In this document: piece by piece, positions 1 through 32,818 of the stretch
How positions within the stretch are numbered: position 1 is the stretch's first letter
Layout of the letters: each line of letters starts with the position of its first letter
Source: Gammaproteobacteria bacterium
GTDB taxonomy: Bacteria > Pseudomonadota > Gammaproteobacteria > QNFN01
DNA length: 32,818 nt
Assembly: GCA_009937385.1 (NCBI GenBank)
Contig: JAACFL010000002.1
Coordinates: 1-32,818, forward strand
Direction of reading: 5' to 3'
The notes under the pieces: model-generated
Databases searched by the model: none
What the model was told of the DNA's origin: nothing
The model's input: only the letters and a program-made list of their open reading frames with translations
Program-made: the position numbers and the translations under genes

Positions 1-470
1 AGGCCCAGGCGCGACAGGCGCACGCCGTTCTCGGCCCAGCGCGGGACCTTGAATACATTGACGACGATGATGCCGGCGATGATGCCGAGCACCACGTAGT
101 TCAGGCCCAGGACCTGGTGAAGGTACTTGTCACCCATGATTGGACCCAAGCCCTTGGACAGCACCGCGACGAACGGGGCCACGTACCAGCGCACCAGCAT
201 GGCGATCATGAAGATGAAGATCGCGCCGGCGACCGTGGAGAGGTAGTAGTCGAGGTTGCCCTCGACGTGCTTGCCGAACAGGTGCCAGAGGCCTACCGCG
301 ACCGCGATGCCACCGAAGATGTAGGAAAGCGTGGTGATCTCCCAGACCATCTTCTTGATGTTCAGGGCCTCGATCAGGCCGGACTGGATCCCGGTACCGG
401 CGGTCGCGCCGATGACCAATAGAACGACCCCCATGATCAGCAGGGCCGGGTGCTTGTGGGTGTAGACCAT
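1..470 (-). CDS. Putative sulfate exporter family (YeiH-like) membrane protein, N-terminal part
   Basis: The reading frame begins at an ATG (complement of 468-470) and runs off the left edge, so only about 156 residues are present and the ORF track misses it. The start is supported by an AGAGGAGA ribosome-binding site a few bases upstream. The visible part is strongly hydrophobic, with at least four membrane segments, and ends in a stretch (LGLNYVVLGIIAGIIVVNVF, then VPRWAENGVRLSRLGL) that resembles the YeiH/UPF0324 family of putative sulfate exporters. Members of this family are often found in sulfur-oxidising bacteria, where export of sulfate is the proposed role; the substrate is not proven for most. 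An ECF-style promoter lies about 80 bases upstream, and the sigma/anti-sigma pair sits just beyond it. The family call is from memory of the motif and is moderately sure. Confidence 0.65.
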   Translation of the reverse strand, partial: MVYTHKHPALLIMGVVLLVIGATAGTGIQSGLIEALNIKKMVWEITTLSYIFGGIAVAVGLWHLFGKHVEGNLDYYLSTVAGAIFIFMIAMLVRWYVAPFVAVLSKGLGPIMGDKYLHQVLGLNYVVLGIIAGIIVVNVFKVPRWAENGVRLSRLG

Positions 471-551
471 TGACGCGGTTCTCCTCTGGTGGTGGAAAGG
501 GACGGTCGGCTACATTGGCCGCCGGTTCTTTTTTACGTATTAGTAGGGTCA

Positions 552-577
552 AACGTTCGGCTGATACGGATTATTCC
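552..577 (-). promoter_or_regulatory. Candidate ECF sigma promoter of the exporter gene
   Basis: Read on the minus strand this is GGAAT, 17 bases, CGTT, which fits the general -35/-10 pattern used by many ECF sigma factors (GGAA..-N16/17-CGTT). It lies about 80 bases before the exporter start and just downstream of the ECF sigma/anti-sigma genes. The rest of 471-743 shows no gene and no strong terminator hairpin. I did not find an equally good copy in front of the sigma gene. Confidence 0.45.
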
Positions 578-743
578 CCGGTCGTGTGCAGGGTCATCGC
601 CGGATTGACCTATGGCATCTCGTGGAGAGGTGGGAGCGATGGCGTGACCTGACCGGACAGGAGTCGAGCCGAGACGCCCAGGAAATGGGGAGTGGGGCGT
701 GAGCGTTTGCCAGCAGGTCCAGGAGATCGCCGAGGGTGGGCGA

Positions 744-1505
744 TCAGGCCAGGCAGGGCTCCGCGCCACTGCGTGCTTCCTCGAGTGCCAGCACCCCGGC
801 GGGATCGAGCGGGAGCCGGGCTCGCGTCAGTCGATGCACGACCCTGGCAATCCCGGCCAGGCGGCTCGGGTCCATGCTTGGGGCGATCAGGTAGAACGAC
901 ACCCCGCCGGAGGCCCAGTGCCAGGCCGCAGCAGCGTCGAGGTCGAGGGAGCCTAGTGGCTTGTCATGACTTCCAGGCCTGGAAAAGACCACCAGGCTGA
1001 CAGCACAGCCACGTGGGCCCTGGTAACCCACGTGCAGTCCACGACCGCCACGCAGGCGTATCTGGCGCACCCCGCCAAAGGCCAGCTCGACCCGGGTCAG
1101 GTCGGGGACGTAGGCGAGTTGCAGGGAGTCGAAACCGACCTTGGTCATCGCATCGGGGTGGCCTTCCTCACGGGAGCTGGACCAGGTCTGGTGGAGTTCG
1201 AGCGCGAGCTGCGGTCCGGGCGCGGGACGGTGCAGCTCCGAATGCCAGGCAATGCCGAACAGGAGGCCGACCACGAGCGTGGCGGCGATCGCGGCGACAC
1301 GTAGGCCGTTGCGATGGCTGCACGGGAGCTTGCTGAGGGGACCAGGGTGGGGCGGGGCGGCTTGCGCGACAGAAGCCTTCAGCGCGGTCAGTGCGGCGAC
1401 TTCGCGCGCCAGCACCGGCTCGCGCGCGATCGCCTCGGCCACGTCGGCCGCCTCGTCGGGCGGCAGTTCACCGTCGACGTAGGCATTCAACTGCTCCCAG
1501 CGCAT
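744..1505 (-). CDS. Membrane-anchored anti-sigma factor
   Basis: The 253-residue protein has the usual layout of an ECF anti-sigma factor. A short acidic N-terminal cytoplasmic region (WEQLNAYVDGELPPDEAADV) resembles the anti-sigma/zinc-finger-like fold that binds the sigma factor. One membrane segment lies at about residues 68-87, followed by a C-terminal extracytoplasmic part of about 165 residues. I see no HxxxCxxC zinc motif, so it is probably a non-ZAS type. The start has a strong GAGGAGGAGAAGGG site and lies 12 bases after the sigma stop, so the two are co-transcribed. The family role is to hold the sigma factor inactive until a periplasmic signal arrives; the signal cannot be read from sequence. 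The C-terminal domain is unrecognised. Confidence 0.85.
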   Translation of the reverse strand: MRWEQLNAYVDGELPPDEAADVAEAIAREPVLAREVAALTALKASVAQAAPPHPGPLSKLPCSHRNGLRVAAIAATLVVGLLFGIAWHSELHRPAPGPQLALELHQTWSSSREEGHPDAMTKVGFDSLQLAYVPDLTRVELAFGGVRQIRLRGGRGLHVGYQGPRGCAVSLVVFSRPGSHDKPLGSLDLDAAAAWHWASGGVSFYLIAPSMDPSRLAGIARVVHRLTRARLPLDPAGVLALEEARSGAEPCLA

Positions 1506-1517
1506 CCCTTCTCCTCC

Positions 1518-2093
1518 TCATCCACGTCGTACCAATCGCAGCCGCAGCGGGCTTATGGCTGGCTCCTCGAGAGCCTGCAGCATCCGCTTTCTGGCGCGGC
1601 TGACCCGGCTCATCACCGTCCCAATCGGGATCTCCAGCAGCTCCGCCACCTCCTTGTAGGTGAAGCCGGCCATGTCGACCAGTACCAGCACCTCGCGGTG
1701 ATCCGGAGCGATACGCGCCAGCCCCTCGCGCACAACGAGGCGGTTGAACAGTCGTTTCTCGATACTAGAAACGTCCGGATGCCATGCTTCATTCCCCGAG
1801 CTCGCATTGCCCTCTTCGAGGGCATCCCAGGAAACGGGCTGCCGGGCGCGGCGCCGACACTCGTCGACCCAAGTGTTGCGCAGGATGCGGAACAGCCAGG
1901 TGCGGTAGGCCAGCGCGTTGTCCGGCACGTTTTTCGCGCCCAAGGCCTTCAGGGCGCAAGCCTGCACGAGGTCGCCTGCTTCGTCGGGCCCACCGGCAAG
2001 GTGCAGCGCATAGGCGTAGAGCCGGTCGAGGTGCTCTTCGATCCGGCAGGCGGTCGTTTCATCATCAGGAGCGGGCGGTGGCTTGCCTGGCAT
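1518..2093 (-). CDS. ECF-type RNA polymerase sigma factor
   Basis: A 191-residue sigma-70 family protein with region 2 at about residues 20-85 (LYAYALHLAG...AYRTWLFRILRNTWVDECRR) and region 4 at about 118-172, ending in the helix-turn-helix TYKEVAELLEIPIGTVMSRV. The linker carries no region 3, as expected of the ECF group. It is followed 12 bases later by its membrane anti-sigma factor, the standard arrangement for partner-switch control at the membrane. The ATG is preceded by ACGAGGAACAGG, an adequate ribosome-binding site. I could not find a clear copy of the GGAAT-N17-CGTT motif upstream, so autoregulation is unproven. The most likely nearby target is the exporter gene at the left edge (inference). 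Confidence 0.92.
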   Translation of the reverse strand: MPGKPPPAPDDETTACRIEEHLDRLYAYALHLAGGPDEAGDLVQACALKALGAKNVPDNALAYRTWLFRILRNTWVDECRRRARQPVSWDALEEGNASSGNEAWHPDVSSIEKRLFNRLVVREGLARIAPDHREVLVLVDMAGFTYKEVAELLEIPIGTVMSRVSRARKRMLQALEEPAISPLRLRLVRRG

Positions 2094-2191
2094 CCTGTTC
2101 CTCGTTTCGCCAGGGCGTCATTTCGATGGCGACGCCTCGTCGCCACGATGCGCGCGACGCAGGTGGCCTGTCAACGCGCCAGATCAACGTT

Positions 2192-2701
2192 CTAGCGAGG
2201 TGGTGATGGGCGACGCAACAACACGTAGCAGGCTCCGGTACCGCCGTCGGCAGGTCGTGCGGGTGCGCTGTCGAGCACCTCGGGGTGTCGTTCCAGCCAG
2301 CCGGGAAGTGCGCGCCGCAGCACCCCGCCTTCGGCGCTGCCACGGCCAATGCCCGTGATCACCAGAACGCAGCGCCTCCCGGAGGCGTGTGCTCTGGCCA
2401 GGAAGGCGTCGAGTTGGGCATGGGCTTCGTCGCGGGTCAGGCCGTGAAGGTCGAGCGTCTCCTCGGGACGCAACTGGCCCCGCCGCAGCCTCTGACGGGT
2501 GCGCGCCTGGACACCGCTGCCGTCGGCGATCGGGCGTCGTGGACGCGTCGTGGGCGGTTCGACTGCGGTTACGGGTCGCGATCGCGGCTTGGTCGCCGGT
2601 GGCGTTGCGCGCGCTTCGCCCGCGAGCGGCGTGACGCCGCGCATCGCTTCGCGGAACAGCGCGCGTTCGGCGTCGTCGAGGCTTTTCCTGGGACGTTTCA
2701 C
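2192..2701 (-). CDS. Smr-domain protein (putative nicking endonuclease family)
   Basis: I start the gene at the GTG that gives VKRPRKSLDD (169 residues); the longer track ORF would begin inside the divergent surE promoter area. The N-terminal half is basic and proline-rich, probably disordered. The C-terminal Smr domain begins with LDLHGLTRDEAHAQLDAFL and continues with the TGIGRGS loop and VLRRALPGWL, matching the LDLHGL and HGxG-like landmarks of the family. E. coli SmrA/SmrB-type proteins are nucleases; SmrB cleaves mRNA at collided ribosomes, and this short form (DUF/YdaL-like) may share that activity. It is transcribed divergently from surE. Function beyond the domain is inferred. Confidence 0.85.
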   Translation of the reverse strand: MKRPRKSLDDAERALFREAMRGVTPLAGEARATPPATKPRSRPVTAVEPPTTRPRRPIADGSGVQARTRQRLRRGQLRPEETLDLHGLTRDEAHAQLDAFLARAHASGRRCVLVITGIGRGSAEGGVLRRALPGWLERHPEVLDSAPARPADGGTGACYVLLRRPSPPR

Positions 2702-2763
2702 ACTCTCGATTATCCCACGTTCGCGAGCGGCCGCGGCATGGCGAGGGTGGCTGGGGATTCGGT

Positions 2764-2769
2764 TATAGT
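2764..2769 (+). promoter_or_regulatory. Possible -10 box for surE operon
   Basis: TATAGT lies 48 bases before the surE start, between the divergent Smr gene and surE. I see no good -35 box at 16-18 bases upstream, so this is weak support for a promoter. Confidence 0.25.
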
Positions 2770-2816
2770 ACGCACGACCCGCGCGATTGCGCGGCCACGA
2801 CCGCGCCGAAAATCGA

Positions 2817-3572
2817 ATGCACATCCTGCTCAGTAACGACGACGGCTACCTCGCCGAGGGGCTCCGACGGCTCGCCGAGGCGCTGGCCGGGGTGGGCCGG
2901 TTGACCGTCGTCGCCCCGGACCGCAATCGCAGCGGGGCCAGTAACTCGCTGACCCTCGACGTCCCGCTGCGCATGCACCGGCTCGACGATGGCACCATTC
3001 GCGTCGACGGCACGCCGACCGACTGCGTGCACCTCGCCATCACTGGGCTGCTCGACGAGGAACCCGACATGGTGGTCTCGGGGATCAACTCCGGGCCGAA
3101 TCTCGGCGACGACGTGATCTATTCAGGAACCGTCGCCGCGGCGATGGAGGGGCGTTTCCTCGGGCTGCCGGCGATCGCCGTGTCGATGGGCAGCTACGAC
3201 GCCGAGCACTACGCCAGCGGCGTGCGCGCCACCCTGCAACTGGTCGATCAGCTGCAGAACGTTCCACTGCCAACGGACTCCATTCTCAACGTCAACGTCC
3301 CCGACCTGCCGTGGGAGCAGATCCGCGGCTTCCGCGCCACGCGACTCGGTCACCGTCACCGCGCCGAGCCGGTGGCGCGCAGCACCGATCCACGCGGACG
3401 CGAGATCTTCTGGATCGGCCCGGCCGGGCCGGAGCAGGACGCCGGTCCGGGCACCGACTTCGACGCGGTGCGCAATGGCTACGTGTCGGTCACGCCGCTG
3501 CAGGTCGACCTGACCCGCCACGCGGCACTCGACACGGTCGCGGCATGGCTCGATAGCGGAGCGCGCGCGTGA
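2817..3572 (+). CDS. surE: 5'/3'-nucleotidase SurE (stationary-phase survival protein)
   Basis: A 251-residue SurE, the normal length. The start at [11 protein letters not shown] is set by family length; the track's upstream TTG adds ten unrelated residues. The metal and active-site landmarks are all present: NDD at residues 7-9, the RSGASNS loop near 38-44 and [12 protein letters not shown] near 89-100. SurE removes phosphate from nucleoside monophosphates and some exopolyphosphate, a cytoplasmic housekeeping and stress function. It is the first gene of the conserved surE-pcm-yqaA-nlpD-rpoS block, and its stop overlaps the pcm start (GTGA), so the two are translationally coupled. Confidence 0.97.
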
Positions 3573-4228
3573 ACGCCGGGCACAGCGGCATCGGCATGAC
3601 CTCGCTGCGCACCCGCGACCGCCTGGTCGCCCGGCTGCGCGAGGAGGGGATCCGCAACCCCGCGGTGCTGGAAGCGATCCGCGAGGTGCCGCGCCACCTG
3701 TTCGTCGACGAGGCGCTCGCGAGCCGCGCCTACGAGGACACCGCGCTGCCGATCGGTTTCGGCCAGACCATCTCGCAGCCCTACATCGTCGCACTGATGA
3801 CCGAGGCGGTGCTGGCCGAAGGATCACCGCAGAGCGTGCTCGAGGTCGGCACCGGTTCCGGCTACCAGGCCGTGGTGCTGTCGCGCCTGGTGCCGAAGGT
3901 CTACAGCGTCGAGCGGCACGCCAAGCTGCTGCAGCGGTCTCGTCAGCTGTTCCGTGAGCTGCGTATCTACAACATCAAGACCAACCTGAGCGACGGCAGC
4001 TGGGGCTGGCCGGGTCATGCGCCGTACGACGCGATCGTGGTCACCGCGGCGCCGCTCGAAGTGCCCCAGGCCCTGCTCGAGCAGCTCGCCGACGGCGGTC
4101 GTCTGGTGATCCCGGTCGGTGATCGCGGTGGCCAGGAACTGCGCGTGATCACGCGCAACGGCTACCGTTTCGAGGAGTCGCACCTGGCCTGGGTGAGCTT
4201 CGTGCCACTGGTGCCGGGGCGCAGCTGA
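3569..4228 (+). CDS. pcm: Protein-L-isoaspartate O-methyltransferase
   Basis: Uses S-adenosylmethionine to methylate isoaspartyl residues and so starts the repair of aged proteins. The protein is 219 residues from a GTG that overlaps the surE stop; an ATG ten codons later ([11 protein letters not shown]) is an alternative and would give a length closer to E. coli Pcm. Landmarks are the substrate loop [20 protein letters not shown] (about 59-78) and the SAM motif [11 protein letters not shown] (90-100), followed by YDAIVVTAA and GGRLVIPVG. Its place between surE and nlpD/rpoS is the classic gammaproteobacterial order. Confidence 0.97.
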
Positions 4229-4229
4229 G

Positions 4230-4805
4230 ATGCGAATCTTCTCGGCACTCTACGAGCGGACGATGACCTGGGCCGCGCATCGCCATGCCCCCTGGTATCT
4301 GGGTGGCCTGAGTTTCGCCGAATCGTCGTTTTTCCCGATCCCGCCGGACGTGATGCTGGCGCCGATGAGCCTGGCACGCACCGACCGTGCGTGGTGGTAC
4401 GCGACGCTCACGACCGTGGCCTCGGTGGTCGGCGGCCTGTTCGGCTACCTGATCGGCATGCTGGCGATCGACGCGGTGTTGCCGTTGCTGGTCGATGCCG
4501 GCTACGGATCCCGCTACGACCAGGCCATCGCCTGGTTCGCCGAGTGGGGCGTCTGGGTGGTGTTCATCGCCGGCTTCTCACCGATTCCCTACAAGCTGTT
4601 CACCATCTCCGCCGGAGCCAGCGCCATGGCGCTGCTGCCGTTTACGATCGCCTCGCTGGTCGGGCGCGGCGCACGCTTCTTCATGGTTGCCGGCCTGATG
4701 CGCTGGGGTGGCGCGCCGATGGAGAAGCTCCTGCGCACCTACATCGACCGTCTCGGCTGGCTGGTGGTCTTTCTGGGCGTCGTCTATGTCCTGATCGCAC
4801 ACTGA
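4230..4805 (+). CDS. yqaA: YqaA family inner-membrane protein (DedA/SNARE-associated superfamily)
   Basis: A 191-residue membrane protein of the YqaA family, starting one base after the pcm stop. It has a DedA-like re-entrant hairpin pattern: SFAESSFFPIPPDVMLAPM near residues 28-46 and the later FIAGFSPIPYKLFTISAGA near 112-130, with further membrane helices around them. DedA-superfamily members are linked to membrane lipid (undecaprenyl phosphate or phospholipid) translocation and membrane-potential upkeep; the exact substrate for YqaA is not known. Its stop overlaps the nlpD start by one base (TGATG), so it belongs to the same transcript. Confidence 0.9.
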   Translation: MRIFSALYERTMTWAAHRHAPWYLGGLSFAESSFFPIPPDVMLAPMSLARTDRAWWYATLTTVASVVGGLFGYLIGMLAIDAVLPLLVDAGYGSRYDQAIAWFAEWGVWVVFIAGFSPIPYKLFTISAGASAMALLPFTIASLVGRGARFFMVAGLMRWGGAPMEKLLRTYIDRLGWLVVFLGVVYVLIAH

Positions 4806-5650
4806 TGAAGCGCGCGCGCATCAATCTCCTGCCCATGCTCCTGGGCATCCTGCTGCTGACCGCCTGCGGTCCGCCACCCCCCGCCCCGGTCGCGAACCGC
4901 AGCAGTGGCGCGCCGCCGCCGCCAACCTCCTACACCGTGCGCCGAGGCGACACCCTCTACTCGATCGCCTGGCAGTACGGTCTCGATCACCGCCAGGTGG
5001 CGGTGTGGAACGGCATCGGCGCACCCTACACGATCTATCCCGGACAGCGACTCGCGATGCGCAAGCCGGCGGTGCCCGCGTCGCGGCCTCCACCGGCGCC
5101 GAGCCGGACGACGCAGGCAAGCAAGCCGGCACCGAAACCGGCCACGAAACCGAAAACCGTTTCGCCACCGCCCCGGACCGCCACGGCGAAACCGGCGCCG
5201 AGCAAGCCGGCCACCAGCGCACCCCGCAAGGCGCCGCGCAGCGACCCGGCGGCGCCGAGTGCGACCCGCAGCGTGGGTGGCGTCGCCTGGCGCTGGCCGA
5301 CGCGCGGTCGTCTCTATCGCACGTTCAATGCCAGCGACCCGACGCGCAAGGGCGTCGACATCGTCGGCAGCGAGGGGCAGTCGGTGTACGCTGCGTCGGG
5401 TGGCAAGGTGGTCTACAGCGGCAACGGCCTGGTCGGTTACGGCAACCTCATCATCATCAAGCACAACAACACCTACCTGAGCGCGTACGGACACAACCGT
5501 GAACTCCTCGTGGGTGAGGGTGACGACGTTGCTCCAGGGCAGTTGATTGCGAAAATGGGTCGGGTAGATAATGATCGGGCAATGTTGCACTTTGAAATTC
5601 GCCGCCAGGGAAAGCCGGTCGACCCATTGCGACTGCTGCCGAAGGGATGA
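4805..5650 (+). CDS. nlpD: Murein hydrolase activator NlpD, lipoprotein
   Basis: A 281-residue lipoprotein starting at the ATG that overlaps the yqaA stop. The signal peptide ends in the lipobox LLTAC (Cys21). A LysM peptidoglycan-binding domain follows (YTVRRGDTLYSIAWQYGLDH to about residue 87), then a long Pro/Lys/Ala-rich linker, then a LytM/M23-fold domain (about 165-280). The catalytic metal-binding histidine expected before GVDI is absent (RKGVDI), as in E. coli NlpD, whose LytM domain activates the amidase AmiC rather than cutting murein. The role is in septal peptidoglycan splitting at the periplasmic face. Known nlpD genes contain the main rpoS promoter; that may hold here but was not seen directly. 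Confidence 0.95.
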   Translation: MKRARINLLPMLLGILLLTACGPPPPAPVANRSSGAPPPPTSYTVRRGDTLYSIAWQYGLDHRQVAVWNGIGAPYTIYPGQRLAMRKPAVPASRPPPAPSRTTQASKPAPKPATKPKTVSPPPRTATAKPAPSKPATSAPRKAPRSDPAAPSATRSVGGVAWRWPTRGRLYRTFNASDPTRKGVDIVGSEGQSVYAASGGKVVYSGNGLVGYGNLIIIKHNNTYLSAYGHNRELLVGEGDDVAPGQLIAKMGRVDNDRAMLHFEIRRQGKPVDPLRLLPKG

Positions 5651-5752
5651 TGGTCAGCCCGTACGAGCTTTCCATCGTTCCCGAACCGCAGCCCAAAGGG
5701 TAGGACGAAGACGCACGTGATGTCCGATCACGAGGAGTCTAAGGAGCGGACG

Positions 5753-6745
5753 ATGCTAGGAGAGGACGATATGGAGAATCTCGCCGACCAGGAGGTCGAC
5801 CTCAACTATTCGGCTGAAGCCGACGCTGACACCGAAGACGCCAGTCCCGAGGTCGTGGACGAGGGACCGCGGACCTTTGCCAAGGAGTCCAAGCTGACCT
5901 CGAGCAGCAGTGCGCAGCTCGATGCCACGCGACTCTATCTCAACGAGATAGGTGCCTCGCCACTGCTCACCGCGGAGGAGGAGGTCTACTTCGCGCGGCG
6001 TGCGCAGAAGGGTGACGAGGCGTCGCGCAAGCGCATGATCGAGAGCAATCTGCGGCTGGTGGTGCGCATCGCGCGTCGCTACGTCAACCGCGGGCTCGCG
6101 CTGCTCGACCTGATCGAGGAGGGCAACCTCGGCCTGATACGCGCGGTCGAGAAGTTCGACCCCGAGCGCGGCTTCCGCTTCTCGACCTACGCCACCTGGT
6201 GGATCCGCCAGACCATCGAGCGCGCGATCATGAACCAGACGCGCACCGTGCGCCTGCCGATCCACGTGGTCAAGGAGATCAACGTCTACCTGCGCGCGGC
6301 CCGGCGCCTGGCGCAGAGCCTCGACCACGAGCCGACCATCGAGGAGATCGCCGAACTGCTCGACAAGCCGGTCGAGGAGGCGAAACGGATGATGGGTCTC
6401 AACGAGCGCGAGACCTCGGTCGATACGCCGCTTTCACGGGAGGTGGACAAGCCGCTCCTCGAGGCGATCCCCGACGAGACGCTGATCGACCCGTCCGACG
6501 CGCTGCAGGATCAGACCATGCACGACAAGCTCGAGGAGTGGCTCGGGCAGCTGACCGACAAGCAGCGCGAGGTGGTCGAGCGCCGCTTCGGACTGCACGG
6601 TTACGAGTCGGCGACCCTCGAGCAGGTCGGCAACGAGATCGGCGTCACCCGCGAACGGGTCCGGCAGATCCAGATGGACGCGCTGCAGCGGTTGCGCAAG
6701 ATCATGGAGAACACCGGCTACTCGGCGAGCACGCTGTTCAGGTGA
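5753..6745 (+). CDS. rpoS: RNA polymerase sigma factor RpoS
   Basis: The stationary-phase/general stress sigma factor. The ATG at 5753 gives 330 residues, the length of the E. coli protein, and has an ideal AAGGAG six bases away; the track's GTG/ATG at 5717/5720 and an ATG at 5771 are alternatives. Region 1.2 ([20 protein letters not shown]), region 2 ([20 protein letters not shown] and [18 protein letters not shown]), region 3 ([13 protein letters not shown]) and region 4 ([19 protein letters not shown]) are all intact. The very acidic N-terminus (many D/E before residue 40) is unlike the rest. The roughly 100-base gap after nlpD holds its leader; translation control there is possible but no structure was identified. 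Confidence 0.97.
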
Positions 6746-6794
6746 GCACCAGCGCAACTCAACCGGTGGATTCTTAACTCGGGCAGAGGTTTTT

Positions 6795-6857
6795 CGCGGC
6801 CTGGGGGCCGTTCCTACAGCTGCACGGCTCTGTAGGAGGCCCGCCCACGGGCCGATG
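6795..6857. repeat. REP-like inverted doublet (BIME-like)
   Basis: Two copies of a REP-like unit face each other: CTGTAGGAGGCCCGCCCACG on the plus strand at about 6830 and, on the minus strand, CTGTAGGAACGGCCCCCAGG ending near 6795. Each starts with CTGTAGGA followed by a GC-rich imperfect palindrome, as in the TGTAGGAGCGG-type extragenic elements of Pseudomonas and Xanthomonas-related bacteria. They sit between the convergent rpoS and Mth938 genes and may also stop transcription. Confidence 0.6.
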
Positions 6858-6899
6858 GTGTTCCCACCTGTGACGGCCTGGTCGGGGCCAGGAATCGGA

Positions 6900-7271
6900 T
6901 CAGTCGATCAGCAGCGCGGCCACGACGCGGCGGCCATCCCCCATGAGCAGGTTGTAGGTCCGGCATGCGGCCGGGGTGTCCATCACCTCGACGCCGATGC
7001 CGCGCTGTTCCATCGGGCGCAGCAGCGCACGATCGGGAAAGCGCAGCCTCGCACCGACTCCGAGCAGCACCATCTCGGGTTCCAGTTCGACGAGTTGCAC
7101 CAGGTGCTCGGCCGTGAGTTCATCGACCGTGCGCGGCGACCAGTCGCGGATCAGCCGATCGGGTGCGACCACGCAGCTGCTCGCCAGTCGTTCACCGTTG
7201 ACCTGCACCATGCCGACGTCATGGGCGACGATGGTGAAGCCGCCCGGATCGAAATCCTGAACAAGTTGCAT
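6900..7271 (-). CDS. Mth938-like domain-containing protein (DUF498)
   Basis: I choose the ATG giving MQLVQDFDPGGFTIVAHD (123 residues), because the longer track start adds fifteen residues and crowds the divergent alaC promoter. The sequence runs IVAHDVGMVQVNGERLASS, PEMVLLGVGARLRFP, GIGVEVMDTPAACRTYNLLM and RRVVAALL, the full course of the small Mth938/DUF498 fold. Homologues include human AAMDC and the bacterial xcc-type proteins; a mitochondrial relative (NDUFAF3) helps assemble complex I, but the bacterial role is unsettled. Convergent with rpoS and divergent from alaC. Confidence 0.85.
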   Translation of the reverse strand: MQLVQDFDPGGFTIVAHDVGMVQVNGERLASSCVVAPDRLIRDWSPRTVDELTAEHLVQLVELEPEMVLLGVGARLRFPDRALLRPMEQRGIGVEVMDTPAACRTYNLLMGDGRRVVAALLID

Positions 7272-7393
7272 GGCGCCAAGATACCCGAAGCGGGCTGCGA
7301 GCGGTACCGCGTTCATTGACAGTTTCGTCGCCGGTCCAGTAATGTTGCCGGCTTGTTTTTCATCATTCCGGACGTCGGCGCAAGGTAATAAAA

Positions 7394-8584
7394 GTGAACG
7401 AAGAGTTCCGCAGAATCAGTCGGTTGCCGCCGTACGTCTTCAACATCACCACCGAGCTGAAGGCCCAGGCGCGCGCGCGCGGCGAGGACATCATCGACTT
7501 CGGCATGGGGAACCCGGACCAGCCGACACCGGAGCACATCGTCGCCAAGCTGGTCGAGGCGTCGCAGCGCAGCAATACGCACCGCTACTCGGCGTCGCGC
7601 GGCATCCCGCGCCTGCGCCGGGCGATCTGCAACTGGTACGGCGAGCGCTACGCCATCGAACTCGATCCGGAAAGCGAGGCGATCGTCACCATCGGCTCGA
7701 AGGAGGGGCTCGCGCACCTCGCGCTGGCCACCGTCGCCCCGGGTGACGCGGTGCTGGTGCCGAACCCGGCCTACCCGATCCATCCCTACGGCTTCGTGAT
7801 CGCCGGGGCCGACATCCACTACGTGCCGCTGGTGCCCGGCGTGGACTTCTTCGCGGAGCTCGAAAAGAGCATCCGCGACTCCTGGCCGGTGCCGAAGATG
7901 CTGGTGCTGAACTTCCCCGGCAATCCGACCACCCAGTGCGTCGATCTCGAGTTCTTCGAGAAGGTGGTCGAGATCGCGCGCGAGCACGGCATCTGGGTGA
8001 TCCACGACCTGGCCTACGCCGACATCGTCTTCGATGGCTACGTGGCCCCGTCGATACTGCAGGTGCCGGGCGCCAAGGAGATCGCGGTCGAATCGTTCTC
8101 GCTGTCCAAGAGCTACAACATGCCGGGCTGGCGCGTCGGCTTCATGTGCGGCAATCCGAAGCTGATCGCCGCGCTCGCGCGCATGAAGTCCTATCTCGAC
8201 TACGGCATGTTCACGCCGATCCAGGTCGCTGCGATCACCGCGCTGGAAGGGCCGCAGGAGTGCGTGGGCCAGATCCGCGACATGTACCGCTCGCGGCGCG
8301 ACGTGCTGTGCGACGGCCTCAATTCGGCCGGCTGGGAGGTCGAGAAGCCCAAGGCGACGATGTTCGTCTGGGCGCCCATCCCCGAAGCCTACCGCCACCT
8401 CGGCTCGCTGGAATTTTCGAAGCTGCTGATCCAGGAGGCCAAGGTTGCCGTGTCGCCAGGGATCGGTTTCGGCGAGTACGGCGACGATCACGTGCGCTTC
8501 GCGCTGATCGAAAACGAGCACCGCACCCGCCAGGCGGTACGTGGTCTGCGCTCCATGTTCCGCCGCGGCGTCGGCTCGGCCTGA
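7394..8584 (+). CDS. alaC: Alanine transaminase AlaC (PLP-dependent aminotransferase)
   Basis: A 396-residue fold-type I aminotransferase that starts at GTG. It matches the AlaC/YfdZ type: [13 protein letters not shown] near residue 34, substrate-side [12 protein letters not shown] near 124, NFPGNPTTQ near 173-181, [12 protein letters not shown] near 204 and the PLP lysine in [17 protein letters not shown] (Lys239). The enzyme moves the amino group between alanine and pyruvate/2-oxoglutarate in the cytoplasm. It lies 11 bases before hom, so alaC-hom-thrC-recJ probably share a transcript; pairing an aminotransferase with homoserine dehydrogenase is common in gammaproteobacteria. Confidence 0.92.
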
Positions 8585-8595
8585 AGGAGAATGTC

Positions 8596-9912
8596 GTGAA
8601 TCCGGTCAATGTCGGCCTGCTGGGCCTCGGCACCGTAGGTGGCGGTACGGTCAACGTGCTGCTGCGAAACGCCGCGGAGATCAACCGCCGCGCGGGGCGT
8701 GGCATCCACGTCAGTCACGCCGCGGCGCGCCATCTCGACGCACCGCGCATCTGCCCGACCGACGGCATGCGCCTGACCGACGACCCGTTCGCGGTGGTGC
8801 GCGATCCCGACGTGGACATCGTCGTCGAGCTGATCGGTGGCTACGAACCGGCGCGCGAGCTGGTGCTCGAGGCGATCGCGCACGGTAAGCACGTGGTCAC
8901 CGCCAACAAGGCGCTGATCGCGCTGCACGGCAACGAGATCTTCGCCGCTGCGCAGGCGCAGGGCGTCGTGGTCGCGTTCGAGGCCGCGGTGGCCGGCGGC
9001 ATTCCGATCATCAAGGCGCTGCGCGAGGGGCTCGCGGCCAACCAGGTGCAGTGGGTCGCCGGCATCATCAACGGCACCGGCAACTTCATCCTGACCGAGA
9101 TGCGCGACAAGGGCCGCGATTTCGCCGACGTGCTTGCCGAGGCGCAGGAGCTTGGCTATGCCGAGGCCGATCCGACCTTCGACGTCGAGGGGATCGACGC
9201 CGCGCACAAGCTGACCATCCTGGCGTCGATCGCGTTCGGCATCCCGCTGCAGTTCGACAGCGCCTACACCGAGGGCATCACCCACGTCACCCGTGACGAC
9301 GTGGCCTACGCAGAGGAGCTCGGTTACCGCATCAAGCACCTCGGCATCGCGCGGCGCAACGACCAGGGCATCGAGCTGCGCGTGCATCCGACGCTGATCC
9401 CCGAGCGGCGCCTGATCGCCAACGTCGACGGGGTCATGAACGCGGTGCTGGTGATGGGCGACGCGGTCGGACCGACGCTCTACTACGGCGCCGGCGCGGG
9501 TGCCGAGCCGACCGCCTCCGCGGTGGTCGCCGACCTGATCGAGGTGACCCGGGTGCTGACCAGCGACCCGGAGAACCGCGTGCCGCACCTGGCGTTCCAG
9601 CCGGACGCGCTGGCCGACCTGGCGATCCTGCCGATCGATGCCGTGTCGTCGGCCTACTACCTGCGTCTGTTGGCCAAGGACAAGCCGGGCACGCTGGCCG
9701 ATGTCTCGCGCATCCTTGCCGATCGCGGCATCAGCATGGAGGCGATCCTGCAGAAGGAACCCGCCGCGGGCGCAACCGACGTGCCGGTCATCATCCTCAC
9801 CCAGCGCGTCCGCGAGGGCGAGGTCGACAGCGCGATCACCGCGATCGAGGCGCTCGACAGCATCAGCGCGCCGGTGACCCGCATCCGCGTCGAGCCGCTC
9901 GACGCACACTAG
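8596..9912 (+). CDS. hom: Homoserine dehydrogenase
   Basis: Reduces aspartate semialdehyde to homoserine with NAD(P)H, the branch point toward threonine and methionine. The GTG at 8596 has GGAG six bases upstream and gives 438 residues, the usual size of the stand-alone enzyme; the track ORF's longer front end is an alaC shadow frame. The NAD(P)-binding GLLGLGTVGGGTV is at residues 7-19, VTANKALIALHG follows near 100, the catalytic core shows GIINGTGNFILTEM and EAQELGYAEADPTFDVEG, and a C-terminal ACT domain begins at about 354 (YYLRLLAKDKPGTLADVSRI). The ACT domain suggests feedback control by threonine. It is followed by thrC 41 bases downstream. Confidence 0.97.
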   Translation: MNPVNVGLLGLGTVGGGTVNVLLRNAAEINRRAGRGIHVSHAAARHLDAPRICPTDGMRLTDDPFAVVRDPDVDIVVELIGGYEPARELVLEAIAHGKHVVTANKALIALHGNEIFAAAQAQGVVVAFEAAVAGGIPIIKALREGLAANQVQWVAGIINGTGNFILTEMRDKGRDFADVLAEAQELGYAEADPTFDVEGIDAAHKLTILASIAFGIPLQFDSAYTEGITHVTRDDVAYAEELGYRIKHLGIARRNDQGIELRVHPTLIPERRLIANVDGVMNAVLVMGDAVGPTLYYGAGAGAEPTASAVVADLIEVTRVLTSDPENRVPHLAFQPDALADLAILPIDAVSSAYYLRLLAKDKPGTLADVSRILADRGISMEAILQKEPAAGATDVPVIILTQRVREGEVDSAITAIEALDSISAPVTRIRVEPLDAH

Positions 9913-9953
9913 GGGAGGGTGGTCCAGCGCAGAGGCCACGACAGGGGAGAACG

Positions 9954-11027
9954 ATGGGCAACCGCTATACAGGGCTGATCGACCGATACCGAGACTGGCT
10001 GCCGGTCGGTGACGACACCCGCATCATCAGCCTCAGCGAGGGCGCGACGCCGCTGATCCGGCTCAACAACCTGCCGCGTGACCTGCAGCGAGACGTCGAC
10101 CTGTACGTCAAGTACGAGGGTCTCAACCCGACCGGTTCATTCAAGGACCGCGGCATGACCATGGCGGTCACGCAGGCGGTCGCCGAGGGCAGCCAGGCGA
10201 TCATCTGTGCGTCGACCGGCAACACCTCGGCCGCGGCGGCGGCCTATGCCGCGCGTGCCGGGATCACCGCCTTCGTGCTGATTCCGGACGGCAAGATCGC
10301 GCTCGGCAAGCTCGCGCAGGCGATGATGCACGGCGCCATGGTGCTGCAGATCGAGGGCAACTTCGATGCCGGCATGCAGCTGGTCAAGGAGGTCGCCGAG
10401 GAGGCGCCCGTCACCATCGTCAACTCGATCAACCCCTACCGTCTGCAGGGGCAGAAGACCGCCGCGTTCGAGATCATCGACACCCTCGGCCGCGCGCCGG
10501 ACTACCACTGCCTCCCGGTCGGCAACGCCGGCAACATCTCGGCCTACTGGATGGGGTACAGCGAGTACCACGCGCGCGGCGTCGTCGGCCAGCGCCCCGT
10601 GATGTGCGGCTACCAGGCTTCGGGTGCGGCGCCGTTCCTGCGCGGTCACCCGGTCGAGAATCCCGAGACCGTCGCCACCGCGATCCGCATCGGCAACCCG
10701 CAGAGCTGGGACAAGGCGGTTGCCGCGCAAACGGAGTCGGGCGGCTGGTTCGACGAGTTCGACGACCCGCAGATCCTCAACGCACAGAAGCTGCTGGCCC
10801 AGCGCGAGGGCATCTTCTGCGAGCCGGCCTCGGCGATCTCGATCGCGGGCGCGATGAACGACATCTGCGCCGGGCGCATCCCCGAAGGCAGCACGGTGGT
10901 CTGCACGCTGACCGGTCACGGGCTCAAGGACCCCGACACCGCGATCGGCCAGTGCCAGGACGCGGTCTCCAAGGTTCCGGCCGAGCTGGGCGCCGTCAAG
11001 CGGGCGATCCTCGACCGCCTCGCCTGA
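9954..11027 (+). CDS. thrC: Threonine synthase
   Basis: PLP enzyme converting O-phosphohomoserine to threonine, the last step of the pathway begun by hom. The protein is 357 residues, the short (class II-like, Bacillus/Pseudomonas-type) form. The PLP lysine is Lys64 in LNPTGSFKDRGMTMAV, with the phosphate-binding CASTGNTSAAAAAYAARAG nearby and LPVGNAGNISAYWMGYSEYH in the middle. The ATG has GGGGAG close upstream. No attenuator leader or thr-box was noticed before hom or thrC. The stop lies seven bases from the recJ start. Confidence 0.97.
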   Translation: MGNRYTGLIDRYRDWLPVGDDTRIISLSEGATPLIRLNNLPRDLQRDVDLYVKYEGLNPTGSFKDRGMTMAVTQAVAEGSQAIICASTGNTSAAAAAYAARAGITAFVLIPDGKIALGKLAQAMMHGAMVLQIEGNFDAGMQLVKEVAEEAPVTIVNSINPYRLQGQKTAAFEIIDTLGRAPDYHCLPVGNAGNISAYWMGYSEYHARGVVGQRPVMCGYQASGAAPFLRGHPVENPETVATAIRIGNPQSWDKAVAAQTESGGWFDEFDDPQILNAQKLLAQREGIFCEPASAISIAGAMNDICAGRIPEGSTVVCTLTGHGLKDPDTAIGQCQDAVSKVPAELGAVKRAILDRLA

Positions 11028-11034
11028 TCGCACG

Positions 11035-12774
11035 GTGCTCGGCGGCCACGTCACCATCCGTCGCCGGCCGGAGAGCGCGTCCGCATCCCTGTCGGATGAT
11101 CTGCACCCGGTGCTGCGCCGGGTGCTGGCGCGTCGCGAACTGCACGACTCCACCGACCTCGACCTGGCCCTCGAGCGGCTGCCCGATCCTGACGACCTGT
11201 ACGGCTGCCCGGAGGCGGCTGCCCGGTTGCAGCGGGCCCTCGACGAGCAGGCACGGATTCTCATCGTCGGTGATTACGATGCCGATGGGGCGACCAGCAG
11301 CGCCCTGGCGGTGCGCGCCCTGCGCCTGTTCGGCGCCGCACACGCCGATTACCTGGTACCGAACCGCTTCACCAGTGGCTACGGCCTGACCCCCGAGGTC
11401 GTGGAGCTGGCCGCGGCGCGCGAGCCCGGACTGCTGGTCACCGTGGACAACGGCATCAGCAGCCACGCGGGCGTGGCGGCGGCTCGTGCTGCCGGCATTG
11501 ACGTGATCGTCACCGACCACCACCTGCCGGGCGACCGCTTGCCTGCTGACTGCACGATCGTCAATCCACAGTGTGGGCCGGTGGACTATCCCGGCATCAA
11601 CCTCGCCGGGGTCGGCGTGATCTTCTACGTGATGCTGGCACTGCGCCGGCGCCTGCGGGAAGCCGGCTGGTTCACCGGCCGCGGCCTGCCCGAGCCGAAC
11701 CTCGCGGTGCTGCTGGACCTGGTCGCCCTTGGCACCGTGGCCGACGTCGCGCGCCTCGACCGGGTCAACCGTACGCTGGTCAGCCACGGCCTGAGGCGCC
11801 TGAGAAGTGGCGCTGGATGCGCCGGCATCGAGGCGCTGGCGCGCGTCGGCAAGCGCGATCCCCGGTTCCTGTCGGCGAGCGACCTCGGCTTCGCGGTGGG
11901 CCCGCGGCTCAACGCGGCGGGGCGCCTGGCCGACATGAGCCTCGGCGTGCGCTGCCTGCTCGAGGACGACCCGGCCCGCGCGCTCACGCAGGCCGGAGAA
12001 CTCGACGCCCTGAACCACGAACGGCGCGAGATCGAGCATGGCATGCGCGTCGAGGCCGAGGCGATGGTCGCCGACCTGGCCATCGATGGCGACCTGCCCG
12101 CGGCGCTCAGCCTGTTCGACCCGGGGTGGCACCAGGGCATCGTGGGCATCCTCGCCGGGCGCCTGAAGGAGCGCGTGCATCGCCCGGTGGTCGCCTTTGC
12201 TGCCGACGACAGCGGACGCCTCAAGGGATCGGCCCGCTCGGTTCCGGGCGTGCACGTGCGTGACGCGCTGCAGGCGATCGCCGACCGCGAGCCGGGGCTG
12301 ATTGAACGTTTCGGGGGCCACGCGATGGCGGCCGGCCTGACGCTCGAGGCCGGCGGGCTGGAACGTTTCTCCGAGGCATTCGCCGACGAAGTCGCCCTCC
12401 AGGTCGATCCGGCCAGCCTGCAGGGGGTGATCGTCACCGACGGTGCACTCGACTCCGACGAGCTGACGCTCGATACCGCGCGCGTGCTCGAAGATGCCGG
12501 CCCATGGGGGCAGGGATTCCCTGAGCCGCTGTTCGATGGGGCCTTTCAGCTGGTCGATGCACGGCCGATCGGCGAGGCGCACCTGCGCATGGAGCTGTTG
12601 CCCGAGCGCGGCCGTGCACCGGTCGAGGGGATCGCGTTCAACCTGCCGATGGGAAATCGACCTGAAAAAGGCGATACAATCAGTCTCGCGTACCGGGTGA
12701 CAGTTAATCGGTACCGCGAAGAACGGCTGCAGCTGGTGGTGGAACACTTGGCACCCGCTGCACGACCGGAATGA
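11035..12774 (+). CDS. recJ: Single-stranded-DNA-specific exonuclease RecJ
   Basis: A 579-residue RecJ starting at GTG, seven bases after thrC. All DHH-family motifs are visible: VGDYDADGATSSA (79-90), VTVDNGIS (135-142), TDHH (160-163), LVALGTVADVARLD near 230, VGPRLNAAGRLAD near 300 and the DHHA1 motif FGGHAMAAGLTLEAGG near 423. The C-terminal OB-fold follows. RecJ degrades single-stranded DNA 5' to 3' in recombination and mismatch/base-excision repair. The neighbourhood thrC-recJ is common in gammaproteobacteria. Confidence 0.96.
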   Translation: MLGGHVTIRRRPESASASLSDDLHPVLRRVLARRELHDSTDLDLALERLPDPDDLYGCPEAAARLQRALDEQARILIVGDYDADGATSSALAVRALRLFGAAHADYLVPNRFTSGYGLTPEVVELAAAREPGLLVTVDNGISSHAGVAAARAAGIDVIVTDHHLPGDRLPADCTIVNPQCGPVDYPGINLAGVGVIFYVMLALRRRLREAGWFTGRGLPEPNLAVLLDLVALGTVADVARLDRVNRTLVSHGLRRLRSGAGCAGIEALARVGKRDPRFLSASDLGFAVGPRLNAAGRLADMSLGVRCLLEDDPARALTQAGELDALNHERREIEHGMRVEAEAMVADLAIDGDLPAALSLFDPGWHQGIVGILAGRLKERVHRPVVAFAADDSGRLKGSARSVPGVHVRDALQAIADREPGLIERFGGHAMAAGLTLEAGGLERFSEAFADEVALQVDPASLQGVIVTDGALDSDELTLDTARVLEDAGPWGQGFPEPLFDGAFQLVDARPIGEAHLRMELLPERGRAPVEGIAFNLPMGNRPEKGDTISLAYRVTVNRYREERLQLVVEHLAPAARPE

Positions 12775-12792
12775 CACCGAAGGGAGATCTTG

Positions 12793-13836
12793 ATGAGCAA
12801 CGACACGCAGCTCGGCGTCGGCTTGTATATCGACGCCGCCAACATCCAGTACAACGGCGGCTGGGGCATGGCCTACGACGTCCTGCGGGAGTTCGCCTGC
12901 CGTGACGGCGGCATCCCGCTGCGCCTGAACAGCTACGTCACGTTCGACGCGGAGCGCGCGCGCCGCGACCATGGCTACCGCCACGGCGTCGAGCGTTTCC
13001 ACAACGCGATCCGCGACATGGGCTTCAAGGTGATCGTCAAGGAGGTCAAGCGCTACCGCGACGACGCCGGCAACACCTTCGCCAAGGCCAACGCCGACCT
13101 CGACATGGCGGTCGACGCGCTGATGCAGTCCGATGCGCTCGGTCGCGTGGTGCTCGCCACCGGCGACGGCGACTTCGTGCGCGTCGTCCAGGCGCTGCAG
13201 AACAAGGGCTGCCGCGTCGAGGTGATCGCCTTCGACAACGTCTCGGCGGCGCTGCGTCGCGAGGTCGATTTCTACCTTTCCGGATTCCTGATCCCGAACC
13301 TGCTGCCGTCGCGCGAAGGCCCCGACAGCCCGGCATGGGGTGGAAAGGGATCGGTCGTGCGCGGCGTCTGCTACCACTTCAATCGCGACGGCGGCTTCGG
13401 TTTCGTGCGTTACCTCAAGCGTGCCGACGGCAAACTGTGGATCACCGACACGCGACGTGACGACTCACCCTACGCGTCGGCCTTCTTCTCGATGGCCGAT
13501 GTCGACGACGGTGTCAGCCCCGATCAGATTCAACGCCAGGACACGGTGCTCGAGTTCCGCCTCGGCGAGTCGCAGGCCAAGGAGGGCGAACTGCAGGCGT
13601 TCCAGGTCAGCCTCGCGCAGGGCGTTGAGCGCGTGCGAGGCGCGGCACCTCAGGGCCGTGGGCAGCCGAACACGAACCGTGGAGAGGGGCGGCCGCCACG
13701 CGGCAACCAGGCCGCAGCGGGCGAACAGCCCCGGGAGGACGAGCCGAACGGCAACATGGTCGTCGATGTGCCTGCTGACGAAGAGGAGTTGCCCGAGGTC
13801 GACGGGAATCGCGTCGAGCCGGCAGGCACGCAGTAA
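12793..13836 (+). CDS. NYN-domain (LabA-like) protein with cold-shock-like C-terminal region
   Basis: I use the ATG at 12793 (GGGAGA just upstream) rather than the track's TTG. The 347-residue protein starts with a NYN/PIN-fold domain (about 5-172) of the LabA/DUF88 type, with the acidic residues expected of a metal-dependent nuclease: YIDAANIQ (Asp14), ANADLDMAVD (Asp102, Asp104) and ATGDGDF (Asp125, Asp127). Residues about 186-265 look like an OB/cold-shock fold: GVCYHFNRDGGFGFVRYL, where GGFGFV resembles the RNA-binding motif of cold-shock proteins. A Gly/Arg/Gln/Pro/Glu-rich tail follows (about 280-347), probably disordered. RNA cutting or binding is inferred, not shown. It follows recJ by 18 bases. 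Confidence 0.85.
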   Translation: MSNDTQLGVGLYIDAANIQYNGGWGMAYDVLREFACRDGGIPLRLNSYVTFDAERARRDHGYRHGVERFHNAIRDMGFKVIVKEVKRYRDDAGNTFAKANADLDMAVDALMQSDALGRVVLATGDGDFVRVVQALQNKGCRVEVIAFDNVSAALRREVDFYLSGFLIPNLLPSREGPDSPAWGGKGSVVRGVCYHFNRDGGFGFVRYLKRADGKLWITDTRRDDSPYASAFFSMADVDDGVSPDQIQRQDTVLEFRLGESQAKEGELQAFQVSLAQGVERVRGAAPQGRGQPNTNRGEGRPPRGNQAAAGEQPREDEPNGNMVVDVPADEEELPEVDGNRVEPAGTQ

Positions 13837-13843
13837 TCCGCTT

Positions 13844-14851
13844 TCAGCCCGGGTGCTGGCCCCGGCGCTGCCGGGAGGGGGAGTGCCCGGTCCAGCGGCG
13901 GAAAGTGCGCGCGAAGCTGCTCGGTTCCGAGAACCCCAGCAGGTAGGAGATCTCGGTGATCGACAGGCGCGGATTCGCGACGTACTGCAACGCCAGGTCG
14001 CGACGCACCGACTCGAGCAGTTCGCGGTAGGCGGTGCCCGCATCACGCAGCCGGCGCTGGAAAGTCCGCAGGCTGAGGTGCAGCGCCGTGGCGATCGACT
14101 CCTCGCTGAACCTTCCCGACGGCAGCTGGCGCAGGATCTCGGCCTTCGCGCGTCCTACCACGTCGTCGCGATCGAGCGCGGCGAGGTAGTTCGCGATCAT
14201 CGTCTCGGCACTGGTCAGCAGTTCCATGTTGGCGGTCGACAGCGGCCGTTCGAGTTCGGCGTGCGGCAGCACGAGTGCGTGATGTGGAGCGTCGTACTCG
14301 ATAGGGCAGGCAAGGAACTCGGCCAGCGGGGCGGTGCATCCGCTCTTCTGATGCGACAGCAACACGCGTCGCGGTGAAAAGTTCGCGTCGAGGCTCATCC
14401 GGCACAGCTTGACCAGAACCACGACAGCAGCGTGCACCGCCTCGTTCGGCGCCTGTGCGGACGGGTCGGACGGCTCGACCCTGAAACGGTACCCCTCGCG
14501 GGTGCGCTCCAGACGTGCGCATCCCGCCGTCGAGAGCAGGGCGAAGGCGTCGGCGAGGCGCCGGAACGCCTCGGCCAGCGTCGGGCTCGCGAACCAGGCG
14601 ATGCCGAGCGCATGCAGCGTGGTCGGATGCCAGTGGCGCGCGGCGGCGAGCCCGAAGCAGGGCGCGGTGCTGATCTTCGCGCCGGCATCCCAGACCTTCC
14701 CGAGGCGCGGCATCGAGATGCGGGCCCCGGCCTGGTGTAGCAGGTGCGGATCGATCCCGGCCTGACGGAACACGGAATCGGGATCGTGACCCTCCTGCTG
14801 CAGCGCCTTCCAGATCAGTAGCGGCCAGGAGGAGATGGTGGTGAAGCCCAT
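13844..14851 (-). CDS. AraC family transcriptional regulator (Arabinose_bd-type sensor), copy 1
   Basis: 335 residues. The N-terminal two-thirds match the PF12625 'arabinose-binding' sensor type seen in ArgR/OruR/Oruvirc-like regulators, including ARHWHPTTLHALGIAWFASPT. The C-terminal AraC domain has two helix-turn-helix motifs: FSEESIATALHLSLRTFQRRLR and SITEISYLLGFSEPSSFARTFRRW. It lies 11 bases after a second, clearly related regulator (copy 2), so they are a tandem duplication read together. The ligand and target genes are unknown; regulators of this type often control lipid or fatty-acid-related genes, but nothing adjacent shows which. Its stop is seven bases from the convergent NYN gene. 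Confidence 0.9.
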   Translation of the reverse strand: MGFTTISSWPLLIWKALQQEGHDPDSVFRQAGIDPHLLHQAGARISMPRLGKVWDAGAKISTAPCFGLAAARHWHPTTLHALGIAWFASPTLAEAFRRLADAFALLSTAGCARLERTREGYRFRVEPSDPSAQAPNEAVHAAVVVLVKLCRMSLDANFSPRRVLLSHQKSGCTAPLAEFLACPIEYDAPHHALVLPHAELERPLSTANMELLTSAETMIANYLAALDRDDVVGRAKAEILRQLPSGRFSEESIATALHLSLRTFQRRLRDAGTAYRELLESVRRDLALQYVANPRLSITEISYLLGFSEPSSFARTFRRWTGHSPSRQRRGQHPG

Positions 14852-14862
14852 GCAGTGGAATC

Positions 14863-15864
14863 TCAGAGCGCCTGGCGCACTGCGGTCGGCGAGGTGCCGT
14901 TCCAGCGCCGGAAGGAGCGGGCGAAGCTGCTCGGCTCCGAGAAGCCGAGCAGGTAGGAGATCTCGGTGATCGAGTAGCGCGGGTTGGCAAGGTACTTTCC
15001 GGCCAGGTCACGGCGCACGTCGTCGACCAGTTCACGGTAGACCGTGCCGTTGTCGCGCAGGCGGCGCTGGAACGTCCGCAGGCTCATGTTGAGCGCGCTC
15101 GCCACCGTCTCCTCGCTGGTCTTTCCGGAAGGCAGCTGGCGCATGATCTCGCCACGTGTGCGCGCGACGATGTCGCCGTGCTCCAGCCCTGACAGGTAGT
15201 CGGCGACGACCTTTTCCGAGCTGCTGAGCAGGTCGAGATTCGCCGTTGGCAAGGGTCGCTCGAGGTCGACCGTCGTGAACGACAACCCATAGCGCGGCTG
15301 CTCGTACTCGATGGCACAGCCGAAGTAGGCTTCCAGCGAGTCGGTGCAGCCGGTCTCGGCGTGTGCCAGGTGCATCGCTGCAGGTGCCAGGTGGCCGCCG
15401 ACGCAGAGCCGGGCCATGTCCAGCACCGTGGCCAGCGTCGCGTGCTGCTCCTCCACGTGTCCCGTGACGCTCTCATCGGCGAAGGTCCACGAGAAATGGT
15501 GGCCCGAAGGGATCGGTTCGAGGTGGAAGTGGGTCGCATCGGTGACCACCGTCGAGAAGCGCACGAAACGCTCGAAGGCCTCCATCAGGGTGTGGCTCGC
15601 GAGGCAGGCGATTCCCAGCGCGTGCAGGGTCGTCGGGTGCCAGTGGCGTGCCACCTCGAGTCCGAAGCAACCCTCCCCGGCACTGACTCTCGAGGCCTCG
15701 ATCCAGCAGCGCTCCAGCCGGCTTTCGGTGACCCGGGAACCGGCGTCACCGAGCAGCTGCGGATCGATGTCCGCCAAGTTGAAGACCGGGCGTGGATCGT
15801 GACCACCGTCCTCGAGGGCCCTCCAGATCAGAAGCGGCCATGAGGCCAGCGTGGTGAAACTCAC
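14863..15864 (-). CDS. AraC family transcriptional regulator (Arabinose_bd-type sensor), copy 2
   Basis: 333 residues from a GTG with GGAG seven bases upstream. It is the upstream gene of the tandem pair and aligns with copy 1 over its whole length: both begin with FTT..SWPLLIW.AL, share ARHWHPTTLHALGIA and have near-identical second HTH motifs (SITEISYLLGFSEPSSFAR). Copy 2 differs more in the middle of the sensor domain, so the two may bind different ligands. The divergent short genes beginning at 16026 are the nearest candidate targets. The 160-base interval between them shows no clear operator. Confidence 0.9.
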   Translation of the reverse strand: MSFTTLASWPLLIWRALEDGGHDPRPVFNLADIDPQLLGDAGSRVTESRLERCWIEASRVSAGEGCFGLEVARHWHPTTLHALGIACLASHTLMEAFERFVRFSTVVTDATHFHLEPIPSGHHFSWTFADESVTGHVEEQHATLATVLDMARLCVGGHLAPAAMHLAHAETGCTDSLEAYFGCAIEYEQPRYGLSFTTVDLERPLPTANLDLLSSSEKVVADYLSGLEHGDIVARTRGEIMRQLPSGKTSEETVASALNMSLRTFQRRLRDNGTVYRELVDDVRRDLAGKYLANPRYSITEISYLLGFSEPSSFARSFRRWNGTSPTAVRQAL

Positions 15865-16025
15865 GTAATGCTCCGCGTCGGTCTGTCGCTGCCATTCAAT
15901 CTAAGTCCTCCGATATCCGGCGGCAACTGGCACGTCGTGCATGGTGATTGGCGTGCCGTGCCACGTCATGCCCGGCGCCACCCCGTAGATTGGCGGCATC
16001 GAGAACCCCGGCCCGGACGAATGAC

Positions 16026-16229
16026 ATGAAAGACGACGAAAGGCAGCTGCTCGAAGAGGTCGACTTCTGGCTGCGACTGAACAACGACTACTTGCAGCGG
16101 CACGGCAAGGCCCCCACCCGTCGCATGCAGGAGGCGCTGTTCCACGCACTCGATCGCCTGCGATTCCTCGAGGATGGACGGCGTGACGACTGGCGTGCCA
16201 TCGACGAGCTCCCAGACACCCTGAACTGA
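16026..16229 (+). CDS. Short hypothetical protein, 67 residues
   Basis: The ATG at 16026 is better than the track's upstream start, whose first 26 residues are Pro/Arg-rich and look non-coding. The product, beginning MKDDERQLLEEVDFWLRL, is a helix-rich, charged, soluble protein. I do not recognise the family. It sits divergent from the AraC pair and is followed 16 bases later by another short ORF, so they may be one transcript. Confidence 0.6.
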   Translation: MKDDERQLLEEVDFWLRLNNDYLQRHGKAPTRRMQEALFHALDRLRFLEDGRRDDWRAIDELPDTLN

Positions 16230-16245
16230 AGTGAAGGGATCGATC

Positions 16246-16635
16246 ATGCAGCGCGATTTGATCGGCTACCTGGACCAGGCGATCGAGACGCTCGAGTCCC
16301 TGCTGAGACGGCAGATCGCCGAGTGTCGAAGCACCACGTCGCAACCGTGTTCGGTCAGTGGCTACGGTGAATCGCTCCCCAGTGGACTCGCACGGCTCCA
16401 GGCGCTGCGCCGTACCCGGCGTGTGATCGCGCGACGTCGGCCATTGGAAAGGCCGGACGCCTGCCGCCAGGAGGCGGCGCGCTATGCCGTGGGAGGTCCC
16501 GACTGGTGCGCGGTGCGAGGCAACGGCGGCTACAGCCGTCTGCGGCGCGAAGGATTCACGATCGCAGCCATGGACCTCGACGCCATCGTTTCACTGGCCG
16601 CCTACCGGAGGAAATCCAGACATCATGCGGCCTGA
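16246..16635 (+). CDS. Short hypothetical protein, 129 residues
   Basis: I use the ATG at 16246, six bases after an AAGGGA site; the track start is a GTG five codons earlier. The protein begins MQRDLIGYLDQAIETLESLL (helical) and has a basic, Arg-rich middle and end, with four cysteines. No family recognised. It overlaps the next ORF by 11 bases. A nucleic-acid-binding role would fit the charge but is a guess. Confidence 0.5.
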   Translation: MQRDLIGYLDQAIETLESLLRRQIAECRSTTSQPCSVSGYGESLPSGLARLQALRRTRRVIARRRPLERPDACRQEAARYAVGGPDWCAVRGNGGYSRLRREGFTIAAMDLDAIVSLAAYRRKSRHHAA

Positions 16636-16927
16636 TCTGGGAACGGTGCCGATTCCTGCACAAGCCGGCCCTGTTGGCGACGTGGTGCGCATCGTCGTGA
16701 ACCACGAGTCGTCGGTAACCGATGTCGAAGGAAACACCTGGCTCCCTTACCTGTTGCAGGGGGCCGACGGCGTCATCCGCAGGCTGGGCATGGTCCGTCG
16801 CGAGGCGCTGGGGTATTGCCACAACGGCGGCGATGCGGCTTCAGGTACGACTTGCCACGACCTTTCTGCCACACGACAACCCACACGAAAACAACGTGAT
16901 ATAGGCGTGCAACCGCGGGACTGCTAG
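16625..16927 (+). CDS. Possible short hypothetical protein, 100 residues
   Basis: An ORF beginning MRPDLGTVPIPAQAGPVGDV with GGAGGAA about 11 bases upstream. The middle (VVRIVVNHESSVTDVEGNTWLPYLLQ) looks like a real folded protein, but the last 30 residues are Arg/Gln-rich and low in structure, so the gene may be partly degraded or may be a chance frame. It overlaps the previous ORF. Confidence 0.35.
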   Translation: MRPDLGTVPIPAQAGPVGDVVRIVVNHESSVTDVEGNTWLPYLLQGADGVIRRLGMVRREALGYCHNGGDAASGTTCHDLSATRQPTRKQRDIGVQPRDC

Positions 16928-16930
16928 ACT
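16922..16930 (+). promoter_or_regulatory. Extended -10 promoter element for the Sel1 gene
   Basis: TGCTAGACT sits 30 bases before the Sel1 start, with CAGGAGAGACC as the ribosome-binding site. The TGC before TAGACT resembles an extended -10 box of the sigma-70/RpoS class. No good -35 box is visible. Confidence 0.4.
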
Positions 16931-16959
16931 GCCGGGAAGTGCAGTAGCAGGAGAGACCG

Positions 16960-17427
16960 ATGCATCGTCTGCTCGCCATCGCACTGTTGATCACCGCCTG
17001 CTGGCCGATTCTGGCGCTGGCGGACTACGATCGCGGCCTCGCCGCCTACCAGCGTGGAGACTTCACCCAGGCCCACAGCGAGTGGCTCGATGCCGCTCAG
17101 CAAGGCATGGCCCAGGCGCAGTATCGCCTTGCCGATCTCTACGAATCGGGTCTCGGCGTGAACCGTGATTTCCTCGAGGCCTCGAAGTGGTACCGACGTG
17201 CCGCGCGCCAGGGGCATACCATCTCCCAGCACATGATCGGGCTGACCTACGCCTACGGTCTCGGCGTGCCGCGTAACATGGTCGAGGCTTACATGTGGCT
17301 GGACCTGGCGGCCGCCAGCGGCGATCTCAACGCCGGTGCGCTGCGCGACAGCCTGGCCAGGGCGATGGAGCCCGATCAGCTGGCCGACGCGAGGAAGCTA
17401 TCCGAAAACTGGCAGCCTCAGCAGTAG
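16960..17427 (+). CDS. Secreted Sel1-repeat protein
   Basis: 155 residues with a Sec signal peptide (LLAIALLITACWPILALADY; the likely cut is after ALA). Because LITAC resembles a lipobox, lipidation at that cysteine cannot be excluded. At least two Sel1-like repeats follow: AQAQYRLADLYESGLGVNRD and SQHMIGLTYAYGLGVPRN, each with the A..W(y/l)..AA pattern after it. Sel1 proteins act as scaffolds in signalling and envelope complexes. The gene converges with a secreted rhodanese and is separated from it by an AT-rich hairpin. Confidence 0.85.
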   Translation: MHRLLAIALLITACWPILALADYDRGLAAYQRGDFTQAHSEWLDAAQQGMAQAQYRLADLYESGLGVNRDFLEASKWYRRAARQGHTISQHMIGLTYAYGLGVPRNMVEAYMWLDLAAASGDLNAGALRDSLARAMEPDQLADARKLSENWQPQQ

Positions 17428-17442
17428 AATATCAATATAATC

Positions 17443-17475
17443 ATAAATATAAGAGCTATAGTTCATTATATTTAT
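17443..17475. terminator. AT-only hairpin between convergent genes
   Basis: ATAAATATAA and TTATATTTAT form a perfect 10-pair stem around a 13-base loop. The surrounding 60 bases are about 80% A+T in an otherwise GC-rich window. It lies between the stops of the Sel1 gene (plus) and the rhodanese gene (minus), so a two-way terminator is possible; an AT-only stem would be weak compared with a normal GC stem. Confidence 0.35.
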
Positions 17476-17532
17476 AATGTAATTTCAGCTCACCAGCACC
17501 ACCTGGGACACGTCAGGGCTGGTGCCTGATCG

Positions 17533-17943
17533 CTACTCTCCCTCCAGCCAGGCACCGTACCCCCGAAACAGCACCTTGACGTCTTCCCGACCGGCGATGC
17601 GCAGGGCCATGTGGGCCTTCGATGAAAGCATGCCGGTATCGCAGTAGAGAACGACGGGACGGTCGTCCGGGATCTCGCCACGGCGCGTCAGGATCTGTCG
17701 CCACTCGATGTTGATCGCCCCGGGGATGTGACCGGCCGCGAAGCGCTCCGGGCTGCGGGTGTCGATGAAAAGCACGCCGCCGAGTTCGACCGAGGCGAGT
17801 TGTCCTGCGGTGATCGTGCCGTCGGTGTACTGAGCGAAATCGAGGTACTCCTGGAGCGCGGCGATCTCCCGGGAGTCGTCCGCCACTCCGGCACCCGGCA
17901 ACAGAGAGGCCAGCAGCACGGAGACCGGAAGAATCCGTTTCAT
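17533..17943 (-). CDS. Secreted rhodanese-like sulfurtransferase domain protein
   Basis: 136 residues with a signal peptide (MKRILPVSVLLASLLPGAGVAD) and a single rhodanese domain. The fold landmarks are VLFIDTRSPERFAAGHIPGAINI, then the active-site loop VLYCDTGMLSSKAHMAL and LFRGYGAWLEGE at the end. The catalytic Cys is present (YCDTGMLS), but the Arg or second small-residue pattern typical of CxxGxRS is replaced by Leu. It is probably periplasmic and may carry sulfane sulfur or act only as a binding domain. It lies downstream of the small-lipoprotein gene on the same strand. Confidence 0.85.
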   Translation of the reverse strand: MKRILPVSVLLASLLPGAGVADDSREIAALQEYLDFAQYTDGTITAGQLASVELGGVLFIDTRSPERFAAGHIPGAINIEWRQILTRRGEIPDDRPVVLYCDTGMLSSKAHMALRIAGREDVKVLFRGYGAWLEGE

Positions 17944-18028
17944 CGTGCTGCTCTCAGTCCACCAAGCGTGTTTATCCGTCTGGACAGGCCGAGGTGGCGG
18001 CCGTGAGAAAGGCGTGGTGCGCCCGTGA

Positions 18029-18220
18029 TCAGTCCGTCGTACGGCGCTGTTCGGCTTTCAGCATGGCCTCGTTTAGATTCGACTGCGCGCGGTCCATGGT
18101 CTTCTCGGCCTGCTCCGCTTCCTGGGCCTTGAGTGTGGCCACGGTCGCGGCGGTGGTCGCGGTCTCCGCGCCGCATGCCGTGAGACCGAGAGCCAACGCC
18201 GCACAGATTAGAAGTCTCAT
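18029..18220 (-). CDS. Very small lipoprotein, 63 residues
   Basis: Not listed as its own ORF in the track, but the ATG at 18220 has a near-perfect AGGAGGT a few bases upstream. The protein has a short signal peptide with lipobox LTAC (Cys16). The mature part is about 47 residues, alanine-rich and strongly helical (AATVATLKAQEAEQAEKTMD), similar in style to Lpp-like or OprI-like proteins but with no clear heptad lock. I infer an envelope lipoprotein with a coiled-coil stalk. It follows the AsnC-domain gene by 58 bases. Confidence 0.75.
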   Translation of the reverse strand: MRLLICAALALGLTACGAETATTAATVATLKAQEAEQAEKTMDRAQSNLNEAMLKAEQRRTTD

Positions 18221-18278
18221 CCCATACCTCCTGGAGTCATGCTGTGGCGGGCGCGTGACCGGAGGCCCGCGGAAACGG

Positions 18279-18554
18279 TCACATGCCGATCGAGAACATC
18301 TCGTCGAGGTCGTGGCGCGAAAAGGCGCGAAAGGACAGCATCGACTCGGTGTGGGTGATGCCCTCGAGCTTGACCATGTCGTGGGTGACCAGGTGGGCGA
18401 GGGCCTCGTTGTTCTCGACGCGCACGACCGCCACCAGGTCGTAGCGTCCGCTGACCGAGTAGACCTCGCTGATCCCGGACAGGTCGGCGAGTTGCTGGGC
18501 GAGATCGCCGATGTGGTGGCGGTCGGCATTGATCAGGATGATCGCGGTAACCAT
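18279..18554 (-). CDS. Stand-alone Lrp/AsnC ligand-binding (RAM) domain protein
   Basis: 91 residues (VTAIILINADRHHIGDLAQQ...VYSVSGRYDLVAVVRVE) matching the C-terminal AsnC/Lrp 'regulation of amino acid metabolism' domain, with no helix-turn-helix in front. Such free-standing domains form oligomers and bind amino acids. The ATG has CGGAG seven bases upstream. It lies 21 bases after the EAL gene and is probably co-transcribed with it. Confidence 0.85.
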   Translation of the reverse strand: MVTAIILINADRHHIGDLAQQLADLSGISEVYSVSGRYDLVAVVRVENNEALAHLVTHDMVKLEGITHTESMLSFRAFSRHDLDEMFSIGM

Positions 18555-18575
18555 CGCGGGTCTCCGTTGCGTTAA

Positions 18576-21119
18576 TCAGTGAATCGATTTCGGGCCGTTG
18601 CCCACGGTCTTTGGCTCGGGTGTGGCTTCGCCGACGATCGGTACCGGCGGCTCCTCGCCGTGCCGGTAGAGCGCCTGGCCCCAGGGAGATTCGATGTGCC
18701 ACTTGAGAAGGTCGAGGGCGCTCTGTGGACGGGAGATGTAGAAGCCCTGCGCGGTGTCGCAGCCCATCTCGATCAGCAGATCGATGGTCTCCTGGCTGTC
18801 GACGCCTTCGGCGATAACCTCGAGACCGAGACTGTGCGCGAGGTCGATCGTCGCCTTGACGATGGCGCGGTCCTCGGCGTTGGAGTCGAGATTGAGCACG
18901 AAGGACTTGTCGATCTTCACCTCGTCCACGGGCAGCCGTTTGAGGTAGGACATCGACGAGTAGCCGGTGCCGAAATCGTCGATCGACAGGCGGATGCCCA
19001 TGTCGCTGAGCTCGCGCAGCAGGTCCAGGACCCGCTCGGGATCGTCCATCATCGCGCTCTCGGTCACCTCCATCTCGATGCGCGACGGCTTGACGTTCCA
19101 CGCCTCGATCAGCTCGCGGATCTGGCCGAGCAAGTGGCGGTCCTGGAGATTCCACGCCGAGAGATTGATCGCGCTGACGATGTTCAGGCCCATCTCCTGC
19201 CAGCGGCTGACCTGGTCGAAGGCCGCGTTGAGCACCCACAGCGTCAGCGGACGGATCAGGCCGGTCTTTTCTGCCAGCGGCACGAACAGCTCGGGAGAGA
19301 TCAGGCCCATCTGCGGGTGATTCCAGCGGATCAGGCACTCGACGCTGGTCAGGCGGCGGTCGCGCAGCGATACCTTTGGCTGGAAGTTCAGCATCAGCTG
19401 GTCCTCGACGCTGAGCGCGGTGCGCAGGTCGCCGAGCAGTTTGAGGTCGCGCAGGCCGTGCTTGTTGAGGCTCGGATCGTAGACCGAGAATTCCATGCGC
19501 GTGCGGCGCACCGAGTGCAGCGCCACGTCGGCATGGCGCATCAGGGTATCGGCGTCGATGCCGTGTTCGGGGAACAGCGTGATCCCGAGCTGCGCCTTCA
19601 TGTGCAGCGGGTGACCGTCGAGGTAGAAGGTGCGGTCGAGGGCGTCGTGGACCTGGTGGGCCATCTCCTCGGCACTGGCACGGTCGCAGCTGGTCAGCAC
19701 GACGACGAAGACGTCGTCGCCGCTGCGCGCCACCATCTCGGTTTCGCCGACCCCCTTGACCAGCACGTCAGCCGCCTGCTGCAGGATCATGTCACCGAAG
19801 TAGTGACCCAGGGTGTTGTTGATCTCACGGATGCGGTCCAGGCCGACCATCAGCAACGCGAAGGACGCACTCTCTTTCTGGCTCTCGGTGATGACCTGGT
19901 CGAGGCGGTCGAAAAGCAGGTTGCGGTTCGGCAGCCCGGTCATGTCGTCGTAGTGGGCGAGGTACTCGAGTTCGGCGGTGCGCGAGCGGATGCGCTCCTC
20001 CAGCTCGTCGCCGTAGCGACCGAGGGCCTCCTCGGCCTCGCGACGTTCGTGGTTCTCGTCGCGCAGACGCTGTTCGGAGGTGACCAGGCGGCGGTTCAGG
20101 TAGAGGGTGTAGGCCGTCGTTGTGATCATCATCGCCAGCGCGATCGCGGCGAGCACCAGCCAGTGGCCGTGGTCGTCGATCAGGCTCGCCAGCGTGACAC
20201 GGTCGAACCCTGCGTAGGGCGGCGCACCGATGGTGCGCAGCAGCTCGTGCACCGGCTGGTAGTCAAGCGGGGTGTTCCACTCGATCGCCGCGTGGGTCAT
20301 GTCCGAGTCGGGATCGATGTCGAGCAGCGCGACCACGACCTGGCGTGCCAGCGTGTCGGGTGTATGGCGCAGCTTGGCCAGCGGCCACTCGGGGTAGAGC
20401 GCGGTGCTGTGCGCGACCGGGAAGAACGCGCTCTGACGGGGCTCGATGAACTTGAACTGCTCACGTTGCAGGTTGTCGTTGGCGCTCATCTGCTGCAGCA
20501 AGCCGGCGGGGAGCACGCCGGCGTCGGCGCGCCCCTCGAGCACTGCGTCGATCACCTCCCAGGTGTCGAATGCGGTGAAAAGGGTGCTGTAGTCGTCGTT
20601 GGCCACCAGCCCGGCTTTGCGCAGGGCATGCTCGGCCAGCCGCCAACCCGAGAACGAGTGCTCGTCCAGCGCCGCGATGCTGCCACCCTCGAGATCCTCG
20701 AAGTGACTCAGGTCGATCCGGTCGCTGCGGGTAAACAGCGTCGCGGAGAGCATGTTCAGGGCATGGCCATCGATCTTCGAGATCCTGGTCGCGATGCGCG
20801 TGATGCCGTTTTCGACTTCCAGTTCGACGTAGAGGCCGGGGTCGGTGATCACGAAGTCGAGGCTGGCAGCGCCTGTGTCCACGCCGCTCAGGGTGTTGCT
20901 GCGGGTCAGCGGGACCAGTTCGAAGTGGTAGTTGGGGAGGTGGCGGTTGAGGTGCCAGATGACTGGAGACCAGCGTTCGAGTTCGCGATCCGGGTTGCCC
21001 TGGAGCTGAACGCCGATGACCACGTCACGGTGGTCGCTCCAGCTCGCTGTCGCCGGCACCAGGCAGGCCAGCAGCAGGCACAGCAGTCGCGGCAGCTGTC
21101 CCAGCAGCGAACGCATCAT
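18576..21119 (-). CDS. Periplasmic PhnD-like sensor, degenerate GGDEF, intact EAL protein
   Basis: 847 residues. A signal peptide (1-26) leads into a periplasmic phosphonate/PhnD-type substrate-binding fold (about 30-300; DVVIGVQLQGNP, LDFVITDPGLYVELE, ADAGVLPAGLLQQM). A membrane helix (about 320-340) follows, then a coiled linker, a GGDEF fold (about 385-550; DDMTGLPNRNLLFDRL) and a C-terminal EAL domain (about 560-810). The GGDEF signature is RSGDDVF (465-471), so cyclase activity is unlikely. The EAL motif is ECL (594-596), but DDFGTGYSS, KIDKSF, AEGVDS and CDTAQGFYISRP remain, so c-di-GMP hydrolysis is likely. Its start overlaps the stop of the upstream gene by four bases (ATGA), showing translational coupling. 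Confidence 0.93.
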   Translation of the reverse strand: MMRSLLGQLPRLLCLLLACLVPATASWSDHRDVVIGVQLQGNPDRELERWSPVIWHLNRHLPNYHFELVPLTRSNTLSGVDTGAASLDFVITDPGLYVELEVENGITRIATRISKIDGHALNMLSATLFTRSDRIDLSHFEDLEGGSIAALDEHSFSGWRLAEHALRKAGLVANDDYSTLFTAFDTWEVIDAVLEGRADAGVLPAGLLQQMSANDNLQREQFKFIEPRQSAFFPVAHSTALYPEWPLAKLRHTPDTLARQVVVALLDIDPDSDMTHAAIEWNTPLDYQPVHELLRTIGAPPYAGFDRVTLASLIDDHGHWLVLAAIALAMMITTTAYTLYLNRRLVTSEQRLRDENHERREAEEALGRYGDELEERIRSRTAELEYLAHYDDMTGLPNRNLLFDRLDQVITESQKESASFALLMVGLDRIREINNTLGHYFGDMILQQAADVLVKGVGETEMVARSGDDVFVVVLTSCDRASAEEMAHQVHDALDRTFYLDGHPLHMKAQLGITLFPEHGIDADTLMRHADVALHSVRRTRMEFSVYDPSLNKHGLRDLKLLGDLRTALSVEDQLMLNFQPKVSLRDRRLTSVECLIRWNHPQMGLISPELFVPLAEKTGLIRPLTLWVLNAAFDQVSRWQEMGLNIVSAINLSAWNLQDRHLLGQIRELIEAWNVKPSRIEMEVTESAMMDDPERVLDLLRELSDMGIRLSIDDFGTGYSSMSYLKRLPVDEVKIDKSFVLNLDSNAEDRAIVKATIDLAHSLGLEVIAEGVDSQETIDLLIEMGCDTAQGFYISRPQSALDLLKWHIESPWGQALYRHGEEPPVPIVGEATPEPKTVGNGPKSIH

Positions 21120-23290
21120 GCCGCAGGCTCCACACGGTTACGGCCACCGTGTTTTGCTTTCAGCAGCGCCTCGTCGGCACGGCGCACCATCTCCACAGGG
21201 GACTGGATCGCCGGGTCGGGATAGGCGGCTGCCCCGATGCTGATGGTCACGCGCTCGCGGTCGAGCTGTGCGACCGTGGTGCCGATCAGGTTCTTGCGTA
21301 CCTTCTCGGCGGCGGTCATCGCCTGTTCGAGGTTGGTCTGCGGCAGCGCGACGGCGAAGGTGCTCTCACCGAAGCGGGCGACCAGGTCGGTCTTGCGAAC
21401 CGCCTTGTTCAGCACGCCGGCGACCGTCGTCAGCACCACGTCGGCCATGTGGTAGCCGAAGCGGTCGCTGAAGGCCCGGAAGTGGTCGATGTCGACCATC
21501 AGCAGCGAGAGATCGGTGCCGTAGCGCTGCGCATCGTTGAAGTGGGCTTCCAGCTTGTCGGTGAAATGGCCACGGTTGGCGGTGTTGGTCAGCGGATCGC
21601 GGGTCAGGAGGTCATCGATCCGGCGCTGCGAGGCGGCGTCGTTCAGGATGATCGCGACCTGGCGGGCCAGGTAGTCGAGCAGCACGCGCTCGTCGTCTGG
21701 CGTGGGCTTGGCGAACCCGAGCAGCAGCAGACCGAGCAGTTCGCCGCGGTAGAGCAGCGGGTAGTAGGCGAGGTGGCGCGGCATGACGCTGCCTACCCCG
21801 AGGTCCAGGGCCAGCTCGGTGCCCTTGTCGCCGACGTAGACGGTGCGGCTCTCGCGTTCGAGCGCGACCTGGCCCGGCAAGCCTTCGCCGATCTTGAGCG
21901 ATTCGAGGCCGTCGAGATCGAGAGCGTGGCTGGCGTAGGGCGTCAGCCGGTTGCTCCCTTCCTCGAGCAGGTAGATGACGCCCAGCATGCCGTTCGAGAT
22001 CTCGATGACCTTGTCCAGCGTCCCCTGCAGCAGCTTGTCGGAACTCATCGACAGATCGACCAGCGAGGAGAGCGTGGTGTACTGGGTCAGGCGCCGATCG
22101 CGACCGACCACGGCCTCGGCCATCCGGTTGAAGCCCGCGCCGAGCCTCTCGAACTCGTCACGGGTGATGATCTCGGTGCGCACGTCGTGAGCACCTTCGG
22201 CGAAGGCGTTCTGCGCGGCCACGATGGCGCGCAGTGGGCGCACGGTGTCGCGGTAGGCGAGGTAGGCGATGACCAGCGAGAGCAGGATGCCCAGGGCGAT
22301 GAAGCCGTAGACATGGCGCGTGTTCCGCGCGATGTGTGTGGTGATCTTGTCGTCGCTGAGCAGCAGTGCGAGGCCGCCGACCGACTGGTAGTCGCCGTTG
22401 AGGATCGGCTCGGCCAGCACGAGATTGCGCTGCGAGTTGATCTCGAGCTGTCCACTGAAGACCTGGCCACCCTCGATGGCCCGGTCGAGCCTGGAGTCGA
22501 GCAGGCTGCCGGGTGGCAGCGGCTCGTCTGGCAACCCGGCCGTGGCGATGACCTGGTCGCCCTGGAGCAACGCGACGTAGGTCCTCTCGATGGTCAGCTG
22601 ATTCTGGATCTGTTGCAGCAGCAACTGGTTGCCGTGCAGCAGCTTCACCCCGATCAGGGCGCCCTGGTCACTGACCGGAACGACGATGATCTGGGCAAGG
22701 ACCAGTGGTGGCAGCTCGGCATAACGCTGGGGATCTTCGCTGACGAACAGCGCACGCGGCAGCAGCTCGGTGGTGATCAGGTTCTCGCGCAGCGTACCCA
22801 GGGCACGGCCCAGGCCACTGCCGAAGTTGTAGTGATTGCCCAGCTCGCCCCGGATCCGGCCGCGCACCACCTGGTCGCGATCGATCGCAAACCAGAGGTC
22901 GACGAAGCTGAAGCGTCGCGCGTTGCGTTCGAGCAGGCGGTACAGACCGGCCGCGTCACGCTGCTGGAGATAGAGCGTGGTGCGGTCGTTGTCGGCGTCC
23001 TGGACCAGCGCGATGCGCACGTCTTCCAGGGGCCGCTGGTAGGCATTCCAGGCACTGCGCAGGTTGGCCTCCAGCGCTTGCGCGGTCTCGTTCTCAAGCG
23101 CGTCACGCATGGTCTGCTTGGTGATGGTCAGCAGGCCGGCCATCGGCACGAAGACGACGAGGGCGAAGGCAATCAGGGTCTTCCAGCCGAGCGACAGGTA
23201 GAAGCGCTGCGGCCCCCAGACGACGCGGAAGACGCTGTCTCGGCTGCTCACCTGGACCAGGACCCCTTGGTGGACTCCGCTGCAACGCAC
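21116..23290 (-). CDS. Membrane sensor with Cache-like periplasmic domain, HAMP, GAF and degenerate GGDEF
   Basis: 724 residues from a GTG in the track; a GTG at 23251 (711 residues) is equally possible, and no strong ribosome-binding site settles it. Layout: membrane segment about 36-57, large periplasmic region (58-326, dCache-like), second membrane segment (327-345), HAMP (about 346-400), GAF domain (about 405-550) and a GGDEF fold (560-720, TRDPLTNTANRGHFTDKL and MVDIDHFRAFSDRFGYHMAD). The GGDEF motif is RFGESTF (639-645), lacking the second glycine and the acidic pair, so cyclase activity is unlikely. It is coupled to the EAL protein gene and probably forms a sensing pair with it. Confidence 0.92.
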   Translation of the reverse strand: MRCSGVHQGVLVQVSSRDSVFRVVWGPQRFYLSLGWKTLIAFALVVFVPMAGLLTITKQTMRDALENETAQALEANLRSAWNAYQRPLEDVRIALVQDADNDRTTLYLQQRDAAGLYRLLERNARRFSFVDLWFAIDRDQVVRGRIRGELGNHYNFGSGLGRALGTLRENLITTELLPRALFVSEDPQRYAELPPLVLAQIIVVPVSDQGALIGVKLLHGNQLLLQQIQNQLTIERTYVALLQGDQVIATAGLPDEPLPPGSLLDSRLDRAIEGGQVFSGQLEINSQRNLVLAEPILNGDYQSVGGLALLLSDDKITTHIARNTRHVYGFIALGILLSLVIAYLAYRDTVRPLRAIVAAQNAFAEGAHDVRTEIITRDEFERLGAGFNRMAEAVVGRDRRLTQYTTLSSLVDLSMSSDKLLQGTLDKVIEISNGMLGVIYLLEEGSNRLTPYASHALDLDGLESLKIGEGLPGQVALERESRTVYVGDKGTELALDLGVGSVMPRHLAYYPLLYRGELLGLLLLGFAKPTPDDERVLLDYLARQVAIILNDAASQRRIDDLLTRDPLTNTANRGHFTDKLEAHFNDAQRYGTDLSLLMVDIDHFRAFSDRFGYHMADVVLTTVAGVLNKAVRKTDLVARFGESTFAVALPQTNLEQAMTAAEKVRKNLIGTTVAQLDRERVTISIGAAAYPDPAIQSPVEMVRRADEALLKAKHGGRNRVEPAA

Positions 23291-23371
23291 GCGAAGAATG
23301 CCCGACGTCAGAAGCGACGGGTAGAGATCATTCTAACTGCTGGTTTCGGATGCGGAAAGTCAGGTCGAACA

Positions 23372-23399
23372 TGCGGGGTGACCGGGCGGTCACCCCGCA
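23372..23399 (-). terminator. Hairpin after the DUF2892 gene
   Basis: TGCGGGGTGACC and GGTCACCCCGCA make a perfect 12-pair stem with loop GGGC, 25 bases past the DUF2892 stop on the minus strand. The following bases lack a strong T-run, so the efficiency is uncertain. Confidence 0.6.
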
Positions 23400-23424
23400 C
23401 GTCGAGGCGTCGCGGATGAACGGC

Positions 23425-23628
23425 TCAGGCGGCGCTCTTGGAGTCGTCGGCCTTGCAGGTGCGGATGCCGAACAGGGTGTAGGCCGGGCACCAGCGAAAC
23501 AGTCCGGTGGCCAGCGGTACCACCCCGATGTAACCCCAGACGGGGATGATGCCCATGACGGTGAGCGCGATCAGCGCGAGGCCGGCAACGATGCGCAGGA
23601 TCTGGTCGATACTACCAACGTTCTGCAT
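23425..23628 (-). CDS. DUF2892 (YgaP-like membrane) protein
   Basis: I use the ATG giving MQNVGSIDQILRIVAGLALI (67 residues), which has AGGAGA close upstream; the track's longer start adds thirty unlikely residues. Two membrane helices are visible (LRIVAGLALIALTVMGIIPV and YIGVVPLATGLFRWCPAYTL), then the FGIRTC end typical of this domain. DUF2892 forms the membrane part of the rhodanese YgaP; stand-alone copies are often near sulfur- or redox-linked genes. It follows the Crp/Fnr gene by 96 bases. Confidence 0.85.
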   Translation of the reverse strand: MQNVGSIDQILRIVAGLALIALTVMGIIPVWGYIGVVPLATGLFRWCPAYTLFGIRTCKADDSKSAA

Positions 23629-23724
23629 GACGATTCTCCTGATTGGATGCACGGGGATGCGCCCCGGATAACGACCATTTGACCACGTGGCGCGGCCTGC
23701 TTCAGTAACCGGGGTCACACAGCC

Positions 23725-24393
23725 TCAGGAACCGGCGAGGTGGGCGAGGGCGTCGCGGTCGTGCAGTTCGATGCGGCCGCGGTGCAGGGCGACCAGGCCG
23801 CGGTGCTCGAAATCCTTGAGCAGGCGGCTGACCACCTCGCGGGCCGTACCGAGTTCGGTCGCGAGTTCCTGATGGGTGGCGTTGACCATGCCGTCACGGT
23901 CGGCCCCGTCGCGCAGGCGGGCGGCGAGGCGCAGGTCCATCCGCTCGAAAGCAACCTCCTCGACGAGCGTGATCAGGTCGGCGATGCGCCGGGCGTAGAC
24001 GGCGAAGACGAACTGGCGGAAACCGGTCGACCCTGCCAACAGCGCCTGGAACAGCGCGCCGGGCAGCGCGATGGCGCGCACCTCGGTCTCGGTGACGCCC
24101 TCGGCCGGGTAGCGCTCGCCGGCGAGAAGGCACGACGTGGTCAGGATGCAGGTCTGCCCGTCGCCGACGCGGTAGAGGGTGATCTCGCGGCCGTTGCTCG
24201 AGGTCTTCTGCACGCGCACCGAACCGTCGAGCACCAGCAGGTAGTTGGTGCAGGCGTCGCCGTCGTGGAACAGCGTGATCCCGGCCGGCAGCGTGACCGG
24301 GTGCGCCTCGGCGACGAGTCGATCGCGCGCGTCGGGCTCGAGCGCCGCGAGCTTCGGGAAGGCGTCGAGCCACGCGGCCGCGTCGTGCGGCAT
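23725..24393 (-). CDS. Crp/Fnr family transcriptional regulator
   Basis: The real start is the ATG giving MPHDAAAWLDAFPKLAALEP (222 residues); the track adds a 61-residue shadow from the upstream gene. An N-terminal cyclic-nucleotide-binding fold (about 10-130; GITLFHDGDACTNYLLVLDG, VGDGQTCILTTSCLLAGERY) is followed by a dimer helix and a Crp-type helix-turn-helix (THQELATELGTAREVVSRLLKDFEHRGLV). Cysteines occur at GDACTNY and TCILTTSC, not in the N-terminal Fnr cluster position, so an iron-sulfur or thiol sensor is possible but unproven. It lies 10 bases after the DAHP-synthase stop. Confidence 0.88.
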   Translation of the reverse strand: MPHDAAAWLDAFPKLAALEPDARDRLVAEAHPVTLPAGITLFHDGDACTNYLLVLDGSVRVQKTSSNGREITLYRVGDGQTCILTTSCLLAGERYPAEGVTETEVRAIALPGALFQALLAGSTGFRQFVFAVYARRIADLITLVEEVAFERMDLRLAARLRDGADRDGMVNATHQELATELGTAREVVSRLLKDFEHRGLVALHRGRIELHDRDALAHLAGS

Positions 24394-24403
24394 GCCGGGC
24401 TGG

Positions 24404-25543
24404 TCAGGCGGCGGATTCGCCACGTTGGCTCGCGGCGAATCGCTGTTGCAGGTCGAGGCGCTTGAGGTAGGCATCCCTTGCGATCTGCACGTCCTCGAGG
24501 AACAGCGGCAACTCGTCGAAATGCAGAGCCTGGGGACCGTCCACCAGCGCCTTGCTCGGCTCGGGGTGGAAGTCAACCAGCACCATGTTGGCCCCGGCGA
24601 TCACCCCCTGCACCGTGGCATGCATGACGTCGAGGATGCCGTCGGGATCGGCGTCACGGGTGCCCACCGAGTGCGATGGGTCGACGCAGATCGGCATGCG
24701 TGTGAAGCGCTTGACCACCGGCACGTGGGTGAAGTCGACGAAGTTGCGGTGCGGGTCGCCGAGGTTGGACTTCATGCCGCGCAGGCAGAAGATCACGCGC
24801 TGGTTGCCCTCGCTGGCGAGGTACTCGGCAGCGTTCAGCGACTCCTCGAGGGTGATGCCGAAGCCGCGCTTGAGCAGGACCGGGTAGTCGCTCTGGCGTC
24901 CGACCTGCTTGAGCAGCTCGAAGTTCTGGATGTTGCGCGTGCCGATCTGCAGCATCACGCCGACCGGGTCGCCCGCCTCCTGCAGGGCCTCGTGGATCTC
25001 CACGACGTGGTCCTCGTGGGTGACCTCCATGGCGACCACCTGCATGCCGTACTTGCCGGCCAGCTCGAAGACGTAAGGCAGGCAGCTCTTGCCGTGGCCC
25101 TGGAACGAGTAGGGATTGGTGCGCGGCTTGTAGGCGCCCATGCGCGTGCAGACCTGGCCGTGGTCGCGCAGCACCGCGAGCATGCGCTCGACGTGCTCCG
25201 GGGTGTCGACGGCGCACAGCCCGGCGAACACCTGCAGCGTGTCCTGGCCGAAGCGCACGCCGCGATATTCCCAGGAGGTCGGGCGGCGATCGTTCTTGTG
25301 CCGGCCCAGCACGCGGTACTCGCGTGACACCCGGACCGCGCGCTCCACGCCTGGCAGGCTCGCCATGTCATCGAGGTCGAGCAGTGCGGTGTCGCCGATC
25401 AGGTAGACCTCGGTGACCATCTGCTGGGCCCCCTGCACGTGATGTACGCGCGCCTGGATGTTGGGCAGGTTGGCGAGGTGTTCCATCAGCTCGGCGTACG
25501 GTGTGCTGCCCGGCTCGAGGTTGGAGTCGAGGATCAGGATCAT
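24404..25543 (-). CDS. DAHP synthase-like protein, type I-beta with ferredoxin-like N-domain
   Basis: 379 residues from the ATG at 25543, overlapping the amidase stop by four bases; the track's longer ORF is a shadow extension. The N-terminal ~90 residues look like the regulatory ferredoxin-like domain of type I-beta DAHP synthases, followed by the (beta/alpha)8 barrel with VFAGLCAVD, GAYKPRTNPYSFQG, QIGTRNIQNFELLK, VLLKRGFGITLEE and CVDPSHSVG. DAHP synthase joins phosphoenolpyruvate and erythrose-4-phosphate to start aromatic synthesis. Differences from the norm: GLC for GPC around Cys110, FCLRG for CERG, and VDFHPEP where Glu is usually the metal ligand (Asp324). It could be a genuine variant or have a changed substrate. 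Confidence 0.75.
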   Translation of the reverse strand: MILILDSNLEPGSTPYAELMEHLANLPNIQARVHHVQGAQQMVTEVYLIGDTALLDLDDMASLPGVERAVRVSREYRVLGRHKNDRRPTSWEYRGVRFGQDTLQVFAGLCAVDTPEHVERMLAVLRDHGQVCTRMGAYKPRTNPYSFQGHGKSCLPYVFELAGKYGMQVVAMEVTHEDHVVEIHEALQEAGDPVGVMLQIGTRNIQNFELLKQVGRQSDYPVLLKRGFGITLEESLNAAEYLASEGNQRVIFCLRGMKSNLGDPHRNFVDFTHVPVVKRFTRMPICVDPSHSVGTRDADPDGILDVMHATVQGVIAGANMVLVDFHPEPSKALVDGPQALHFDELPLFLEDVQIARDAYLKRLDLQQRFAASQRGESAA

Positions 25544-26466
25544 GCTTGCGGGTCCTTGCCGGGTTGGGATTCGGGGTCGCGGTAACGGTGCAGGAGATCG
25601 GCGTAGGCGTCGATGCGACGGTCGCGCAGGAACGGCCAGATGCGCCGCAGCTCCTCGGTGCGGCCGAGCGGCAGGTCGACGACCAGCACCTCCGGGGCGT
25701 CGTCCGGGGCCTGGCCGAGCAGCTCGCCCTGCGGGCCGCAGGCAAAGCTGCTGCCCCAGAAGTCGATGCCCGGGCCACCGTTCGGATCGGGCTCGTGGCC
25801 GACGCGATTGCAGGCCAGCAGCGGCAGGTGATTGGCCACCGCGTGGCCGCGCTGCACGGCGATCCACGCCTCGCGCTGGCGCGTCTTTTCGTCGTCCGCG
25901 TCCGGTGGATGCCAGCCGATCGCGGTCGGGTAGAGCAGCAGCCTGGCGCCGGCGAGCGCCATCAGTCGCGCGGCCTCCGGGTACCACTGGTCCCAGCAGA
26001 CCAGGACGCCAAGCGGGCCGAGGCTGGTGTCGATCGGGCGGAAGCCCTGGTCGCCCGGAGTGAAGTAGAACTTCTCGTGAAAGCCCGGATCGTCGGGGAT
26101 GTGCATCTTGCGGTAGGTGCCGGCCAGGCTGCCGTCGCTGTCCAGCACCACGGCGGTGTTGTGGTAGATCCCCGCGGCACGGCGCTCGAACAGCGTCGTG
26201 ACGATCACCAGACCGAGTTCGGCGGCCAGCCGGCCCAGGTGTTGCGTGGTCGGGCCCGGGATCGGCTCGGCGAGGTCGAAGGTCTCGACCCGTTGCGCCT
26301 GGCAGAAGTAGCGCGACGGGTGAAGCTCCTGCAGCAGCACCAGCCGGGCGCCGGATGCGGCTGCCTCGCGCACCCCGGCATCGGCCGTTGCCAGGTTTCG
26401 AGCGAGCTCTTCGCTGGCGGCATGCTGCACCAGGGCGGCACGCAGGGTTTGCGGGGTGTCGTTCAC
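25540..26466 (-). CDS. aguB: N-carbamoylputrescine amidase
   Basis: Splits N-carbamoylputrescine into putrescine, CO2 and ammonia. The GTG at 26466 gives 308 residues, the usual length; the track's longer start reads through the neighbouring gene. The nitrilase-superfamily triad is visible: LLQELHPS (Glu47), YRKMHIPDDP (Lys120) and VCWDQWYPEAARLMALAGA (Cys157), with the family-specific YPTAIG after it. It lies directly downstream of the agmatine deiminase gene and overlaps the DAHP-synthase-like gene by four bases, so the three are co-transcribed. Confidence 0.93.
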   Translation of the reverse strand: MNDTPQTLRAALVQHAASEELARNLATADAGVREAAASGARLVLLQELHPSRYFCQAQRVETFDLAEPIPGPTTQHLGRLAAELGLVIVTTLFERRAAGIYHNTAVVLDSDGSLAGTYRKMHIPDDPGFHEKFYFTPGDQGFRPIDTSLGPLGVLVCWDQWYPEAARLMALAGARLLLYPTAIGWHPPDADDEKTRQREAWIAVQRGHAVANHLPLLACNRVGHEPDPNGGPGIDFWGSSFACGPQGELLGQAPDDAPEVLVVDLPLGRTEELRRIWPFLRDRRIDAYADLLHRYRDPESQPGKDPQA

Positions 26467-26518
26467 GGCGTTTCGCTCGACGGGGGAGGGGGATGGTAGC
26501 ACCGGCGGGCCCGGCAGC

Positions 26519-27571
26519 TCATCCACCCAGGGGCAGTCCGGCCGGCATCTGCAGGGTGGCGCAGTGCAGGCTGCCATTCTCCTCGATCAGCGCGCGCGCT
26601 GGCACGCCGATCACCTCGCGGTCGGGGAAGGCGTCGGCGAGATGCCGCTGCGCGGTGGCATCGGCCGGGTCGCCGTAGACCGGGCACAGCACGGCGCCGT
26701 TGATGATGAGGAAGTTGGCGTAGGTCGCTGCCAGGCGCCGTCCGTCGTCGGCGTGCTGCGCGGTGGGCAGTGGCAACGGCACCAATCGGTAGGTGGCGCC
26801 GTCTGCGGTGCGCAGTGCGCGCAGTTGCTGCTCCAGGTCGTGCAACGAGGCGTGTGCCGGATCGGCACGATCCGGGCAGGTGACGTGGGCGATGGTGCGC
26901 GGATCGCAGAAGCGCACCAGCGTATCGACGTGGCCGTCGGTGTCGTCGCCCGGCAGCGGTTCCACCTCGAGCCAGATCACCCGCTGCAGGCCGAGCGCGG
27001 CCGCGAGACGGCTCTCGATGTCGGAGCGCTGGAGCCCCGGGTTGCGCGTGGCGCTGTCCAGGCAACCCGCGGTGGTCAGCAGCGAGCCGAGTCCGTCGCT
27101 TTCCAGCGCCCCCCCTTCGACCACCAGCGGCTCGCGACGCAGGTGCGTGCTGCCGAACAGTCCGCGCTCGTGCAGCAGCGCGGTCGCCAGGGCGTCGTGT
27201 GCGTGAGGGTACTTGCCGCCCCAGGCGTTGAAGGCGAAGTCGACCAGCTCGACATCACCGTCGCCGGCGACCGCCAGCGGACCGTAGTCGCGCACCCAGG
27301 TGTCGTCGGTGGGCAGGCATGCGAAGTGGAGCCGGGCTCCGGGGACTCCGGTGCCCTCGAGCCCGCCACGCACGTGGTCGCGGTGCGCCTGGTCGCGGCA
27401 GATCAGCAGCAGATCCTCGCGTTCGGCGATCGCGCGGGCCAGCGCGACGTAGTCGGATTCCGCGGCGGCCAGGCGTGGGCCCCAGTCGCTGTCGGCATGC
27501 GGCCAGGCGAGCAGCACGCCGGACTGCGGCGCCCACTCGGGAAGCAGGGTCGGCGCGGCGGGATCGCGCAT
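26519..27571 (-). CDS. aguA: Agmatine deiminase
   Basis: Turns agmatine into N-carbamoylputrescine and ammonia, the first step to putrescine. The ATG at 27571 gives 350 residues (family about 350-370); earlier track residues are a shadow. Landmarks: LLPEWAPQSGVLLAWPHADSDW at the start, DDTWVRDYGP (89-98), GHVDTLVRF in the middle and the catalytic cysteine in GSLHCATLQMP near the C-terminus (Cys337). Together with the next gene it makes the complete agmatine-to-putrescine route. The start has a poor ribosome-binding site. Confidence 0.93.
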   Translation of the reverse strand: MRDPAAPTLLPEWAPQSGVLLAWPHADSDWGPRLAAAESDYVALARAIAEREDLLLICRDQAHRDHVRGGLEGTGVPGARLHFACLPTDDTWVRDYGPLAVAGDGDVELVDFAFNAWGGKYPHAHDALATALLHERGLFGSTHLRREPLVVEGGALESDGLGSLLTTAGCLDSATRNPGLQRSDIESRLAAALGLQRVIWLEVEPLPGDDTDGHVDTLVRFCDPRTIAHVTCPDRADPAHASLHDLEQQLRALRTADGATYRLVPLPLPTAQHADDGRRLAATYANFLIINGAVLCPVYGDPADATAQRHLADAFPDREVIGVPARALIEENGSLHCATLQMPAGLPLGG

Positions 27572-27590
27572 CTTGAGGGTCCGGAAACGA

Positions 27591-27621
27591 CGACGCGCCC
27601 GTCTGGGCGACGGGCGCGTCG
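27591..27621 (-). terminator. Strong GC hairpin terminator
   Basis: CGACGCGCCCGTC and GACGGGCGCGTCG form a 13-pair stem with loop TGGGC, starting 12 bases past the stop of the small secreted protein gene. On the minus strand it is followed by a short TCGTTTCC run, so it probably ends that gene's transcript before aguA. Confidence 0.65.
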
Positions 27622-27632
27622 GTCGTGGTGTC

Positions 27633-27914
27633 TTAGCGGTGGACGACGCTGTGCAGGACGAGGTCGTGCTCGAAGAACACGGTGTAGCCCTCGTAGACCC
27701 AGCGCGAGATGGGCGGTTCACCGACCGAGGAGACCTTCTCCTTGGGCTCGCCGAATCGCTGGGCGACCTGGTCCATGCTCATCCCGTTGCCCGGGACGAT
27801 GACCGATACCATCGGCTCGGTGGCTGACGGTCCCTGCTGGGTCGCTGTGGACTGCGCGTGGGCCGCCGAAGCGACCAGCAGCAGGACGAGGCAACAGAGC
27901 AGCTTTTTTGTCAT
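27633..27914 (-). CDS. Small secreted hypothetical protein
   Basis: 93 residues with a signal peptide (TKKLLCCLVLLLVASAAHAQ, likely cut after AHA). The mature part contains GNGMSMDQVAQRFGEPKEKV and RWVYEGYTVFFEHDLVLHSV, a layout shared with small, uncharacterised proteobacterial periplasmic proteins that resemble the SmpA/BamE-type fold (MxxVxxxxGxP..). I do not know its function. ATG preceded by AGGGA. It is divergent from the TusA gene. Confidence 0.8.
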   Translation of the reverse strand: MTKKLLCCLVLLLVASAAHAQSTATQQGPSATEPMVSVIVPGNGMSMDQVAQRFGEPKEKVSSVGEPPISRWVYEGYTVFFEHDLVLHSVVHR

Positions 27915-27946
27915 CTTTGTATCCCTGACGCTTGATTCCCAAAGAA

Positions 27947-27952
27947 ACTATA
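27947..27952 (-). promoter_or_regulatory. Possible -10 box for the small secreted protein gene
   Basis: TATAGT on the minus strand, about 33 bases before the start. No convincing -35 box is visible at the right spacing. Confidence 0.3.
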
Positions 27953-28013
27953 GCACCTGCCACGGCCGTGCAGTAGGGGCCGAAGAACCCGCGATCGGGC
28001 GCTGGCCCGACCG

Positions 28014-28028
28014 AAAGGGATTCCCTTT
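28014..28028. promoter_or_regulatory. Palindrome AAAGGGA-T-TCCCTTT between divergent genes
   Basis: A perfect 7+1+7 palindrome lies in the 205-base divergent gap between the secreted-protein gene and the double-TusA gene. A small hairpin (TCGGGC/GCCCGA) adjoins it. An operator is possible; no regulator is identified. Confidence 0.3.
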
Positions 28029-28119
28029 GCTGCATAAGGATATAGCCAAACAGTCTTTCACTGGAGGGGGTTCTGGTCACTAGGATGCCTCCAACCCGAA
28101 ACCCGTCCCGGAGGCCAAA

Positions 28120-28599
28120 GTGAACCCCGAATCAACCATCCCGCCCGATCTCGTACTCGATGCCCGCGGTCACCGCTGCCCGCTGCCGGTGCTCCAGGCG
28201 ACCCGCGCCGCCGCGCGCCTGCCGCGCGGCGCACTGTTGCAGGTGATCTCGGACTGCCCCGGCGCGCATGCCGACCTGCAGGCCTGGGCGCGCCAGACCG
28301 GCCGCGAGCTGCTCGAGGTGACCGAAGACGGTGACGGTGGGCAGGCCTACCTGCTGCGCAACGGTGACCGCTGGTTGCCCAGTGCCGTCCTCGACATGCG
28401 TGGTCACCCGTGCCCCGCGCCGGTGATCGAGGCGGATCGGGCCCTGTCCGGCCTGGCCGATGGAAAGGTGCTCAAGTTGCTCGGCGACTGCCGCGGTTTC
28501 GCCGACGAGGTCGATACCTGGACGCGCAGCACCGGGCGCCGGCTGCTTGGCATCGTGCCGGGCCCGTCCGGCAGCTCGGTCTCCTACATCCAGGGCTGA
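28120..28599 (+). CDS. Tandem double TusA-family sulfurtransferase
   Basis: 159 residues from a GTG with GGAGG six bases upstream. Two complete TusA-like domains are joined head to tail. Domain 1 (about 10-80) has LDARGHRCPLPVL and domain 2 (about 88-158) has LDMRGHPCPAPVI, each with the CPxP active cysteine (Cys20, Cys98) and a second matching cysteine in SDCPGA (46) and GDCRGF (124). Single-domain TusA carries persulfide sulfur in tRNA thiolation or dissimilatory sulfur oxidation. A fused pair could pass sulfur between its own two sites or act as a dimer in one chain; that is inference. Confidence 0.88.
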   Translation: MNPESTIPPDLVLDARGHRCPLPVLQATRAAARLPRGALLQVISDCPGAHADLQAWARQTGRELLEVTEDGDGGQAYLLRNGDRWLPSAVLDMRGHPCPAPVIEADRALSGLADGKVLKLLGDCRGFADEVDTWTRSTGRRLLGIVPGPSGSSVSYIQG

Positions 28600-28611
28600 G
28601 CCAGGGCGCAC

Positions 28612-29376
28612 TCAGCGCGCGATTTGGCGGTCGATGGCTGCGCCCAGCTCGTCTGCTGCGCGGCGCCCGGCCTCGTCGAGTTCCACCTCGAGTGCGTCTG
28701 CGAGACGTCGCGCGGGTGCGGCGGACGGGCCGTCGCGTCCGGCCGTGAGCCGGGCCCACGCCAGCGCCTCGACCGGGTCGGGTTCGACCCCTTCACCGCT
28801 TGCGATCATCTGCGCCACGCCGAGCGCCGCGGTGGCATTGCCGAACAGCGCCGCGCGACGCAGCAGCGCATAGGCGCGCACCGGGTCGCGCTCGACACCG
28901 CGCCCCACGCGGTAGAGATGGCCGAGGTTGGCCAGCCCCTCGGGGACGTTCGCGGTGGCTGCCTTGTCGAACCAGGCTGCAGCGGCAGCCTCGTCGACGT
29001 CGACGCCACGACCCTGCACGAGCATCAGGCCGAGGTTCACCTGTGCGGCGTGCGAGCCCTGTTCGGCGGCACGCCGGTACCAGTCGACGGCCGCGAATGG
29101 ATCCTCGCGGGTGCCGAGCCCCCGGTCGTGGAGCACCCCCAGGCGGAACTGCGCATCGGCATCGCCACCCTCCGCAAGCGGCCGCCACGCTTCGAGCGCG
29201 GCCGCGAAGTCGCCGCGCCTTGCCGCGTCCTCGCCCCGTGCCGCGAGGCGTTCGGATTCGATCAAGGGCCACAACGCGAGCAGGCTCAGCGCGGCGATGA
29301 CCGCGTAGATCAGCAGCGTGACCCGTCGGTCGCCCTGGCGTGATCCCGGTCCTTGTGCCGCCGGCGGTTCGGACAT
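28612..29376 (-). CDS. Membrane-anchored Sel1-repeat protein
   Basis: I prefer the ATG giving MSEPPAAQGPGSRQGDRRVT (254 residues, with GAGAG nearby) over the track's ATG ten codons earlier. One membrane helix near the N-terminus (about 19-40, LLIYAVIAALSLLALWPLIE) leaves the rest outside the cytoplasm or inside, depending on topology. At least four Sel1 repeats follow: AQFRLGVLHDRGLGTREDP, AQVNLGLMLVQGRGVDVDE, GLANLGHLYRVGRGVERDP and AALGVAQMIASGEGVEPDP. It probably works as a scaffold; partners are unknown. It is convergent with the TusA gene and divergent from the hydrolase gene. Confidence 0.85.
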   Translation of the reverse strand: MSEPPAAQGPGSRQGDRRVTLLIYAVIAALSLLALWPLIESERLAARGEDAARRGDFAAALEAWRPLAEGGDADAQFRLGVLHDRGLGTREDPFAAVDWYRRAAEQGSHAAQVNLGLMLVQGRGVDVDEAAAAAWFDKAATANVPEGLANLGHLYRVGRGVERDPVRAYALLRRAALFGNATAALGVAQMIASGEGVEPDPVEALAWARLTAGRDGPSAAPARRLADALEVELDEAGRRAADELGAAIDRQIAR

Positions 29377-29454
29377 GCTCTCTATACTCTGCGTCTCTTG
29401 GCGCATGCAGGTCGTGCACTCATGTTAGCTTCAGGCGAGGAGGGCGGAGCGCCG

Positions 29455-30318
29455 ATGGCACCCGAGGAGCTGACTCTCGAAACCGCGTACCTGCGCCTGG
29501 CCGCGCAGCGCTGGCACGTCGGGGCGCCGCTGAAGGTGCTCGCGCTGCACGGCTGGCTCGACAACGCCGCGAGCTTCGCCACGCTCGCGCCGCGGCTCAC
29601 CGGCTGCGACCTGGTCGCCCTGGACCTGCCTGGTCACGGGCGCTCCGAGCATCGTCCTCCGGGCGTGCACTACCACTTCGTCGATTTCGTCCCGGACGTG
29701 CTCGCCGCGGCCGGGGCGCTGGGCTGGGCACGGTTCGCGATTCTCGGCCACTCGCTGGGCGCCGGCATCGGCTGCTTCGTCGCGGCGATCGCTCCCGGCG
29801 CCGTGACCGGGTTGGCGCTGGTCGAGGGGCTTGGCCCGTTGAGCGGCTCCCCGGACGACGATCCCGACCGGCTGGCCGAGGCGACGCGACAGATGGCCGC
29901 GCACGCGTTGCGTGAACCGCGCGTCTACCCCGACGTCGAGACCGCGGTCACGGCGAGGGTGCGGGCCGGCGGCGTGGGCAAGACGGGTGCGCGCCTGCTG
30001 GTCGAACGTGCGCTGCAGCCGACCGGGGGCGGCTTCGCATGGCGCAGCGACCCGCGCCTGCGCTACCGCTCGCCAATCTACCTCGACGAGGCGCAGGTGC
30101 TGGCGTTCCTCGCCCGGATCCGCTGCCCGGCGCAGCTGCTTACAGGGGCCGACGCGGAACTCGCGGCCCGGCCCGAATTCGCCGCGCGTTGCCGTGCCGT
30201 GCGTGGGCTCGACCACCGCGTGCTGCCCGGCGGTCATCACCTGCACCTCGATGACCCGGGGCAGGTCGTCGGACCGCTGACCTCGTTCCTGGAAGGGCTG
30301 GCCGACCCGGACGCCTGA
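29455..30318 (+). CDS. Alpha/beta hydrolase
   Basis: The ATG at 29455, downstream of a GAGGAGGGCGGAG stretch, gives 287 residues; the track start is further upstream and overlaps the divergent gene. Landmarks are LALHGWLDNAASF (oxyanion strand), LDLPGHGRSEHRP, the nucleophile elbow GHSLGAG (Ser100) and a late His in GGHHLHLDDP. This is the MEST/serine-hydrolase-like group of bacterial alpha/beta hydrolases; the substrate (ester or lipid) cannot be told from sequence. It ends five bases before the convergent CitE-like gene. Confidence 0.88.
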   Translation: MAPEELTLETAYLRLAAQRWHVGAPLKVLALHGWLDNAASFATLAPRLTGCDLVALDLPGHGRSEHRPPGVHYHFVDFVPDVLAAAGALGWARFAILGHSLGAGIGCFVAAIAPGAVTGLALVEGLGPLSGSPDDDPDRLAEATRQMAAHALREPRVYPDVETAVTARVRAGGVGKTGARLLVERALQPTGGGFAWRSDPRLRYRSPIYLDEAQVLAFLARIRCPAQLLTGADAELAARPEFAARCRAVRGLDHRVLPGGHHLHLDDPGQVVGPLTSFLEGLADPDA

Positions 30319-30323
30319 GCCGG

Positions 30324-31328
30324 TCAGGCGCTGTCGCGAAAGAACGCCAGCTGCGCGGCCTCGGGGATCTCCACGCCGGTCACCCGCGCCTGGCGCAGGA
30401 GATCCCAGAAATAGCGGTAGGAGGCGCGGTCCTGGAGCTCACCCTGGTACTGGATCGCGCCCCACGACTCGGCCTGGGCGGCGAGCAGGATCGCCGCGGC
30501 GTCCTGCACCTCGGCGTAATCGGGCTTCATCGCCTCGACGATCGGCTCGATCTGCGCCGGGTAGATGCTCCACATGCGCAGGAAACCGAACTCGGTGCGT
30601 GCGCGACGTGCGTCGCTGAACGTCGCCTCGCGGTTCTTGAGATCGAGCGAGACGTTGTGCGCGGGGACCAGGCCGTTGGCCAGCGCCGCGGCGACCAGTT
30701 CGGCCTTGGCACGCGCCAGCAGGCGGTGTTCGAACTGGCCCGGGCTGCGCATCGCCGCGGCCGGGATCGCGCCGTGATGGCTGCTGACGAAGTCCATCAG
30801 ACCGAAATCGATGACCCGCAGCCACGGGGCGGTCGCGATCTTCCACACGTCACGCAGTGCCCCGTGGGTCTCGACGAGGACGTGCACCGGGATCTCGCGT
30901 GACAGGCCGGCAGCCACGACGCGCTGCTGCAGGTAGTCGACGACCGTGAAGACCTGATCGGCCGCGGTCGGCTTGGGGATGGTGAGGTGGGCTATCCGCG
31001 CGCCGGCCCCGTCGACCAGGACGTCGATGTCGCGCTGCCAGTGTGGATGGCTCGGATCGTGAATGCGCACACCGGCCATGTCGAAGCGGTTGGCATCGCT
31101 GTTCAGTACGTCCGCCACCATCTGCGCGTGCTCCGCCTCGCGTCCGGACGGCGCGCCGTCCTCGCAATCGCACGTGACGTCGAAGATCGGGCCGAGCTCC
31201 TGCTGGAGCGCCAGTGCCTTGCGCATCAGTTTCTCGGTTCCGGCGTAGTGGTCACATGCGGTGATCACCGGAAAACGCTTCTCAGCGGTAAACAGGGCGT
31301 CTTCGGGATGTATCAAGGAACTATCCAT
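30324..31328 (-). CDS. CitE-like (HpcH/HpaI aldolase/citrate lyase family) protein
   Basis: 334 residues starting at MDSSLIHPEDALFTAEKRFP. The TIM-barrel lyase landmarks are FDVTCDCEDGAPSGRE, VRIHDPSHPHWQRDIDV, IPKPTAADQVFTV and HVLVETHGALRDVWKIAT. Members of this family split or join beta-hydroxyacyl-CoA thioesters such as malyl-CoA or citramalyl-CoA; which one applies here is not clear. No CitF/CitD or CoA-transferase genes are nearby. The start lies in an AT-rich leader with no clear ribosome-binding site (TGATGTTATGG). Confidence 0.82.
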   Translation of the reverse strand: MDSSLIHPEDALFTAEKRFPVITACDHYAGTEKLMRKALALQQELGPIFDVTCDCEDGAPSGREAEHAQMVADVLNSDANRFDMAGVRIHDPSHPHWQRDIDVLVDGAGARIAHLTIPKPTAADQVFTVVDYLQQRVVAAGLSREIPVHVLVETHGALRDVWKIATAPWLRVIDFGLMDFVSSHHGAIPAAAMRSPGQFEHRLLARAKAELVAAALANGLVPAHNVSLDLKNREATFSDARRARTEFGFLRMWSIYPAQIEPIVEAMKPDYAEVQDAAAILLAAQAESWGAIQYQGELQDRASYRYFWDLLRQARVTGVEIPEAAQLAFFRDSA

Positions 31329-31496
31329 AACATCATGTATTTAATAAGCATTAATCTGGATGCCGACTGAGGTGAGCGGCACCCCCCGGGGCAGCGAGTC
31401 TAACCGACGCCGCATCCGTTCGTCAGGCGTTTGCGTGATCGCGGTCAACCCATGATATTGCAGCGCAACATCCAAGCCACTAGCATTTGACTGTCT

Positions 31497-31511
31497 CGCC
31501 CAATTTGGGCG
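31497..31511. promoter_or_regulatory. Palindrome CGCCCAA-T-TTGGGCG
   Basis: A perfect 7+1+7 palindrome 15 bases before the 60-residue membrane protein gene. It could be an operator or the stem of a short leader hairpin. No regulator is identified. The rest of the 156-base gap 31371-31526 shows no gene. Confidence 0.3.
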
Positions 31512-31526
31512 CCACGGGCTTGCAGC

Positions 31527-31709
31527 ATGGAATTCTGGCAGCAGTTGCTCCTCGGTGCGCTCGCGGTCGGTGCCCTCTGGCTGTTCCTGCCTTCGGCGAA
31601 GCGTGCGATGCGTGATGCACCGAGCGGCAGCTCTTCGGACTGGATGGGACTGCTGTTACCGATCGCCGCGGTCGTGGCGTTCGTCCTGTTGCTGATCGCC
31701 CTGATCTGA
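31527..31709 (+). CDS. Small two-helix membrane protein, 60 residues
   Basis: MEFWQQLLLGALAVGALWLF begins a 60-residue protein with two hydrophobic helices and a short polar loop (KRAMRDAPSGSSSDWMG) between. No family name known to me. It ends one base before the glycosyltransferase start, so the two are read together and may be partners. Confidence 0.75.
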   Translation: MEFWQQLLLGALAVGALWLFLPSAKRAMRDAPSGSSSDWMGLLLPIAAVVAFVLLLIALI

Positions 31710-31710
31710 C

Positions 31711-32718
31711 ATGAACCGAACACACCCCCAGGTCTCCATACTGATGCCGGTCCGCGACGGCGGAGAGCACCTGCGCACTGCGGTCGACAGCATTCTCGGG
31801 CAGACCCTCGACGACATTGAACTGGTGTTGGTTGACGACGGATCCCGAGACGACGCGATCGCGCATCTCGATGCGATCGATGACGACCGGCTGCAGCGCT
31901 TCGCCAACCCGGGGCAAGGGATCGTCAGCGCGCTCAATTACGCGGCGTTCATGGCGCGTGGCGACTACATCGCGCGCATGGATTCCGACGACGTGGCGTT
32001 TCCCGAGCGCCTCGAGCGCCAGGTCGAACTCCTCGAGCGCGAGCCCGGCGTGGGCATCGTCGGCGCGGAGGTCGAGATCTTCGCCGAGGATGGCGTGGGG
32101 GAGGGGTATCGCCGCTACGAGCAGTGGGTCAATGGCCTGCGGTCGCCGGCGGACATCGCGCGCGAGATCTTCGTCGAAAGCCCGATTCCACATCCGACAG
32201 CGATGCTCTCGAGCCGACTGTTCAGGGCCCTCGGCGGGTATCGCGAAGTGGCCTGGGCCGAGGATTACGATCTCTGGCTTCGCGCCCACCTGCAGGGTGT
32301 GGGCATGGCCAAGCCGGACGGGGTGCTGCTGCAGTGGCGTGATCGTGAAGGGCGCCTGTCCCGGGCCGACAGCAGGTACACCGTCGAGCGCTTCCTGGAC
32401 GCCAAGGCGCACTACCTGGCCCGGTCACGACTGCGTAACAGGGCGGCCGTGATCTGGGGCGCCGCGCCGACCGGAGCACGCCTGCATGACGCGCTGGCAC
32501 GCGAGGGGGTCACCACGTCGGCATTCATCGATATCGACCCCAAGAAGATCGGGGGCCGCAAGCGTGGCTGCCCGGTGTTGCCGGCCGAGGCGGCTGCCGA
32601 GGTGGCGCCGGCGCTGATCATCGGCGCGGTGGGCTCGCGGGGTGCGCGGGCCAGCATCCGCACCGAGCTCGACGGTCACGGCATGGTGGAGGGTGAGGAT
32701 TACCTGTTCGCAGCGTGA
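31711..32718 (+). CDS. Family 2 glycosyltransferase with C-terminal Rossmann-like domain
   Basis: 335 residues. The GT-A fold comes first: VSILMPVRDGGEHLRTAVDS, LVLVDDGSRDD, the metal-binding ARMDSDDVAFPERL and AEDYDLWLRAHLQG. Residues about 245-335 are a separate nucleotide-binding-like domain: AAVIWGAAPTGARLHDALAR, then AFIDIDPKKIGGRKRGCPVL and ALIIGAVGSRGARASIR, a pattern like the C-terminal domain of sugar methyltransferases and PglD-like proteins. It probably adds a sugar to an envelope glycan; donor and acceptor are unknown. Confidence 0.88.
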   Translation: MNRTHPQVSILMPVRDGGEHLRTAVDSILGQTLDDIELVLVDDGSRDDAIAHLDAIDDDRLQRFANPGQGIVSALNYAAFMARGDYIARMDSDDVAFPERLERQVELLEREPGVGIVGAEVEIFAEDGVGEGYRRYEQWVNGLRSPADIAREIFVESPIPHPTAMLSSRLFRALGGYREVAWAEDYDLWLRAHLQGVGMAKPDGVLLQWRDREGRLSRADSRYTVERFLDAKAHYLARSRLRNRAAVIWGAAPTGARLHDALAREGVTTSAFIDIDPKKIGGRKRGCPVLPAEAAAEVAPALIIGAVGSRGARASIRTELDGHGMVEGEDYLFAA

Positions 32719-32818
32719 TTTCGGTTCACTCACGTGGACAGTTAGACAGTTAGGCGTCCCTGGCTCCGCAGACGTATGTGAAATATATAAATAACATTAG
32801 TTAATTAAAGTAACACAC
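32719..32818. other. AT-rich non-coding end of the window with short direct repeat
   Basis: The last 100 bases hold no gene. GACAGTTAGACAGTTAG is a direct repeat of an 8-base unit (about 32738-32754), and the final 45 bases are strongly A+T-rich against the surrounding GC-rich DNA. The function is unknown; it may be a promoter for a gene past the right edge. Confidence 0.5.

Follow-up and report, generated by a model that had tools for sequence, protein, structure and literature searches.

The gene cluster examined here lies in a window of 32,818 nucleotides (the whole stretch of DNA that was analysed) from a gammaproteobacterial genome, and it places a DAHP synthase-like gene with unusual active-site residues directly behind two genes of agmatine-to-putrescine conversion. 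The locus raises the question of whether this protein is a DAHP synthase of the aromatic pathway or a changed enzyme acting on another substrate, and whether its position behind aguA and aguB has any meaning.

Organization of the aguAB region

As read from the ORF positions, transcription is in the order aguA, aguB, DAHP synthase-like gene (DAHPS), Crp/Fnr gene, all on the − strand, and the four family assignments are supported by both Pfam and NCBIfam matches. The features are as follows.

26522..27571 (stop 26519-26521), − strand: aguA, agmatine deiminase; 350 aa, ATG start; PF04371, 363 bits
25543..26466 (stop 25540-25542), − strand: aguB, N-carbamoylputrescine amidase; 308 aa, GTG start; TIGR03381, 293 bits
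24407..25543 (stop 24404-24406), − strand: predicted DAHP synthase of the variant type I clade; 379 aa; PF00793, 154 bits
25325..25477, − strand: ferredoxin-like (FXD, ACT-like) N-terminal regulatory domain of DAHPS, residues 23-73; PF18152, 28.8 bits (cut-off 27)
25214..25219, − strand: Leu109-Cys110 of DAHPS, GLC replacing GPC at the metal cysteine (134-sequence alignment)
24782..24784, − strand: Leu254 of DAHPS, CLRG replacing CERG (134-sequence alignment)
24572..24574, − strand: Asp324 of DAHPS, replacing the metal-ligand Glu (E298 of T. maritima; 134-sequence alignment)
23728..24393, − strand: Crp/Fnr-family regulator; 222 aa; PF13545 and PF00027
23425..23718, − strand: YgaP-like transmembrane protein, adjoining the Crp/Fnr gene; PF11127, 81 bits

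The earlier note on this DNA described all four genes as overlapping or about ten bases apart. This is accurate for aguB and DAHPS, whose stop and start overlap as ATGA, and for the ten bases between the DAHPS stop and the crp start, but the aguA-aguB gap is larger than stated, at about 50 bp. A search of the − strand across the region for a consensus promoter or terminator found none, which is compatible with one aguA-aguB-DAHPS transcript without being proof of it, and from their arrangement the three genes are probably co-transcribed. Upstream of aguA there is a small secreted-looking protein with no Pfam match (27633-27914, − strand), and proteins resembling it are encoded near the variant DAHPS in loci L036, L076, L090, L095 and L105. 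Divergent from the aguA side is a TusA-type sulfurtransferase gene (28120-28599, + strand) with two stretches matching PF01206.

The assignment of the first two genes to agmatine-to-putrescine conversion holds up both in the family matches (PF04371 and TIGR03381) and in the retention of catalytic residues. The nearest solved relatives of AguA are 1zbr and 2cmu/3hvm, the latter named agmatine deiminase, and comparison with these shows that the SLHC, DTWVRD and DGH motifs are retained; AguB was aligned to 6mg6 and to the N-carbamoylputrescine amidohydrolase 5h8i, and has the triad of Glu (in QELH), Lys (in YRKMHIP) and Cys (in CWDQW). The pair thus resembles the AguA/AguB pathway with an H. pylori type AguA (3hvm) in having the catalytic residues of both enzymes, and departs from it in that both proteins score below the equivalog cut-offs (206 against 382 bits with TIGR03380 for AguA, and against 410 bits with TIGR03381 for AguB) and in that a DAHP synthase gene comes next.

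The Crp/Fnr gene had been taken as part of the agmatine operon, and a role as its regulator is not supported. It adjoins DAHPS in only four of 122 loci (the window, L015, L141 and L142), and in three of these (all but L015) a YgaP-like membrane gene comes after it. Because the adjacency is so restricted and the YgaP-like partner is shared by three of the four, the Crp/Fnr and YgaP-like genes are probably a separate module that happens to adjoin.

Relationship to known DAHP and KDO8P synthases

The window DAHPS matches PF00793 well above the cut-off of 25.5 bits and falls short of the type I-beta cut-offs (221 against 267.75 bits with TIGR01361, and 261 against 335 with PRK08673). The top PDB match by sequence is the T. 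maritima DAHPS 1rzm, and by fold (AlphaFold2 model, mean pLDDT 81) a chimeric DAH7PS (4grs) is first, followed by 1rzm. The likeness to the T. maritima type of I-beta enzyme (1rzm, 1vr6) extends to domain order, fold, the residues that bind PEP and E4P, and three of the metal ligands out of four. At about 35% identity, however, the variant has extra residues in the barrel loops and several substitutions: the metal Glu is replaced by Asp, the Pro preceding the metal Cys and the Glu of CERG are both replaced by Leu, and at other sites Lys stands where these enzymes have Arg, and Arg where they have His. KDO8P synthases share the barrel and, with most variants, a DGP stretch at the loop of the metal Asp, but the variants carry KPRT rather than KANRSS at the aldose site and form a separate clade, and a variant and a KDO8P synthase coexist in the same genomes. 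Identity as a KDO8P synthase is ruled out by the KPRT motif, the separate clade and a score of 46 bits with TIGR01362 (cut-off 314).

The variants form a single clade with fixed residues

A scan of GTDB species genomes gave at least 565 relatives, and the best 80 of these, which were retained, are 70-76% identical and are mostly from Gallionella, Nitrosomonas, Nitrotoga, Competibacter and other beta- and gammaproteobacteria. The 88 variants of an earlier set share a median identity of 76% with one another and are about 35% identical to standard I-beta enzymes. The phylogeny proposed in the earlier note was computed, and the variants constitute one clean clade with an SH-aLRT of 100 and a very long stem. 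With the tree rooted on KDO8P synthases, it stands alone on the I-beta side, and long branches blur its exact point of attachment. Two loci with records titled Verrucomicrobia and Lentisphaerae (L035 and L044) encode variants 74% identical to that of the window, and are likely to come from mislabelled or mixed bins. Twenty-one plasmid records contain relatives, all below 60% identity, and none was demonstrated to be a close clade member.

Alignment of 114 variants with 20 standard I-beta sequences shows that the oddities noticed in the window protein (GLC, FCLRG/CLRG and Asp324) are not noise. Leu109, Leu254 and Asp324 are each present in 114/114 variants, whereas the standard enzymes have Pro, Glu and Glu, respectively, in 20/20; Arg255 next to Leu254 is kept throughout. 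Lys258 (Arg in standard I-beta) is likewise invariant, and Met135 (mostly Gly in the standard enzymes) and Arg282 (His) have one exception each among the 114. Using the list of PEP- and E4P-binding residues from a characterised I-beta enzyme (PMC6362186), we find R134, K139, R141, R203, K225, R255, H291 and D335 in every variant, and T142 in 111, with Ser in the other three. For the metal site, His291 and Asp335 are universal, Cys110 is present in 113, and the fourth ligand is Asp for Glu in all 114. Metal sites are reported as totally conserved among the DAHP synthases compared in PMC6362186, and the Glu to Asp change is therefore a real departure, although a conservative one. An inactive paralogue or pseudoenzyme is ruled out by the kept substrate-binding residues and the high conservation of the clade.

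Distribution and companion enzymes

The class was surveyed in 383 near-complete genomes, with completeness of 98% or more in nearly all; the variant occurs in 99 of them, never in more than one copy. We examined 80 near-complete clade-bearing genomes (79 from the survey plus G012) for other DAHP synthases. A standard enzyme accompanies the variant in 67, being I-alpha in 41 and I-beta in 26 with no overlap, and in the other 13, from seven families, no I-alpha, I-beta or type II enzyme was detected; two further genomes from an earlier set (one apparently a duplicate) are likewise without type II. In each of the 13, and in the two further genomes as well, there are just two PF00793 proteins. One is the variant; the other scores 238-255 bits and has the KANR motif of KDO8P synthases in most of those read. 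AroB, the substrate of which is DAHP, is present in all of these genomes and was the one shikimate gene checked. Sole-copy genomes are found on the deepest branches and again within the main group, a pattern that needs six changes by parsimony on the tree.

The window genome (G000, 93% complete) was also searched for another DAHP synthase. It encodes a standard I-alpha enzyme (on contig C152, 493 bits), a type II enzyme truncated at the end of its contig (C261:7171-8169, 451 bits) and a KDO8P-synthase-like protein (C244). Type II enzymes are rare among clade-bearing genomes (2/32). The type II gene could be assembly contamination. The suggestion that the variant might be just the housekeeping copy was worded for a genome with no other DAHP synthase and does not apply to this one, and as the whole story it is rejected here given the I-alpha and partial type II enzymes. 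Because of these extra enzymes such a test cannot decide function in the window genome, and it is the relatives that do so.

Function of the variant enzymes

That the variant is the sole detectable DAHP synthase in 13 of 80 near-complete genomes while AroB is retained indicates that members of the clade very probably make DAHP. The earlier note had offered two options, an aromatic-pathway isozyme or an enzyme acting on another substrate; the former is favoured by the sole-copy genomes and the latter is not. Judged from sequence comparison, we think it likely that the variant is a genuine DAHP synthase representing a distinct type I subclass closest to I-beta, and not an enzyme of new substrate specificity. 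Its members usually keep the ACT-like N-terminal domain, and they keep the residues for PEP and E4P binding. Of the metal ligands three are retained and the fourth is Asp in place of Glu, and Leu, Met, Leu, Lys and Arg are fixed where I-beta differs. The enzyme would act as an isozyme beside the standard enzyme in most host lineages and as the sole enzyme in some. Presumably the Asp site uses a metal and the enzyme is under feedback control.

Several observations sit less easily with a genuine DAHP synthase. A metal ligand that is reported as totally conserved in the PMC6362186 comparison is altered in every member, one sole-copy member is without the metal cysteine, and two of the deepest members are without the N-terminal domain. 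In about three quarters of the loci no aguAB linkage was found. The presence of a standard enzyme in 67 of the 80 genomes, with the variant being single-copy and highly conserved, makes a second, non-redundant job possible. A rival reading is that the variant condenses PEP with another phosphorylated aldose in a different pathway, perhaps one linked to polyamines, and is DAHPS-like in appearance only. The long stem branch, the coexisting standard enzymes, the recurrent aguAB neighbours and the many positions where the clade is fixed for a residue other than that of I-beta (some in or beside the active site, including the metal ligand) are in its favour, but we consider it improbable, as the E4P-binding KPRT motif and the PEP residues are kept, no other DAHP-making candidate was found in the 13 near-complete genomes with AroB, and there is no sugar-acid pathway among the neighbouring genes. 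A second rival reading is that the protein arose as a DAHP synthase and still is one in the sole-copy lineages, but has a moonlighting or specialised role (for example as a differently regulated or secondary-metabolism isozyme) where a standard enzyme is also present, as in the window genome with its I-alpha and partial type II enzymes. There is precedent in the type IIB DAHP synthase, an isozyme for secondary metabolism (PMC6435475). Specialisation of this kind is conceivable and we are doubtful of it, since sole-copy and accompanied members share the same fixed residues and no biosynthetic cluster was recognised around the variant in the loci read. A genuine DAHP synthase of a distinct subclass is the reading we prefer. 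Such an enzyme, carried once by roughly one in four sampled genomes of the class, standing alone in some lineages and altered at a metal ligand, would extend the diversity known among DAHP synthase active sites.

Linkage to aguAB

The operon neighbours were compared in relatives as the earlier note had proposed, and the linkage is both real and recurrent. In 32 of 122 distinct variant loci aguB lies upstream of DAHPS in the same order and on the same strand, and aguA is present too in most of those where the flank reaches. Many families are represented among the linked loci, one of which is L191, a sole-copy member that branches deep (59% identity). Apart from aguAB no neighbourhood theme was found in the flanks read. 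A search for reports of either the subclass or the aguAB-DAHPS link, made mostly among open-access papers, found none there, in agreement with the statement that the link was not known as described. The variant branch is widespread, unclassified and apparently undescribed, although database entries may well list its proteins under the plain name of DAHP synthase.

If the genes are co-transcribed in many gammaproteobacterial families, the supply of aromatic compounds and of putrescine may rise together, and a transcriptional link, if demonstrated, would be a novel connection between the two supplies. It is nonetheless quite possible, if somewhat short of an even chance, that the genes are neighbours through ancestry only, as bystanders without regulatory meaning. 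The aguAB-DAHPS gaps vary from an overlap to 1.3 kb, and in many Gallionellales genomes (L032, L042, L046 and others) the variant gene lies instead behind genes for argB, a HAD phosphatase and a TetR-type regulator, the names of which were read from the sequences and not by family search. Against a bystander arrangement are the unvarying gene order and orientation in the 32 loci, which come from many families, the near-overlap of genes in several of them, and the nine changes needed to account for the linkage on the tree.

A candidate metal-independent member

The single exception at the metal cysteine is a deep-branching member, L192, a 3729-base locus (− strand) in genome G300 (98% complete), where Cys is replaced by Asn (AGLNAV). 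The Asn codon is AAT, which is two base changes from either Cys codon, and no other DAHP synthase was found in the same genome. A Cys to Asn change defines the metal-free KDO8P synthases (PMC3052366), and L192 resembles these non-metallo enzymes in that exchange. This one sequence is thin evidence, and it makes L192 a candidate metal-independent DAHP synthase. More tentatively, the clade might be viewed as a third type I subclass with a Cys/His/Asp/Asp metal site, in which at least one lineage (that of L192) has become metal-independent through the Cys to Asn change; we would not count this as probable. The subclass would supply natural material on why DAHP synthases need a metal. L192 is without the N-terminal domain, and the same is true of L193 in its aligned part.
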